Assembly (NCBI RefSeq): GCF_000014225.1
Contig: NC_008228.1
Span: 2,666,001-2,730,000, forward strand
Origin: Paraglaciecola sp. T6c
GTDB taxonomy: Bacteria; Pseudomonadota; Gammaproteobacteria; Enterobacterales; Alteromonadaceae
Reading direction: 5' to 3'
DNA: 64,000 nucleotides
Below are positions 1-64,000 of this stretch, one piece after another (the stretch's first letter is position 1; every line of letters begins with the position of its first letter). Made by a program: the position numbers and the translations under genes. Under the pieces are notes generated by a model that was not told where the DNA came from, searched no databases, and was given only the letters and a program-made list of their open reading frames with translations.

Positions 1-642
1 ACCCACGATATCAGCTTTGGTATTGGACCTGCCGGAACCGGTAAAACCTATCTCGCGGTTGCCGCAGCAGTCGATGCTTTAGAGCGTCAAGAGATCCGCC
101 GTATTCTGCTCACTCGTCCTGCGGTGGAAGCCGGCGAAAAGCTAGGCTTCTTACCTGGTGATTTATCCCAAAAAGTCGACCCTTACCTGCGCCCGCTTTA
201 TGATGCCTTGTTTGAAATGCTTGGTTTTGAAAAAGTCGAAAAATTGATTGAACGTAATGTTATTGAGGTAGCCCCCTTAGCTTATATGCGTGGGCGCACA
301 CTTAACGATGCTTTCATTATTCTAGATGAAAGCCAAAACACGACCGTAGAACAAATGAAGATGTTTTTAACGCGTATTGGTTTTAATTCTAAAGCGGTGA
401 TCACGGGGGACATTACTCAAGTCGATTTACCACGAGGAATGCGCTCAGGTCTTCGTCACGCCATCGAAGTATTAAAGGACGTTAACGATATTTCATTTAA
501 CTTCTTTAACGCCAACGATGTAGTGCGCCACCCTGTGGTTGCCCGAATCGTTATGGCCTACGAAGACTACGAAACACAGCAAGAACGTATTCGTCTTCAA
601 AAGAAAGCAGAACATACTCAGCAACAAAGCGACAATTCATGA
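1..642 (+). CDS. ybeZ: PhoH-family ATPase YbeZ (5' end outside the window)
   Basis: The reading frame is open from base 1, so the N-terminus lies outside the window. The visible part starts just before the Walker A motif GPAGTGKT (bases 34-57) and contains the Walker B-like stretch FIILDESQN. This is the PhoH fold, a RecA-like nucleotide-binding domain related to superfamily I helicases. In E. coli, YbeZ is encoded next to the endoribonuclease YbeY and is linked to rRNA and ribosome quality control. The last bases overlap the ybeY start (ATGA), so the two are probably translationally coupled. The C-terminal tail is Gln/Lys-rich and low in complexity. The family assignment is firm; the exact substrate is not known. 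Confidence 0.95.
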
Positions 643-1097
643 GTGCAATTGTTGATCTGCAAGTTGCCAGTGATGCTGCCAATTTACCCAGCGCTGATGA
701 CTTTCAGCGCTGGTTGAATGCGGTTCTTGCACATCAACAATTGTCGGAGCATGAACTTACCGTGCGGATCGTTGAGACACAAGAAAGCCAAGAACTGAAT
801 CTTACCTACAGAGGGAAAGACAAACCGACTAATGTGTTATCTTTTCCTTTTGAAGCGCCACCGGGTTTAAGCTTAAACCTATTGGGTGATTTAGTCGTTT
901 GCGCCGATGTTGTAGCGCACGAAGCCGACGAACAACACAAAAAATTACACCATCATTGGGCGCATATGATCGTTCACGGAGCCTTGCATTTATTGGGCTT
1001 TGACCACATTAACGATGATGAAGCAAAAGAGATGGAAGCGTTAGAGGTTGATATACTTAAACAGTTTTCGATTGACGACCCTTACCAAGATCAATGA
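639..1097 (+). CDS. ybeY: Endoribonuclease YbeY (rRNA maturation factor)
   Basis: This 152-residue protein is the usual length for YbeY, a single-strand endoribonuclease that acts in 16S rRNA 3'-end maturation and ribosome quality control. The zinc site is visible as [11 protein letters not shown] near residues 113-123, matching the family signature in which three histidines bind the metal. The upstream TNVLSFPF segment is also typical. The start codon overlaps the ybeZ stop by 4 bp, and the corC start follows about 33 bp after the stop, so all three probably share one transcript with lnt. Nothing unusual was seen. Confidence 0.96.
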
Positions 1098-1130
1098 TGA
1101 TAGCCACTCAAACCATAATTTAACGAGATC

Positions 1131-1991
1131 ATGAGCGAAGATAACCCCCCCTCTACTAGCGGTTCTGCCAACAAAGGTTGGTTGGATAAAATAGTCCAAT
1201 CATTCACGGGAGAACCGAAAAGCAAAGACGAACTCTTCTCTGTCATCACTGATGCAGAACAACGAGAAGTCATCAATCAAGAAACTCGCGAGATGATCGA
1301 AGGCGTCATGGAAGTCAGTGAGATGCGTGTTAGAGAGATCATGATCCCTCGTGCTCAAATGACCACTATTGATATTACTGAGACTGTAGATAAATTTTTA
1401 CCGATCATGCTAGATTCGGCGCACTCCCGTTTTCCTGTCATCAGCGAAGACAAAGATCATATAGAAGGGATCATCCTCGCTAAAGATTTACTAAAATACG
1501 CATTTCTTCCGGGCAAAGAGTTTGAGCTCAAGCAGGTACTTCGCCCCGCAGTGATCGTGCCTGAAAGTAAACGGGTTGATGTGCTACTGAAAGAGTTCCA
1601 ACAAAAGCGCTTTCATATGGCCATTGTAGTGGATGAATACGGCGGTGTTTCAGGTTTAGTGACTATCGAGGATATTCTCGAGCTGATCGTCGGTGAAATT
1701 GAAGATGAACATGACGCTGAAGAAACCAATACCGATAATATACGTGCCTTAAACAAACACACTTATTCAGTCAAAGCGCTTACAGAATTAGAAGATTTCA
1801 ACGAGTTCTTTAAAACTGATTTTGACGAAGAAGAGGCCGATACCATAGGTGGGATTGTGCTAAAAGCGTTTGGTCATATGCCCATGCGCGACGAGAAAGT
1901 CAGCATCAATGGTTTCGTTTTTACGGTTACCAACTCTGACTCCAGACGCCTTATTCAATTAAAGGTTACCCTTCCCCACAGCGAAGATTAG
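1131..1991 (+). CDS. corC: CorC/YbeX family CBS-domain protein
   Basis: This 286-residue cytosolic protein has no membrane segment. A pair of CBS domains lies at about residues 68-190, with the family landmarks [11 protein letters not shown] and [17 protein letters not shown]-terminal CorC/HlyC transporter-associated domain follows at about 205-285 ([15 protein letters not shown]). Proteins of this type bind adenosine nucleotides and are tied to magnesium and cobalt efflux; in E. coli, YbeX has also been linked to ribosome metabolism, which fits its place after ybeZ and ybeY. The 33-bp gap from ybeY and the 15-bp gap to lnt point to one operon. Confidence 0.93.
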
Positions 1992-2005
1992 GTGCCATAA
2001 CGCGC

Positions 2006-3499
2006 ATGCTATACATTTTATCATTATTACTTGGAGCGAGCTTAACCCTAAGCTACGCTCCTTTCTCGTATTGGGCAGTGATGCCCATCGCCCTCACGGC
2101 ATACCTATGTGTCTTATACAAAGCCCGTCCAGAGCAAGCAACCAAATTAGGCTTTAGTTTTGGTTTAGGCTGGTTTGGCGTAGGTATCAGTTGGGTACAT
2201 GTGAGCATCGCCGATTTCGGTGGCTTGCCTCTGGCAGGTTCAATTGGCTTAATGGTATTACTGTGCAGTTATTTAGCCCTGTATCCCATGCTATTCAGCA
2301 AATTAGCCAAGCGATATTTTACGCCTGCAGTATGGGGCCTTGCGCTGCCTTTCGTTTGGTTGCTGTGCGAATGGGCAAGAGGCATATTTTTAACTGGTTT
2401 TCCGTGGCTTTCCATCGGCTATAGCCAGATATCAAGTCCTTTGGCAGGTTGGATCCCTGTAATAGGCGAGTTTGGTGTTGCCGCTTTACTCATGGCGCTT
2501 TGTGCTGCATCTGCTGTGTGGTTTATGAATAAGCGTTACATGGCGCCTGTCGTGTTGGCGATGTTCGTGTACCTCAGTGGCTGGACGTTGAACCAATATA
2601 ATTGGGTCTCCTCTGTTGATAAGCCAGTTAAAATAGCCATGGTGCAAGGTAACATAGCCCAAGATATACGTTGGGCACCAGAGCAAGACTGGCCTACTAT
2701 GCAGAAATATCTTGAGCTAACAGAAGCGCATTGGGACAACCAAGTCATTATTTGGCCTGAAGCTGCGATACCGCAACTTGAGCCGATAGCGGTGGATTAC
2801 CTGATGCAACTCGATCAAGAGGCCGCAGAGCATCGCGTAGGTTTGCTTACTGGCATCGTTAACTACAATTTTGAAACGCGTCAAGCGTACAACAGCATTA
2901 TTGCTGTCGGCCTCAAGGAGGCTACGGATAGCGACGGGCATTATCATTATCCTCAATCTAATCGGTTCGATAAACACCACCTATTACCCATAGGTGAATT
3001 CATTCCAATGGAAGATTGGTTGCGAGGCTTAGCGCCCATATTTGATCTACCCATGTCGTCATTCACCCGTGGCGATTATCAACAAGCGAATTTAATGGCC
3101 AATGGCTATCATTTTGCGCCTGCACTGTGTTTTGAAATCGCGTTTCCTGGGCAAATCCGACAAAATCTCTACGCCGATACTGACTTCATTATTACTGTCA
3201 GTAACGATGCATGGTTCGGTCATTCCCACGGCCCTGCGCAACATTTAGAAATTGCACAGGTCCGTGCAAAGGAATTCGGCTTGCCAGTACTACGTTCAAC
3301 GAACAACGGTATTACTGCGTTTATCAACGCAAACGGCGAGGTACAAAGCCGATTACCTCAGTTCGAGACCGGCGTGTTAAATGATGAAGTACAAAAAGTC
3401 ACTGGGACCACACCCTATCGTTATTCTGGTGACCTTGGGGCATGGCTGTTAAGTGTGTTTGGGGTTTTGATCGCCATTCGATTTAATCACACGGCTTAG
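2006..3499 (+). CDS. lnt: Apolipoprotein N-acyltransferase Lnt
   Basis: Lnt adds the third acyl chain to the N-terminal cysteine of lipoproteins at the periplasmic face of the inner membrane. The 497 residues comprise a multi-helix membrane part (about 1-200) and a nitrilase-type carbon-nitrogen hydrolase domain (about 208-470). The catalytic triad can be placed: Glu252 in IIWPEAAIP, Lys323 in FDKHHLLPIGE and Cys375 in APALCFEIAF, offset by 12-15 from E. coli E267, K335 and C387. The gene ends the ybeZ-ybeY-corC-lnt run. Several lipoproteins encoded further along the window (NUP-cupin, two MFPs) would be substrates. Confidence 0.96.
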   Translation: MLYILSLLLGASLTLSYAPFSYWAVMPIALTAYLCVLYKARPEQATKLGFSFGLGWFGVGISWVHVSIADFGGLPLAGSIGLMVLLCSYLALYPMLFSKLAKRYFTPAVWGLALPFVWLLCEWARGIFLTGFPWLSIGYSQISSPLAGWIPVIGEFGVAALLMALCAASAVWFMNKRYMAPVVLAMFVYLSGWTLNQYNWVSSVDKPVKIAMVQGNIAQDIRWAPEQDWPTMQKYLELTEAHWDNQVIIWPEAAIPQLEPIAVDYLMQLDQEAAEHRVGLLTGIVNYNFETRQAYNSIIAVGLKEATDSDGHYHYPQSNRFDKHHLLPIGEFIPMEDWLRGLAPIFDLPMSSFTRGDYQQANLMANGYHFAPALCFEIAFPGQIRQNLYADTDFIITVSNDAWFGHSHGPAQHLEIAQVRAKEFGLPVLRSTNNGITAFINANGEVQSRLPQFETGVLNDEVQKVTGTTPYRYSGDLGAWLLSVFGVLIAIRFNHTA

Positions 3500-3536
3500 T
3501 GAAGCGCTCAACCTTTACTAAATTGTTTCGACACGC

Positions 3537-3557
3537 AGCGCGTTGTATTAACGCGCT
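3537..3557. terminator. Candidate terminator after lnt
   Basis: An 8-bp perfect stem (AGCGCGTT/AACGCGCT) with a 5-nt loop lies between the convergent lnt and EamA genes. It is followed by TTCGTT rather than a clean T-run, so the call rests on position and stem strength. Confidence 0.45.
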
Positions 3558-3615
3558 TTCGTTGGGTCACTTTCGGCCGGATGCCAAATTTATCACCTCC
3601 AACTCACCTAACGAA

Positions 3616-4509
3616 CTACCCTAACCAATTTCTAACTTTTGCTAATGGCGTGAGTACAATGGCATTTCCTACTAGTACTAATACAAATCCAAATACCGTG
3701 TTAGCGTGCCATACGAAATCTTCGAAAACAGTACTCAAGAGCACAGCCACAATTGGAAATAAAACGATGGAATAACTGGCTTTTTCAGGACCAATGTCAC
3801 GCAATAATAAAAAGTAGCACGCAAAGGCAATCACTGTGCCAAATAACGAGAGATAAAGCAGTGAGATAACGTAGCTAAGTTCTGTAGAAAAAGTAAATTG
3901 AGCGTCACTGAGCAACACCACACAAACGAGTGCCACCGCACCGTACAACATCCCCCATGCGTTACCTTGCATCACACCGACCTGATGGGATGAATTGCGC
4001 ACACTGGCCATGTTCCCCAATGATGCTAAAAAGGTGCCGCCAAGTGCAAGGCCCAACCCAAGCATGGCATCACTGGTAAAATCGAGGTCTTTCATGTCTG
4101 GCCAAAACAATGCTCCTAAACCAACGACGCCAAGCAAGGCTCCAATATATATCCGATTAGCGATGCGACGGCCAAAGAACAGACGCGTATTAATTATATT
4201 CATCAGAAGCAGGGTTGAAAATGCAATAGAAGCCATGGCTGAGGTGAGGTAATTTTGCGCCCAATATAAGACTAAATAATTCAGACCAAAATTGCACAAG
4301 GCCAGCACCATAAAAAAGCCATGATCTGTCTTTGAAAACCGCATATTCATACCTTTAAACACGCAGTAGCACCACATAACAAAAGCGGCGATAGCGAAGC
4401 GATAGGCTAAAGACACCGGTGCTGGCACATCCCCAAGCTGAAACTCAATCGCCAACCAAGTCGAGCCCCAAATAAGCACGGTCAAAACATACAACATAAC
4501 GCTTTTCAA
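3616..4509 (-). CDS. EamA-family (DMT superfamily) inner-membrane transporter
   Basis: This 297-residue, very hydrophobic protein shows ten predicted membrane segments arranged as two five-helix EamA repeats. It begins with the family's typical motif LIWGSTWLAI. A second, related segment (FGTVIAFACYFLLL) marks the second repeat. Members export or import small metabolites such as amino acids, but the substrate cannot be read from the sequence. It stands alone, convergent to lnt and divergent from the PfpI-like gene. Its promoter would lie in the AT-rich region above 4510. Confidence 0.88.
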   Translation of the reverse strand: MKSVMLYVLTVLIWGSTWLAIEFQLGDVPAPVSLAYRFAIAAFVMWCYCVFKGMNMRFSKTDHGFFMVLALCNFGLNYLVLYWAQNYLTSAMASIAFSTLLLMNIINTRLFFGRRIANRIYIGALLGVVGLGALFWPDMKDLDFTSDAMLGLGLALGGTFLASLGNMASVRNSSHQVGVMQGNAWGMLYGAVALVCVVLLSDAQFTFSTELSYVISLLYLSLFGTVIAFACYFLLLRDIGPEKASYSIVLFPIVAVLLSTVFEDFVWHANTVFGFVLVLVGNAIVLTPLAKVRNWLG

Positions 4510-5057
4510 AGTAGCGAGTCCTCAAATGGTGTCAGAAAATAGCTGCGCGGAAGGTAACACAGTCAACAGGATTGTATATGATAACGTAACAGAGGTAAGG
4601 GTTTGTCGATTTTTGCGGTGCTGCGCCAAACGCTTGGCGCAATCCAGTTCTTTGGAGTAAAAACCCTCGACATTTGATATCGAGAACGTCAGCTTTGTTA
4701 ACAATATGCTGTATTAACCCATTAAAGGGTAAATTAAACATCCTAAAATAGACGTTCTGGTAAATATACCTACCATAAGTGCTTTTTTGCTGTAAATCTT
4801 TGTGACATAAAAGCCAATATTCTGCGACTAAATTTACATAACTTTCTACTATTATTACTAAACTAAAAGTAAATTATTCAATCTAACTTTTCACTACTAG
4901 CAATTTTTCATTATAAATCAAAGGTTAATATAAACTTCTGATAGGTCACCAACACCGATTTAGTTGGTTTGATTATTGCTTAACAACGTTAAATGCATTT
5001 TTGCTACTTTAAACCATTAACGGATAAAAGTATCAGTGCAGCAATAAGGAGCAACGG
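4510..5057. other. AT-rich divergent intergenic region
   Basis: About 550 bp separate the EamA gene (-) from the PfpI-like gene (+). It is strongly AT-rich between about 4740 and 5000. A 7-bp hairpin (GCGCCAA/TTGGCGC, 4623-4640) lies on the EamA side and would be in that gene's 5' leader if transcription starts above it. Short open frames here have no family features. No recognised RNA or operator was seen. Confidence 0.5.
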
Positions 5058-5618
5058 ATGTTGACGACGCTAACAGATAAAAAAACTGCAGCCATACTCG
5101 CCAAGGATGGCTTTGAACAATGTGAATTAATTGAAACCCGTGACGCCCTTATTGAGGCTGGGGTTGATGTGCACATTGTCTCCCTTGAGCCTGGGACTAT
5201 AATAGGCTGGAACGGCAGCAAATGGGGTATAGAAGTGGATGTAGATAAAGTCGTGTCAAAAGTGTCAGCTGATGATTATGATGCACTCATTTTACCCGGC
5301 GGATTATTTAACCCAGACGCGCTGTTGCAAGACAGAGACGCAGTAGATTTTGTAAAGGCATTCTTTGTAGATGCTAAGCTCAAGCCTGTGGTTGCCATCA
5401 ATCAAGGTACGTGGATGTTGCTTGAAGCAGACGTTTTGAGAAACAGACTCGTTGCTTCATTTCCAACTGTTCTCAATCGCTTGCGAAACGCTGGTGCGAA
5501 GGTCGTTGACCGGGACCTCGTGGTCGATCAAGGTTTATATACCAGCCGAAGCTCCCACAATCTGGCTGCGCTGAACCAACAAGTTATTCAGCAGCTCACT
5601 AAGCCACGCGTTCACTAG
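5058..5618 (+). CDS. DJ-1/PfpI-family protein without the nucleophile cysteine
   Basis: This 186-residue protein spans one DJ-1/PfpI (class I glutamine amidotransferase-like) domain. Fold landmarks include KTAAILAKDGFEQCEL at the N-terminus, YDALILPGG in the middle and a C-terminal TSRSSHNLAALN helix. In the family, the nucleophile elbow normally reads AICHG, with Cys as nucleophile followed by His. Here it reads AINQG, so positions 115-116 are Asn-Gln. Classical protease, glyoxalase or deglycase chemistry through that Cys is therefore unlikely, and a binding or altered catalytic role is possible. The start has a purine-rich site (AAGGAGCAACGG) just upstream. The gene is followed by a strong bidirectional terminator. 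Confidence 0.87.
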   Translation: MLTTLTDKKTAAILAKDGFEQCELIETRDALIEAGVDVHIVSLEPGTIIGWNGSKWGIEVDVDKVVSKVSADDYDALILPGGLFNPDALLQDRDAVDFVKAFFVDAKLKPVVAINQGTWMLLEADVLRNRLVASFPTVLNRLRNAGAKVVDRDLVVDQGLYTSRSSHNLAALNQQVIQQLTKPRVH

Positions 5619-5684
5619 TGTCATAACCTTGTGGATGCTATTGAGCTAGATTCAATTTGTATGACTTTATCAACTTATCATTAA

Positions 5685-5718
5685 ACAAAAAAAGCGTGCA
5701 GTAAGCACGCTTTGTTCA
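5685..5718. terminator. Bidirectional intrinsic terminator
   Basis: A 9-bp perfect stem (AAAGCGTGC/GCACGCTTT, 5691-5699 and 5705-5713) with a 5-nt loop has an A-run on its left and T-rich sequence on its right. It lies between the convergent PfpI-like gene and greA and can serve both. Confidence 0.85.
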
Positions 5719-5777
5719 TTATTTTGACGATAAATTTGTAAACGATGTCACTGATTACTCAAAAGAGCAGTCTTAAA

Positions 5778-6254
5778 TTAGACGTACTCTACCTCAATGA
5801 TTTCAAATTCAATTGCACCCTTGGGCGTTTGAATGGTGACCACATCGTCTAGCTGCTTACCGATTAAACCCCGGGCGATAGGCGAACTGACTGAAATAAG
5901 GTTATTCTTAATGTCAGCTTCATCATCACCCACAATCTTATAAGTAATTTCTTCGTCACTTTGTAGATTTAATATAGTAACTGTCGTGCCAAATATGACC
6001 TTCCCAGTGTTGGTCATCTTGGTTACATCGATAATTTGTACGTTGGACAACTTACCTTCGATATCTTGAATACGCCCTTCACAGAAGCTTTGCTGCTCAC
6101 GCGCAGCATGGTATTCAGCGTTTTCTTTTAAATCTCCGTGTTCACGGGCTTCCGCAATCGATTTAATAATTTCTGGTCGTTTTACTGACTTTAAATGTTG
6201 TAGCTCTTCACGCAACATTTCTGCGCCTTTAGCCGTCATAGGATATTGAGTCAT
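5778..6254 (-). CDS. greA: Transcription elongation factor GreA
   Basis: This 158-residue protein is the usual GreA length. GreA enters the secondary channel of RNA polymerase and stimulates cleavage of backtracked RNA. The N-terminal coiled coil carries the catalytic loop [12 protein letters not shown] (near residues 40-51), with the acidic pair that coordinates Mg. The C-terminal FKBP-like domain ends in [13 protein letters not shown]. It lies downstream of carB on the same strand, separated by a hairpin that probably terminates most carAB transcripts, so greA may have its own promoter. Confidence 0.97.
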
Positions 6255-6307
6255 TGATCAATAGCTCGCTTTATTTTTGATTGTTGTTCTACATGGATAA
6301 TAAATAA

Positions 6308-6338
6308 GTGCTGAGCGTAATAAATCAACGCCCAGCAC
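6308..6338 (-). terminator. Terminator between carB and greA
   Basis: An 11-bp stem with one mismatch (6308-6318 and 6328-6338, 9-nt loop) follows carB in the direction of transcription. On the minus strand it is followed by TTATTTATT. It probably ends carAB transcription, perhaps with read-through into greA. Confidence 0.6.
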
Positions 6339-6353
6339 CGAATTAATAAACGA

Positions 6354-9300
6354 TTAAACTAAACGTTTATGTAATTCTTGTACTGAATGCACTCTGGCAC
6401 GGTCGTCAGCTTTATTTGCATTAACCGTGGCAAACGCCGCATTCATAGTGGTGGTATAAGGAATTTTATTTAGCAGCGCTTCACGACGAATATACACAGA
6501 ATCATCGATTGCTTGACGTCCTTCGGTGGTATTGATGATATAACAATATTCACCGTTTTTAATCGCATCTACAATATTAGGGCGACCTTCGGATAGCTTG
6601 TTCACAATAGAGCAAGGCACATCGGCTTTATTCAGCACTTCAGCCGTTCCGCGCGTTGCTTCAAGATTAAATCCTTTTGCTACCATGGCTCGACCTAATT
6701 CGATAATACGATTTTTATCGTTAAGACGAACAGAAAGCAATGCTTTCCCTCCTGCTGGGATGGGCTCGCCAGCACCTAAATTTGCTTTAGCGTAAGCTTC
6801 CACGAAGGTATCACCTACTCCCATCACTTCGCCGGTAGAGCGCATTTCAGGGCCAAGTAAGGGGTCTACGCCTTGAAACTTAGCAAAAGGCAACACCACT
6901 TCTTTAACGCTATAAAACGGAGGAATGACTTCTTTGCTCAGACCTTGCGAAGCAAGAGACTGACCAGCCATAGCGCGAGCACCAATTTTGGCAATGGCCA
7001 AACCTGTCGCTTTAGACACAAACGGCACAGTACGAGCAGCACGAGGGTTAACTTCAATTAAGTATACCTCCCCGTCTTTGACCGCGAATTGCGTGTTCAT
7101 CAAACCGACCACACCTAATTCTAATGCCATGGCTTTAACTTGCTCGCGCATGACGTTTTGAATGTCCTCGCTCAGCGAATAAGGTGGAAGCGAACATGCT
7201 GAGTCACCTGAGTGAACGCCTGCTTGTTCAATGTGCTCCATAATACCGCCAATCATGACTTCTTTACCGTCACAGATAGCGTCTACATCCACTTCAATTG
7301 CGTCATCTAAGAAACGGTCGAGTAATACAGGTGAGTCATTAGAGACTTTAACCGCATTGTTTAAGTAACGTTTCAAATCTTTTAGGTCATACACGATTTC
7401 CATCGCGCGTCCGCCAAGTACATATGAAGGGCGAACAACCAATGGGAAACCAATTTTCTCAGCCGCGAGCAAAGCTTCTTCAAGATTGCTTACCGTCGCA
7501 TTCGCCGGTTGCTTGAGGTTCAACTTGTTGACCATTTTCTGGAAACGCTCACGATCTTCCGCTTTATCGATAGCGTCAGGTGAAGTACCAATGATGGGTA
7601 CCCCTGCAGCTTCTAAATCACGCGCTAACTTAAGGGGGGTTTGACCACCGTATTGAACAATAACGCCAACGGGCTTCTCGATACGGACAATTTCCAGCAC
7701 GTCTTCTAAGGTCACTGATTCGAAGTACAAACGGTCTGATGTATCGTAATCAGTGGAAACCGTTTCAGGGTTACAGTTAACCATGATAGTTTCGTAGCCA
7801 TCTTCACGCATTGCCAAAGCAGCGTGAACACAACAATAATCAAACTCAATTCCTTGACCAATGCGGTTAGGCCCGCCACCGATAACCATAATTTTATCTT
7901 TGTCAGTGGGATTTGCTTCGCATTCTTCATCGTACGTTGAGTACATATATGCAGTGCTAGAGGCAAACTCAGCCGCACAGGTATCAACGCGTTTGTAGAC
8001 AGGGTGAATATCAAAGCCACGACGTATTTGGCGCACATCACCTTGGTCGACACCGGTCAAATCAGCGATACGCGCATCAGAGAACCCTTTACGCTTCAAT
8101 CGGTTCATCAATGTGGCATCAATACCAGATAAACCAATGTTCGCGACGTTTTGTTCTTCTTTAACCAGATCTTCAATTTGCACTAAGTACCAACGGTCAA
8201 CATTCGTTAGGGCAAAAATCTCTTCGATGTCCATGCCCATTCGCATCGCATCTGCTATGTACCAAATGCGTTCAGCTCCTGGCTCGCGAAGTTCACGAAT
8301 GATGGTCGCTTTGTTTTCTGGATCGGTATAATCGATAATAGAATCAAAGCCATTAACACCAACTTCTAGTCCGCGTAATGCTTTTTGCAAGGATTCTTGT
8401 TGATTACGGCCAATTGACATGACCTCACCTACTGACTTCATTTGAGTCGTTAGGCGGTCATTGGCACCAGCAAATTTTTCGAAGTTAAAACGCGGGATTT
8501 TAGTTACAACGTAATCGATGGCCGGCTCAAACGACGCAGGTGTTAAACCACCTGTAATATCGTTGGCAAGTTCATCCAAGGTATAACCAATGGCTAGCTT
8601 TGCCGCTACTTTTGCAATCGGGAAGCCCGTCGCTTTAGATGCCAAAGCCGATGAGCGAGAAACGCGCGGGTTCATTTCGATAATAACTAAACGACCAGTT
8701 TGGGGGTCAACACCAAACTGAACATTTGAGCCTCCCGTTTCAACACCAATCTCACGCAATACGGCCATAGCGGCATTACGCATAATTTGAAATTCTTTAT
8801 CGGTAAGCGTTTGGGCTGGCGCAACGGTAATCGAATCACCGGTATGAACACCCATAGCGTCAAAGTTTTCGATAGTACACACGATAATGCAGTTGTCTGC
8901 TTTATCCCGTACTACTTCCATTTCATACTCTTTCCAACCAATCAATGATTCATCAATCAACAGTTCAGACGTTGGTGACAAATCAAGACCACGACGGCAG
9001 ATTTCTTCAAACTCTTCGACGTTATAGGCAATACCGCCACCGCTGCCACCCATAGTGAAAGATGGGCGAATAATACAGGGGAAACCGATACGAGTTGAAA
9101 CATCGAATGCTTCATCTAGGCTATGCGCAATTTCAGCACGGGGGCATTCAAGGCCAATTGATTTCATCGCCTTATCAAAACGTTCGCGATCTTCGGCTTT
9201 ATCAATGGCATCCGCAGTGGCGCCAATCATTTCAACGCCGAATTCAGTTAGCACGCCGTGCTTATCTAAATCTAACGCACAGTTAAGTGCGGTTTGTCCG

Positions 9301-9572
9301 CCCATGGTTGGCAAAATGGCATCAGGGCGTTCTTTTTCAATAATTTTTCTAACCACTTCCCAATGGATCGGCTCGATGTAAGTGGCATCGGCCATTTCAG
9401 GGTCGGTCATTATAGTGGCAGGGTTAGAGTTAACTAAAATAACTCGATAACCTTCTTCACGCAGTGCTTTACACGCCTGCGCACCTGAATAGTCGAATTC
9501 ACAGGCCTGGCCGATGACGATCGGTCCAGCACCAATAATTAAGATACTTTTTATGTCGGTACGTTTTGGCAT
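6354..9572 (-). CDS. carB: Carbamoyl-phosphate synthase large subunit CarB
   Basis: This 1072-residue protein matches the E. coli length. It has the two homologous ATP-grasp halves of CarB: carboxyphosphate synthesis at about 1-400 and carbamate phosphorylation at about 550-935, joined by an oligomerisation domain. The C-terminal methylglyoxal-synthase-like domain (about 936-1072) is where UMP and ornithine bind in the E. coli enzyme. Landmarks include [18 protein letters not shown] near the start and its internal counterpart [17 protein letters not shown]. CarB supplies carbamoyl phosphate for pyrimidines and arginine. It lies 38 bp downstream of carA in one operon. Confidence 0.98.
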
Positions 9573-9610
9573 TGTGCTTGTTACTCTAAATTTGGGGCTT
9601 AAGGGTCGTC

Positions 9611-10756
9611 TTAGCGTGTTGCTTGCATCAATTTAATGAAGTGATCAAACAAAGGTGCCGCGTCATGAGGGCCGGGGCTCGCTTCAGGGTGTCCCTGGAA
9701 GCTAAACGCGGGCTTATCATTACGGTGTATACCTTGTAATGACTGGTCAAACAATGACACATGGGTAACATCTAAATTGTCAGGCATCGATTGTTCATCA
9801 ACAGCGAAACCGTGGTTTTGGCTGGTGATCATGACGCGCTGACCAAGTATGTCTTTCACTGGGTGGTTAGCACCGTGATGACCGAATTTCATTTTTACAG
9901 TTTTTGCACCACTGGCTAGTGCCAATAATTGATGCCCTAAACAGATACCAAAAATAGGCAGGTTTTTATCGAGCAAGGTCTTAATCGCTTCGATCGCGTA
10001 AACGCAAGGCTCAGGATCACCAGGGCCGTTGGATAAAAACACGCCATCTGGGTTTAACGCCAGTACATCTTCTGCTGTGGTTTTAGCAGGTACCACCGTT
10101 AATCGGCAGCCTCTGTCTACTAACATACGTAAAATGTTGTGTTTGGCACCAAAATCGTAGGCTACGACGTGAAACGGCAAATCAGTTTGCTTTTCGTTGA
10201 AGCCTTGGCCAAGCGTCCATGAACCGTCGGTCCAACTGTAGACTTCGTCAGTGGTGACTTCTTTGGCAAGATCCAAACCTTTCAAACCAGAGAACGCTTT
10301 CGCCTTCTCAAGGGCCAATTCTTTATCAAGCGTAATCTCAGAGCTTGAATCGACTGCGATGATGCAGCCATTTTGCGCGCCTTTATCACGCAAAATACGC
10401 GTTAAACGGCGAGTGTCGATATCTGCGATACCAAGAATATTATTTACACGAAGGTATTCAGACAACGATTGTTCACTACGAAAATTACTCGCTAGCAGCG
10501 GTAAATCTCTAATGATAAGGCCTTTGGCCCACACTTTTGTTGATTCACAATCTTCGCTATTGGTACCGGTGTTACCAATATGGGGATAGGTTAAAGTTAC
10601 GATTTGTTCTGCGTAAGAGGGATCAGTAAGAATTTCCTGATAACCTGTCATTGAGGTGTTAAACACCACTTCACCAACAGACATACCAGTCGCTCCGATA
10701 GCCGTGCCATTGAAAACAGACCCATCTTCTAGCACTAAAAGGGCGGAATTAGCCAA
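9611..10756 (-). CDS. carA: Carbamoyl-phosphate synthase small subunit CarA
   Basis: This 381-residue glutaminase subunit feeds ammonia to CarB. The N-terminal CPSase small-chain domain is followed by a class I glutamine amidotransferase domain. The nucleophile is Cys272 in [10 protein letters not shown], and the His/Glu pair is in [12 protein letters not shown]. The start is TTG, chosen because a full Shine-Dalgarno sequence (GGAGGT on the minus strand) sits four bases upstream and the N-terminal residues match the family from that point; an unusual start is also known for carA in other bacteria. The upstream leader has a small ORF and an intrinsic terminator that may attenuate transcription. 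Confidence 0.97.
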
Positions 10757-10760
10757 GTCA

Positions 10761-10766
10761 ACCTCC
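10761..10766 (-). promoter_or_regulatory. Shine-Dalgarno that fixes the TTG start of carA
   Basis: The plus strand reads ACCTCC, which is GGAGGT on the coding strand. It sits four bases before TTG at 10754-10756 and no ATG is suitably placed, so it decides the carA start. Confidence 0.85.
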
Positions 10767-10815
10767 GAATATAGTTAACCTAAGGTGTTTACACGGGCAA
10801 TGTGCAAAAACCTAT

Positions 10816-10850
10816 AAAAAACGGGCTGTAACTAGTTGAATTACATCCCG
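10816..10850 (-). terminator. Intrinsic terminator in the carA leader (possible attenuator)
   Basis: On the minus strand, a 10-position stem with one mismatch (CGGGATGTAA/TTACAGCCCG, 10822-10850, 9-nt loop) is followed directly by six T residues (10816-10821). It lies about 60 bp before the carA start and 196 bp after the dapB stop. It may end dapB transcription. However, the remaining 60 bp leave little room for a promoter plus ribosome binding site for carA, so an attenuator inside the carAB leader is also plausible. Confidence 0.75.
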
Positions 10851-10870
10851 CTTTACCGTATTTGCAGCTA

Positions 10871-10930
10871 TTAATTCCATGGATTTACTAAAAACCCACT
10901 AAAATTTGGCAAATTCGCAATAATATACAT
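10871..10930 (-). CDS. Putative 19-residue leader peptide upstream of carA
   Basis: The frame opens with ATG and encodes MYIIANLPNFSGFLVNPWN, ending at TAA about 20 bases before the terminator hairpin in the carA leader. The stretch encoding residues 9-14 is T-rich. Its position between dapB and the terminator is that of an attenuator leader peptide. It has no Arg codons, so arginine control by codon stalling is not indicated; UTP-sensitive pausing, as in E. coli pyrBI, would be the nearest model. The ribosome binding site is weak (AGG nine bases upstream). Expression is unproven. Confidence 0.35.
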   Translation of the reverse strand: MYIIANLPNFSGFLVNPWN

Positions 10931-11046
10931 GAAAGCCTGATTAAGGTCTATTCCCAATTAGAAAAATAGTTAAAACAGTGCTTTCAACCACATTTACTGC
11001 ATTAAGGGTTAAAACCCTAAGTTATGCTCACTTGATATGGGACGTA

Positions 11047-11850
11047 TTAGGCTAGCCCCAATACATCTTGCATATCATAGAGCCCTGGGGATTTATTCTT
11101 AAGCCAAACAGCGGCTTTAACAGCACCATTAGCAAAGGTCAGGCGGCTTGAGGCTTTATGGGTTAATTCGATTCGCTCACCAATATCTGCAAACAGTGCG
11201 GTGTGTTCACCCACTATATCCCCTGCCCTGACGGTAGCGAAGCCAATCGTTTGTTGGTCACGCTCGCCCGTGTCGCCTTCACGGCCATATACAGCACAGG
11301 TAGATAGGTCACGGCCAAGCTCATCAGCGATAACTTCACCTATTGCCACGGCAGTACCAGACGGCGCATCTTTTTTAAACCTGTGATGGCCTTCTATAAT
11401 CTCGATGTCTGCCGTCCCCCCCATAACACGCGCAGTTTGGCGGGCTAAGTTAAGTAATAGGTTGACCCCGATACTGTAATTAGCAGCAAAAACGATAGGA
11501 ATATGCTGGCTCGCCCGTTGCAGAGCGTCTTTTTGCTGTTGGTTTAAACCTGTCGTACCGATGACGACTGGCTTTTTTTGTTGGACACACAGGGCTAAAT
11601 TAGCTTCGAGCGCTTCTGGGAGGGTGAAATCGATGACAATGTCAATTTGCGAAAAGTCAGCGGAATTGGCGTCAGTGACAGTGAGTCCACGCTGGCCTAT
11701 GCCCGCTAGTTCCCCAACATCAACACCCATCATAGAGGAGCTTGCTCTGACAAATGCCGCGTTTAATGTGGCATTTTGCGATTGATCTATCGCTTCAATT
11801 AATACGCGACCCATTCGGCCGTTGGCCCCAAATATTGCAATTTTATTCAT
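11047..11850 (-). CDS. dapB: 4-hydroxy-tetrahydrodipicolinate reductase DapB
   Basis: This 267-residue cytosolic enzyme reduces 4-hydroxy-tetrahydrodipicolinate with NAD(P)H in the lysine/diaminopimelate pathway. The Rossmann motif is [16 protein letters not shown] at the N-terminus. The active-site and substrate-binding segment is [16 protein letters not shown] (about residues 154-169). The C-terminal catalytic domain continues to residue 267, a normal length. It lies upstream of carAB on the same strand, as in E. coli. A hairpin separates it from the upstream Lrp-type gene. Confidence 0.97.
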
Positions 11851-11887
11851 GCTGCTTGTACGTCATAGGAATCTGTGGCGACATTGT

Positions 11888-11905
11888 GCCTGATTTACAT
11901 CAGGC
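11888..11905. terminator. Hairpin between the lrp-type gene and dapB
   Basis: A perfect 7-bp stem (GCCTGAT/ATCAGGC) with a 4-nt loop sits in the 89-bp gap. There is no strong T-run on the minus strand, so it may be a weak terminator or an RNA-stabilising hairpin. Confidence 0.35.
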
Positions 11906-11939
11906 TTTCAGCCATACAAGCAGGTCAATCTATCATTTC

Positions 11940-12413
11940 TTATAATTGAATGAGATGAGTTGACTTGACTTCTTCCATTACGACGTAGGTGTGAGTTTGC
12001 GTCACGCCTTTTATAGAGGCTAATTTTGAACCCAAAAATTTACAGTACTCATCCATGTTTTCAATACGGATTTTAATCAGGTAATCAAACTGTCCTGCAA
12101 CCATCGCGCATTCCACAATTTCATCAATTTCACTGACTTGTTGATTAAATTCTTTTACTGACTCAGTACTGGTACTGGCAAGTGAAAGCTGTACATAGGC
12201 CGTCAAATTAGCCTTTAACTTTTTAGGGTTTAAATGTGCGACATATTTTTCGATATAGCCGTTTTTCTCTAAACGACGAACACGCTCTAAGCACGGTGTG
12301 GGGCTTAAATGTATTTGGTTGGCTAATTCTACGTTAGATATACGACACTCTCTTTGTAGTATATCGAGTATTTTAAGATCAGTGCGGTCTAAGGTGTCTT
12401 GGCCTTTTTTCAT
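11940..12413 (-). CDS. Lrp/AsnC-family transcriptional regulator
   Basis: This 157-residue protein has an N-terminal helix-turn-helix (about 8-60), where RISNVELANQIHLSPTPCLERVRRLE is close to E. coli Lrp. The C-terminal RAM ligand-binding domain (about 70-150) ends in TYVVMEEVKSTH, also Lrp-like. Such regulators respond to amino acids. It sits 176 bp downstream of putA on the same strand. Because the putA product here lacks the DNA-binding domain that makes other PutA proteins self-regulating, this gene is a natural candidate for the proline-responsive regulator; that is inference. It could instead be the global Lrp. Confidence 0.9.
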   Translation of the reverse strand: MKKGQDTLDRTDLKILDILQRECRISNVELANQIHLSPTPCLERVRRLEKNGYIEKYVAHLNPKKLKANLTAYVQLSLASTSTESVKEFNQQVSEIDEIVECAMVAGQFDYLIKIRIENMDEYCKFLGSKLASIKGVTQTHTYVVMEEVKSTHLIQL

Positions 12414-12510
12414 TGTATTTGCCTTGTAGTAACACGATTTTATCGTTTTTAGTTTTGTTCATGCTAATCATAGACAGAATTAGTGTCAGGTAAATTACCC
12501 AAAAGGCTTA

Positions 12511-12559
12511 ATTTAAGCAGCATTAACACTAATCATCCAGTGATAAGTGCTGCTTAAAT
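12511..12559 (-). terminator. Long inverted repeat after putA
   Basis: A perfect 12-bp inverted repeat (ATTTAAGCAGCA/TGCTGCTTAAAT) has a further CACT/AGTG pair inside the loop. On the minus strand it follows the putA stop by about 30 bp and leads into TAAGCCTTTT. It is most simply a putA terminator, but as a perfect palindrome upstream of the Lrp-type gene it could also be an operator. Confidence 0.55.
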
Positions 12560-12589
12560 CAACAACAACGAATAATATCAACCTCAAGT

Positions 12590-15500
12590 TTACTCTTTAA
12601 GGTTTAGCAGCATCGCATTACCACCTGTGGCTACGACGTTATCCGTCTTGGTTTTTTCTGTGGCAAAACGCAGCAAACTATAATCTGCAGACATACTTCC
12701 CACAAACGGGATGATTGCCCCCTTTCTGGCACCCAAAGCGCTAATGAGTCCTGGGGCGTTACTTCCTGCCACGCCTGCTATACCGTCGATTAATAACAGT
12801 GCCATTAACGCTTGTTGTGAATCAATACATTGCACGTTTGCCATCGGCACAAAACTTTCTAACGCTTTGTACACCGAGCTGGTGCTAGCTGGCGTTTGCG
12901 CTAAATGAATAAGCACAATACTATTTCCTGCTAACAAAGCTCCCATTGCTTGCAGTAAATTGGTTACTTCATCACCTTGTTTAAGCACGACTAAAAATAC
13001 ACCGCGGCCGTGAAGTGATAGCTCATTCGTTTCACCTGTTGGCCCTGGTAACGTTATGGCCTCGCCAAAATTGTGCCGCGCTTGTGCAAACATTCGCGAA
13101 GCTTGCTTTAAGCTATCCGCTGGCATCGCTGAAAATGCCGGTAGATGTTGCGCACCCGCGAAAGCATTCTCAATGAACTTAATGCGCTGGGTGATGGGCA
13201 CCTTTTGCCAAGTACTTTGCTCAGCTTTGGCCACGCGCAAACTCATTTGGGTATCTTTGCTAAGGCTAGACGTCTCTGATATTTCGCTAGGTAGTTGATC
13301 GACAACAGGCTCCGCAGCCCATAAATTAGTAAAACGTAATAAGTAGTGCGGACCTCCGGCTTTGAAACCAGTACCTGATAGACCATGACCACCAAACGGG
13401 TTTACCCCAACGACCGCCCCGACCATGTTTCGATTGATGTAGGTATTACCAACATGTGTTTCAGCGTACACCTTATCGGCGAACTCTTTAAGTCGACTAT
13501 GCACTCCCAGCGTTAAGCCATAACCTGTATCGTTAATGTCTTTAAGAACGCGGTCTAACTCTTTCGCGTTATAGCGAACAATATGTAAGATAGGTCCAAA
13601 GACTTCGCGTTCTAGTACATTGATATTTTCAATTTCAAACACCTGAGGACAAATATAAAAGCCTTTAACGTCTTTTGGTGCCTTTGCCTTGGCAACAAAT
13701 TTGGCTTCTTTGGTCATTTTTTCACAATGCGCTTGCAATGTATTTAATGCATTTGCGTCGATGACTGGCCCAAGATCTGTACTTAGTTTCCAGGGTTGAT
13801 CTATTTGTAAGGTAGCAAGCGCACCTTTTAACATGTCAATCAAGTTATCGGCGATATCATTTTGTACATACAATACACGCAGCGCAGAACAACGTTGCCC
13901 AGCACTTAAGAACGCAGATTGAATGACATCATCAACGACCTGCTCGGGTAGCGCTGTTGAGTCCACTAACATGACATTTTGTCCGCCCGTTTCAGCTATA
14001 AAAGGCGGCAAGGTAGTACCACGTTTAATCAACTCCTTTTGAATACTCTGTGCCGTTGCGGTAGACCCAGTAAATGCGACCCCTGCAACCCTTTCATCAG
14101 CCATTAGTACTGGACCAAGTTCGCGTCCAGAGCCCGTCAGTAAGTGCAATACATCTGTGGGCACCCCTGCATCGTGCATTAGTTTAATAGCTTGAGTCGC
14201 AATCAATGGCGACTGTTCCGCCGGTTTGGCCACGACTGTATTACCTGCCACTAACGCTGCTGCAATTTGACCAACAAAAATAGCTAACGGGAAGTTCCAA
14301 GGGCTAATGCACACGAAAACGCCCTGACCTTGTTTTAACTTGGGTTGGGTTGGGCTATCGGATACCAGATGGCGCACTTGTAACGCGTAGTAGCGACAGA
14401 AATCAACAGCTTCTCGTACTTCTGATATACCATCGTTTAAGGTACGACCCGCTTCAAAACTGATGAGTGCGGTTAGCTCTTCTGTTTGTGCTTCCAATAA
14501 ATCAGCAACCTTTTCCATGATTTGTGCACGCTGATTTACTGGCGTTGCTTGCCAAGCTGGTTGCGCTGCAGACGCCGCATTCATCGCAATGTCTACATCT
14601 TTTGCAGAAGCATCGGTGCAGTACCCTATCAGGCTGTCAGTAGCGGCAGGCGAATACAAAGGGTAAGCATTGTCGGTGTTCATCACGCCGTTGATGATCG
14701 GTCCTGCCTGCCATTTTTTTTCAGAAAAAGCCGTTACTTGATGGGCAACCGTAGCAAATGCCAGAGGATCGTCTAAATCGATACCCCGGGAGTTATCACG
14801 CTTTTCACCGAAGGCGTTAAATATGTCCTGAGCCAGAGGGATTTGGCTATTGCGGCTTCCCTGAGCCTTGCCGATTGTTGTTTCAACACTCTGCACCAGA
14901 TTCGAGGCGGCAATTTTACCATCTAAGAATTGATTAACAAATGAACCATTGGCGCCGTTCTCAAGTAATCGACGCACTAAGTAAGGGAGTAGGTCTCTGT
15001 GAACACCCACTGGCGCATAGACTCTTAGAGGTAACTCACGCCCGGTGGTTTCTCTAATTTGGCCGTAAAGTAAGTCACCCATGCCGTGCAGACGCTGGAA
15101 CTCAAAACTATTGGTGTCGTCTCCCGCCATTTCCATTATGAGCGCAACAGTATAAGCATTGTGTGTTGCAAATTGAGGGTAGATACAATCTCGGTTATCG
15201 AGCAATTTGCCAGCACAAACTTGATAACTCAAATCTGTGTGTACTTTTCGAGTAAAGACCGGAAATTCACTCAACCCCATTTCTTGTGCATGTTTAATTT
15301 CTGCATCCCAATATGCGCCTTTAACTAAGCGCACCATTAATGTACGTTCACTTGCTTTCGCTAACTCGACCAGCCAGTCCACTACAAAAAGTGCACGTTT
15401 CTGATAGGCTTGCAGCACAAAACCCAATCCGTTCCAATTGGCTAATTCCGGCGCAAACGCCAGTGCTTGAAATACATCGAGTTCAATGTCCAAGCGAGCT

Positions 15501-16396
15501 GCTTCTTCTGCATCAATGGTAAAACCAATATTGAATTTTTTGGCTTCAAGCGCCAAAGACAAAACGCTTGGCAGTAATTCATCGATCACTAAATGATGAT
15601 GACTGAATTCATAACGTGGGTGCAACGCACTGAGTTTTACCGATATCCCGTCCGCTAAATTAACATCGCTCTCATCGTTACTTTGCCCAATGGAGCGGAT
15701 AGCTGATAAATAAGCATCATAATATTTATTGGCATCTTTGTAGGTTCTGGCCCCTTCCCCTAACATATCAAATGAGAAGCGAGTGCCTTCAACATTGCCT
15801 TTTCTACCACGCTTTGCCGCTTCTTTAATATCTCGGCCCAATACGTATTGCTGCCCCATAAATTTCATGGCCTGCAACGTCGCACCGCGCACAACAGGCT
15901 CACCTACTCGTTGAATAAGCTTACGGAACCAGTTGCTTGGCTCATCATTGCTGCCCTGCTCATTACTCTGGCCTTTACTCTGTTCTTTACCTAGTATTTT
16001 ACTGGTAAGCGATAAGCCTACGCTTGCAGCATTCACTAGTAACTCTTCAGAGTTACCTATGTGCTCACCCCACTGGCCAAGATGAATTTTTTCAGCGATA
16101 AGACGGTCAACAGTATAGCTATCAGGTACCCGCAATAGTGCTTCAGCTAAACACATCAACACGACACCTTCATGGCTAGATAAACTGTATTCTTGTAGGA
16201 AGGCGTCAAATAACCCCTGCTTGTCGGGATTCGCTCTACAATGCTCTACAAATGATAACGCCGTTGCATGTACGTTATTGCGCGCCTCTTGACTCAATGG
16301 ATTAGTCTTGAGCATATATTCAACACTATCCCCCTCATTGAGGTAGGTATTAGTGCGAATAGTCTGGCGTATTGATGGTAAATTTGCCTGCAACAT
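12590..16396 (-). CDS. putA: Bifunctional proline dehydrogenase / glutamate-semialdehyde dehydrogenase PutA (no DNA-binding domain)
   Basis: This protein of about 1268 residues oxidises proline to glutamate in two steps. The FAD-dependent proline dehydrogenase barrel covers roughly the first 500 residues (YAPVGVHRDLLPYLVRRLLE). The NAD-dependent aldehyde dehydrogenase follows, with Glu in FIAETGGQN and the catalytic Cys in SAGQRCSALRV. A further C-terminal ALDH-superfamily-like domain matches type B PutA. No N-terminal ribbon-helix-helix is visible, so it is not expected to repress its own gene. The frame stays open up to a TTG at 16576, but the extra 60 residues look unrelated to PutA, so ATG at 16396 is preferred; neither start has a strong ribosome binding site. 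Confidence 0.95.
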   Translation of the reverse strand: MLQANLPSIRQTIRTNTYLNEGDSVEYMLKTNPLSQEARNNVHATALSFVEHCRANPDKQGLFDAFLQEYSLSSHEGVVLMCLAEALLRVPDSYTVDRLIAEKIHLGQWGEHIGNSEELLVNAASVGLSLTSKILGKEQSKGQSNEQGSNDEPSNWFRKLIQRVGEPVVRGATLQAMKFMGQQYVLGRDIKEAAKRGRKGNVEGTRFSFDMLGEGARTYKDANKYYDAYLSAIRSIGQSNDESDVNLADGISVKLSALHPRYEFSHHHLVIDELLPSVLSLALEAKKFNIGFTIDAEEAARLDIELDVFQALAFAPELANWNGLGFVLQAYQKRALFVVDWLVELAKASERTLMVRLVKGAYWDAEIKHAQEMGLSEFPVFTRKVHTDLSYQVCAGKLLDNRDCIYPQFATHNAYTVALIMEMAGDDTNSFEFQRLHGMGDLLYGQIRETTGRELPLRVYAPVGVHRDLLPYLVRRLLENGANGSFVNQFLDGKIAASNLVQSVETTIGKAQGSRNSQIPLAQDIFNAFGEKRDNSRGIDLDDPLAFATVAHQVTAFSEKKWQAGPIINGVMNTDNAYPLYSPAATDSLIGYCTDASAKDVDIAMNAASAAQPAWQATPVNQRAQIMEKVADLLEAQTEELTALISFEAGRTLNDGISEVREAVDFCRYYALQVRHLVSDSPTQPKLKQGQGVFVCISPWNFPLAIFVGQIAAALVAGNTVVAKPAEQSPLIATQAIKLMHDAGVPTDVLHLLTGSGRELGPVLMADERVAGVAFTGSTATAQSIQKELIKRGTTLPPFIAETGGQNVMLVDSTALPEQVVDDVIQSAFLSAGQRCSALRVLYVQNDIADNLIDMLKGALATLQIDQPWKLSTDLGPVIDANALNTLQAHCEKMTKEAKFVAKAKAPKDVKGFYICPQVFEIENINVLEREVFGPILHIVRYNAKELDRVLKDINDTGYGLTLGVHSRLKEFADKVYAETHVGNTYINRNMVGAVVGVNPFGGHGLSGTGFKAGGPHYLLRFTNLWAAEPVVDQLPSEISETSSLSKDTQMSLRVAKAEQSTWQKVPITQRIKFIENAFAGAQHLPAFSAMPADSLKQASRMFAQARHNFGEAITLPGPTGETNELSLHGRGVFLVVLKQGDEVTNLLQAMGALLAGNSIVLIHLAQTPASTSSVYKALESFVPMANVQCIDSQQALMALLLIDGIAGVAGSNAPGLISALGARKGAIIPFVGSMSADYSLLRFATEKTKTDNVVATGGNAMLLNLKE

Positions 16397-16614
16397 AGGA
16401 AATCTCAGTCGTGTTAATAAGGTGATAAATTGGCTGCAGCAGTCACTCTTTGGTTTATGTGCTGAACCTTGTTGTTTAAACCCAGTTAATGTAATAAAAA
16501 GGTCATAGTAGTTTTGCGCGCATTTTATGCTTGAAAATAGAGAATATGCTACTTTATTTTCCTTAAAATCAGCCAAATAACAGCGTAAAAAGGGAATTTG
16601 ACGGATTAATAAAC

Positions 16615-16633
16615 TGGTAAGAGGTGTTTACCA
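16615..16633. promoter_or_regulatory. Inverted repeat in the putA / cytochrome b561 divergent region
   Basis: TGGTAA and TTACCA are separated by 7 bp in the region between the divergent genes. Its symmetry and placement would suit an operator, but no known regulator is recognised. Confidence 0.25.
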
Positions 16634-16814
16634 TGGTGAAACTGACTAATTGCCGCTCAACTGTGAGGTCATTTACTCCTCGCGACACAGGCAATAAGGA
16701 CAAAAACTAGACCACCACCAAGACAAATACATAATTCCTCTTGAGTTGTGCTTTATCGTTAGTAACAATATTCTGTATATTCCTTTTTTTAGTATTCATT
16801 ATTCGAGCCAAAAT

Positions 16815-17504
16815 ATGACACATCACAAAACATTGGTCTGGGATCTCCCCTTACGCATTTTTCATTGGGCCCTCGTACTGCTGATTTTTGCGCAGTGGCT
16901 AACGGCTGAAGTATTAGATGGCTACATGGATCTGCATGCTAAATTTGGTTACGGTTTATTAGGCTTGGTAATATTTCGAATAATTTGGGGATTTGCTGGG
17001 CCAAAACATGCCCGGTTTAGTTCTTTTTTACGTGGCCCTAGCGCCATTTTACACTACACAAGTACACTTTTTAGCCGCCATCCATCAACGTACACGGGGC
17101 ATAATCCACTCGGCGCCCTAATGGTGCCCGCTATTTTGATTGTGGTCGGCGCTCAGGCATTAAGCGGTCTGTTCGTTACCGATGATGTGTTATTTACAGG
17201 GCCTTATTACTCAAGCGTATCTGATGAGACGCAGGGTATCATGCAGTGGCTGCATCACACCCTGTTCGATGTATTATTGGTGATTATTGGTTTACACATT
17301 AGTGCTATTTTAAGTTACGAGTTATTGCTTAAGAAGCCCTTGATCGGTGCGATGCTTCATGGGCATAAAAATGTGCAATCGAAAAGCGGGATTAATCATT
17401 CAAGACTGATATTAGCTTTAGTACTGGCGATGGTTATTTGTGCCTTCATATATTGGTTGGTCGTTATTGCTCCGCCCGAAGTAGAACTTGATTATTACTA
17501 TTGA
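16815..17504 (+). CDS. Cytochrome b561-type membrane protein
   Basis: This 229-residue protein has four main hydrophobic helices plus a C-terminal anchor. WDLPLRIFHWALVLL near the N-terminus carries a haem-ligand His and is typical of the prokaryotic b561 / Ni-Fe hydrogenase b-subunit family; a later HHTLFDVLLVIIGLH segment supplies the other ligands. Such proteins pass electrons from the quinone pool to other redox partners. The frame extends upstream to a TTG at 16746, but MTHHKTLVWDLPLR at 16815 is the natural start. No redox partner gene is adjacent. Confidence 0.88.
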   Translation: MTHHKTLVWDLPLRIFHWALVLLIFAQWLTAEVLDGYMDLHAKFGYGLLGLVIFRIIWGFAGPKHARFSSFLRGPSAILHYTSTLFSRHPSTYTGHNPLGALMVPAILIVVGAQALSGLFVTDDVLFTGPYYSSVSDETQGIMQWLHHTLFDVLLVIIGLHISAILSYELLLKKPLIGAMLHGHKNVQSKSGINHSRLILALVLAMVICAFIYWLVVIAPPEVELDYYY

Positions 17505-17540
17505 AAATTGACTTTTCACGAAATCAATTAAGTAGATAAA

Positions 17541-17572
17541 CGAATACAGCATCCATGGGTATGCTGTATTCG
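17541..17572. terminator. Bidirectional terminator
   Basis: A perfect 12-bp stem (CGAATACAGCAT/ATGCTGTATTCG) with an 8-nt loop lies between the convergent cytochrome b561 and SIMPL genes. T-rich sequence follows on both strands. Confidence 0.62.
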
Positions 17573-17688
17573 CTAACCTCTTTTTCCTAAACCTTTAAAA
17601 TTAATCCTGCACGGTATAGCTAATCAAGCACGTTTTTGATAACAATATTAAGCTCGCATTTCACTATTAGGCATTTAACCGCCTCACT

Positions 17689-18390
17689 TTACTCAACCAA
17701 TTCGAATGTCACGTTTACCTGCGCAGCGGTGTTAATTTGGCCTGGTAGTGAATCACTTGATTTGCTCATCATCATCACTTCACGACCTCTAGGCATGGGT
17801 GAATAGCCGCTATTTTCGCTGATTGATATAACCTTACCTAGTTTGGCGCCCAAGGTTTTTGCCATACGAGAGGCCCGTAATTTTGCGTCCTTCAGTGCCA
17901 ATTCTAACGCCGCTAAATACTGCGGCTGTGGATCTTCGACAACATAATTGAAGCCATCAATACGGCTCGCTCCCGTCGCTAATACCGCATCAATCACTTG
18001 GTCATACAGGGCAATATCGCGCAAGGTGAAGTTAATTTCTCTTGAAAGCTTGAAGCCTTTTTGAATGCGTTGGTTATTACTGTGTTCGTACCAAGGATTA
18101 AGCTGAACACGCATTGATTGCACGTCTTTTTTGTCAACACCAAAAGCCAACACACTGCTGATAATGGTTTGGGTTTTGTCTGCGACTACACTGTTTAGAT
18201 TTTGAACCCGCTCTCCTTGCTCCTCTACATAAACACTGAACTGGAACAGGTCTGGCACACTTGCCACATTCGCTTGGCCACTAACGCTGATTTGATGCAC
18301 CTTGTCCTCAGCACTGGCGGCGCTGAGTGGACTAAAACTTAATGCGGCGCTTGACGCCAACAGAGTAACAATAGCAAACACGTTTTTCAT
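17689..18390 (-). CDS. Exported SIMPL-domain (DUF541) protein
   Basis: This 233-residue protein has a cleavable signal peptide (KNVFAIVTLLASSAALS, cleavage probably near SAASA). One SIMPL/DUF541 domain covers about residues 30-230, with the family's ISVSGQANVASVPDLFQFSV start and a C-terminal NVTFELVE strand. It resembles the periplasmic E. coli YggE, linked to oxidative stress tolerance, though the biochemical role of the family is unknown. It is a single gene between two hairpin-bounded neighbours. Confidence 0.88.
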   Translation of the reverse strand: MKNVFAIVTLLASSAALSFSPLSAASAEDKVHQISVSGQANVASVPDLFQFSVYVEEQGERVQNLNSVVADKTQTIISSVLAFGVDKKDVQSMRVQLNPWYEHSNNQRIQKGFKLSREINFTLRDIALYDQVIDAVLATGASRIDGFNYVVEDPQPQYLAALELALKDAKLRASRMAKTLGAKLGKVISISENSGYSPMPRGREVMMMSKSSDSLPGQINTAAQVNVTFELVE

Positions 18391-18533
18391 ATTATTTCCT
18401 TTACATGGCGATGGTCACAATCGCTAAATTTGAATGATAGAATTATCTACTTGGGTGAATGAATACTCACTGAATAAATTGCTTACCTTTGCTTAACAGA
18501 AGGTGCTAGCGACTAGCGCGGGTTCTTATATGA

Positions 18534-19385
18534 TTATCTAACAACAGGTAATCTTTCATCTGCACCCCACTCACTCCATGAACCGTCATAAACTTGTATA
18601 TTTTGATACCCGGCCTCATTAGCGGCCAAGGCTAAAACACAGGCTGTTACCCCCGAACCACAACTGAACATTAACTTGTCATTCTCACGGACACCTAATG
18701 CATCGAATTTAGTCCGCAGTCGTTGGGGGCTTAACAATTGAGCACTTTCAATGCAGTCACTAAAAGGTAAATTCAACCCATTTGGCATATGGCCGCTGCG
18801 AAGGTGCGGTCTCGGCTCTGCTACCTTTGCATAAAACCTATCTGCTGAACGGGCGTCTATGACATGACAGTCAGGTGCATCAAGTGCAGCTAATACACCA
18901 CTGGCATCTATCATACGCTCAGCATGAAATTGACTAATAAAGTCTCCTTCTTGCTTCGCTTGCGACAACGTTTCGGCACATTTGAATCCCGCTTTTTGCC
19001 ATTCAGGAAAACCACCATTTAACACATAGACCTGCTTGTGGCCCATGCACGTAAACATCCACCACACGCGTGGTGCGCTAAACATCCCCTGATTATCATA
19101 AACAATCACAATACTGTCTTTATTCACCCCAAGTTTTCGCACTTCTTGCTGAAATACCTCAGAACTGGGCATAGTGTGAGGAAGTGAGCTAGATGGTTCG
19201 CAAATCTGATGTTCAAAATCAAATACTTGGGCTTTAGGGATATAACCAGCAGGCATGGGTTCTGGCTCGCCTGTGGTGATCACGTTCATCGTACTCATGA
19301 AAACCATTATGTTCGCATCATCCAAATGGGCATGTAACCATTGTGGGCTGACAAGGGCTGAACTGTTTTGCACTGTGTTCTCCAT
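18534..19385 (-). CDS. sseA: 3-mercaptopyruvate sulfurtransferase (tandem rhodanese)
   Basis: This 283-residue cytosolic protein has two rhodanese domains (about 8-125 and 155-280). The active-site loop in the second domain is SCGSGVTAC; the CGSGVTA form is the one associated with mercaptopyruvate sulfurtransferases rather than thiosulfate sulfurtransferases. The first domain carries the inactive-type structural motif, as is normal. It transfers sulfur from 3-mercaptopyruvate to acceptors such as cyanide or thiols. It is divergent from the adenosine deaminase gene across a 0.3-0.5 kb region that also carries a RutR-like palindrome. Confidence 0.92.
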   Translation of the reverse strand: MENTVQNSSALVSPQWLHAHLDDANIMVFMSTMNVITTGEPEPMPAGYIPKAQVFDFEHQICEPSSSLPHTMPSSEVFQQEVRKLGVNKDSIVIVYDNQGMFSAPRVWWMFTCMGHKQVYVLNGGFPEWQKAGFKCAETLSQAKQEGDFISQFHAERMIDASGVLAALDAPDCHVIDARSADRFYAKVAEPRPHLRSGHMPNGLNLPFSDCIESAQLLSPQRLRTKFDALGVRENDKLMFSCGSGVTACVLALAANEAGYQNIQVYDGSWSEWGADERLPVVR

Positions 19386-19704
19386 TATAAATGTCGAGTC
19401 AATAAATCAAGAGTATTCTGGGTATCTGTTCACTGTTACGTGTTGAGCAAATATTCACATTATCAACCACTATACATGATCGTTTTAGCCGATGCGGACT
19501 AGCTCGCTTCATCAATTTGTAATCACGATAATGTTTACCATTCAATGAGTAAGCGTGTATTTGATTGATGTGTGATGCAAATGTGTGTATCAAAATAGAG
19601 GTAAATTGCACCATTAAAGTGCAACCTTGCTTAAAATGTGAATCCTACAACACCTAACGGATATTTATTCCTTCAATTACAACACGTTAAAGAGATATTC
19701 CAGA

Positions 19705-19720
19705 CTGACCATTTGGTCAA
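19705..19720. promoter_or_regulatory. RutR-like palindromic operator upstream of the adenosine deaminase unit
   Basis: CTGACCATTTGGTCAA contains the perfect palindrome TGACCA-TT-TGGTCA. It differs at one base from the E. coli RutR consensus TTGACCANNTGGTCAA. A near-copy lies upstream of the TonB receptor (24587-24602). No RutR-like regulator gene lies in the window, so the cognate protein is unknown. Confidence 0.65.
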
Positions 19721-19888
19721 ATAATTGCAATGGACTCTGCCATCTTGACTAAACTTTATCAGTCAACAGCTACGGACACTCTTATGAACATCGTACAACA
19801 AATTCGTCGTTACATTTATAAACACCACCTCAATCTGCACAACAATTCGAACCCGACACTCCAAAACAATCGATATTCTTATCGTTAC

Positions 19889-21343
19889 ATGAATCACTAT
19901 TTACAACTTCTCGTTTTCTTTGGTTGTACTTTGCTCCCCTTAAGCACAAAGGCAGACACGCCAATGACCCCCAAACCGCATTGGTTTGAGTCATTTAAGC
20001 AACAGGCTGATAACACAGCCTTATATAACTTTTTATATGCGCTACCAAAAGGAGGTGACCTTCATCACCACCTTGGCGGTTCGGGCTTTAGCCATTGGTG
20101 GTACAACCTTGCTACTGATGAGAAAACCAATGGTGGATATCGCTATTACACTAAGGTGTTTATCAAACAATGTCATGGCTATGGCAGCAATGAATTTGGC
20201 GGAAATCCGCAATTATTGTTATTCAAGACGATTCAACACAGCCACTATGCAGCGCTGAGTGATTGCGAGAAAAGTGAATATCGCGAACTCACCGCGTTGT
20301 CAAACGAGCAAAAATCCGCATGGATGAATAGCATTAGATTAGACAAGCCGTTTGAAGGACGGGCTGAATTTTTTGAAAAGCATTGGTCTCGCCTGGGCGA
20401 TCTGAATCGCAATCCAATCATCATGGCAGAATTATTGGTTAAAAATATGCAGTCTTTTGCACGAGAAGGGTTGCGATATATAGAAGCGCAAACCAATGCT
20501 AAAGGCGGCATTAAACCAGATGGCTCTCACTATTCGCCGGACGAGGTAGTCGATATATTCCGTCAACGGTTAGCCCAAGATGATGCCATCTCCACGGGGG
20601 TCACCGCCCGATTGCAATATGCGCTATTGCGCTTTTTACCCAACGCCGAACAAGAGCTCGAATGGATGTATCGCTTTGTTGATAGGCACAGAGACATCTA
20701 CGTGGGAATCAATATGGTCGGCCGCGAAGACAACGATAAAGGGTATCCACTGCGGTTTTTATCCACTTTACGAAAATTACGCCAGCGCATCCCGAATATA
20801 CCGCTGGCCATCCATGCAGGTGAGGTAGATGAACCCAATTTTCATGTTAGGGACACCCTATTATTAGGCGCAAATCGTATAGGTCATGGTGTTAACTTAA
20901 TCGACGATCCTGGCACCATGTTATTGATGCGTAACGACCGCTATTTAGTAGAGATTAACCTTATAAGTAATTTACTGCTTGAATACGTCGATGAATATCA
21001 TCAACACCCCTTCCCTGAATACCTGCGCACCGGGATCCCAGTATCGTTATCAACCGACGACCGCGGTATGTGGGATTCAAATATGACAGACGAGTACTTT
21101 GTTGCCGTTAAAGAGTTTAATTTATCCTGGCAAGAGCTGACTGGTTTAGCCGAAAACTCACTCAAGCACGGTTTTGTTGACGAGCAAACTAAACGTGCGC
21201 TGCTGGCTGATTATCATTCCCGTATCAACGCATTTGAACGGGCGTTTTTAGACCAAGGGGCCAACAGTTTTAGTCAAACACCTGACCGTTACGGCACATT
21301 TATTTGTCGGCAATATGGACTTTGCCAACTACAAAATAATTGA
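19889..21343 (+). CDS. Exported adenosine deaminase-family protein
   Basis: From this start the product has 484 residues and opens with a signal-peptide-like segment (LQLLVFFGCTLLPLSTKADT). The metal-dependent deaminase core shows the motifs of the ADA/AMP-deaminase family: DLHHHLGGSG (HxH metal site), IPLAIHAGE (His and catalytic Glu), NRIGHGVNL and VSLSTDDRGM (Asp-Asp). It should convert adenosine to inosine outside the cytoplasm. The frame also has an ATG at 19730, but that is only 10 bp past the RutR-like operator, leaving no room for a promoter and ribosome binding site; 19784 is another option. It is first in a run with the permease and amidohydrolase genes. Confidence 0.87.
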   Translation: MNHYLQLLVFFGCTLLPLSTKADTPMTPKPHWFESFKQQADNTALYNFLYALPKGGDLHHHLGGSGFSHWWYNLATDEKTNGGYRYYTKVFIKQCHGYGSNEFGGNPQLLLFKTIQHSHYAALSDCEKSEYRELTALSNEQKSAWMNSIRLDKPFEGRAEFFEKHWSRLGDLNRNPIIMAELLVKNMQSFAREGLRYIEAQTNAKGGIKPDGSHYSPDEVVDIFRQRLAQDDAISTGVTARLQYALLRFLPNAEQELEWMYRFVDRHRDIYVGINMVGREDNDKGYPLRFLSTLRKLRQRIPNIPLAIHAGEVDEPNFHVRDTLLLGANRIGHGVNLIDDPGTMLLMRNDRYLVEINLISNLLLEYVDEYHQHPFPEYLRTGIPVSLSTDDRGMWDSNMTDEYFVAVKEFNLSWQELTGLAENSLKHGFVDEQTKRALLADYHSRINAFERAFLDQGANSFSQTPDRYGTFICRQYGLCQLQNN

Positions 21344-21390
21344 ACCCTGAAAAACTTGTTTCCCATAACAGATTAAAAATAGGCCAACAT

Positions 21391-22851
21391 ATGCAGACTA
21401 CTCGCCCCAAAAACGGTGAAATATTATATTCTTTAACAGATGTCCCTTCTGTTGGTCATAGCACCACTGCTGCGCTTCAGCATATTATGGCGTGCTTTAT
21501 TGGCATCATTACCCCCACATTGATCATCGGCTCTGTGCTTGGCTTACAGGCTGAAATACCCTATCTGATCAGTATGGCGCTGATGACATCCGGCGTATCC
21601 ACCTTTATTCAAGCTAAAAAATTTGGGCCTGTCGGCTGCGGGCTTATCGCTGTGCAGGGAACGAGTTTTACTTTCATCAGCGCGCTGTTAGTCGCCGGAA
21701 CCGCAATAAAAAGTCGTGGTGGGTCGAATGAAGAAATCATGGCTCTGATGTTTGGTTTATGTTTCTTTGGTGCCTTTGTTGAAATTGTATTAAGTCAATT
21801 TATTCAGTATTTAAAAGCAGTGATCACCCCGCTCACTACAGGGATCGTGATCACCACTATCGGTATCACCTTAATTAAAGTTGGCATGACCGATTTATCC
21901 GGCGGGTTCAATGCAACGGATTTTGGCGCGCCGCATAATCTCATCTTAGGCCTGAGCGTACTTATTACCGTGATTGCCCTTAATGCATCTAAATATCCAC
22001 TGTTGCGCTTAAGCGCTATATTCATTGGCATGTTAGTAGGCTGTATCATTGCTTGGTATCAGGGGATCCTGTCATTTAATAATATGCTGTCATCCCCTTT
22101 AATCAGCATACCTGAGCCGTTTAAATACGGTGTCGCCTTTGACTGGGAATTGTTTATTCCGATCGCACTGGTGTACTTCCTAAGTGCAATTGAAACCTCA
22201 GGAGACTTAACCGCCAACAGCCTTTTTTGTAAGGAGCCAATTAAAGGGCCGATTTACCTCAAACGCATAAAAGGGGGAATTTTAGCGGACGGGGTTAATT
22301 CTATGTTGGCAGCCATGTTTAATAGCTTTCCCAATACCACATTCGGGCAAAACAATGCGGTAATACAAATGACCGGTGTCGCCAGTCGCCATGTTGGATT
22401 TTACATCGCCGGCTTTCTGGTGTTACTTGGCTTATTTCCAGTTGTTGGCAGTGTCTTGCAGCTTATGCCTAAACCTGTGCTTGGCGGCGCAACGCTTGTT
22501 ATGTTTGCCACTATTGCGGTTGCGGGCGTAAAAATACTGACCAGCGAGCCTATAGATAGACGAAAAAGCCTTATTATCGCAACGTCTCTAGGATTAGGTT
22601 TAGGTGTCATGATGGTACCTGAGACACTTGCCCAATTACCGCAATTAGCCAACAACATACTTTCATCTTCGGTGACCACTGCCGGTTTCTGCGCGATTAT
22701 CATGAGCATTGCTATACCCGAGCCAAAAGCTGGTGAGCTGGAAGAAGATAATGTTGAGTCACAAGACCCGTCACTAGCGCCTCGATTCAATCACCCAGCA
22801 GCCACAGTGTTAGCTGATGAATCGCCAATCAACGAGTCTGAACGGCAATGA
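21391..22851 (+). CDS. NCS2-family xanthine/uracil-type purine permease
   Basis: This inner-membrane permease of 486 residues has about 12-14 membrane helices of the NCS2 (nucleobase-cation symporter 2) fold. Landmarks are the helix 1 stretch ending in FIGIITPTLIIG, the loop AVQGTSFTF, and the helix 8-10 region with LSAIETSGDLTANSL and NTTFGQNNAVIQMTGVASR, where the conserved Glu and the NxA-type segment lie. This places it with purine-type (xanthine/urate/guanine) members. An in-frame TTG at 21340 overlaps the deaminase stop, but ATG at 21391 preceded by AGG is preferred. It would import the bases released by the exported enzymes of this locus. Confidence 0.92.
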   Translation: MQTTRPKNGEILYSLTDVPSVGHSTTAALQHIMACFIGIITPTLIIGSVLGLQAEIPYLISMALMTSGVSTFIQAKKFGPVGCGLIAVQGTSFTFISALLVAGTAIKSRGGSNEEIMALMFGLCFFGAFVEIVLSQFIQYLKAVITPLTTGIVITTIGITLIKVGMTDLSGGFNATDFGAPHNLILGLSVLITVIALNASKYPLLRLSAIFIGMLVGCIIAWYQGILSFNNMLSSPLISIPEPFKYGVAFDWELFIPIALVYFLSAIETSGDLTANSLFCKEPIKGPIYLKRIKGGILADGVNSMLAAMFNSFPNTTFGQNNAVIQMTGVASRHVGFYIAGFLVLLGLFPVVGSVLQLMPKPVLGGATLVMFATIAVAGVKILTSEPIDRRKSLIIATSLGLGLGVMMVPETLAQLPQLANNILSSSVTTAGFCAIIMSIAIPEPKAGELEEDNVESQDPSLAPRFNHPAATVLADESPINESERQ

Positions 22852-22890
22852 GCAGCAACGAGAACAGCAACAAGAGAAGCAGCAACGAGT
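22846..22890. repeat. Short degenerate tandem repeat after the permease gene
   Basis: Three imperfect copies of a 13-15 bp unit built on CAGCAACGAGAA run from the permease stop into the gap. No function is evident; the rest of the 149-bp gap before the amidohydrolase has no clear terminator. Confidence 0.5.
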
Positions 22891-23000
22891 GGACGAATTT
22901 ACCATTTCATAAGATTAAACACGTTCATTAACACCACCTATTTTTTAAATAGCTACAAAAGTAATACCCATTAGTATGCATTTTTTGAGGGACGCACGTT

Positions 23001-24380
23001 ATGCAAGCAAGCACATCACCGACGTTATGGCTTAAATCTCCAGAAGCGGTATTCACCGCCAACAACCAAAACGCCGGCAACGGCTTATTGATCCAAGGTA
23101 GCCGTATTATTGAATTAGTAAAAAGCGGCGAAACACCAAAGTTACACTTCGATGCTATAGAAAGCTGCACCGGTAAAGTGATCATGCCAGGCATGATCAA
23201 CACTCATCACCATTTCTATCAAACCCTGACGCGTTGTGTGCCTGGGGCGCTGAATAAACCACTGTTTCCTTGGTTAACATTTTTATACAAAGTATGGAAA
23301 AACCTAGACGAAGAGATGCTATACAGTGCAACTAAATTAGCAGGGCTTGAGTTAATGAAGTCTGGCTGCACAACCATTGGAGATCATCATTATGTGTTCC
23401 CAAAGCGACTCACTCATGCCATTGACGTTCAGGTTCAAGCGTTAGCAGAGTTAAGTTGTCGAGGTATTCTGACGCGAGGCTCCATGAGCTTGGGCCAAAG
23501 CAGTGGGGGGTTACCTCCAGATTCTGTTATACAAAATGAAGACATTATTCTCAAAGACTCCCAGCGCGTGATTGACGCCTATCACCAATCCGCTAACAAG
23601 CATGCCAGCCCGATGTTGCAAATTGCGCTGGCGCCCTGTTCGCCATTTTCTGTTTCTCAAGAATTGATGAAACAAACCGCCCTTTTAGCCAAGCAAAATG
23701 ATGTATTGCTTCATACTCACTTAGCCGAGACCGAAGACGAAAATGCATTTTGCCAGCGCATCTACGGAGCACGCCCATTAGATTATTTAGAACAATGCGG
23801 CTGGTTAACCGACAGAACATGGCTAGCCCATGGCATTCACTTCACACCAGACGAAATTGTCCGTTTAGGCAATACGAAAGTCGGTATTGCCCACTGCCCT
23901 TCTTCAAACATGCTGTTGGCGTCAGGCATATGCCCTACGTTGGATTTAATGAAAGCAGGTTGCCGAGTGGGTTTAGGGGTAGACGGCTCAGCATCAAATG
24001 ACTGTTCGAACATGATACAAGAAGTTCGCCAATCTCTGTTACAACAAAGGTTACGTTATGGCGCTGTCGATATCACGGCTGAATATGCCTTAGGGCTCGC
24101 AACGAAAGGTTCAGCCTCTTTGCTTCATCGACATGACATTGGTGAGATCCACACAGGCAAACAAGCAGATTTAGCCATTTTTGACTTAAGCGAACTACGT
24201 TTCTCTGGTGCCGGAGACCCAATCGCAGCCATAGTGACGTGCGGTGCACATCAAGTTGATAAACTGATGCTGGCAGGTAAATGGGTTATAGAAGAGGGTC
24301 AACACTACGCAATTGACGAACAAGAACTGCAAATCGAGCATACAAAACTCGCCAAAAAGCTGCAATCTGCAGTGAATTAA
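23001..24380 (+). CDS. 8-oxoguanine/guanine-type deaminase (ATZ/TRZ-subgroup amidohydrolase)
   Basis: This 459-residue cytosolic enzyme of the amidohydrolase superfamily has the metal motifs in order: VIMPGMINTHHHFYQTLTR (HxH), LLHTHLAETEDE (His and Glu), WLAHGIHF (His) and LGVDGSASND (Asp). RPLDYLEQCGWL between them is typical of 8-oxoguanine deaminases and hydroxyatrazine-type hydrolases. With a purine permease and an adenosine deaminase upstream, deamination of guanine or 8-oxoguanine is the likely reaction. GAGGGA upstream of the ATG is a good ribosome binding site. An atrazine-like substrate cannot be excluded from sequence alone. Confidence 0.9.
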   Translation: MQASTSPTLWLKSPEAVFTANNQNAGNGLLIQGSRIIELVKSGETPKLHFDAIESCTGKVIMPGMINTHHHFYQTLTRCVPGALNKPLFPWLTFLYKVWKNLDEEMLYSATKLAGLELMKSGCTTIGDHHYVFPKRLTHAIDVQVQALAELSCRGILTRGSMSLGQSSGGLPPDSVIQNEDIILKDSQRVIDAYHQSANKHASPMLQIALAPCSPFSVSQELMKQTALLAKQNDVLLHTHLAETEDENAFCQRIYGARPLDYLEQCGWLTDRTWLAHGIHFTPDEIVRLGNTKVGIAHCPSSNMLLASGICPTLDLMKAGCRVGLGVDGSASNDCSNMIQEVRQSLLQQRLRYGAVDITAEYALGLATKGSASLLHRHDIGEIHTGKQADLAIFDLSELRFSGAGDPIAAIVTCGAHQVDKLMLAGKWVIEEGQHYAIDEQELQIEHTKLAKKLQSAVN

Positions 24381-24586
24381 ACTAAGTCTGCAGGTATCGT
24401 GAATTTATTTAACCAATAGGTTCACGCGCCACTTGGTCGTGTTACGGTGCAAATAAGTCATTTTCGAGCCATTTTGGTGCAACTAATAATGCTGCGCTAC
24501 TATTTTGCGTCATCCTTATCGTGTTTGGTCTAAGAAAAAATAAAATATATCATATATATCAACAACTTACCTATTAGACTAATTAC

Positions 24587-24602
24587 CTGACCATTTGGAC
24601 AA
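24587..24602. promoter_or_regulatory. RutR-like operator upstream of the TonB receptor
   Basis: CTGACCATTTGGACAA differs at one position from the site at 19705-19720 and at two from the E. coli RutR consensus. It lies 94 bp before the receptor ATG, in a 316-bp gap otherwise without recognisable features, and is suitably placed for a promoter-region operator. Confidence 0.6.
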
Positions 24603-24696
24603 GTCTTTGGCACCCTTCATGCTATTAGTCCGTGTAGCAACACCATAATTTCAAACTATACACACATCCATAAGAATAAAAGTGAGAGGAATACAG

Positions 24697-27135
24697 ATGA
24701 ACCATCCCTTATTTAAAAGCTCAACCTTGAGCAAAGCTGTTTTGTTAGGATTAGCCATGTCGCTAACTCCCACCATATCGGCTCAAGAATCGGCAACTCA
24801 GGAAACCGCCGATGTAGAGCGAATTGAAGTAACGGGATCACTAGGTAGTCTACCTGGTCAAGGCGTAGAAGCCGTTTTCGGCTTCGGTAAGTCAATTTTG
24901 GAGACGCCCCGTTCAGCATCTACCATCAGTGATGAAATGCTAGAGCGCTTTGCTGTCACCGACATAGACGATTTAGTTGCCTTCTCGCCTGGTACGTTTA
25001 CTCAATCATTTTTTGGTGTCGCAGGCTCACTTGACGTGCGTGGTACGCCAGGCGAAACGTATTTTCGCGGCGTTAAGCGCTTAGACAACCCAGGTAACTA
25101 TCCGACTCCTATTGGTGCATCAAGCCGCATTGACATTGTACGTGGCCCTGCATCTCCAATTTATGGCCCAGCCAAAATCGGTGGCTACTTAAACTTTAAT
25201 CCCAAGTCAGCACGCGCCAGTGGTGGCCAGTATCTTGAAGAAAACGAAGGCGCTTTTTCCTATACCTTAGGGTCATGGGATAAAAGTGTCATGACTGCAG
25301 AAATCGGCGGCCCTGCTACATTGGGCGGCAAAGAAGCAGGTTTCTATTTGTACGGCGAGGTTGAAAATTCAGGTAGCTATTATGAAAACTCAGGTACCGA
25401 CCAAACCGTGCTACAAGGCTCATTCAATATCGATGTAACGGATAACCTTCGTTTCGAATTCGGCGGTATGTACCACGATTACGACGGTAACCAAGTGGCT
25501 GGTTGGAACCGCCTAACGCAAGATCTAATCGATAACGGCACCTATATCACAGGCACAGCGAAAAACATCGACACAGATGGTAGCGGTGCAATTTCTCATG
25601 AAGAATATGGCGCAGTGAACTTAGCAGGTAATGGTTTCTTTTACGCCGTGCCTTCTTTGTTCACAGATGCAGATGCTACTGATCTAATGCAATTAGAAAA
25701 TGTGGGTACGACCACATTGGGCCGCAATCAAGTATTGGTCGCAGCTGATGATGTATTGCAAAACACGGTACAAACTTTGTATTTTGATGCGATTTACTAC
25801 AGCGATAACGGCTGGGAAATCAAAAATCAATTCTTCTATGAAGACTATGAGAACTTAAACGAGAACGCCTACGGTTTCTCGCAGTTTCACAACAGCTCAG
25901 TGGTTGAGAACAAACTTATCTTCTCTACTGAATACGAAACCAACTCGTTGCTAGCACAATTTCAAGTATCACCGTCGATTCGTCACACCAACTTTTTACA
26001 CGGTGATGATTTCACCTATGAGTACTTCAACCGTCGCGATTTAACCATGGAATCCACAGCGCTTGATAGACGTGAAATGGCGACTCGTATCAACGACAAT
26101 TACGATAACTACGATAAGGGCAATTATACCGATTATGGTATCGCTGCCATGACAGACTTAACGTGGGACTGGGGTTTGAATATCGTATTAGGTCTGCGTT
26201 ACGACACCATCGACATAGAAACAACAAGTCGCGGTGATTTATTGCTCGAAAAAGGTGACATTCTGTCAACCAGTGAAACGGTTGACGGTACGTCATGGAA
26301 TACCAGTATTTCATATAAAACCGAGTTTGGCTTGATCCCCTATGTGACACTGGCTGAGCAAGCAACTTTAGTGGCCGGTCAAGGTGCGGAAATTGGCTAC
26401 GGTCAGTTAATCGATGATGAAGGCAATAGCTACAACGGCGCATTTGATACATCTGAACTCACTGAGTTTGGTGTAAAAGGTTCGTTCTTAGACGATTCGT
26501 TATATTTCGCCTTGTCTGTATATGAACAAGAGCGTTCTGATTTTAACGCACAAGCAATTGTGACCAACGCTACCACGCAAAACAAAGGTACCGAATTTGA
26601 ACTACGTTGGGTAGTGAACGACCAACTAGTAGTCGGCGCCGGTTATACCAAAATGAAGGTGTATAACTTAACCGCGTACAACGACGGCAACGGTGGTTCA
26701 TTGTTCGGTTTCTTAGGTGCTGAAGATTTAACCAGCTTAACTGACCCATCATTGGTGTTTGGTGGTAACCCAGTCGGTTTAACACTGATCCCTGAAGGTG
26801 CAAGTAAAGAATCAGCCAGAAAAGCCGGTATCCCTGAAAACATCTACACGTTAAACGCTACTTATGACTTCTTAAACGGTTATGCGGCGAGTGCCAGCAT
26901 TGTGCGTGCTGATGAGACTTACTCTAGCTTCTCACAATCTGTGAAACTACCTTCGTACACCTTGGTGAATGCAGGTGTGACATACACCACAGATACTTGG
27001 TCAGCCAGCTTGAACATCAAAAACTTAACGGACGAAGAGTACTATCGTGCTAACTTCCCTGATTTGTTTGGTGCACAAATTGTGTTGCCTGAGCTACCAC
27101 GTCACTATCAAGCGTCGGTATCTTATAAGTTCTAA
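24697..27135 (+). CDS. TonB-dependent outer-membrane receptor
   Basis: This 812-residue protein has a signal peptide (KAVLLGLAMSLTPTISA), then a TonB-box-like DVERIEVTG, a plug domain (about 45-170, with LVAFSPGTFTQSFFGVAGSLDVRG) and a 22-strand barrel ending in ASVSYKF with the terminal aromatic needed for BAM insertion. The start is the ATG after GAGAGGA; an earlier in-frame GTG at 24682 overlaps that ribosome binding site. Its place in a purine locus under a shared operator motif suggests a nucleoside or purine-containing ligand; that is inference. It resembles siderophore-type receptors in general layout, so iron-chelate uptake is the main alternative. Confidence 0.93.
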   Translation: MNHPLFKSSTLSKAVLLGLAMSLTPTISAQESATQETADVERIEVTGSLGSLPGQGVEAVFGFGKSILETPRSASTISDEMLERFAVTDIDDLVAFSPGTFTQSFFGVAGSLDVRGTPGETYFRGVKRLDNPGNYPTPIGASSRIDIVRGPASPIYGPAKIGGYLNFNPKSARASGGQYLEENEGAFSYTLGSWDKSVMTAEIGGPATLGGKEAGFYLYGEVENSGSYYENSGTDQTVLQGSFNIDVTDNLRFEFGGMYHDYDGNQVAGWNRLTQDLIDNGTYITGTAKNIDTDGSGAISHEEYGAVNLAGNGFFYAVPSLFTDADATDLMQLENVGTTTLGRNQVLVAADDVLQNTVQTLYFDAIYYSDNGWEIKNQFFYEDYENLNENAYGFSQFHNSSVVENKLIFSTEYETNSLLAQFQVSPSIRHTNFLHGDDFTYEYFNRRDLTMESTALDRREMATRINDNYDNYDKGNYTDYGIAAMTDLTWDWGLNIVLGLRYDTIDIETTSRGDLLLEKGDILSTSETVDGTSWNTSISYKTEFGLIPYVTLAEQATLVAGQGAEIGYGQLIDDEGNSYNGAFDTSELTEFGVKGSFLDDSLYFALSVYEQERSDFNAQAIVTNATTQNKGTEFELRWVVNDQLVVGAGYTKMKVYNLTAYNDGNGGSLFGFLGAEDLTSLTDPSLVFGGNPVGLTLIPEGASKESARKAGIPENIYTLNATYDFLNGYAASASIVRADETYSSFSQSVKLPSYTLVNAGVTYTTDTWSASLNIKNLTDEEYYRANFPDLFGAQIVLPELPRHYQASVSYKF

Positions 27136-27171
27136 TCACCAGCCATGTTTATAGGTGATTTATTCCAACAG

Positions 27172-27203
27172 ACAGGTATGCTATTTAGCATGCCTGTTTT
27201 TTT
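27172..27203 (+). terminator. Intrinsic terminator after the TonB receptor
   Basis: An 11-12 bp stem with one G:U pair (ACAGGTATGCTA/TAGCATGCCTGT) is followed by seven T residues. It ends just before the NUP-cupin gene, which must rely on read-through or a promoter of its own. Confidence 0.82.
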
Positions 27204-27218
27204 ATATACGGTTACATT

Positions 27219-28946
27219 ATGCTAAAAACGTTTTCCAAATCTGCGCTTTGTCTCACCAGTATCCTTTTTTTAAACCTTGCGTTAACTGCGTGTCAAAGCA
27301 CGACGCCATCATCAACTTCATCGCCATCAAGCGCTGCAAACACGTCGCAAGCCGCCACTGAAATGACCCAACCTCTAGAAATTAAAGTCGTAGTGGTCAC
27401 CATGTTTGAAATTGGCGAAGACGATGACGACAAGCCCGGCGAATTCCAAATGTGGAAAGAAGGCCAAAATCTAGATACCCGCTATGCATTTCCTATGTCA
27501 CATCACGATATTTACGTGAATGAAGACACAGGCGTTATGGGCATAGTCACGGGTATGGGCACAGCAAAGGCAGCTGCGGCTATCATGGCCTTAGGGTTAG
27601 ATCCACGCTTTGATTTAACGCACGCCTATTGGTTAGTCGCTGGCATAGCCGGGGTTGACCCGCAAGATGCCTCAATCGGCTCAGCTGTGTGGGCCAACTG
27701 GTTAGTTGATGGCGACCTAGCGCATGAAATTGACGCCAGAGAAATTCCGGCAGATTGGAAAAGCGGTTACTTTCCCTTATTTAGCGTAGAGCCTATCAGC
27801 GCAGACCCCGTCACGCCGAGTGATGAAAAGGTGCAAGCCATGAATGGTGAGGCATATCAGCTTAACACTCAGCTAACTAAGTGGGCCTATGAGTTAAGTA
27901 AAGATACTGCACTAAGCGACTATCCTGCGATGTACGAATTACGTGAAAAATACCTCAATTACCCCAATGCCCGTAAGCGTCCGTTTGTATTAATTGGCGA
28001 CCACATGGCGGCAGCTACTTTCTGGCATGGAAACTTACTAAATGAATGGGCCAATGATTGGTCAGCCTATTGGAGTAACGGCCAAGCTAACTTTGTGACC
28101 TCAGGCATGGAAGACACCGGCAGTTATCAATCGATGATCTATTTGGATAACGCGCAAAAAGCTGACAAGTCGCGTTTTATGGTATTGCGCGCTGCTAGCA
28201 ACTATTCAATGCAGCCCGACAGTCTAACCGCCGCAAACAACCTTGCCATGGAAAGCGGAGAAAATGGCTATGCTGGAATGCAATCAGCCCTTGAATCTGC
28301 CTACAGTGTCGGCAGTGTAGTGGTGAATGATATCATCGCTAATTGGGATATTTACAAAGATGCCCTGCCCTATGAGGCATCAAAAGTGGCCCCAGATGAA
28401 GATACGTTAAACGAGATGTTAACCCCGACCACTGAGCCGGTGGATGCCAAACTCAGCGCAGAAGAGCTAATAAAATCGCTTAATCTAACGGGTCATGTGG
28501 AAGGCGGCTTTTATCGTCAAACGTTTAAAGCGGATCACCGCCCCATGTTAAGCACAGAGCATGGGGAGCGCGTCAATATGACATCTATCTACTATTTGCT
28601 CAGTGCGAAATCGCCCATCGGTCACTTTCACATGAACCGCTCGGATATTATGCATTACTTCCACGTGGGTGACCCCATTACCTATTATTTGCTCAATCAA
28701 GACGGCAGCCTTGAAACTCATATACTCGGCCCTGATCCAACCCAAGGTCATGAGATGCAAATGGTGGTAAAAGGCGGTACATGGAAAGCATCAAAAATAT
28801 CCACGACCGGTGATTATGGTTATGGGCTTATTGGCGAAGCCGTCGCGCCGGGTTTTGAATATCAAGACATGCAGTTAGCTGAACAAGCAGAACTTGTCAG
28901 CACCTTCCCACAACACAGCGATTTGATTAAAACCCTAACGCGCTAA
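27219..28946 (+). CDS. Lipoprotein fusing a NUP (nucleoside phosphorylase-fold) domain to a Cupin_5 (DUF985) domain
   Basis: This 575-residue protein has a lipobox (LALTAC, Cys at about 25) and a Ser/Thr-rich linker. A NUP domain ('purine nucleoside permease', PF06516) covers about 50-390, with landmarks VVVTMFEIGEDDD, DLTHAYWLVAGIAGVDP and AHEIDAREIP. NUP belongs to the nucleoside phosphorylase superfamily, so enzymatic base release is at least as likely as transport. The C-terminal part (about 415-560) is a Cupin_5/DUF985 domain: LNLTGHVEGGFYRQTF, SPIGHFHMNRSDIMHYFHVG and a glycine-rich end. As a lipoprotein it would act in the periplasm or at the surface. It follows the receptor gene closely. 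Confidence 0.85.
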   Translation: MLKTFSKSALCLTSILFLNLALTACQSTTPSSTSSPSSAANTSQAATEMTQPLEIKVVVVTMFEIGEDDDDKPGEFQMWKEGQNLDTRYAFPMSHHDIYVNEDTGVMGIVTGMGTAKAAAAIMALGLDPRFDLTHAYWLVAGIAGVDPQDASIGSAVWANWLVDGDLAHEIDAREIPADWKSGYFPLFSVEPISADPVTPSDEKVQAMNGEAYQLNTQLTKWAYELSKDTALSDYPAMYELREKYLNYPNARKRPFVLIGDHMAAATFWHGNLLNEWANDWSAYWSNGQANFVTSGMEDTGSYQSMIYLDNAQKADKSRFMVLRAASNYSMQPDSLTAANNLAMESGENGYAGMQSALESAYSVGSVVVNDIIANWDIYKDALPYEASKVAPDEDTLNEMLTPTTEPVDAKLSAEELIKSLNLTGHVEGGFYRQTFKADHRPMLSTEHGERVNMTSIYYLLSAKSPIGHFHMNRSDIMHYFHVGDPITYYLLNQDGSLETHILGPDPTQGHEMQMVVKGGTWKASKISTTGDYGYGLIGEAVAPGFEYQDMQLAEQAELVSTFPQHSDLIKTLTR

Positions 28947-28981
28947 GCGACTCGCCAGTCGCGCTATCATGCAAACGATTT

Positions 28982-29011
28982 GGCCTAGTTTTCACTGGGC
29001 CTTATTATATT
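28982..29011 (+). terminator. Terminator after the NUP-cupin gene
   Basis: An 8-bp stem with one G:U pair (GGCCTAGT/ACTGGGCC, loop TTTC) is followed by TTATTATATT, about 35 bp after the stop codon. The remaining gap to 29241 shows nothing else clear. Confidence 0.6.
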
Positions 29012-29241
29012 CATTTTCGCTTATTCTCGCCTACTTCCTCTTAATTACACCCACCATTTTTATTGCAACTTATTTTGTGGAGTCTTGTCTCTAATATTAC
29101 TGTGATAAAGACGGTTATTACCATTAAACCCAGAAATCTTAGATTAAAGAATTTTTAGATTAAACCGACTCTACTGCCCGGCATTGCTAAGTAGACAAAC
29201 CATAGCTTGTTTTATGCCATTAACTGCAAAAGGAACATCTC

Positions 29242-29547
29242 ATGCCCCAGTTTTATCTATCACGTGTTACACCAAGAGGTGTTGCTATGCTCATCGCTGG
29301 TGTAGCGATGAGCACATTTTTCACGGCCAGCACACATGCCCAGCAAATGGGCAGCCCTCTTGATTTTGTTAATTCGCAATTAGCTGAACAAATGAAGAAT
29401 CAGGTACGCGCCATGAGCGACCCTGAGTTGGTAAAGGCGAGAGCACAATTACAAAGAAAGTACTATGAAGCGCTAATTGAGTCTGGTTTTAGCAAAGAAG
29501 AAGCGATGAAAATTATTATTGCGGCGGCACAAGGAGATACTAACTAA
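29242..29547 (+). CDS. Small exported protein of unknown function
   Basis: This 101-residue protein starts with ATG after AAAGGAAC, a good ribosome binding site. It has a signal peptide (VAMLIAGVAMSTFFTASTHA) with probable cleavage after THAQ. The mature part of about 65 residues is predicted to be helical, with many charged residues (MKNQVRAMSDPELVKARAQLQ and KEEAMKIIIAAA). No family was recognised. It stands alone between two terminators, so it is probably transcribed by itself. A periplasmic chaperone-like or regulatory role would only be a guess. Confidence 0.75.
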   Translation: MPQFYLSRVTPRGVAMLIAGVAMSTFFTASTHAQQMGSPLDFVNSQLAEQMKNQVRAMSDPELVKARAQLQRKYYEALIESGFSKEEAMKIIIAAAQGDTN

Positions 29548-29582
29548 TACCTTTCTACTCGTATATATACGGTAAACATAAA

Positions 29583-29613
29583 AAAAGGGCCTGCTTTTAG
29601 CAGGCCCTTTTTG
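29583..29613. terminator. Strong bidirectional intrinsic terminator
   Basis: A 13-bp perfect stem (AAAAGGGCCTGCT/AGCAGGCCCTTTT) with a 3-nt loop has an A-run on the left and a T-run on the right. It serves the small exported protein gene and the convergent outer-membrane protein gene. Confidence 0.95.
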
Positions 29614-29640
29614 CGCATTAATCTCACTGAGTGTTATAAC

Positions 29641-30222
29641 TTAGAAAGTGTACTGCACGGCAACACTGGCGTAATCAACATCGCTGTCGAAGCTGTCGAT
29701 TTCTGACAAAATGCCGATTTCATCACGTTCAAACTCTAAGTCAAAGCGTGTGTATTCTAAGCGCACATCCCAACCTTCAGACACAGCGAAAGATGCACCC
29801 ACGCCATAAAACAAGTCATCACCGTCTGTGCTGTCATTCACACCGGCTGCGTTGATGTCAGCGTCCCACCATAACTGTCCGCCTTTAGCGTACACGGTGA
29901 TATATTCGTTGACTGGCAAACCCGCTTTTAAGCCAAGTGTATAGCCGTCAACTTCGGTGTTGAACGTATCGTTACCGTACTCGCCGAAATCAATGTAACC
30001 ACCTTCAATCGATACGTATTGGTTAAACTGTGTGCCGATATACACATTGGCTGCGTTATCGTCACGATCAAAGTCTTCATCTCCATCCACATCTACTAAA
30101 CCATAACCGGCACCTACATAAATACCGTGGTGATCAACACCATCATTCGTCGCAGCAAAGGAAGCACCTGAAGTCATAAGTAAAGAGGTCGCTGCTAGTG
30201 TCGTAAGGGTAAATTTTTTCAT
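29641..30222 (-). CDS. Small outer-membrane beta-barrel protein
   Basis: This 193-residue protein has a signal peptide (FTLTTLAATSLLMTSGASFA). The mature part begins HGIYVGAGYGLVDVDGDED, followed by alternating amphipathic strands and a C-terminal VAVQYTF with the terminal Phe typical of BAM-inserted barrels. Length and pattern fit an eight-stranded OmpA-transmembrane/OmpX-like barrel (OMP_b-brl type). It is rich in Asp, with an Asp-rich early loop. No peptidoglycan-binding domain is present. The specific function is unknown; adhesion or envelope-stability roles are usual for such barrels. Confidence 0.88.
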   Translation of the reverse strand: MKKFTLTTLAATSLLMTSGASFAATNDGVDHHGIYVGAGYGLVDVDGDEDFDRDDNAANVYIGTQFNQYVSIEGGYIDFGEYGNDTFNTEVDGYTLGLKAGLPVNEYITVYAKGGQLWWDADINAAGVNDSTDGDDLFYGVGASFAVSEGWDVRLEYTRFDLEFERDEIGILSEIDSFDSDVDYASVAVQYTF

Positions 30223-30764
30223 AGTTTATCTCCGTATTGCTTAATCAAGAGTGTTGGTTACAAAGCAAAGCTATTCACGTTGCTGAACTAGGCTTAAACA
30301 AGTGTTATGCCAAACAAACCTTAATAATATAAATTCGATAAAATACAATAACTTAACCTTTTTTCACCATATATTAGATAGGCCTTTCACAGCGTTCGCT
30401 TGTGAACAAACTGCTTAAGTACTTGCAACTTTTACTGGCCAAAAAACAACCCGTTCGCTCGCGGTGTTCCGGTGTTTTTCATCTAACCGACAACATCGAT
30501 TTGCGCATACTTTGGCTCGTGACGAATAAGTGGGGGTTTACGCCAAACTATCGCTTTTTTGACCTAACCTAAAAAATTGCAAGTCGAGAAAAGTAATATA
30601 ACATACTGATTTTGTTGCAATAAAAGTTAATTTTTTACATGGCACAACTTCTGCTGTATTAAGAAAAAAACAGACCAAAGCGCTACAAAGTTTACTTAAC
30701 GCGTCATCACATGGTCTTTACACACATATTTAGCATCATAAAAATAACGATACAGGGGAATAAA
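30223..30764. other. Divergent promoter region between the barrel and RND operons
   Basis: These 540 bp separate the barrel gene (-) from the RND adaptor gene (+). The region is AT-rich towards both genes, with a GC-richer middle (about 30440-30560). The 8-mer ACTTGCAA near 30420 recurs inverted near 30577. No known operator, RNA or ORF with family features was recognised, although two promoters must lie here. Confidence 0.5.
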
Positions 30765-31982
30765 ATGACGATTAAAACGATACCGTTTATCAGTTTTAAC
30801 GCACTCACGATACTTACATTACTTATGAGCACTGCACTGCTTTCGGCTTGTGGCGGCGCAGATGCCACCAGCACTGAGCCCGAACAAGCATTGGTCATTT
30901 CAGTGCCCGTAGAAGCAGGCGCACTGCATATCGGCGAGATTTCCTCTAATTACACCACCACAGCGGTACTTGAAGCCAAAGAAGAAGCCTACGTAGTCGC
31001 CCGCGCTTCGGGCATCATCGAACACATTTACGTAGAAGAAGGTGATTACGTCACCAAAGGTCAAGTACTTGCGCAATTAGAGCCAGAGCGTTATCGCTTA
31101 AACCTCGCACGGGCAAAAGCGGATTTAATTGGCATCGAAAAAGAGTTGGCAAAAATAGACAAGGTGTATAACCAAAAGCTAGTGAGCGACGACACCTACG
31201 ATAAAATTAGCGCCCAATACGCATCCACTAAGGCGACGTTATCGCTGGCGCAGTTAGACTTAAAAGAAGCCACTATCGTGGCGCCTATTTCTGGTTATAT
31301 TGCCGCACGTAACGCCAAAGTGGGTAATTTAACCGAATCATTTCAACGTGCTCAAATGTTCCATATCGTCGAACAAAATGAATTACATGGCGTTGTCTAC
31401 TTACCTGAAAAAGAACTATCTCGGGTGCATAAAAATCAAGCGGCAAAATTAACCTTAAGTGCATTGCAAGACAGTACGGTCACTGCCTATGTTGAGCGCA
31501 TCAGCCCAGTCATTGATGCCGCCACTGGCACGTTTAAAGTGACGCTTCGTGTACCAAATGATAAAAAATTGCTTAAAGCCGGTATGTTCGCCCATGTCAG
31601 TTTGAATTACGACACCCACCAGCACGCTACTCTTATGCCTCGTAAAGCCATGCTCAGCATTGATAATAAAGTCAATGTGTTTGTTGTGAATGACGGCCTT
31701 GCCCACAAACAAGAAATTCAAGTGGGTTATCAAGAGGGTGACTATGTAGAGATACTCAGTGGCTTGAAGGGCAACGAGCATGTGGTGATTACCGGTCATC
31801 AAAATTTGAAAGACCAAGCACCTGTAGAAGTGGTTAATGCCGATTCACTTATGTTACAGGCTCGTTCACCTGTTGAAGAGCCAGTTTCTAGCACTCAAAA
31901 GCCCATTGAATTTAACGGTGATGACGCGGGCGAAGCCGCAGATACAGACACAACAGCCTCAAACGCCGATCACACTCGCTAA
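30765..31982 (+). CDS. RND efflux membrane-fusion lipoprotein
   Basis: This 405-residue periplasmic adaptor has a lipobox (LLSACGG). It shows the usual order: beta-barrel strands, the two halves of a biotinyl-lipoyl domain (GIIEHIYVEEGDYVTKGQ and ATIVAPISGYIAARNAKVGN), a helical hairpin between them (about 115-170), and a membrane-proximal domain. An Asp/Glu/Thr-rich tail follows. ATG at 30765 after AGGGGAA is the start; an upstream in-frame GTG at 30711 is less likely. It precedes two RND pump genes, as in the MdtABC layout. Substrate unknown. Confidence 0.92.
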   Translation: MTIKTIPFISFNALTILTLLMSTALLSACGGADATSTEPEQALVISVPVEAGALHIGEISSNYTTTAVLEAKEEAYVVARASGIIEHIYVEEGDYVTKGQVLAQLEPERYRLNLARAKADLIGIEKELAKIDKVYNQKLVSDDTYDKISAQYASTKATLSLAQLDLKEATIVAPISGYIAARNAKVGNLTESFQRAQMFHIVEQNELHGVVYLPEKELSRVHKNQAAKLTLSALQDSTVTAYVERISPVIDAATGTFKVTLRVPNDKKLLKAGMFAHVSLNYDTHQHATLMPRKAMLSIDNKVNVFVVNDGLAHKQEIQVGYQEGDYVEILSGLKGNEHVVITGHQNLKDQAPVEVVNADSLMLQARSPVEEPVSSTQKPIEFNGDDAGEAADTDTTASNADHTR

Positions 31983-31997
31983 GTAAGGACACCTAGC

Positions 31998-34900
31998 ATG
32001 AATATTGTTGATATAGCAGTTAAGCGCCCGGTCGCGGTGTGGATGTTCACCTTTGCCATTGTGTTATTTGGCATGGTGTCGCTGTCACGCTTACCCATTA
32101 ACCTATTACCTGAATTATCCTACCCTACCCTGACTATTCGTACCGATTATGTAGGGGCAGCACCTGGCGAAATCGAACAGCTTGTCTCTAAGCCTATTGA
32201 GGAAACCATTGGCGTTGTTAAAGGCGTGCGTAAGGTCACGTCTTCATCTACCTCTGGGCAGTCCGATGTGCTGCTGGAGTTTGAATGGGGCACTGACATG
32301 GACATGGCAAGTCTAGAGGTACGTGAAAAGCTCGATACCTTAATTTTACCTTTAGACGTTGAAAAGCCTGTGTTGCTGCGTTTCAACCCAAGTTTAGATC
32401 CCGTCATGCGCCTCGGTTTCGGTATTGGCAGCACCAGTAATACCGGAAAAAACGTTGACGTCACTCAAAGCGCCGCGCTTGATGTAACTAGCATGAAACG
32501 ACTGCGGGAGTACGCAGAGCAACAAATTAAGCGTAAGTTAGAATCCATCAGCGGTGTAGCGTCGATCAAAATAGGCGGCGGCTTAGAAAGCGAAATTCAC
32601 GTATTGGTTGATCAACAAAAGGCCAGTCAATTAGCCATCCCCATGAGCGACATCATCAAACGCTTAAAAGAAGAAAACGTTAATGCTGCAGGCGGGCGTG
32701 TCGACGATGGCTCTCAAGCTTACACCGTACGCACCCTTAATCAGTTCACTAGCATACAAGATATGCAAAATGTGTTTGTTGCTCGACGTGACAACAAAAA
32801 TATCCGCTTAGGTGATATTGCTGTTATTCAAGATGCTTATAAAGAGCGGAATTCAATTACACGGTTCGACGGGTTAGAAGGAGTCGAAATTGCCATTTAC
32901 AAAGAAGGGGATGCTAATACAGTACAAGTTGCGCAAAATGTAAATGCAGAACTGCGTCAACTAGAAAGCGCATTACCGGCTAACTACAAAATACAGCTGA
33001 TTTACGACCAGTCAGTATTCATTGCTAATGCCATCGACGATGTAAAATCTGCAGGCATAATAGGTGGCGTGCTGGCGATGGTGGTGTTGTATTTATTTCT
33101 ACGTAATGTTTGGCCCACCCTCATCATTTCTCTTTCTATTCCTGTGTCTATCATTGCCACGTTCAACCTTATGTATGGCAACAACATCAGCTTGAACATC
33201 ATGAGTTTGGGCGGTATTGCGTTGGCCATCGGCCTATTGGTCGATAACGCCATTGTCGTGCTTGAAAACATAGAGCGGCACAAGCAAACACAAAGCGATG
33301 TTAAACAGGCGGCAGCACAAGGAACGAAACAGGTATCCATGGCGATCATCGCCTCTACCCTTACCACCATGGCGGTATTCTTTCCTTTGGTATTTGTTAA
33401 AGGTATCGCCGGTCAATTGTTTGCCGATCAAGCCCTGACCGTTACCTTTGCGTTAGGAGCCTCTTTGCTTGTTGCGTTAACCGTTATTCCTATGTTGGCG
33501 GCACAAGCGCGCTCGAAACCCGCTCATGGCGACACGTCCCTAGGTGTAACGGACAGCGCTAACACGCATCAGCAACCCCCACGCCCGTTAACAAACCCCT
33601 TTTATGACACCATTGACTTGTCTGGTGCAGGTTTTGACTCTGACTTTGACCCTAGCCTTAATAACAGCTCTGGTGGTCAGGCTGGTGTTAAAAGTGGCGG
33701 CGAACCAAGTGTCACTAAACGGATCTTCGCCACTCTCGCGCTGCCTTTTGTGTGGTTATCCCGTGGGGTGTTTCATTACCTACCCCTTATTTTATCTACA
33801 GCAGTACTCATCGTATTTAGAGCGTTAGCTAAGCTTTTAGGCTTTATTTTCAAACCGCTGCTTTGGCTATTTGAAAAAGCCCTCAATTCCGTGTCTTTCT
33901 ATTACGCACGCTTACTAAAACTCGCATTGCGGGCACCCGCGTTGCTGCTGGTTGGCATAGTGGCAATAGCCGCCAGCTCATTAATGTTTATTCCGCGGCT
34001 CGGTATGGAGCTCATCCCGAGTATGTCTCAGGGGGAATTCTACGTTGAAGTCACGTTACCAAGCGGCACATTGCTCAGCTATACCGATAATACCTTATCC
34101 GCATTGTCCGCCTTTACCGAGGCGCAGGACGGCGTAAAACGCACTTATTCATTGGCCGGCACTGGCAGTTTAATGAACGCGTCAGCCAGACAGGGCGGCG
34201 AAAACTGGGGCAAATTAAATGTTGTGATGCAAAGCGATGCAACAAGTGAGCAACTAAAAAGCCTACAACAGAAAATGCGAGACTACTTACGAAGACAAGC
34301 TGGGGTGCAGGCAGAGTTTGGCCAACCTGAATTGTTTAGCTTTGCAGCTCCGTTATCTATCGATTTAGTTGGCTACAACCTCACTAGCTTGGCTAAATAC
34401 AGCGCAATCTTAGTAGACGCCCTACAACAAGACTCGCGTTTTAGCGATGTCACCAGCTCCCTGCAGCGAGGCACACCAGAGCTTAAAATCACCTTTGATC
34501 ACGCAAAACTTGCTCAACTAGGCTTAAGTGCACCCCAGGTATCCACACTGATAAACGCCAAAGTCGGTGGTGAAGTGGCAAGCCAGTTCAATTTAGATGA
34601 TCGCAAAATTGATATTCTGGTTCGCAGCCTCAACACGCAGCGTGATTCAATTGAGGATATAGGGCGCATTATAGTGAATCCTGGGGCACAGCGAGCCATT
34701 GCTTTAAATGCCGTAGCGGACTTGAGCATGTCTATTGGACCAAGTGAAATTACCCGCATCGGGCAAGAACGCGTCGCGGTGATATCTGCCAATCTCGCCT
34801 ATGGTGATTTAGCCCAAGCTGTTGAGATGGCTAATCAACATATTAAAGACATGAACTTACCGTATTCGCTGCAAGCACGAGTGGCCGGTCAAAGCGAAGA

Positions 34901-35468
34901 GATGAAAACCAGTTTCGCGTCTTTGAAGTTTGCTCTGGCACTGGCTGTCTTCTTAGTGTATCTGGTCATGGCATCTCAATTTGAGTCGCTGTTGCATCCA
35001 CTATTGATACTGCTCACTGTGCCGCTGGCATGTGCAGGCTCCATATTCGGCTTGTTTATCACTCAAACGAACATCAGCGTGGTGGTGTTTATTGGTCTTA
35101 TCATGTTGGCAGGTATTGTGGTGAATAATGCGATTGTGCTTATTGACCGCATTAATCAGTTGAGGACAGAGGGCGTAATAAAGACACAGGCCATTATCGA
35201 GGCCGCCCACAATCGACTTCGTCCTATATTGATGACAACCTTAACCACTTCCCTAGGGTTACTGCCGATGGCGCTTGGGCTTGGCGAAGGTGCTGAGATG
35301 CGCATTCCTATGGCAGTCACCGTGATATTTGGCTTGCTGTTCGCAACGCTGCTCACCTTGTTCTTTATTCCGTGTTTATATGCCCTGTTTGATCGCAAAT
35401 CAGATGCATTAATGGCGCAAAATGCGCAACCGACGAGCATGACAAACAAGGCGCTAGGTTATGAATAA
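31998..35468 (+). CDS. RND efflux pump, subunit 1 (with enlarged central loop)
   Basis: This 1156-residue inner-membrane pump has 12 membrane helices and two large periplasmic loops. It starts IVDIAVKRPVAVWMFTFA, and the helix 4 proton-relay region reads GLLVDNAIVVLENIERH (Asp-Asn in place of the AcrB Asp-Asp, common in this group). It is longer than typical RND pumps (about 1020-1050). The extra residues lie between helices 6 and 7 (about 500-625): a Pro/Ser/Asp-rich stretch, then several hydrophobic segments. Its last 8 bp overlap the next RND gene, so the pair is translationally coupled. No outer-membrane factor lies nearby. Confidence 0.93.
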   Translation: MNIVDIAVKRPVAVWMFTFAIVLFGMVSLSRLPINLLPELSYPTLTIRTDYVGAAPGEIEQLVSKPIEETIGVVKGVRKVTSSSTSGQSDVLLEFEWGTDMDMASLEVREKLDTLILPLDVEKPVLLRFNPSLDPVMRLGFGIGSTSNTGKNVDVTQSAALDVTSMKRLREYAEQQIKRKLESISGVASIKIGGGLESEIHVLVDQQKASQLAIPMSDIIKRLKEENVNAAGGRVDDGSQAYTVRTLNQFTSIQDMQNVFVARRDNKNIRLGDIAVIQDAYKERNSITRFDGLEGVEIAIYKEGDANTVQVAQNVNAELRQLESALPANYKIQLIYDQSVFIANAIDDVKSAGIIGGVLAMVVLYLFLRNVWPTLIISLSIPVSIIATFNLMYGNNISLNIMSLGGIALAIGLLVDNAIVVLENIERHKQTQSDVKQAAAQGTKQVSMAIIASTLTTMAVFFPLVFVKGIAGQLFADQALTVTFALGASLLVALTVIPMLAAQARSKPAHGDTSLGVTDSANTHQQPPRPLTNPFYDTIDLSGAGFDSDFDPSLNNSSGGQAGVKSGGEPSVTKRIFATLALPFVWLSRGVFHYLPLILSTAVLIVFRALAKLLGFIFKPLLWLFEKALNSVSFYYARLLKLALRAPALLLVGIVAIAASSLMFIPRLGMELIPSMSQGEFYVEVTLPSGTLLSYTDNTLSALSAFTEAQDGVKRTYSLAGTGSLMNASARQGGENWGKLNVVMQSDATSEQLKSLQQKMRDYLRRQAGVQAEFGQPELFSFAAPLSIDLVGYNLTSLAKYSAILVDALQQDSRFSDVTSSLQRGTPELKITFDHAKLAQLGLSAPQVSTLINAKVGGEVASQFNLDDRKIDILVRSLNTQRDSIEDIGRIIVNPGAQRAIALNAVADLSMSIGPSEITRIGQERVAVISANLAYGDLAQAVEMANQHIKDMNLPYSLQARVAGQSEEMKTSFASLKFALALAVFLVYLVMASQFESLLHPLLILLTVPLACAGSIFGLFITQTNISVVVFIGLIMLAGIVVNNAIVLIDRINQLRTEGVIKTQAIIEAAHNRLRPILMTTLTTSLGLLPMALGLGEGAEMRIPMAVTVIFGLLFATLLTLFFIPCLYALFDRKSDALMAQNAQPTSMTNKALGYE

Positions 35469-38400
35469 GCCCGACATGCAACAGAATCAACAAGAGCAAG
35501 CCAAATTCGCCGCTGCAGGCGCCAGCTTAGCGGCCTTTGCTATGCGACGCCCCGTGACAATAGGAATGTTGTTCTTGTCCATGTTGTTATTTGGCATCTT
35601 GGCCTCGCAACTATTACCGCTGGAGAAATTCCCCAGTATTGATATCCCTGAAATAGCCATTCGAATTCCTTATGAAAATGCCACACCGGCTGAAATAGAG
35701 AAAATGATCACTCGCCCAGTGGAAGAAGTACTGGCCACCATGTCAGGCATCAAGCGCTTACGTTCGAAGTCAACCGAAGACGCGGCTGAAATACAGCTAC
35801 AATTTGCCTGGGACGAAAACCTCAAAGCCAAGGGCATTGAAGCCAGAGAAAAGATAGACGCCATTCGCAATAACTTACCTGCAGATGTAGAGCGAATTTT
35901 GGTTTATCAATTCAATACCAGTGATTTACCTATTTTCCAGTTGAGGGTATCCAGTGAGCGTGACTTGTCAGATGCCTATGACTTACTTGAGCGCAACCTT
36001 AAAATACCCATTGAACGAGTTGCAGGTGTGTCAAAAGTTGAGTTATACGGCGTGCTTAAAAAACAGATCGCTATTCGTATAGATACCCAAAAACAAGCCA
36101 GTTTGGGTATTACCAATACGCAACTGCTCAGTGCGCTGCGCCAAGCAAACTTTGCTATGACTGCAGGCTCTTTTTACGACCTAGAACAAAAGATAACCAT
36201 CAATCCACAGGGCGAATTTAGCAAAATAGAAGACATTAACGCGTTGATCATCAAAAAGGGCGTACTGTTAAGTGACATCGCCCGAATTGGCTATGAAAGC
36301 CCTAAGCGCACCGAGGGCAGACATTTAGACAGAACCTACGCCGTTGGCTTTAATATCTATAGGGAGTCAAACAGTAACTTGGTCGCGGTGTCCGATGCAG
36401 TCATGAAAGTCATTAACCACGCCGATGAGAGTCCTGCCTTTACAGGCATCACACTTTTCGTGATGGATGATGAAGCTGCAAGTGTAACCGAATCCTTGAG
36501 CGATTTACTCAATGCAGGCTTACTCGGTGCACTGCTATCCGTTATGGTGCTGTATACGTTTTTACGAAACTTAACCACAACATTAATCGTTGTTTTATCC
36601 GTGCCCTTTTCTATTTGCATCACGTTAGGGTGTATGTACTTCATGGGGTACACCGTCAACATACTGTCCATGATGGGTTTGATGCTTGCGGTGGGCATGT
36701 TAGTGGATAACGCCGTGGTAGTCACCGAGAGTATTCAACAAGAACGCAATCATTACCCTAACCCAATTGACGCCACAAAAGCAGGTGTGGGTAAAGTCAG
36801 CTTGGCAGTGATTGCAGGGACGACCACCACAGCAATAGTATTTTTACCTAACATAATTGGCGTAAAAGTGAATCTCACCATCTTTCTTGAGCATGTGGCC
36901 ATCGCTATTTGTATTTCATTGTTCGCGTCTTTGCTTATCGCCCAAACCTTGATCCCCCTGCTTACTAGCCGATTATCCAGCGGCCTATCGAGCAAAACCG
37001 TGAGTGCAACTGCTCAAGCACCTGGCATGGGTAAACTCGCCAAACAATACCAACGCGTCCTTAGCTGGTCTCTAACGCACCGTGGCCTAACGTGTGTTAT
37101 TGCTCTACTGATACTCGTCAGCACGGCTATTCCTATGCAGTTTGTCACTGGGGATGATGATGACGACAACAACAGTCGGTTATGGCTTAACTATGACATA
37201 CAAGGCAATTACAGTTTGGCTGAGGTTGAAAAATCAGTCGACAAAATGGAAGCTTACTTGTACGCCAATCAAGATGCGTTTCAAATTGAGCAGGTCTACA
37301 CCTATTTTACAGCGGGTGAAGCGACGTCAGCGCTGACCCTAAAAAATGATATGCCAGTCTCTAAAGGCGAACTAAAAGAGCGGATCCTCAAAGATATGCC
37401 TAAGTTTGCCCGCGCTCGTCCATCCTTTAAGTGGGAAGAAGGTAATGGCGGTGGTCTGCAGCTAACCTTATTAGGTGACTCTTCTGCATCCTTAAGTGAC
37501 GTCGCTGAACGTGTATTACCAGCAATTAAGCGAATTGATGGCCTGACTGACGTGGGAATTGAGGGCAATAATCAGAAATTCGAACTGCAAGTGATTGTCG
37601 ATCGAAACAAAGCTTATCGTTATGGCTTATCCGCCAGCGATGTTGCCAACACTATTGCCAGTGGTTTACGCGGTACTAACCTTCGTACGTTTAGAGACGC
37701 TGAAAGTGGTGAGATTGGGATACGTATGCTGTTCGATGAAGCACTGCAGGAGTCTATTACAGAACTTAGAAACCTCACCATTTCTCGCATTGGTCAGCGG
37801 ACCATTACGCTAGATATGGTCAGCGAAACCAAAATCGTACCGCGCTTAGCAGAAATCCGCCGTAGTTACCGTCAAACCTCCTTGACCATAGGTGCAAATA
37901 TGGAAGAGGATGTTACGCTGCAGCAAGCCAAAGAGCGTATCGAAAACGTGATGCAGTACCTCACCCTACCCGATGGTTATAGTTGGACCTTTGATGGCAG
38001 TATCGATAGACAAAACCAGAATGAAGCTGTCATGCAAACTAACATGTTATTGGCCATTTGCATGATTTACATCGTGATGGCTGCACTGTTTGAATCATTA
38101 CTGTTACCCACCGCAGTCATCACCTCATTATTATTCTCACTGACCGGTGTATTTTGGGCGTTGTTTGTCACAGGCACCGCTATGTCGGTCATGAGCATGA
38201 TAGGCATGCTGATATTGATGGGAATTGTGGTGAATAACGGCATTGTGCTGGTCGACCGGATCAATCAGTTGATTGGTCAGGGTATAGCAATCAATGCCGC
38301 CGTCATTGAGGCATGTTTAACCCGGGTGAGACCTATTTTGATGACAGTTGCGACCACTATTGTTGGCTTAGTGCCATTGGCACTAGGCAATACCTCTATT

Positions 38401-38583
38401 GGCGGTGATGGCCCGGCCTATTCCCCTATGGCGATAGCGATCATTGGTGGCTTAACCTTTTCTACCGCGACCAGCTTGGTGCTCGTTCCTCTGGCGTATG
38501 TATTACTGCTGCGCATGCGAGCGAAAACCGCACACTTAATAGAGACCTCGAAACAATGGGCGAATAAAGTCGTTAAGATTTAG
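35461..38583 (+). CDS. RND efflux pump, subunit 2
   Basis: This 1040-residue RND pump of normal length starts with a Gln-rich cytosolic leader of about 30 residues, then MRRPVTIGMLFLSMLLFG (helix 1). The helix 4 motif is VGMLVDNAVVVTESIQQ. It overlaps the preceding RND gene by 8 bp. Two different RND genes after one adaptor match the E. coli MdtB/MdtC heterotrimer arrangement, so the two may assemble together. It is followed by a hairpin at 38594-38636. Substrate unknown. Confidence 0.93.
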   Translation: MNKPDMQQNQQEQAKFAAAGASLAAFAMRRPVTIGMLFLSMLLFGILASQLLPLEKFPSIDIPEIAIRIPYENATPAEIEKMITRPVEEVLATMSGIKRLRSKSTEDAAEIQLQFAWDENLKAKGIEAREKIDAIRNNLPADVERILVYQFNTSDLPIFQLRVSSERDLSDAYDLLERNLKIPIERVAGVSKVELYGVLKKQIAIRIDTQKQASLGITNTQLLSALRQANFAMTAGSFYDLEQKITINPQGEFSKIEDINALIIKKGVLLSDIARIGYESPKRTEGRHLDRTYAVGFNIYRESNSNLVAVSDAVMKVINHADESPAFTGITLFVMDDEAASVTESLSDLLNAGLLGALLSVMVLYTFLRNLTTTLIVVLSVPFSICITLGCMYFMGYTVNILSMMGLMLAVGMLVDNAVVVTESIQQERNHYPNPIDATKAGVGKVSLAVIAGTTTTAIVFLPNIIGVKVNLTIFLEHVAIAICISLFASLLIAQTLIPLLTSRLSSGLSSKTVSATAQAPGMGKLAKQYQRVLSWSLTHRGLTCVIALLILVSTAIPMQFVTGDDDDDNNSRLWLNYDIQGNYSLAEVEKSVDKMEAYLYANQDAFQIEQVYTYFTAGEATSALTLKNDMPVSKGELKERILKDMPKFARARPSFKWEEGNGGGLQLTLLGDSSASLSDVAERVLPAIKRIDGLTDVGIEGNNQKFELQVIVDRNKAYRYGLSASDVANTIASGLRGTNLRTFRDAESGEIGIRMLFDEALQESITELRNLTISRIGQRTITLDMVSETKIVPRLAEIRRSYRQTSLTIGANMEEDVTLQQAKERIENVMQYLTLPDGYSWTFDGSIDRQNQNEAVMQTNMLLAICMIYIVMAALFESLLLPTAVITSLLFSLTGVFWALFVTGTAMSVMSMIGMLILMGIVVNNGIVLVDRINQLIGQGIAINAAVIEACLTRVRPILMTVATTIVGLVPLALGNTSIGGDGPAYSPMAIAIIGGLTFSTATSLVLVPLAYVLLLRMRAKTAHLIETSKQWANKVVKI

Positions 38584-38593
38584 CGTGGCGATG

Positions 38594-38636
38594 AAGCCTT
38601 TGAATTGTCATACATAAATTGAGAATTCAAAGGCTT
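38594..38636 (+). terminator. Terminator after the MFP-RND-RND operon
   Basis: A perfect 13-bp stem (AAGCCTTTGAATT/AATTCAAAGGCTT) with a 17-nt loop starts about 11 bp after the stop. Only a short T-rich stretch follows, so termination strength is uncertain. Confidence 0.6.
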
Positions 38637-38674
38637 TGGTTTAGGCTATCGAAAATTTTGCCAGTCGAGTTGCT

Positions 38675-39691
38675 ATGATCACCCATCAGCCAAACCCTAC
38701 CTATTTACCAAGCGAAGACCGCTACCAAAATATGCCTTACAAGCGTTGTGGTAAGAGCGGTATTCAACTACCCCGATTATCCTTAGGTTTATGGCAAAAT
38801 TTTGGCGAAGTCGATACATACAGCAATGCTCAAGCGATGGTGCACAAAGCATTTGACTTGGGGATCAATCATTTTGATTTAGCCAACAATTATGGCCCTC
38901 CCTACGGCTCTGCTGAATCGACCTTTAGCAAGATAATAACAAAGAGCTTAGCGCCCTATCGCGACGAGTTACTGATATCCAGTAAAGCCGGTTACGACAT
39001 GTGGCCAGGCCCGTTTGGTATTGGTGGCTCACGCAAGTATTTGCTTGCCAGCTGTGACCAAAGCTTAAAGCGCACGGGGCTTGAATACTTTGACGTGTTT
39101 TATTCCCATCGCTTTGACCCGGACACGCCGCTGGAAGAAACGATGCAAGCATTGGACACCATAGTCCGCTCGGGGCGTGCTTTGTATGTGGGTATTTCAA
39201 ATTACAGCGCCGAGCAAACTCTACAGGCTATCGCTATTCTTAATGATTTAGGCACACCATTGTTGGTGCATCAGCCCCGCTACAATATGTTTGACCGTTG
39301 GATTGAAGAGGGTTTGACCGATGCGCTTGCAGACAACGGCGTTGGCTCAGTGGTGTTTTCCCCATTAGCCCAGGGCTTCCTAACCAATAAGTATCTTAGG
39401 GGTATCCCTGAAGGTTCACGCGCTGCACGCACTGAGCAAATCCATCTGAGCGCTGACCATATCACTCAAGACAAAATAGCAAAGGTGCAAAAGCTCAACG
39501 AAGTAGCCATTGAGCGCAATCAGAGTTTAGCGCAGCTTGCATTGGCTTGGGTACTTCACCCCCAGGCTGTGACCTCTGCAATTATCGGCGCTAGCCGAGT
39601 GGAGCAAATTGAAGACTGCGTAGCCGCTTTGAACAACCTACAATTTAGCCCAGAACAACTTGCCAACATTAACCAGATATTGGCGAGTTAA
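38675..39691 (+). CDS. Aldo/keto reductase (YghZ-like)
   Basis: This 338-residue NADPH-dependent oxidoreductase has the AKR barrel. Visible are the catalytic Asp-Tyr pair in HFDLANNYGPPYGSAE, the Lys in ISSKAGYDMWPGP and the His in FYSHRFDPDTP. These segments resemble E. coli YghZ (L-glyceraldehyde-3-phosphate/methylglyoxal reductase). The C-terminal phosphate-binding stretch AIIGASRVEQIEDC is present. Its stop shares a base with the ATG of the RNA methyltransferase gene, so the two are co-translated. Physiological substrate unknown; detoxification of reactive aldehydes is a fair guess. Confidence 0.92.
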   Translation: MITHQPNPTYLPSEDRYQNMPYKRCGKSGIQLPRLSLGLWQNFGEVDTYSNAQAMVHKAFDLGINHFDLANNYGPPYGSAESTFSKIITKSLAPYRDELLISSKAGYDMWPGPFGIGGSRKYLLASCDQSLKRTGLEYFDVFYSHRFDPDTPLEETMQALDTIVRSGRALYVGISNYSAEQTLQAIAILNDLGTPLLVHQPRYNMFDRWIEEGLTDALADNGVGSVVFSPLAQGFLTNKYLRGIPEGSRAARTEQIHLSADHITQDKIAKVQKLNEVAIERNQSLAQLALAWVLHPQAVTSAIIGASRVEQIEDCVAALNNLQFSPEQLANINQILAS

Positions 39692-40305
39692 TGGGAATAT
39701 CGACAGAAATGCAAAATAATATTGATACTGATAGCAAAAACCAAGGCACCGCTGATGGTCAAACTGCAGACGGCAGCGAAGTTAAAAAGGACAGCGTCGC
39801 CCTGTGCATCATTAATCCTAAAAGCCCACAAAACATGGGCAGTATTCTGCGTGCAGCCGGATGTTATGGCGCTGATACCATCTACTACACAGGGGAACGC
39901 TATGCGCGCGCTCGAGCGTTCAATACCGATACTAAAAATGTCGGTTTAAACATTCCAGTTGAACAGGTCACCACACCTGAGCCGGCGCCCGGCATAGCCA
40001 TGGTGGCTGTCGAATTAGTAGAGGGCGCTACGCCCTTACCTCACTTTAGGCACCCTAAACATGCATACTATGTATTTGGTCCAGAAGATGGCTCTATTGA
40101 ACAAAGCGTTTTAGATAGATGCCAACATGTGGTGTATGTACCGACTAAAGGCTGCATGAACTTAGCAGCGACGGTGAACGTATTACTTTATGACCGTCTC
40201 GCCAAATCGAACAACACCCAATACGGTGACCAAGTGATTGTTGCGAGTCGAGACACCAATAATAGGACCAGTGTGCTAAATAAAGCACAATCACAGGATC
40301 AGTAA
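39691..40305 (+). CDS. SpoU/TrmH-family RNA methyltransferase
   Basis: This 204-residue protein of the SPOUT class has a charged, low-complexity N-terminal leader of about 33 residues. The family motifs follow: motif 1 NPKSPQNMGSILRAAG, motif 2 YVFGPEDGSI and motif 3 VYVPTKGCMNLAATVNVLLYD. Motif 3 has CMNLAATVNV where the usual form is SLNVSVA-like. It should 2'-O-methylate a tRNA or rRNA, but the target cannot be told. The start overlaps the aldo/keto reductase stop. The following 254 bp, before the next MFP gene, contain GC-rich imperfect repeats near 40360-40395 and nothing recognised. Confidence 0.85.
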   Translation: MGISTEMQNNIDTDSKNQGTADGQTADGSEVKKDSVALCIINPKSPQNMGSILRAAGCYGADTIYYTGERYARARAFNTDTKNVGLNIPVEQVTTPEPAPGIAMVAVELVEGATPLPHFRHPKHAYYVFGPEDGSIEQSVLDRCQHVVYVPTKGCMNLAATVNVLLYDRLAKSNNTQYGDQVIVASRDTNNRTSVLNKAQSQDQ

Positions 40306-40559
40306 GCGCCGACAAATAGCGCATTTTATGTGCACAACAGTGGTGACGGATTACGCACAGCGGGTGTCGCACACCGCGTGTCGGTCACCGCGTATCTCGC
40401 TCTTTTCACGCATTAATCTAGCGATTACGTGGCGTTATACATAGTGAAGGCATATTAGACAGATACTTATTTTAAAGGCGCGCATAGGTTACGCGTAACA
40501 TAAAGTAGTGTGTTTAAGAATAAGTTAACCGTAATAATTTCATTTTCTAGGATGAACAC

Positions 40560-41783
40560 GTGAACAAAACTACATATTTATTTAGCAGCCTAGTACTGAG
40601 CATACTCTTTGTGCTCACCGCTTGTTCTGAACAATCAGAGGTTAAACACGAAGTCATTCGGCCCATTGCTTGGGCAAAGGTAAAAACGCATGACTTGACC
40701 CAAGTGCGCAGATTAGCCGGTGCCACTGCCGCGATTGAAAAAGCGTCACTGAGCTTTTTGGTTGGCGGTAAAGTCGATGGTGTATCGGTTAATCTAGGCC
40801 AGAAAATCACTAAGGGTCAAGTACTAGCCACACTCGACCAACGCAGTTTTAATCTTAACTATCAATCCGCTCAAGCTAAGTACGCCCAAGCTAGCTCAGC
40901 ACTGAACGAAGCTGAAAACGAGTATCAGCGCTATAAAGAACTTGTTGAACAAGGGTTGGTATCAAAGTCTGGTTTTGACAACGCAGAAGCAGCGTATAAA
41001 TCAGCCCTAAGTAACGTTGAAGTCGCTAAAAGTCAGCTTGAACTAGCCACCAAAGACAGACAAGACAGTACCCTTCAAGCCCCCTACGATGGCGTTATTA
41101 CTAAACGTATGATTGAGCCATCGCAGCAAATTTCTCCGGGACAAAGCGTATTTGAAGTTGAAGGTCACGGCGGTCTTGAAGTTCATGTGTCAGTACCTGA
41201 GAGTTTAATTCAACAATTATCCAACGGTATGATTGTTCCTGTGCGTTTCCCTGCCGCGCCAAATGTTGAACTAACGGGTGTTATCACCGAAGTGGGTACC
41301 CGAGCTGAGACCGCAAATGCATTCCCTATCACTATGGTATTAAACGGCAGTTCACCGCAACTGCGCGCTGGAATGACGGCTGAAGTAGACATCACCTATA
41401 TCAATGAGACATATGAAAACGCCTTGTCCCAAGTAGGAGATGGTCAAAGCACTGAGGGCCAATCTGCCGATACCCAAAGTGCTAAAGGCAAGAACCTTGG
41501 CGGTCAGATGAATGGTGCAAATGTAGCGGCGAAAAAAACCATGATCATTCCTGTGTCTGCGTTAGGTGCGGGCTTGAATCAAACTAAGTACGTATTTGTT
41601 TATGACGACGCTACGCAAACCGTGTCAAAACGAGACGTAGTGGCCAGCAACATTTTGGGTAATGAGGTCTTTATCGCAAAAGGCCTCAAAGCGCAGGAAA
41701 TTATCGCTATCGCGGGCGTGTCCTTTCTGCGAGATGGTCAGAAAGTGACCTTGCTCGATGCCAATGTAAAACGCTTCAACTAA
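40560..41783 (+). CDS. RND membrane-fusion lipoprotein (second system)
   Basis: This 407-residue adaptor begins at GTG, preceded by TAGGAT, and has a lipobox (LFVLTACSEQ). It shows the two lipoyl half-motifs (GGKVDGVSVNLGQKITKGQ and STLQAPYDGVITKRMIEPSQ), a long helical hairpin, and a membrane-proximal domain. A Gln/Ser/Gly-rich insert (about 290-325) interrupts the C-terminal part. It is followed 12 bp later by its RND pump gene. The single-pump arrangement and sequence suggest an AcrA/MexE-like or HAE-type adaptor; substrate unknown. Confidence 0.92.
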   Translation: MNKTTYLFSSLVLSILFVLTACSEQSEVKHEVIRPIAWAKVKTHDLTQVRRLAGATAAIEKASLSFLVGGKVDGVSVNLGQKITKGQVLATLDQRSFNLNYQSAQAKYAQASSALNEAENEYQRYKELVEQGLVSKSGFDNAEAAYKSALSNVEVAKSQLELATKDRQDSTLQAPYDGVITKRMIEPSQQISPGQSVFEVEGHGGLEVHVSVPESLIQQLSNGMIVPVRFPAAPNVELTGVITEVGTRAETANAFPITMVLNGSSPQLRAGMTAEVDITYINETYENALSQVGDGQSTEGQSADTQSAKGKNLGGQMNGANVAAKKTMIIPVSALGAGLNQTKYVFVYDDATQTVSKRDVVASNILGNEVFIAKGLKAQEIIAIAGVSFLRDGQKVTLLDANVKRFN

Positions 41784-41795
41784 CGGCTGAGCACT

Positions 41796-44700
41796 ATGAA
41801 TCTTACGGAATTTTCTTTTAAACATCAGAAATTGGTACTGATGATCGTTGCTATTTTACTCATCAATGGCGTCATCTCCTACTTCACCCTGCCTGCACGT
41901 GAAGATCCAAGCATCACTATTCGTGAAGCAATTGTAAGTACTGCGTACCCTGGTATGTCGCCTGATCGTGTCGAGCTATTGATCACCAAAACACTAGAGG
42001 AAGAAATCCGCAAAATACCCGAAGTGGAAAAACTACGCTCGTCTTCCTCTACCGGTTTATCCGTTATTCACGTAGAAATATACGACCGTTACTTTAACTT
42101 AGATGCAATATGGCAAGACGTGCGCAACAAGGTGGCGCAAGCACAAGCCTCACTTCCAGAAGGAACCAGCGCTCCTTATGTGAATGATGAGTTTGGCGAT
42201 GTATCAGTACTGACATTGGCACTCACCGCAGATGGTTTTGACTTAAGTAAGATGTTCGACATTTCAAAGCACACCCGGGATACCTTGTATGCGGTAAAAG
42301 GTACGAAAAAAATTGAATTACTAGGGGTACAAGATGAGCGCATTTATTTAGAAACGTCTAACGCGAAACTCTCTCAGCTAGGCATTTCTCCCAATGCATT
42401 AATGAGCGCACTTCAAACCCAGAATATCATTAGTTCGGGCGGACAAATCGACACGGGCTTATTGTCTTTTATCATTGAGCCTACGGGCAACTTTAGCAGT
42501 CTAGAAGACTTAGCAGAAACGTACATAACCATTCCAGGGACCCAAGAGTCAATTGCGCTTAGCGATATTGCCACACTTAATCGAGGCTATGTTGACCCGC
42601 CAGATGACTTAGCCTACTTCAATGGCGAGCAAGCCATTGTTTTCGCCATTTCTATGTTGCCTGAATACAATATATTGGAGTATGCCCCTCGCCTCAAAGC
42701 CGCCATTGAACAACTTGAAAGTTCTCTGCCTGTTGGATATCAACTGCATATCGCCACGTACCAAGCCGAGCAAGTGGAAAAAACCGTTCAAGGTGTGTCT
42801 ATGAACGTACTACAAACGCTCATTATCGTGTTGATTGTGGTGGTGCTCTTCTTAGGCATGCGCACTGGTCTAATCGTTGGCACGATAGTGCCATTTGTCA
42901 TGCTCTCGACTTTAACTATTATGCAAGTTTTTGACATTCGTTTAGAGCGCATGAGTCTGGCCACGCTCATCATCGCCTTAGGTTTGCTGGTGGATAATGG
43001 CATCGTTATCGCTGAGGATTTTAAGCGACGTTTAGAAGATGGCGAAGAGCGTTTCAAGGCCATGACCCAAGGCGGTAAAGAACTTGCGGTACCTTTACTC
43101 AGTTCATCCGCCACGACTATTTTGTTTTTCTTACCCCTGATGCTCGCTGAGCACGTTGCCGGAGAGTACACGCGTTCGGTATCCTTGGTTATCTTGATCA
43201 CTTTATTGACCAGCTGGGTGCTGGCGCTATGCGTTACACCACTGTTGTGTTATCACTTTATCAAAGTGGATGAGCCTCAGGGTGGCGCTGATGCACTGGC
43301 TTCAAAGAAAGTTACAGAGCGTTACGAATCGTTCTTGCACGTGATCCTGCGCTATAAATTGCTTTTTATGGGCACGCTATTCGCACTATTAATCGCGTCG
43401 GTATTCGCCATGAAAGTGATACCAAAACAGTTTTTTCCAGAATCTGATCGTAATCAATTGATCGTTAACATCGATTTACCCAGCGGCACATCTGAGCGAC
43501 AAACTAACACCCAAATACGCAATATCATGGATTGGCTTGATAATGATTCAGGTTATGACTTTATTGAAAGCCATTCTGCTTATGTTGGTTTCAGCGGGCC
43601 ACGATTTGTATTGTCTCTAAGTCCTGAGGATCCCGCCGAGAATAAAGCCTTTATGGTGCTTAATATCAAACCAGAGAACGACATCGCCGCGTTAGCTATT
43701 AAGCTTGATGAAGATCTCGAAAAGCATTTCGTCAACATCTCTGTGCGGGCTAAAAAGATGTTCTTGGGCCCGTCTGACTCAAAAACGATTAAAATCCAAG
43801 TTAAAGGCCCAGACAAAGACGTCATTTATCAAAAAGCCCAAGAGGTCATGGACCTGCTCTATGATGTGCCAGATACCCGGGACATCCGCAATGACTGGGA
43901 AAGTATGATTGCTAAAATTGAAGTGCGGGTTGACCAGCAACGTGCTCGCCGCGCATCAGTTACCTCACAAGACATCGCTAATTCTTTGCAAGCGTATTTC
44001 TCTGGTGCATCGGTCACAGAGTTTCGAGAAGAAGATGACATCATCCCTATCATGTTCAGGGCCAGTGATGCTGAGAGGCACAACCTAGACCGTTTACGCT
44101 CATTGAATGTGTTCTCTCAAGCCACGGGCAAGGCTATCCCGCTGTTTCAGGTAGCTGAGTTTTCACCGGTAAACCAATACTCGATTATTCAGCGCGAAGA
44201 CATGTTTACCACTGTCAGTGTTGAGGCCAGAAATAGCCGTATGGCTGCAGAAGATTTAAAAGCAATAATCGATGCAGATATTCAAAAATTGGCCGCTGAG
44301 CTGCCGCTAAATCATCACATCGAATACGACGGTGTGATCGTGCAATCACAAGAAGCACAACAGGCGCTTAGCGCAAGCATGCCAATGGTATTAGGCTTGA
44401 TTCTGATTTTGTTAGTGGCGCAATTTAACTCATTTAGGCGTGCAGGCATCATTGTATTAACCATGCCTCTGTCCTTTATCGGAGCGGTACTGGGCTTAAG
44501 CGTTATGTTTGCACCGTTTGGTTTTATGGTGACCTTGGGCTTGTACAGCTTAGCGGGGATTATCATCAATAATGCAATTGTGTTGATTGATAGAATTGAT
44601 ATTGAGCGACGTGACGGTGCGTCTGATTACGATGCCATAGTGAACGCCTGTATTACTCGGGTCCGGCCTATTGCGATGACCACCATTACTACCGTGGCGG

Positions 44701-44864
44701 GCCTACTGCCATTGATACTCAGCCACGACCCACTTTTTTATGGCATGGCGTGTGTGATTGCTTTTGGTCTCGCTGTGGGCACGGTGCTGACGTTAGGCGC
44801 GGTACCTGTGTTGTACGCTGGATTTTTCAGGGTCTCCCAGGAAGAGTCGGCCAACGCCGTTTAA
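41796..44864 (+). CDS. RND efflux pump (second system)
   Basis: This 1022-residue RND transporter starts with helix 1 KHQKLVLMIVAILLINGVIS followed by YFTLPAREDPSITIREA, typical of a distinct HAE-like branch. The helix 4 relay motif is GLLVDNGIVIAEDFKRR. The two halves each carry six helices and a large periplasmic loop, as expected. It forms an operon with the adaptor gene 12 bp upstream and ends at a strong bidirectional terminator. No TolC-type gene accompanies it. Confidence 0.93.
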   Translation: MNLTEFSFKHQKLVLMIVAILLINGVISYFTLPAREDPSITIREAIVSTAYPGMSPDRVELLITKTLEEEIRKIPEVEKLRSSSSTGLSVIHVEIYDRYFNLDAIWQDVRNKVAQAQASLPEGTSAPYVNDEFGDVSVLTLALTADGFDLSKMFDISKHTRDTLYAVKGTKKIELLGVQDERIYLETSNAKLSQLGISPNALMSALQTQNIISSGGQIDTGLLSFIIEPTGNFSSLEDLAETYITIPGTQESIALSDIATLNRGYVDPPDDLAYFNGEQAIVFAISMLPEYNILEYAPRLKAAIEQLESSLPVGYQLHIATYQAEQVEKTVQGVSMNVLQTLIIVLIVVVLFLGMRTGLIVGTIVPFVMLSTLTIMQVFDIRLERMSLATLIIALGLLVDNGIVIAEDFKRRLEDGEERFKAMTQGGKELAVPLLSSSATTILFFLPLMLAEHVAGEYTRSVSLVILITLLTSWVLALCVTPLLCYHFIKVDEPQGGADALASKKVTERYESFLHVILRYKLLFMGTLFALLIASVFAMKVIPKQFFPESDRNQLIVNIDLPSGTSERQTNTQIRNIMDWLDNDSGYDFIESHSAYVGFSGPRFVLSLSPEDPAENKAFMVLNIKPENDIAALAIKLDEDLEKHFVNISVRAKKMFLGPSDSKTIKIQVKGPDKDVIYQKAQEVMDLLYDVPDTRDIRNDWESMIAKIEVRVDQQRARRASVTSQDIANSLQAYFSGASVTEFREEDDIIPIMFRASDAERHNLDRLRSLNVFSQATGKAIPLFQVAEFSPVNQYSIIQREDMFTTVSVEARNSRMAAEDLKAIIDADIQKLAAELPLNHHIEYDGVIVQSQEAQQALSASMPMVLGLILILLVAQFNSFRRAGIIVLTMPLSFIGAVLGLSVMFAPFGFMVTLGLYSLAGIIINNAIVLIDRIDIERRDGASDYDAIVNACITRVRPIAMTTITTVAGLLPLILSHDPLFYGMACVIAFGLAVGTVLTLGAVPVLYAGFFRVSQEESANAV

Positions 44865-44911
44865 ACAAGTCCCTCATAGGTATAAAAGTAAGAGGAATGC
44901 TTAATGTGAAC

Positions 44912-44957
44912 AAAAGGACCGGCTCACGTACCAGAATAACGTGAGCCGGTCTTTTTA
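44912..44957. terminator. Strong bidirectional intrinsic terminator
   Basis: A 13-bp perfect GC-rich stem (GACCGGCTCACGT/ACGTGAGCCGGTC) with a 9-nt loop is flanked by an A-run and a T-run. It separates the convergent RND and molybdopterin oxidoreductase genes. Confidence 0.95.
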
Positions 44958-44967
44958 TATCTAGCAA

Positions 44968-47151
44968 TTATACTGGTGGGCTTTCAAGCGCAGCAATGGT
45001 CACTGGCACGCCATTAAGCACTGCATTGCCAGACAATTCATCGAGGCACATTTCATCGGTCAAATCGTTGACACTTACGCCACTGTTTTGCTCAGCTAAC
45101 GACCAGCTACTACCCGCTTTATTGTGACCCCAGCCATGAGGGATAGAAATCACGCCAGGCATGATCTTTTCAGTTAGCTCAGCGGCAATTTCCACTTGGC
45201 CTACCCTGGATGTAACAGTGATAAACTGCCCATCTTTAATATTAAACCGTGCTGCATCATCTGGATGTATTTGCGCACTGCAACGGGGGTTTTGGCCTTT
45301 TTGATTGCTCTTCACGCCTTTCATCATTCTTGGGCTGTTATGTAGCCAAGAGTTATTTGATTTCAAGTGACGGCGACCAATCAAATCTAACGTAGCTGCT
45401 GAACGAGCATTTAGGGGAGACGAATCGCTGAAAAAATGGTGCTCAACTCTAGGCAAATCAGCCATGAAGTAATCAAACGCCATGCTGATTTTTTTGTCTG
45501 TGTGATAAATAGCCCCGGGTAACTCAGGTTGTAAAGGGCCTAAGTCGATGCCGTGAGGCTGATCGCGCAAGGTTTGAATACTAATATCGTGCTCGCCATT
45601 GGCGTAACGACCGGATTTGAGCATGTCGTCCACCACCCCAGTAGGCTCTTTTTCCCACAGTTTGGCATAATGCTCAGTGGCTTTACCATTTAGGTGATCG
45701 ATGCGCTCTGCTAGGCCAAGGTATATTTGCCAATCTGTTTTGGTATCCGCTGGTTGGCTAAATAATGCAGGTGAAAATTTCGCACTGTTACGCACCGCGA
45801 AATTATGAAATACCACGTCGTAATGATCCCGCTCTAGAGCGGTGACGGGTGGCAAAATAATATCCGCGTGGCGACTGGTTTCGGTAATGTAGAAATCTAC
45901 CGCCGCCACAAACTCTAGTTGCTCAAAGGCCTTATCTAGCTGTTTGCCATTTGATGTGGTGAGTACCGGGTTGCCCCCACCTATCACCATGGCTTTAATT
46001 TGCCCATCCCCTGGGGTGGTGATTTCTTCTGACAATGCAGCGACAGGATATTCCCCCGCAAAGGCTGGCAACTTACGTACGCGCGAGCTGTACTTACCCA
46101 TGGTGCCACGCCCAGAGTGAGGTAAAGTATCTGCCGCTGGTTGGGTGAACATCATACCGCCTCGGCGGTTGAAGTTACCGGAAAGCATGTTGAACAACAT
46201 AATAAGGTACTGAGTCAACGTGCCAAAGACTTGCACACTCGCGCCCATTCTGCCGTAACAAAAAGCCGACTTTGCTGCGCAAAATTCACTCACCATCGTC
46301 TCTATTTCTTCGCTGCTTATCCCTACTCTCTTTGCCACTCGCTCTGGTGAGTACGATTCTACATATGCTTCAACTTGCAGTAAATCCGGAGCGTGCTCTA
46401 GTAGCTCTCCAGCATCCACTAAGCCTTTGGCAAATAGCGTATGTAACATGGCTAACATCAGCAATACATCACTACCTGGTTTAATAAAGTGATGGTCGCA
46501 GCTTATATCTGCCGTTTCTGATTTTTTAGGATCGATCACCACCACCTTGCCGCCACGTTTTTGGATCGCTTTCAAGCGACGTTTAATGTGCGGCACGGTC
46601 ATGATACTGCCGTTTGAAGCAAGAGGATTACCACCTATGATCATGAAATAATCGGTGTGATCAATGTCACCAATTGGAATTTGCAGCTGATGCCCAAACA
46701 TCTGTCGACTCACAATATGATGAGGCAATTGATCAACAGAGGTCGCAGAATAGCGATTATGGGTGTTCAAGGCGCGATAGAAATACGGACCAAATAAGAT
46801 GCTGCCCATATTGTGGGCATTTGGGTTACCTAGGTAGACCCCAACTGCATCTTTACCGTGCTTATGTTGAATGCCATGTAATTTTTCGGCGACCGTATCT
46901 AGTGCTTCTTCCCAGCCAATAGGTTCAAAGCCTGAGGCTGTTTTACGCATAGGTTGGCGTAAACGTTGTGGATCGTCGTATAAATCTTTAAGGGCAGCCG
47001 CTTTAGGGCATACGTGACCTTCGCTAAAGGGGTTCTTTTTGTCCCCAGCAATGGAGATAATTTCACGTTCCACTGTGGTCACTTCAATGCCACACATGGC
47101 TTCGCATAGGGTACAGGTTGAAAAGTGTTTTTGCGGCTGTGCTTGCATCAC
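44968..47151 (-). CDS. Molybdopterin-dependent oxidoreductase (DMSO reductase superfamily)
   Basis: This 727-residue protein has an N-terminal [4Fe-4S] motif (CTLCEAMCGIEV, then HVCPKAAAL near residue 48). Molybdopterin-binding domains follow, and a C-terminal dinucleotide-binding domain holds IPHGWGHNKAGSS. No Tat signal is present, so it is probably cytosolic. In formate dehydrogenases a Cys or Sec sits just before a His at the metal; the corresponding region here reads SATSVDQLPHHIVSRQ, with no Cys or Sec, so the Mo ligand differs. No partner redox subunit gene is adjacent. Substrate unknown; formate dehydrogenase and thiosulfate or polysulfide reductase are only superfamily relatives. Confidence 0.87.
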   Translation of the reverse strand: MMQAQPQKHFSTCTLCEAMCGIEVTTVEREIISIAGDKKNPFSEGHVCPKAAALKDLYDDPQRLRQPMRKTASGFEPIGWEEALDTVAEKLHGIQHKHGKDAVGVYLGNPNAHNMGSILFGPYFYRALNTHNRYSATSVDQLPHHIVSRQMFGHQLQIPIGDIDHTDYFMIIGGNPLASNGSIMTVPHIKRRLKAIQKRGGKVVVIDPKKSETADISCDHHFIKPGSDVLLMLAMLHTLFAKGLVDAGELLEHAPDLLQVEAYVESYSPERVAKRVGISSEEIETMVSEFCAAKSAFCYGRMGASVQVFGTLTQYLIMLFNMLSGNFNRRGGMMFTQPAADTLPHSGRGTMGKYSSRVRKLPAFAGEYPVAALSEEITTPGDGQIKAMVIGGGNPVLTTSNGKQLDKAFEQLEFVAAVDFYITETSRHADIILPPVTALERDHYDVVFHNFAVRNSAKFSPALFSQPADTKTDWQIYLGLAERIDHLNGKATEHYAKLWEKEPTGVVDDMLKSGRYANGEHDISIQTLRDQPHGIDLGPLQPELPGAIYHTDKKISMAFDYFMADLPRVEHHFFSDSSPLNARSAATLDLIGRRHLKSNNSWLHNSPRMMKGVKSNQKGQNPRCSAQIHPDDAARFNIKDGQFITVTSRVGQVEIAAELTEKIMPGVISIPHGWGHNKAGSSWSLAEQNSGVSVNDLTDEMCLDELSGNAVLNGVPVTIAALESPPV

Positions 47152-47260
47152 AACGTTATCCTTTAATTTACGTAAACAGAACGTTATAGATTTAACATCT
47201 TATACACAAGCATCATCGAAATTTATTAATCAGTCCTTCAGGCCTTGCTGTATGAGGTTC

Positions 47261-47569
47261 TCATCTAAACTCGGGGCCGAGTCCTTTGAGCATACTTAAC
47301 AGTAATTTGTGTTTCTTCAGATCAACAGGTTTATGAATTATCTCGCTACTCGCGGGGTATTGCTCTAAACAATTATGATTAACGAAGTTACGGCTAGGGC
47401 GGATCGGCCGATGGGTTAAACCGCCTGCACAATTAGGGCATACATTTGACAATATCTGTTCAACACACACTGCACAAAAGGTGCATTCGAATGAACAAAT
47501 CATGGCATCTTTGGCATCAGGTGGTAATGCTTTGTTGCAGTGCTCGCACGTAGGACGTAGGGCTAACAT
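47261..47569 (-). CDS. DUF1272 zinc-ribbon-like protein
   Basis: This protein of 102 residues from the preferred start matches DUF1272: MLALRPTCEHCNKALPPD, then ICSFECTFCAVCVE and CPNCAGGLTHRPIRP. Four Cys pairs suggest one or two bound zinc ions. The family core is about 60-70 residues, so the C-terminal 35 residues (ending KGLGPEFR) are an extension. The frame continues upstream to ATG at 47584 and GTG at 47629, but the family begins at MLALRP. The role of the family is unknown. It lies between the molybdopterin enzyme and the ABC export locus, with no coupling visible. Confidence 0.8.
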   Translation of the reverse strand: MLALRPTCEHCNKALPPDAKDAMICSFECTFCAVCVEQILSNVCPNCAGGLTHRPIRPSRNFVNHNCLEQYPASSEIIHKPVDLKKHKLLLSMLKGLGPEFR

Positions 47570-47727
47570 AATGTTTATTCTCATCCTTTTTTCAAAATGT
47601 AAGTAATTGTTATCAAGTTGTATAGACACTCAGGCGCAATTAATTTACCCTTGTGAAACAAGACGTTAAAAGGCTTGGGTCAAGGTGTAAATGTACTCGT
47701 CTATGGCGAATGTCTCAAGGAACATAA

Positions 47728-49026
47728 TTGAATATAACCGATACAAGTGCACAGGATACCGTGCTCGAAAAACCTTCTTCTAAGAAAAGCCTATGGGTTG
47801 TCGTCGCTGTTCTGTTTCTGTGCGCAGCGCTTATTTATGTATTTTGGAGTACGGTACGTAACTGGTCGTCTGCGGATACCAGTCTGTCGATGCGAAATGT
47901 GCGGGTAGCCACAGTGACCGTAAAAGACTTTGTACGAGATTTATCCGTTCAAGGTCGTGTTGTTGCCGCCGTTAGCCCTCGTCTTTATAGCCCAGCGCAA
48001 GGCACGATCACCTTTGAAGTTGATGCCGGTGACAAAGTAATGAAAGGCCAATTATTGGCAACTATTGAAAGTCCAGAATTAACTAATCAGCTCAAGCAGG
48101 AAGAATCTAGCTTACAACGTAATAAGCTGGAATTAGACAGACAACGGATCCAAGGCAAAAAACTCGCCCTAGAGAAACAAAAAGCCGCGGATTTGGCCAA
48201 GGTTGCCACCGTAGCAGCAGAGCGTGAAAAGCGCCGCGCCGATAATGCCTATGCCACCCATGCCATAAGTCAAATTGATTTTGAAAAAGCCCAAGACGAT
48301 TTAAAAAATGCGCAGTTGGTGCTCAAGCATGCATTGCAAGACGCCAGCTTAGATCAAGAAAGCCTCGACTTTGAGTTAAAAACCCAGCAGTTATTGGTAC
48401 AACGCCAAGCGTTACAGGTATCAGAAACTAAGCGCCAAGTTGATCAGCTTCAAGTGCGCTCTCCTGTGGATGGCATCGTTGGCAACCTTGCGGTGCAACA
48501 GAAAAATCAGGTTAGTAAGAATCAACCGATTTTAAGTGTGGTGGATTTATCCGAATTTGAATTAGACGTTGATATCCCCGAGAGTTACGCAGACGACTTA
48601 GCAATCGGTATGGATGCACAAGTCAGTTTAAACTCTCAACAATACGCCGCTGTTTTAGTGACTATTTCCCCCGAAATTGAGAATAACCAAGTTGCCGGGC
48701 GTGTGCGTTTCGCCAAAGAAAACCATCAAGGCGAAGCCCTAAAGCAACCAGAAGGCCTAAGGCAGAATCAGCGACTGAGCACAAGAATACTCATGGAAAA
48801 CAAGTCATCTGTGTTAACCCTACCCCGTGGTCAATTTTTACAAAGTGACAATGGTCGCTTTGCCTATGTCATTAAAGACAATATGGCATTACGCCAGCCG
48901 ATTACGATAGGTGCGCGCAGCTTAAGTGAAGTGGAAATACTGGCCGGTTTGACCGAGGGTGACCAGGTTATTATCTCTTCAACCGACGCCCTCGATGGAG
49001 CTGAATCAGTGCTGTTAGCACGCTAG
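47728..49026 (+). CDS. HlyD-type periplasmic adaptor of an ABC exporter
   Basis: This 432-residue protein has an N-terminal membrane anchor (SLWVVVAVLFLCAALIYVFW, about 20-40). It carries lipoyl half-motifs (GTITFEVDAGDKVMKGQ and VRSPVDGIVGNLAVQQ) separated by a long coiled-coil hairpin (about 125-240, with many Lys, Gln and Ala), then a beta-barrel region. The start is TTG, supported by AAGGAA seven bases before it. The three genes after it are an ABC ATPase and two FtsX-type permeases, so it is the adaptor of a MacAB-like exporter. It is anchored by a helix rather than a lipid, unlike the other adaptors here. Confidence 0.9.
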   Translation: MNITDTSAQDTVLEKPSSKKSLWVVVAVLFLCAALIYVFWSTVRNWSSADTSLSMRNVRVATVTVKDFVRDLSVQGRVVAAVSPRLYSPAQGTITFEVDAGDKVMKGQLLATIESPELTNQLKQEESSLQRNKLELDRQRIQGKKLALEKQKAADLAKVATVAAEREKRRADNAYATHAISQIDFEKAQDDLKNAQLVLKHALQDASLDQESLDFELKTQQLLVQRQALQVSETKRQVDQLQVRSPVDGIVGNLAVQQKNQVSKNQPILSVVDLSEFELDVDIPESYADDLAIGMDAQVSLNSQQYAAVLVTISPEIENNQVAGRVRFAKENHQGEALKQPEGLRQNQRLSTRILMENKSSVLTLPRGQFLQSDNGRFAYVIKDNMALRQPITIGARSLSEVEILAGLTEGDQVIISSTDALDGAESVLLAR

Positions 49027-49089
49027 ATTCACCAGTTCGTTGACACCACTGTCTATATGCGATAAACAACAATAACAACAAGGTGAAGT

Positions 49090-49800
49090 ATGTTAGCAAT
49101 GAATAATATTGGTAAGGTCTTTACTACTGATGTAGTGCAAACCCATGCACTCAAAGATTTTACTTTACAGGTCAACGAAGGGGATTTTTTGGCTGTAACC
49201 GGTACTTCAGGCTCAGGTAAAACCACATTCTTAAACGTGGCAGGTTTGCTCGAAACGTTCGATAGTGGCGAATACACTCTTGATGGGCAAGATATTCAGG
49301 GCTTGACCGACCGTCAGCGCAGTCAATTACGCAATGAAAAGATAGGCTTTATTTTTCAAAGCTTTAATCTAATTCCCGATTTGAATTTATTTGATAATGT
49401 AGACGTGCCTCTGCGCTACCGTGGCTTTAATACTGCCCAGCGTAAGGAGCGAATATTGAATAGCTTAGAGCGAGTTGGCTTAGGCAAGCGTTTAAAACAT
49501 TTCCCTGCTCAGTTATCAGGTGGTCAGCAACAGCGAGTCGCTATCGCACGGGCGCTAGCAGGCTCACCACGATTTTTACTGGCCGATGAGCCAACAGGTA
49601 ATCTAGACAGTGAGATGGCAAAAAGTGTGATGGCGTTGCTACAAGAAATCAACCAAAGTGGCACGACTATTATCATGGTCACTCACGACCAAAGTTTAGC
49701 CCAGCAGGCTCAGCGACAAATAGTGGTGCGCGACGGCCGTGTGTGTGACTCAAGTACATCAAGCACTTCGCCCCAAGCAGATAGCGTACAACGTGTTTAG
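49090..49800 (+). CDS. ABC transporter ATPase (MacB/LolD type)
   Basis: This 236-residue ATPase has Walker A GTSGSGKTTFLN, the Q-loop FIFQSFNLIPDLN, signature LSGGQQQRVAIARAL, Walker B LLADEPTGNLD and the H-loop VTHDQ. These are the features of the MacB/LolD/FtsE class that energises FtsX-type permeases mechanically rather than by classical substrate translocation. It follows the adaptor gene by 63 bp and overlaps the next permease gene by 8 bp. The start ATG has AAGGTG upstream; a second in-frame ATG lies four codons later. Confidence 0.94.
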   Translation: MLAMNNIGKVFTTDVVQTHALKDFTLQVNEGDFLAVTGTSGSGKTTFLNVAGLLETFDSGEYTLDGQDIQGLTDRQRSQLRNEKIGFIFQSFNLIPDLNLFDNVDVPLRYRGFNTAQRKERILNSLERVGLGKRLKHFPAQLSGGQQQRVAIARALAGSPRFLLADEPTGNLDSEMAKSVMALLQEINQSGTTIIMVTHDQSLAQQAQRQIVVRDGRVCDSSTSSTSPQADSVQRV

Positions 49801-51100
49801 CTATTACTGCCGCTTGGCAATAAACAGTATTTTTCGCTCTAAAATACATAGCGCGTTAACCATGCTAACCATTGCCTTGGGGATCGCAGCTTGCACTATT
49901 ACACTAACGCTTGTTACTAGTATGTCAGCAAACCCAATAGCCCATAAAAGTGCACAATTATTTCGCGTTCAACTGGATAATTGGGATCCGAATCAAGCCG
50001 CTGTGGCGCCCAACCTTCCCCCCGAACTTGTGACCTGGACAGATGCCAATAATATCGTACAGGCAAAATACGCTAAGCGGCAAAGCGCCAGTGCCATTAC
50101 TTGGGGTATGGTGAACCCTGCAAAGCAAGGTTTAACACCTTTTTTGGCGGTGATGCGCGTGACCAGTAAAGACTTTTTCCCTATGTTCGATGTGCCGTTT
50201 ATTTACGGTGCGGGCTGGGATGAAAGTGCCGAGCACAATAATGATTACGTGGTGGTTCTGAGTAAAGAGACTAACCAACGGGTGTTTGATGGCGCTAACT
50301 CCGTGGGGCAAACCTTGACCATGCTTGGTGCCACCTTTACGGTTGTTGGCGTTTTAGACGACTGGCATCTTTCACCGAAATTTTACGACATGTCTTACGG
50401 TGCATTTAGCGACCCTGAAGAGATGTATCTCCCGCTGGGTTTGAAAGCGGAATTCGAATTGCCCCACGGCGGCATAACCAGTTGTTGGAAGGCGGTGGAA
50501 AGTGAGCGCTACGATGCATTTTTGAATTCAGAATGCGTCAATTTTCAACTTTGGGTGGAGCTTGATGATCCTAACGAGCTGTCTAAATTCAGTCTCTTTT
50601 TGACAAACTACGTCGAACAACAAAAGTCTCTGGGCCGCTTTCCGCGCCCGCTTAACAATCGCTTGTTAAACGTAGAGCAGTGGCTTGATTACAAACAAGT
50701 GGTTAAACAAGATGTGCAAGTCATGTTTTGGCTGTCGTTAATGTTTTTGCTGGTTTGCCTGATCAATGCTGCAAGTTTACTCAGTGCAAAGCTACATGCC
50801 AAGCACAGTGAAATAGGCCTGCGCCGAGCCCTTGGTGCTAATTTTGGCCAAATTGTTATGCAGTATTCACTAGAAATTATATTAATAGGTTTTTGTGGCG
50901 GCGTATTGGGTGTCTTTTTAGCAGTAGTTGGCTTGCAAGGTGTTGCTGCACTTTATGCCGGATACGGCCATTTAGTTCACTTGAATATCACCATCGCCAG
51001 CGGTGTGATTGCATTAGCAGTGTTAGGCACTATCGTAGCCGGCCTTGTCCCCGTGTATACAGCGTGCAGGCCGATGCCCGCTATGCAAATCAAGCAATAA
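49793..51100 (+). CDS. FtsX/MacB-type permease, subunit 1
   Basis: From GTG at 49793 this has 435 residues: one N-terminal helix (SALTMLTIALGIAACTITL), a large periplasmic MacB-core domain (about 60-300), then three C-terminal helices (FtsX domain, with SEIGLRRALGANFGQIV). The start overlaps the ATPase stop by 8 bp. An upstream in-frame GTG at 49739 would overlap by 62 bp and add residues unlike the family, so it is not preferred. Another FtsX-type gene follows, so the two permeases probably pair. Export of a peptide, toxin or lipid-linked compound is possible; substrate unknown. Confidence 0.88.
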   Translation: MFSYYCRLAINSIFRSKIHSALTMLTIALGIAACTITLTLVTSMSANPIAHKSAQLFRVQLDNWDPNQAAVAPNLPPELVTWTDANNIVQAKYAKRQSASAITWGMVNPAKQGLTPFLAVMRVTSKDFFPMFDVPFIYGAGWDESAEHNNDYVVVLSKETNQRVFDGANSVGQTLTMLGATFTVVGVLDDWHLSPKFYDMSYGAFSDPEEMYLPLGLKAEFELPHGGITSCWKAVESERYDAFLNSECVNFQLWVELDDPNELSKFSLFLTNYVEQQKSLGRFPRPLNNRLLNVEQWLDYKQVVKQDVQVMFWLSLMFLLVCLINAASLLSAKLHAKHSEIGLRRALGANFGQIVMQYSLEIILIGFCGGVLGVFLAVVGLQGVAALYAGYGHLVHLNITIASGVIALAVLGTIVAGLVPVYTACRPMPAMQIKQ

Positions 51101-51113
51101 GCAGATCATGTAG

Positions 51114-52340
51114 ATGAACGTATTTCTTAATGTAGGTCCAATCTTTCGCGCCTTAACCCGGCAGCGTTTCAGCGCTATGTTAGTTGTCTTTCAAATAGCA
51201 ATTACCATGGCTATCATCACTAATGGTTTAGCAATAACTTGGGATCGTTTCAGTCATATTGAACGCCATACTGGTATTGATGAGCAGCACACCTTCTTTT
51301 TGACCAGCTCTGGTTTTACGCGAGACTTTAACCCTAGGGCGACAATTGAAAATGACTTGAGGCTTATTCGCACCACTGATGGTGTGATTGACGCAGTGCA
51401 GACTAATTCGTTTCCTCTGTCTGATAGCGGTAACTGGTATGAATTACAAACCAGCACCGATAAAGACGCTGCGCTCATCCCTGCAGCTAGTTACAAGTTT
51501 GATGAGCATGGTATTAACACCTTTGCTTTAACGCTAGTGGCCGGCGAAAATTTCAATGAGCAAGATACCCTATGGCTTAACGAGGCGGACAGCAAATGGC
51601 CAAGTCACGTATTGATCAGTAAAGCCACAGCGACGGCATTATTCGGTGAGTCAGATTGGCAACGTGCGGTAGGCAAAACAATATATGTCAATCAAAGCAC
51701 GCCTATTGTGGTCAAAGGCATAGTCGAACAACTGCATGCGCCTTGGGTTGAATGGCAGCACGTTGAAAATAGCATTATCTCCCCTGCCCGAGTGACCCAT
51801 AACTCAGCACGCTATGTGATCCGTACCCATGCCAATAGACTAGATGATCTGATGCAAAGCCTTTCAGCAACACTCGCTAAAGAAAACACTCAGCGCGTCA
51901 TACGTAAAATAAAGAGTATTCAACAAGCTAAAAACGAAATTTATGCCGCAGACATTGCGACTGTGAGCATTCTATTAGTCGTGATTATTGTATTAGCGTT
52001 TGTGACCGCCATGGGCGTAGCAGGCTTGGCCAGTTTTAATATTGATAAGCGACGCCAGCAGATTGGTATACGCAGAGCCCTGGGGGCAAATAAACGACAA
52101 ATTTTGCAGCATTTTATGCTTGAGAATGCATTGCTTTGCGCCATTGGCGCTGCTCTTGGCGTTGTGCTCACCTTGGTGTTAAACATCTTTCTTGTTTCAC
52201 GGTACGCACTTACCCCCTTGCCTATTTTCTATTTACCGCTAGGCATATTTATCATCTTTGTGATCAGTCAATTAGCGGTGATTAGACCCGCAGTGCGCGC
52301 AATGAGCGTATCACCCGCCATGGCGACCAGAAGTATATAA
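51114..52340 (+). CDS. FtsX/MacB-type permease, subunit 2
   Basis: This 408-residue protein has the same layout as its neighbour: an N-terminal helix, a periplasmic MacB-core domain (about 45-265) and three C-terminal helices with the FtsX-type RQQIGIRRALGANKRQILQ segment, then a C-terminal LAVIRPAVRAMSVSPAMA. Paired, different permeases suggest a heterodimer, in contrast to E. coli MacB, where one chain fused to the ATPase forms a homodimer. It ends 26 bp before the convergent Jet-like operon, with no terminator visible between them. Confidence 0.9.
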   Translation: MNVFLNVGPIFRALTRQRFSAMLVVFQIAITMAIITNGLAITWDRFSHIERHTGIDEQHTFFLTSSGFTRDFNPRATIENDLRLIRTTDGVIDAVQTNSFPLSDSGNWYELQTSTDKDAALIPAASYKFDEHGINTFALTLVAGENFNEQDTLWLNEADSKWPSHVLISKATATALFGESDWQRAVGKTIYVNQSTPIVVKGIVEQLHAPWVEWQHVENSIISPARVTHNSARYVIRTHANRLDDLMQSLSATLAKENTQRVIRKIKSIQQAKNEIYAADIATVSILLVVIIVLAFVTAMGVAGLASFNIDKRRQQIGIRRALGANKRQILQHFMLENALLCAIGAALGVVLTLVLNIFLVSRYALTPLPIFYLPLGIFIIFVISQLAVIRPAVRAMSVSPAMATRSI

Positions 52341-52366
52341 TTTATTGGCTGATCAATGGATATTAC

Positions 52367-53275
52367 TCAACACGGATAAAGCACCAATGCCGTTTGATAC
52401 ATCATTTGCTGGCGCAGGCCTGCACGCTGCTGCTGCATCACCGACAACAAATGTTGCCATTGTTGTGGGCAGTGCAGCGATAAATTTGCTAGAAATTTGA
52501 GTTGTACATCTGGGTAATGTTGTTTAACTAAATGTGATGTTAGCCAATCTACTTCTGGCAGCAAAAGATGGGAATATTGGCCCGATACCGCAATGCGCAT
52601 GCCTGCTAAATCGAAATCGCCAAAATAAATCCTTGGGCAACGGGGACGCGCGTGTTGCCAATGTTCGAGTAACGCCTTAGTACTGCTGCTGTGTTCACTG
52701 TCACCACGGTAAATAACCAAAAGCTTAGTTAGTTTTTGCGTCACCTGCCCTTGAAAGCGATGCCAATCATTAAAACTATCGCGGTTTTCGATGACCAGCA
52801 GGTTGTCGAAATCCGCTAAATTCAGCCTAGCTAAATCCAGTTCTACATTAACTTGCTCACACGGGTAAAACTGCTGATTAAACGCGTTGAGTGTTTGCAT
52901 GTCATTTGATAACAAAGGCGCTTGATGAGACAGCGCACACAGCACTAACGATTGCGTGGGTTTTATTCGCCCTTGCTTTTCATCTGTGCTTTTTAAGGCT
53001 GCACTTTGATGTATATCCTCACTAAAATCAGCAAAAATATCCTCACCCACACTCAGCAAATAATTGTCGCGTATGGCCTCAATGCCATGACGAGTAAAAC
53101 GGAAGTGCTTTTGCTTATTTAACCATTGCCCAGGCTGAATAAATTCTTGCTCGCACCAGGCCATAATATGGCTGACTGTGGCTGTTTTGCTGGTGCGGGT
53201 CTGCTCATCATGCAATAAAGCAAAGTACTGTTCTTTGAGCAGCAGCTTGGCCTTAGGCATCAATGAGTCAGTCAT
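52367..53275 (-). CDS. Toprim (JetD/MksG-type) subunit of the Wadjet-like operon
   Basis: This 302-residue protein comes last in the operon, 5 bp after the kleisin gene. The catalytic Toprim signature of JetD/DUF2220 can be placed: Glu163 in LLVIENRDSF and the acidic pair Asp220/Asp222 in YFGDFDLAG. In Wadjet, JetD cuts extruded circular plasmid DNA. Published JetD proteins are about 390-400 residues with an N-terminal DUF3322 arm; here the N-terminal part is short and not recognisable as DUF3322. The family call rests on motifs and context. A Toprim with another target, or a DNA-sensing role, remains possible. Confidence 0.8.
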   Translation of the reverse strand: MTDSLMPKAKLLLKEQYFALLHDEQTRTSKTATVSHIMAWCEQEFIQPGQWLNKQKHFRFTRHGIEAIRDNYLLSVGEDIFADFSEDIHQSAALKSTDEKQGRIKPTQSLVLCALSHQAPLLSNDMQTLNAFNQQFYPCEQVNVELDLARLNLADFDNLLVIENRDSFNDWHRFQGQVTQKLTKLLVIYRGDSEHSSSTKALLEHWQHARPRCPRIYFGDFDLAGMRIAVSGQYSHLLLPEVDWLTSHLVKQHYPDVQLKFLANLSLHCPQQWQHLLSVMQQQRAGLRQQMMYQTALVLYPC

Positions 53276-53280
53276 AAATG

Positions 53281-54555
53281 CTAGCTCGCGGCCTGAAAAT
53301 CACCGAAGAAACGCATGCCTAATTTAACATCTTGGATAATGTGCAGGTGGTTAAACGGACTCTTGCGCGCGCTGTCTTTTTCCAGCATGAAGCTTTGCTT
53401 ATTTTGTTGCGGTAGGCCTTCGTATTCAGCCACAATCTGAAACAGCCACATTTCAGGCTCCCACGGCAGCTCATTCTCGGCGAGGTAATCGACCCCGCTG
53501 ATCGCCGCGCTGCTCTCAATGACATGCAAGAAGAAATCTTCAACATCTTTGGCCAACTGCTTTTGCTCTGTGGCCACCAAATCTTGTACTGACGTGGCAA
53601 AGCCTTGAGTTTGCTTTTCTGAATGCGACTCAGGCACTAGATCTCGCGGGATAGCTCGGGCAATTTCAGCCAGTGCATAACTGTCTTGTGGCCTATCAAG
53701 GGCAACAAATGCTTGTGCAATGATACCGTGAGCTTGATTGATCACAGCGGGTACTTGACTGCGGTTTGGGTAATCCCCGACTTTGAAATTTGGGTGTTGA
53801 CGTAAAAACGCACTCATTCGATTGACCAACAAAGCGCGCTCTTGTTGATGACGGAAACGCGCCATTAACAACACCAAACGTTTTTGTACTTCCAGCAAAG
53901 AGCCCGAATGCTCGGAGATACGCGCTTGTAGTTGACTCACGAGGAGTTTTCGTAGGCCGCCGTCACTGCCAGCAAGTTGAATTAAATCATCAAAGCTAAT
54001 GATTTTGAATCCATCGAGAATACGTCTTAATTGACGCTGTGCTAGTTCAATTTCAAGAATTTTATCATCTAGACTGCTGACAAAACCAAACTCGGTATTA
54101 AGCCTATGCCAGAGGCTTTCTATGGCATCGCCAAATTGCCCAGTCATATCATGCACCCGCTCAGTCAGCAGTTGCATATGATGCTCACTTGCTGCGTAGT
54201 CGCCTTTTTGCCTAGCGGCTTGCAACGACTGCACTCGGGTATGAATTAAGTCTAAATGTTCGCCCACGTCAGAGTTGATCTGACGTTTGCGCTCATCTTG
54301 GGTTAACCCAGCGATGAGCTCATTAACATTAGGGCGTAAACTCAGGGGTTGCTGCTCATCTGGGCGCCATAAAATACGCCCATTGATTAACTTTTCAAGC
54401 GCCTGTTGGCTAAAGCTGCTTTCATCCACATGGCCTTGCAAATAGCCTTGCATAAGGGCTTCTGCATGTTTGCCAATCAGCTCTAGGCGCTCTTTGCCCA
54501 GTTGAAATAACGGATTGCTCTGGGCATTACTTTTGCCTTCGTTGATGTTGCTCAA
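53281..54555 (-). CDS. Kleisin-like subunit (MksF/JetA type) of the Wadjet-like operon
   Basis: This 424-residue, largely helical protein shows no transmembrane segment and no enzyme motif. It carries an N-terminal helical part (about 1-90), a central coiled coil (about 95-250) and a C-terminal domain. Its size, position between kite and Toprim genes and helix pattern fit MksF/JetA. The start is TTG, overlapping the kite stop (TTGA). That indicates translational coupling and stoichiometric synthesis. The assignment is by context more than by motif. Confidence 0.78.
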   Translation of the reverse strand: MSNINEGKSNAQSNPLFQLGKERLELIGKHAEALMQGYLQGHVDESSFSQQALEKLINGRILWRPDEQQPLSLRPNVNELIAGLTQDERKRQINSDVGEHLDLIHTRVQSLQAARQKGDYAASEHHMQLLTERVHDMTGQFGDAIESLWHRLNTEFGFVSSLDDKILEIELAQRQLRRILDGFKIISFDDLIQLAGSDGGLRKLLVSQLQARISEHSGSLLEVQKRLVLLMARFRHQQERALLVNRMSAFLRQHPNFKVGDYPNRSQVPAVINQAHGIIAQAFVALDRPQDSYALAEIARAIPRDLVPESHSEKQTQGFATSVQDLVATEQKQLAKDVEDFFLHVIESSAAISGVDYLAENELPWEPEMWLFQIVAEYEGLPQQNKQSFMLEKDSARKSPFNHLHIIQDVKLGMRFFGDFQAAS

Positions 54556-55175
54556 AACATGGCCTCTTGCTCAGGAGCATCTTCGTCAATGGGCACATTT
54601 TCTTCGTCTTTTATAAAACGCACTAATTCGATAAGTTGCTCGACTTTACCGGTCACAATATAAAACAAGCGGTCTTTATGGGGCTGATAGATGTAGCCCA
54701 ATTCTTTGATGCGCTTAAACACTTGCTTGATCTGCATATCAGCTTTGTCACTGGTGGACTTAAAAAGCTTGTCGTTAGATAACTGCCCTAACCGCTGAAT
54801 AAGGGATTGGTTATCTACCACTTTTGATTCAAAGTCTTGCAATTTGATGGTATCCCCTGCACTTAGTGCACCATCGCGTCCCATGGCTTCTTGCACCAAT
54901 TGCATCCATTCGAGCATGGGTAACAATGATTGCACCGTCGCATTAAATTGCTGACTGAGTTGCTGCCGCGCTTGTTGATTAAGCTCGCAATAGGCTAAGA
55001 AGTACACGGCGCCGTCTTCACTTTTCGCCACGCGGCGATTGAGAGGGCGCAAAAAATGATTTAGATCTTCAACCAGTTGTTCGTTTTGCAGTTTATGAAA
55101 ACTGTGCTCGTCAGTCACCGCACAAATAAACTCGCCTTCAAGTAAACGCTCGAGTAATGGGCCATTTTCTATCAT
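54552..55175 (-). CDS. Kite-like subunit (MksE/JetB type) of the Wadjet-like operon
   Basis: This 207-residue protein is predicted to be mostly helical with winged-helix-like segments (MIENGPLLERLLEGEF at the start, RIKELGYIYQPHKDRLFYIV later). This matches the MksE/JetB (DUF4194-like) kite subunits that bridge the SMC heads and kleisin. Its ATG overlaps the stop of the SMC gene by 4 bp and its stop overlaps the kleisin start by 4 bp, so it is translated in lockstep with both. The C-terminal tail is acidic (EENVPIDEDAPEQEAMF). Confidence 0.82.
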   Translation of the reverse strand: MIENGPLLERLLEGEFICAVTDEHSFHKLQNEQLVEDLNHFLRPLNRRVAKSEDGAVYFLAYCELNQQARQQLSQQFNATVQSLLPMLEWMQLVQEAMGRDGALSAGDTIKLQDFESKVVDNQSLIQRLGQLSNDKLFKSTSDKADMQIKQVFKRIKELGYIYQPHKDRLFYIVTGKVEQLIELVRFIKDEENVPIDEDAPEQEAMF

Positions 55176-58100
55176 GCTGTCACCTGTGGATTTTTGTTAT
55201 CTGCTGTGTGGTTAGCATTGCTGCTGGATAGGCTATTTTGTTGCAAGCGTTCAGCAATACGACTGAGCTTAGGCTCTATCTTCTCAAGGCGTTGGCGCTG
55301 CTTATCGATTAAGTATCTGTGTTTAAACAACATCAATACATCAGACTCAGGGTTAGGAAACGCCCCTAAAATATTGATGTGATTGGTATCACAGGCAGCG
55401 AACAGCTTTTCAACGTTGTGATAGGCAAGCGTACCAATTTCATCGATAGGCCAATGGATATCAATATTCGCTTGGTTTCTTAGCAAACGCGTAAAAGCCA
55501 ATAAGAACTTACACAAAATCAAATACGCCATACCATGACTGGATGACTCCAGTAATTGCCTGTCATTTTTAATCACTAAATCTGAGCCGCCTTCATTTAG
55601 GTGCAGCTCTAATCGCAGCAAAGACTCAATGCTGTAATTGGCATCGTTTGGCAGCACTTCAACCACATCGGCTAAAGTATCTAAGTAGGTTTCACTGGGC
55701 AAAAAGGCATCGGATTTATTCCAGTTATCATACTGCTCGGCAAAGCGTTTAAGAGGAGTCCAGAAATTCAGTTCATCCACGGTGGAGATAATCTTTACCT
55801 CTGAGCGGGCGATCCCATCTAGGGTCAAATCATCTGATACTTCGTCGGTGAGGCGTTTACTCTGCAGTGAGATCTTACGGTTAATATCGCTAAACACAGT
55901 AAAGAATTTATTTAAATCCCCGCCTATGGTTTCACCCTGCTCAACGATTTGTCGCTGACGAGAGGCTAAAATACTCAATAAACGCTGCAAAATAGGTAGG
56001 CGGTCACGCACGTTGGCATCTTCATCAAGCACGCTAAACGCTTGTAGCATGGTATCTAAAAAGTCTTTGCCGGCATCTTTGCCGAGATTCGCTTCAAACT
56101 CTGACAAAGCCTCTTTAAGTTTTTTCTCACCGCGGCTGCGACTCTCAAGCGCCTCGGTACAGCGACTAATACGCTCGGCTTGATCGCCTAAATTAATATC
56201 GCTTTCATCATTCGCTTTAAATGAAAAGGCAATATTGGCTAATTGGCGCACCATAGGTTCAATTTCGGTGATCAATGCACTGCAGGCCGATAAGCGTTTT
56301 TCAATCGCTGACAAGGCTTGGCTTAACTCAGTGCGTTTGTTTTGGTATTGACGTTGCAGCGTACTTTGTTGCTGAGTTAGTTGCTGTGCAGATGCTTTAA
56401 GCTCGGCTTCTTGCTCAAGTAACATTGGGCGTTGTTTCAGCCAATCTGACTGCATAAATGCTTTATATTCGTTTAGCTCTTCGCGGCGACTGGTCACCGT
56501 TTGAATTAAGCTTTTTAGGCTTTCGGTTTTCTGTTTGAGTGCCTTGAGGGTATTTGGGTCGATATCTTTGTTAGCAAGCTCTTGGTTAAATGCCTCTTCA
56601 AGCTGTTTAATTTGCTCACGATTTTGCTGACGTTTCTGCTCAACTTGCTTTTCTAATTCATCTATTTGCTCATCAAGCACAGCCACTTCATCTTGCCAAC
56701 CAGATTTAAATTCAAGCAACTGCTCGTCGTAATCGGATTTAAGCAAGGCAATGGCGTCAGCTTTTTGCTCAAGTATTTGCTTTTTCTCTTGCAGTAACGT
56801 GTCTAGGGCCGCTTGTGCTTGTTGACGACGTTTTTGTAGGACGATTTTGAGCTCGTCTGAGTAACGCTGCTTAGCGCTTTGGGCGTAACTGACTTCTTGT
56901 TCAGCTTGCTCAAAGGCACGATTGCGCTCTGCGACTACTTCGCGCTGCATTTCAGCTTCTTGATGCAATTGATCAAGCTCTGCTTCAGCGCTTTTTTGTT
57001 CTTTTTCGGCTGCTAATAAGTGTTTAGTTGCTTGCTGAAGCGCCACGCGCAATGCGGTTTCATCTTGGGCATAAGCGGGGGCATCAATCACTGAGGTATC
57101 TAATTGCACACCCAATAAATGTTGTTCGTCTGAGGTCTCTACTAACTTAGGGGAAAGATCTTTTCGCTCAAGCAAAGGCTCGACAATCAATTTCCCTATG
57201 GATTGCTCCCAACCGGGTTTATTGTCTCGTAAAAATTGACGTAGGCTGTCTTGCTCAGGGGAAAGCTGCTTATGCAATTGTTGTAGATGATCTTTACTTT
57301 GGCGGGTAGCAAGACGGGCTCTGTGTAGCGTTTTGTCAGCTTCATCACGTTTGTGCTGGCACTGCTGATGCAAAGCTTCAGCTTGTTTTTTAGCACCAGA
57401 GCTTTGTTGCCATGCTCGCTGGGCGAGCTCTAAACGTTTATCGGCCAGCGCCCCATTTTCCATTTCTTCATCGGTGGCAGAAGCGTGCTTCGCTTGGTGC
57501 TCTTGGCGCACAATACTGCGCTCAACGTCCATCAGCTGTTGTTCAAACTCTGACCCTTGCTGCTCTTTACGCTGCTCGAATTGGCTGCGCAGAGCGCTTT
57601 CTTTTTCATGATGGGTTTGACGAACAGTTTCTTTTTGCTGCCTGATGACCTTCACGCTTGCCTGATTTTTACGAGATAGGCGCTCTAATGACTCAGATAA
57701 TTTAAATTTCTGCTGCTCAAGTTGGCTTTGCAGATCTTTGTGTTGCTCTATGAGTAAGTTGTATTGCTCTAACGTTTGCTCGTATTCTTCCCGCGTTAGG
57801 GGTAATGCATCCATGTCTTTTTGCAGCTGTTCTATATCTGAGTCTTGGTACTTTTCGTACTGCTGCTGCAGGTGATCTAAACGAGAGGATTTGGCGGATA
57901 ATTGCTCGTTGGTTTCACTGAGCCGGCTGTTCAGTTCACCTTCTGCTTGCTCGAAGATATCTTTTTCAGCGCGTTGCTGGGTTTTATAGTTGTTTTTCTG
58001 TTCCTGCCCATCGGCTTTTTCTGTGGTTAGGTGCTGTAAGTCTTGTTCCAGTAACGGCTTCAGTAACAACAATTGCTGTTCAATGACATTGAGCTGCTCT

Positions 58101-58873
58101 GTTTGCTCCTGAATTTTTTCGTAGTCACCCTGCATGCTTTGCAAACGCATGGTTTGGCGCATTTGGGTGATCCACTCACGGGCTTTGGTGTTTTTTACTG
58201 TCGTGGTGGGTTGTACTAAACCATCTTCTTCAAAAATGGCTGCCAGCATGGTACGCAGAGTATCCATCTTGCCTTCTTTAGCATGTACCGCACTGACTAG
58301 CTTTTCCATGTGGCGTATACGATGCGCACTAGACACCAAGCTGTATCGGCTTGCCAGTTGCCTTAACTTGGTGTTTTCACGTCCTGTTCCACCCACACTG
58401 GCATCGTTTTGAATAATGCCGCGAAATTCACTGGTGGCTTGAATTTTATGAGAGAAGTCTATTTGTAATTGCCTGAGCTGCTTAATCCATTGCTCTGGCA
58501 GCATCGCTTGCGCTTCGCCGTTTTCCATTTCAACAAGAATTTGCTCGCTCTTATAGGGCGCATCAATAAGACGATACTGCACCCCATCACTGCCTTTGCG
58601 CGTTAACACCACCTGACATTCTTGACCGTCTTCGCGCTGATATTCGTAAATTAAATAGCTATTGGCGTGAGGCAAATAGAATTCATCGAATTTTTTACGG
58701 GTCTTGGGCACCACTTTACTGGGAAGCTCGCCATAAAAAACGGGGATCAGGCGTTGCAAAGTGGTTTTACCCGATGCATTGGTGCCACAGATATTACTGT
58801 GACCAGATACGTCAAGTTCAACAAAACCAGGAAGGTGACAATTAATTAGAATGATGCGGTGTAACCCAGGCAT
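55172..58873 (-). CDS. SMC-like ATPase (MksB/JetC type) of the Wadjet-like operon
   Basis: This 1233-residue protein is first in the operon. The N-terminal head has Walker A GTNASGKTT (residues 30-38). Very long coiled coils with many Gln, Glu and Lys run from about 280 to 980 with a hinge-like break in the middle. The C-terminal head has the signature-like SSHGMAYLILCKFLLAF and Walker B WPIDEIGTLA (Asp1144-Glu1145). This is the JetC/MksB layout, somewhat longer than typical members (about 1100). In Wadjet this ATPase extrudes DNA loops and recognises small circles. RecN/Rad50-like proteins are excluded by the kite, kleisin and Toprim neighbours. Confidence 0.88.
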   Translation of the reverse strand: MPGLHRIILINCHLPGFVELDVSGHSNICGTNASGKTTLQRLIPVFYGELPSKVVPKTRKKFDEFYLPHANSYLIYEYQREDGQECQVVLTRKGSDGVQYRLIDAPYKSEQILVEMENGEAQAMLPEQWIKQLRQLQIDFSHKIQATSEFRGIIQNDASVGGTGRENTKLRQLASRYSLVSSAHRIRHMEKLVSAVHAKEGKMDTLRTMLAAIFEEDGLVQPTTTVKNTKAREWITQMRQTMRLQSMQGDYEKIQEQTEQLNVIEQQLLLLKPLLEQDLQHLTTEKADGQEQKNNYKTQQRAEKDIFEQAEGELNSRLSETNEQLSAKSSRLDHLQQQYEKYQDSDIEQLQKDMDALPLTREEYEQTLEQYNLLIEQHKDLQSQLEQQKFKLSESLERLSRKNQASVKVIRQQKETVRQTHHEKESALRSQFEQRKEQQGSEFEQQLMDVERSIVRQEHQAKHASATDEEMENGALADKRLELAQRAWQQSSGAKKQAEALHQQCQHKRDEADKTLHRARLATRQSKDHLQQLHKQLSPEQDSLRQFLRDNKPGWEQSIGKLIVEPLLERKDLSPKLVETSDEQHLLGVQLDTSVIDAPAYAQDETALRVALQQATKHLLAAEKEQKSAEAELDQLHQEAEMQREVVAERNRAFEQAEQEVSYAQSAKQRYSDELKIVLQKRRQQAQAALDTLLQEKKQILEQKADAIALLKSDYDEQLLEFKSGWQDEVAVLDEQIDELEKQVEQKRQQNREQIKQLEEAFNQELANKDIDPNTLKALKQKTESLKSLIQTVTSRREELNEYKAFMQSDWLKQRPMLLEQEAELKASAQQLTQQQSTLQRQYQNKRTELSQALSAIEKRLSACSALITEIEPMVRQLANIAFSFKANDESDINLGDQAERISRCTEALESRSRGEKKLKEALSEFEANLGKDAGKDFLDTMLQAFSVLDEDANVRDRLPILQRLLSILASRQRQIVEQGETIGGDLNKFFTVFSDINRKISLQSKRLTDEVSDDLTLDGIARSEVKIISTVDELNFWTPLKRFAEQYDNWNKSDAFLPSETYLDTLADVVEVLPNDANYSIESLLRLELHLNEGGSDLVIKNDRQLLESSSHGMAYLILCKFLLAFTRLLRNQANIDIHWPIDEIGTLAYHNVEKLFAACDTNHINILGAFPNPESDVLMLFKHRYLIDKQRQRLEKIEPKLSRIAERLQQNSLSSSNANHTADNKNPQVTA

Positions 58874-59120
58874 AGACGTCCTTTACTCAGGGGTAGAAAA
58901 CATAAGCCAAACACATTGGCTAACTTCGTAACCCTAAATTTTACCTAGATTTATGCCGCTTGAATACCTTGAATATGAGTGTATTAACAAAGCTTGGTGA
59001 TTAACGGATAGGGTTATAGACAGTGCGGATAAAAATTCGCGTTCTAACAAGTGCGCTTATCTGTGCAAATAACTACTGCTTTAATGTGTCAAAGCACGCT
59101 AGGTGTGAACCGTTAGCGTT

Positions 59121-59600
59121 TAGTTCATCTCAAGCTTGCAGTTCCTATGACCTTTCACGAGGACAAAGACCGATCCCGAGGCGAATTTGTTTTGGCTTTT
59201 ACTTTTTACTTTTTACTTTTTGAAATAGTAAGAATTAACTCTGAAGTATCGGTTGGTTGCGGGAGCAGGATTTGAACTTACGACCTTTCGCGGATATGAA
59301 GAGCGAGTCCGAGAGCGATTTAGTTTTGGCTTTTTACTTTTTGATGTAGTAAGAATTAATTCTGAAGTATCGGTTGGTTCCGGGAGCAGGATTTGAACCT
59401 ACGACCTTTCGCGGATGCGAAGAGCGAGTCCGAGGGCGAATTAGCTTTTGATTTTGGAAATATAAGAAATAAAACTGAAGTATCGGTTGGTTGCGGGAGC
59501 AGGATTTGAACCTACGACCTTTCGCGGATACGAAGAGCGAGCCCAGAGGCGAATTAGCTTTTGATTTTGGAAATATAAGAAATAAAACTGAAGTATCGGT
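59121..59600 (-). repeat. tRNA-fMet 3'-half repeat array 1
   Basis: Downstream of the tRNA at 59601-59677 lie four tandem copies of a 113-133 bp unit. Each contains a copy of the tRNA T-arm and 3' acceptor strand including CCA (minus strand). On the plus strand the TGG that matches CCA starts at 59488, 59375, 59254 and, degenerate, 59121. Spacing from the tRNA TGG is 113, 113, 121 and 133 bp, and divergence grows with distance. The remainder of each unit has GGGCTC-type sequence replacing the anticodon region and an AT-rich spacer. Confidence 0.9.
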
Positions 59601-59677
<77 letters not shown>

Positions 59678-59690
59678 TCCGATGTGGTGC

Positions 59691-59719
59691 AATATATAGA
59701 GACGTTCAGCGCAATACAA
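59691..59719 (-). promoter_or_regulatory. Probable promoter of tRNA-fMet copy 1
   Basis: On the minus strand TTGTAT and TATATT are 17 bp apart, ending 13 bp before the tRNA. The block GCACCACATCGGA next to the tRNA is nearly identical in front of the second copy. Confidence 0.55.
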
Positions 59720-60047
59720 GAGAAGTTTTACTTATTGATACTGACTGCTGGTTTATCCCGCAGTTCGTGCTTATTTTAAGCGTTTAGCAGAAAATAACTC
59801 CGTTGATAAAGACCACGCCTGCTGCTATTACGAGTTAATCATTACCAAAGAGCTCTCACACCATCACCCACATCAATTTAAAACACCTTTCAATCAACTC
59901 TTATACTGTTTATACCCATATTTCAGTGAGGATCGCAGATAAGGTATTTGATGTGTTTAACGATATGCCTTTATATCGATTAGTTTGGAATGTGAATTAC
60001 GTTCTAACAACTCTAGGGGTCTACACAATTTAACGCATAGGTTTTGT

Positions 60048-60511
60048 TGTCTGTGTAAGCAGGATTTGAAATATTGGGCTTTCGTGGATACCAAGAACGA
60101 GTCCGAGGGCGATTTAATTTTGGCTTTTTACTTTTTGAAATAGTAAGAATTAATTCTGAAGTATCGGTTGGTTGTGAGAGCAGGATGTGATTATACAACC
60201 TTTCGCGGATGCGAAGAGCGAGCCCGAGGGCAAATATGCTTTTTTTTAACTTTTTTGAGAATAAATCTGGCGGTATCGGTTGGTTGCGGGAGCAGGATTT
60301 GAACCTAAGACCTTTCGCGGATACGAAGAGCGAGCCCAGAGGCGAATTTGGTTTTGCTTTTTGAGCTTTTTTGAGAATAAATCTAGAGGTATCGGTTGGT
60401 TGCGGGAGCAGGATTTGAACCTACGACCTTTCGCGGAGACGAAGATCGAGCCCGAGGCAAATTTGGTTTTGTTTTTTGAGCTTTTTTGAGAATAAATCTA
60501 GAGGTATCGGT
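60048..60511 (-). repeat. tRNA-fMet 3'-half repeat array 2
   Basis: Downstream of the second tRNA lie four further repeat units of the same design. The plus-strand TGG matching CCA starts at 60397, 60281, 60169 and, degenerate, 60048. Spacing is 115, 116, 112 and 121 bp. As in array 1, the copy farthest from the tRNA is the most diverged. The spacer between CCA and the next unit differs from array 1 in the nearest copies but matches it in the distant ones (GGCTTTTTACTTTTTGAAATAG-type sequence). Confidence 0.9.
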
Positions 60512-60588
<77 letters not shown>

Positions 60589-60606
60589 TCCGATGTGGCG
60601 CACTTT

Positions 60607-60636
60607 ATATATCTTAATTGGCTATTGCAAGTACAA
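60607..60636 (-). promoter_or_regulatory. Probable promoter of tRNA-fMet copy 2
   Basis: On the minus strand TTGTAC and TATATA are 18 bp apart, followed by GC-rich GTGCGCCACATCGGA before the tRNA, matching copy 1. Confidence 0.5.
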
Positions 60637-60923
60637 TCAACAACGATTTGTTTAAATGGTCACTTATCATACAAACCGAACATTTTTTAAAGCAATACAT
60701 AAATTCAGACGGTTCGTATACATTTTTTGAATGCTTTGTTGCGCCAGTCGCACCTATTAAATATAGCCCATGAAGTTACGTACTTAATTTCTGTAGAGAT
60801 ACAACAATTACTCGTGTGCTTATATGTTGTACTAGACGCGATTACAACTCATTACAAAATTTTCATTTTGTTACAAATTACTTTTTTAATCGAGCGTTTT
60901 ATTTACCATCACCTCTATAAAAT

Positions 60924-60942
60924 GTGAATGATAATCAGTAAC
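60924..60942. promoter_or_regulatory. Fur-box-like site upstream of the EAL gene
   Basis: GTGAATGATAATCAGTAAC matches the 19-bp Fur consensus GATAATGATAATCATTATC at 15 of 19 positions, with the central AATGATAATCA intact. It lies 56 bp before the EAL protein ATG. The rest of the 60589-60998 gap shows only AT-rich sequence. AT-rich DNA can give chance matches. Confidence 0.45.
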
Positions 60943-60998
60943 ATAGTCGAAAATTCAGTGTTGTAACCAAGTACTACGTATAGTTGGTCAGGATTTAT

Positions 60999-63290
60999 AT
61001 GTCTTTCATCGCTCGCCTTAAGTTACAACTTAAAGATTATTTCTATCTACAAGATGACTACTCCCCCTTAGCCAGAGTCGAAGCTTGGCGCATAAGCTCG
61101 CTCCGCATCATGCTCGTTTCGATTTTACTCTTGTGTTCTGTGTTTGTAATTCAAAGCGCCTGGCAAAGTGTGACAGAAAAAATAGCCTATGTTATCCCCA
61201 TGTCCCTCACCTTTTATATTGCATTGACCGCTATGCTTTTCATCTCCCGCCGTCACTATTACTTGAGTTCTTGTGGTTTGATTGGCTTAATAGTGTTGGC
61301 AGCAATCAGTTTCAACGCCACCCAGAACAATCAAACCTTATCTATGCTCGGCCCTGTCGTCATGTACTCTACGCCATTTGTTGCTTTTATTTTATTAGGC
61401 TGGAAGGCGGGATTGTTTTGTATTTTTCTAAACTTTTTACCACTGTATATTTTAATAAACCAGATTTCATTAGCAGATTATTTCACCCCTTTTCCAGTAC
61501 TAAAACATGCTAATTATTACTTGCATGTCATCTTGTTCGTTTTTACCAATATTTGTATTCCGTTGGCCATCGCTCGAGCGAGTATCGCAGCAAAGCGAGG
61601 TAACCAATTTAACATTGAGCGTAATCAAATACTCACTAGCCAAAACCAGTTATATCACGCTCTTTTTGTCGATGCTCAGACCGCGAAAATCATCGTTGAT
61701 AACAAAAGAAATATTATTGAAGCCAACGACGCTGCTATCTCTCTTTTGCGCAACAATTTGCCTAAACAGTTTATAGGAGAACGAGTCGACAGCATTTTTC
61801 CGGAATTATCAGAACAAAATGACAAACTAGTTGTTAATCGTACTTTAGGCGCAAAAATGAAAGTACTCGAATTGAGTGCTCAGTCGATAAACGATGAGTT
61901 ACACACCTTGATAACGATTCAAGATGTAAGTGCTAAAGCATTACTTCACAAGACTTTGGCGGTGCAAACCCAAGCAAGACAACGCCAGAAGCTATATGAC
62001 GAGAACATTGGCTTGCCGAACCGACAATGGTTAGAAAATAAACTTTCAGCCAATGCGGCGCAATTCAATACTGTCATTTCGTTATGTGCGATTAGAATAA
62101 ACAATGCTCACTTTATTGAACAAAAATACGGTTTCTTATATTTGCCAAAAGTGCTTAAAAGACTATCAACGATATTAAGTGAGCAAATAGGTGATCGTAG
62201 TTGTATTGCAGTACTTGATAAACACAGTTTAGGTTTTGCGATTTCCATTCTGGATGATGCAATCATCAAAAGTGCAATGCAGCAAGTGGTTTCAACACTC
62301 CCTAGAAGTATAGTGTTTGATGATATCTCCATACACGTTGATTGTAAGGCTGGGGTAGCTACTCATCAAATAGACGAAGATGTAAGCCAGTTAATCAATA
62401 ACGCGCTGCATGCGGTGACAGATAATGACGCGGTGATAAACTATTATGAAACTGGCAGCCAACAGCGCTTCATTGAACATCAGGAAATCAGTATTTTACT
62501 TAATGAAGCGCTATCGAACGACGAATTATACGTGGATTACCAGCCTAAAGTGCGCGGCGATGGCACCATCATTGGTATGGAAGCGCTGCTGAGGTGGAAT
62601 TCCCCCATCATTGGTGGCGTATCCCCAGGGGTATTTATTCCTATCGCTGAGCAGTCTGGTTTAGTGTTGCGACTCACCCGTTGGTTAGTCAACCACGTAT
62701 GCATGCAGATAAGGCAATGGGAAGACGAAGGGCTGGATATTGTGCCTGTTGCGATTAATATTTCGGGCCCCGACCTAGATCAGCCTGATTTTAAAAAGTA
62801 CCTAATTAATTGTGTGGTTGAACAGAACATCAAACCTCACTTCATCGAGCTTGAATTGACTGAGTCGGCCAAAACCCGAAATATCCCCGACGCCATTGCC
62901 ACAGTGCAATATTTAGCAAGCTTTGGATTCTGTATCACCTTAGATGACTTTGGTGTGGGCTACTCTGGCTTATCTAAACTAACCAACTTCCCAGTACAAA
63001 GAGTAAAAATAGACCGCCAGTTTATTACTAATATTCAAAGTGACGCTAAAAATGCACAAGTTGTCGAAGCTATTGTGGCCATGTGTAAGGTGTTTAAGAT
63101 TGATGTATTAGCTGAAGGCGTTGAAGACCTACGAGAAGTAGACTGCCTATTAGAAATGGGGTGTAAAAGTTTTCAAGGTTTCGCTTTCGCCCGACCAATG
63201 AGCAGACAGAACATCGCAAAATTGATAGACAAGACGCAAATGCCAAACGTAAAGCTGCCATTACAACGTAAAAATATGATTAACAATTAA
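60999..63290 (+). CDS. Membrane-bound EAL-domain c-di-GMP phosphodiesterase (degenerate GGDEF)
   Basis: This 763-residue protein opens with about seven hydrophobic helices (about 30-205) as a sensory membrane region, then a PAS-like part (about 215-310). A GGDEF-like domain (about 330-490) follows, where the active-site loop reads LDKHSL, so it cannot be a cyclase. The C-terminal EAL domain (about 500-750) keeps the catalytic motifs: GMEALLRWN, VAINISGPDLD, IELELTES, LDDFGVGYSGL and VLAEGVED. It should hydrolyse c-di-GMP. ATG at 60999 with AGGATT upstream is preferred over an in-frame TTG at 60984. It is a single gene. Confidence 0.93.
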   Translation: MSFIARLKLQLKDYFYLQDDYSPLARVEAWRISSLRIMLVSILLLCSVFVIQSAWQSVTEKIAYVIPMSLTFYIALTAMLFISRRHYYLSSCGLIGLIVLAAISFNATQNNQTLSMLGPVVMYSTPFVAFILLGWKAGLFCIFLNFLPLYILINQISLADYFTPFPVLKHANYYLHVILFVFTNICIPLAIARASIAAKRGNQFNIERNQILTSQNQLYHALFVDAQTAKIIVDNKRNIIEANDAAISLLRNNLPKQFIGERVDSIFPELSEQNDKLVVNRTLGAKMKVLELSAQSINDELHTLITIQDVSAKALLHKTLAVQTQARQRQKLYDENIGLPNRQWLENKLSANAAQFNTVISLCAIRINNAHFIEQKYGFLYLPKVLKRLSTILSEQIGDRSCIAVLDKHSLGFAISILDDAIIKSAMQQVVSTLPRSIVFDDISIHVDCKAGVATHQIDEDVSQLINNALHAVTDNDAVINYYETGSQQRFIEHQEISILLNEALSNDELYVDYQPKVRGDGTIIGMEALLRWNSPIIGGVSPGVFIPIAEQSGLVLRLTRWLVNHVCMQIRQWEDEGLDIVPVAINISGPDLDQPDFKKYLINCVVEQNIKPHFIELELTESAKTRNIPDAIATVQYLASFGFCITLDDFGVGYSGLSKLTNFPVQRVKIDRQFITNIQSDAKNAQVVEAIVAMCKVFKIDVLAEGVEDLREVDCLLEMGCKSFQGFAFARPMSRQNIAKLIDKTQMPNVKLPLQRKNMINN

Positions 63291-63436
63291 TTCTCTGCTT
63301 TAAATGGCAGCGTTGTTGGGGCAATTACATTTAGTGAAAGCTAACCTGCCCAATTCAGAATAATTAAAATAAGTTCATTCGTGCCACTTACTCAAATTTT
63401 TGCTTAATATCCGGTACGCTGGTCCAACTGTGATTA

Positions 63437-63479
63437 AATCATTCCTATCGAACAGCGTTCAATGCTCATAGGAATGATT
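63437..63479. terminator. Hairpin between the EAL and chemotaxis receptor genes
   Basis: A perfect 12-bp stem (AATCATTCCTAT/ATAGGAATGATT) encloses a 19-nt loop with a second small stem (GAAC/GTTC). It lies between the two convergent genes. Neither strand has a good T-run. Confidence 0.45.
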
Positions 63480-63489
63480 ACACGGACAA

Positions 63490-64000
63490 TTAACCGAATG
63501 TTAGGCCCATTGCGGCGAGTGCTTTAGAACGCATTGATATGGATTGTGCCTCCTGCTCTACCCTTTCCACTTGTTCAAGATTATGTTTAGAGGCATCACT
63601 GATATTAGTAATGTTCGAACTGATACTGGCTGCGGTTGAACTTTGCTCGTCAGCGGCTATGCTCATTTGACTAGCTGATTGTGCGATATCACTCACATCG
63701 TCATATACTTTGTTCACCAAATCTTGAGTTTGTCTTGTTTCTTCAACGCAAGACTGTGCCGCGTTCTTCCCTTCATCTAACGTCTGTGACCACGTTAATA
63801 AAGTGCTTTGTATTTCTGAGACCGATGTCTGAATTTGAGTCGTCGCATTATGCGTTCTGCTAGACAAAGCACGCACCTCATCTGCTACAACTGAAAACCC
63901 TCTTCCGTGCTCCCCTGCTCTAGCTGCTTCTATGGCGGCATTTAAGGCAAGCAAATTAGTTTGGTCGGCAATCCCTTGAATCTCTTGCATAACATCATTA
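63490..64000 (-). CDS. Methyl-accepting chemotaxis protein, C-terminal part (5' end outside the window)
   Basis: The frame is open up to the window edge, so only about the last 170 residues are visible. They are the MCP signalling domain: the hairpin tip motif [20 protein letters not shown] near the edge, then [18 protein letters not shown] and a long coiled-coil helix ([14 protein letters not shown]). This region binds CheA/CheW. There is no CheR-binding NWETF pentapeptide at the C-terminus, as is usual for many MCPs. Ligand domain unknown. Confidence 0.95.

Follow-up and report, generated by a model that had tools for sequence, protein, structure and literature searches.

A divergent SMC-first branch of the Mks/Wadjet group in Paraglaciecola and its relatives, with repeated loss of the Toprim gene

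The window analyzed here, a 64,000-nt stretch of Paraglaciecola sp. T6c (contig NC_008228.1), contains a four-gene operon that represents a divergent branch of the Mks/Wadjet group in which the SMC gene comes first. Across the family, the Toprim gene of this operon was repeatedly lost while the core of SMC, kite and kleisin was retained, and the motor is under the same strong selection after nuclease loss. The reading which best accommodates these findings, with a probability of roughly 0.6, is a motor that extrudes loops, carries a detachable nuclease, which probably cuts small circles, and has a further job that does not need the nuclease.

Operon Organization and Subunit Identity

The operon consists of four co-directional genes on the minus strand (52367–58873), which follow each other in the ORF list in the order SMC, kite, kleisin and Toprim:

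55172–58873, minus strand: SMC ATPase, MksB/JetC-like, 1233 aa, opening the operon; PF12128 (DUF3584) with 784 bits (Pfam cut-off 31), and motifs
54552–55175, minus strand: kite, MksE/JetB-like, 207 aa; PF21980 (MksE) with 29.5 bits (cut-off 27)
53281–54555, minus strand: candidate kleisin, MksF/MukF/JetA-like, 424 aa, TTG start; without profile match, named from an AlphaFold2 model and Foldseek
52367–53275, minus strand: Toprim protein, JetD/MksG/Topo VI-A-like, 302 aa; PF23947 (DUF7281) with 87.6 bits (cut-off 27)

The SMC and kite genes overlap by 4 bp, as do the kite and kleisin genes, and 5 bp separate the kleisin from the Toprim gene; the positions, strand and spacing given in a preliminary description of the locus were all reproduced. 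Two tRNA-Met genes adjoin the operon, which has a GC content of 0.455 (0.448 for the window), and a scan for promoters and terminators returned nothing above chance. The source genome holds a single DUF3584 gene and lacks a canonical JetD_C. Within the best 80 of the 519 named relatives, the nearest SMC is that of P. mesophila KMM 241 (97% identity).

The SMC protein contains a Walker A motif (GTNASGKTT, from residue 30), an ABC signature (SSSHGMAY, from residue 1110) and a Walker B motif (WPIDEIG, containing D1144/E1145), the residues of which are invariant across 22 aligned SMC homologues. The Toprim protein carries E163, N164, G191, D220 and D222, followed by a C-terminal R288-Q289-Q290; E163, N164 and D222 are found in 85/85 aligned homologues and D220 in 84 of them. 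The motif residues listed earlier (Walker A at 30–38, D1144/E1145, E163/D220/D222) are thus all present. PF12128, the SMC motifs, the MksE profile of the kite and the E ... DxD metal site of the Toprim bear out the proposed kinship of the operon to the Mks/Wadjet group in the broad sense.

Three of the four subunits claimed initially are named by profiles (SMC, kite, Toprim), and the fourth by a low-confidence model. For the 424-aa protein, no Pfam profile scores above its cut-off and PADLOC gives no match. Its AlphaFold2 model, built from 33 sequences (mean pLDDT 67), has a helical domain at the N-terminus, long helices and, at the C-terminus, a better predicted helix-helix-hairpin domain (pLDDT ~80–88). 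When this model was compared with 350,542 solved chains using Foldseek, ranks 1–4 were chains of MukBEF/MukE-MukF entries (E 0.003–0.013, best 2.7e-3), and ranks 7, 9 and 12 likewise belonged to MukBEF, MukE-MukF or MukF entries, rank 12 being MukF(1–287). Judged by their lengths, these chains are probably MukF rather than MukE, with the exception of 1t98, which is named MukF. Because all E-values lie above 0.001 and the TM-scores are low, with 14-3-3 proteins interleaved in the list, the fold match is support, not proof, for a MukF-like kleisin; the position of the gene and its conservation among relatives are compatible with this role. The possibility that the 424- and 207-aa proteins might fail as kleisin and kite found no backing, as the latter passes the MksE cut-off and the best matches of the low-confidence model of the former are MukBEF/MukE-MukF chains.

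The Toprim model (mean pLDDT 90.5, from 44 sequences) matches topoisomerase VI subunit A (1d3y) best and over its whole length (E 2.6e-6), and no JetD or MksG structure occurs among its best 50 Foldseek matches. Sequence and profile searches of solved structures yielded coiled-coil noise and no SMC-complex or Toprim relative.

Curated models of defense systems barely detect the operon. PADLOC returned JetD3 (26.5 bits) and JetC1 (18.4 bits) at best, with neither JetA nor JetB for kleisin and kite, and this agrees with the divergence proposed at the outset. NCBIfam gave nothing over a cut-off for the window proteins, and no Lamassu model matched any of the four. The search with Jet and Mks profiles suggested in the preliminary description came out divided: the kite exceeds the MksE cut-off, but the Toprim scores below the JetD_C cut-off (17 bits, Pfam cut-off 22) and JetA/JetB are unmatched.

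Comparison With Known SMC Complexes

Wadjet types I–III (JetABCD; MksBEFG in Corynebacterium) combine SMC, kite, kleisin and an E ... DxD Toprim in one operon with the Toprim gene last, as is the case here with a candidate kleisin; the operon is given as mksFEBG in PMC10123090. As a control, 20 canonical JetD_C loci were fetched from the same class, 13 of which have a readable order while the other seven are cut short or unresolved by the ORF caller. In 13/13 readable loci, two kleisin- and kite-sized genes, named by size and place only, precede the SMC gene and JetD comes last, giving a kleisin-kite-SMC core as opposed to SMC-kite-kleisin in the window. The gene order is therefore unusual in comparison with canonical loci, as had been claimed, but it is the rule of a broad branch and no oddity of one locus. 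A lone gene-order curiosity is ruled out, since SMC-first is the rule inside the branch, in family genomes, named relatives, plasmids and phage. The two length differences put forward as marks of the branch fared differently. At 1233 aa the SMC is only marginally longer than its canonical counterparts (1107–1231 aa) and is not distinguishing, whereas the Toprim protein, at 302 aa, is clearly shorter than JetD (375–439 aa). JetD ends in a conserved EQE (nine loci) or DQE (four loci), where the window Toprim has RQQ. As the profiles, the order and the C-terminal motif of types I–III are all lacking (JetD_C below cut-off, PADLOC weak), the operon is kept out of these types; its target or trigger might differ, as was suggested initially.

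The condensins MksBEF of Pseudomonas aeruginosa and MukBEF of E. coli, which work without a nuclease, have the subunit set of the three-gene form found in 52/71 family genomes. The kite in the window matches MksE and the kleisin model resembles MukF. The branch differs from both in being SMC-first, in its DUF3584 rather than MukB motor and in the nuclease still present in many relatives; the MukB N-terminal family PF04310 exceeds the cut-off in 0/147 family genomes, with a positive E. coli control. Lamassu/DdmABC, which pairs LmuB with the effector LmuA and has no kleisin or kite, has a different set. Topoisomerase VI subunit A and Spo11 appear to have the fold of the Toprim model, and the TOP6A-Spo11 profile matches two plasmid Toprim homologues weakly, below cut-off. 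Those enzymes, however, have a GHKL ATPase partner instead of an SMC motor, and no N-terminal column of the Toprim homologues that is invariant or nearly so holds a tyrosine.

A second Mks operon is present in the same family (L044, L045, and L100–L102), in the order Toprim, SMC (978–997 aa), a 464–479-aa protein and MksE. It has a Toprim with DUF7281/JetD_C similarity, an SMC and MksE in common with the window (MksE 81 bits in L044), but differs in order and in its Toprim ending, which is EQE in 5/5 loci.

Distribution in the Family, on Plasmids and in Phage

The samples are draws, comprising 147 genomes of the family and a further 274 and 185 genomes (family and class samples). A full DUF3584 SMC was found in 71/147 family genomes, about half being without it, and SMC, kite and kleisin are inherited together and contiguous in 71/71 of the SMC-holding genomes; in G136, the SMC is split by a contig end. 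Class-wide, an SMC over cut-off was detected in 7/274 genomes, two of which belong to the same family; outside it the SMC is rare. Of the best 80 out of 519 named relatives, 76 show the core and the other four are cut by contig ends; holders include Paraglaciecola, Rheinheimera, Arsukibacterium, Alishewanella, Oceanospirillum, Marinospirillum, Halomonas/Vreelandella, Chromohalobacter, Ectothiorhodospira and others. Once nine duplicates of family genomes were removed, the Toprim was present in 58/67 named relatives, one of which (L179) has a 219-aa truncated form, and absent in 9.

A tblastn search with the SMC found 42 of 72,556 plasmid records, nine with at least 80% query coverage. Of the 12 plasmid regions read, 11 carry SMC, kite, kleisin and Toprim in the same order (L185, L186, L188–L194, L223, and L224), the plasmids ranging in size from 40 to 925 kb, and the twelfth (L187) has only a 222-aa fragment of an SMC head. 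The SMC and kleisin of L194 are both annotated as two pieces. The four proteins of the plasmid copies match the four family profiles. Among 50,697 phage records, the same search found one, the 209-kb jumbo phage Dfl-JY45 of Dolichospermum, which has all four genes in SMC-first order (MksE 28.8 bits, DUF7281 116.8 bits). A scan of viral contigs produced 84 pattern matches and 0 relatives, and phage carriage accordingly rests on this one record. DUF3584 in a Delftia phage (PMC5735904) was rejected as a relative, being a weak coiled-coil match.

Repeated Loss of the Toprim Gene

Among the 71 core-bearing family genomes, the Toprim gene is intact in 18, broken into two pieces in one and absent from 52. 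It varies between and within genera, in all of the following of which the core was found in every sampled genome:

g1: core 6/6, Toprim 4
g9: core 5/5, Toprim 0
g11: core 4/4, Toprim 0
g13: core 4/4, Toprim 0
g14: core 5/5, Toprim 2
g17: core 5/5, Toprim 2, plus one broken
g24: core 4/4, Toprim 0
g36: core 4/4, Toprim 0
g42: core 4/4, Toprim 4
g51: core 3/3, Toprim 1
g52: core 4/4, Toprim 1

In other genera the core itself is patchy (for example g50 3/4, g28 2/4, and g26 1/4). Chromosomal neighbors are conserved on one or both sides in g1, g51 and g14. Loci with and without the Toprim have common flanking genes on both sides in g51 (L031 with, L088 without) and in g14 (L028 with, L070 and L075 without).

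The 1.3 kb behind the kleisin gene was searched for remnants in 62 Toprim-less or broken loci, four of which contain them: two fragments in L094 and stubs in L124, L139 and L092. Over its first 26 residues the stub of L139 has 92% identity to the Toprims of neighbors, and that of L092 has 82% over its first 22. A profile search of 62 upstream control stretches, serving as control for the profile part and not the tblastn part of the search, gave 0 Toprim pieces. On the concatenated tree of 147 cores (FastTree, rooted at midpoint, as all trees here), the Toprim state changes 19 times (Fitch), compared with 47.65 on average and never fewer than 38 in 300 shuffles, and forbidding regain gives 28 maximal Toprim-less clades. 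The Toprim tree has 44 splits supported at 0.9 or more, of which 30 are also found in the core tree and 14 are not; the Toprims of L027, L028 and L029 cluster together, as do their cores.

The Toprim has thus been lost repeatedly while the core was retained. A late gain by some lineages is less likely, because remnants exist in 4/62 loci and the Toprim and core trees largely agree (30/44). Relocation within the genome was likewise rejected: a DUF7281 search, which recovered all 18 Toprim-bearing family genomes, matched G023 only of the 52 Toprim-less ones, and this match comes from the Toprim-first system. That system is also held by G061, where it was found with a purpose-made profile. A divergent Toprim behind the kleisin was considered and rejected for L090, L072, L076, L052 and L069, for which Pfam returned HDOD/EAL, EamA, aminotransferase, Na/Pi cotransporter and one unnamed protein, and for L097, where the downstream protein was read by eye as an oxidoreductase.

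Selection on Motor and Nuclease

In a thinned set of 34 Toprim-bearing and 49 Toprim-less loci, mean column identities with and without Toprim are 0.589 and 0.596 for the SMC, 0.696 and 0.672 for the kite, and 0.613 and 0.597 for the kleisin. The dN/dS of the SMC, estimated from hand-picked close pairs with several saturated dS values, is 0.022–0.066 with Toprim (11/12 pairs with finite dS) and 0.020–0.052 without it (6/12 pairs with measurable dS). Given equal core conservation and similar dN/dS in both states, the motor is under the same strong selection after nuclease loss. Because 53/71 family relatives are without an intact Toprim while their core stays as conserved, this is not simply a plasmid-cleaving set, as the initial description would have it.

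The Toprim evolves faster than the motor. Its dN/dS exceeds that of the SMC in 10/10 pairs finite for both, with values mostly of 0.08–0.28 and one of 0.90 from a pair with very low dS. Across 69 Toprim-bearing chromosomal loci (L027–L030, L032, L179, and all mobile copies left out), it has the lowest identity among the four proteins in 2331/2346 pairs, and at an SMC identity of 80–90% its mean identity is 59%. A search for core columns tracking the Toprim, as a docking surface might, returned two SMC columns in one direction and two SMC columns and one kleisin column in the other, nothing convincing.

The C-terminal end of the Toprim varies as well. Among 85 homologues of the branch, 72 have x-Q-Q and 12 x-Q-E as the motif, with one gapped; Q-E is found in all 11 plasmid copies read and Q-Q in the phage. 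The two glutamates at the end of JetD have been proposed to be catalytic and correspond to E349/E351 of MksG (PMC10123090), and with this EQE/DQE motif replaced by RQQ, cutting may be different or weak. Q290 in the window may, through the JetD motif, correspond to E342 of Top6A, where an E342Q exchange loosens the clasp and raises DNA breakage (PMC13040014).

Discussion

In the favored reading, an SMC dimer closed by the MukF-like kleisin and bearing the kites would load onto DNA and, by analogy with Wadjet I, extrude loops. On a small closed circle the motor would exhaust the DNA, the Toprim dimer would be engaged and the circle would be cut. This follows the model for Wadjet I, in which extrusion proceeds until a small circle is exhausted and Toprim cleavage ensues (PMC10586767; PMC7617805); extrusion, circle sensing and cleavage in the SMC-first branch are accordingly inferred from relatives. 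The constraint data suggest that the core would have a second, Toprim-independent job, most likely DNA organization or segregation beside the housekeeping Smc-ScpAB, although it could be something else, and that the nuclease may be an add-on that can be dropped. With ScpA in 139/147 family genomes and MukB over the cut-off in none, the motor would stand alongside Smc-ScpAB as a second SMC complex, as MksBEF does in P. aeruginosa (PMC4255302). Several points count against this reading, namely the JetD profile below cut-off, the PADLOC result without JetA and JetB, the lack of a JetD structure among the best 50 Foldseek matches and of SMC-complex or Toprim relatives in sequence-profile searches of solved structures, the RQQ motif and the patchiness of the core across the family (71/147); the accessory job could equally be non-chromosomal.

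The strong constraint on the core with or without Toprim, and its fixation in several Toprim-less genera (for example g9 5/5, g11 4/4, and g24 4/4 sampled genomes), would also suit a complex that is mainly a second condensin, with the Toprim as a regulatory nicking or topoisomerase-like helper kept or lost by lineage and no plasmid killer. Topo VI-A as the nearest solved fold and the replacement of the glutamates proposed as catalytic in JetD point the same way. This alternative is nevertheless unlikely, as the four complete genes in 11/12 plasmid regions and one phage fit inter-replicon conflict better, the metal site of the Toprim is intact, and the (nearly) invariant N-terminal tyrosine which a topoisomerase needs is missing.

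Equal constraint on the core after Toprim loss is also what would be seen if the system were purely defensive throughout, with Toprim-less cores silencing or expelling plasmids by compaction without cutting. A dN/dS of 0.02–0.05 together with fixation across several genera is more housekeeping-like than defense-like, which makes such a purely defensive role rather improbable. Compaction-based silencing by SMC complexes, which speaks in its favor, has been discussed for Smc5/6 (PMC10586767). A module that serves addiction or competition on large plasmids and phages, with chromosomal copies as leftovers of integrated elements, would agree with the adjoining tRNA-Met genes and with plasmid and phage copies that all have the Toprim and fall near a midpoint root, but that root gives no evidence of direction, and conserved chromosomal neighbors in g1, g51 and g14, a GC content close to that of the window and low dN/dS make it very improbable.

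The idea of a motor with a detachable nuclease has precedents. Many members of the Wadjet group associate with MksG/JetD while MukBEF and several others do not (PMC7617805), so the general idea of nuclease-less members is already in print, and MksBEF, perhaps also MukBEF, has been proposed to descend from Wadjet by nuclease loss (PMC10586767; PMC7617805). An SMC-first branch with repeated nuclease loss was not found in the literature searched on Wadjet, Mks, JetD and their subtypes, nor were Toprim losses within a genus; earlier description of either is possible, key supplements and the 2011 Mks paper lying outside the search. No literature naming DUF7281 or PF23947 was found.

A bolder and tentative extension, for which the odds are somewhat against, regards the branch as a live series of conversions between plasmid-cutting machine and condensin. 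One motor with two jobs would be accompanied by a nuclease that evolves several times faster than the motor, whose glutamate clasp most chromosomal copies would have lost (E or D-Q-E to R/K-Q-Q), and which would have been dropped many times independently without relaxed constraint on the motor, while plasmid copies would keep the nuclease together with its last glutamate. If so, condensins of the MukBEF/MksBEF type could arise by nuclease loss alone, and intermediate stages would be alive in Paraglaciecola, Lacimicrobium and Rheinheimera.

As the branch is nearly invisible to the defense-system models tried, surveys based on them probably undercount it, plasmid copies included. Within one genus, sister genomes show the states with and without Toprim at the same position in the chromosome, which makes the descent proposal testable by adding or deleting one gene. 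The locus is therefore a good place to ask how defense and chromosome-organizing machines interconvert.

Genomic surroundings of the operon

Upstream of the SMC gene, a 2.1-kb region (58934-60983 of the window) contains two tRNA-Met (cat) genes with equal scores, which lie among short, repeated tRNA-like stretches:

59601-59677, minus strand, tRNA-Met (cat)
60512-60588, minus strand, tRNA-Met (cat)

On this same SMC-gene side of the operon, the contig ends near the operon in three relatives (loci L033, L039, and L097).

Related systems and truncated forms

A second system is present in the bacterial family of the window genome (L044:8445-15067; also L045, L100, L101, and L102) and is composed of a Toprim protein, an SMC protein of 978-997 aa, a protein of 464-479 aa and MksE. 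At locus L044 it is preceded by a WYL-domain protein, relatives of which are encoded upstream of the system at the other four loci, on the same or the opposite strand. ScpA, a component of the housekeeping Smc-ScpAB complex, was not found in any of the four sampled genomes of genus g38 (G038, G078, G109, and G135), one of which, G135, carries the four-gene operon.

Fragments and truncated forms include the following:

L187:7992-8657, SMC head fragment of 222 codons, Raoultella plasmid
L179:15539-16198, truncated Toprim of 219 aa, Vreelandella nanhaiensis
G394:C1:1604478-1604884, two DUF7281 fragments, one with an internal stop

The SMC head fragment adjoins an IS630-family transposase, and other enterobacterial plasmids hold matches equal to it in extent and score. 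The V. nanhaiensis Toprim lacks the C-terminal motif. Genome G394 has a full-length Toprim close to its SMC, and the two fragments are additional to this copy and separate from it.

The operon also occurs in Escherichia albertii NBRC 107761, where the contig that carries it is 10,953 bases long (L159). Its core of SMC, kite and kleisin is close to the marine copies, and its presence in this species may reflect contamination or transfer.
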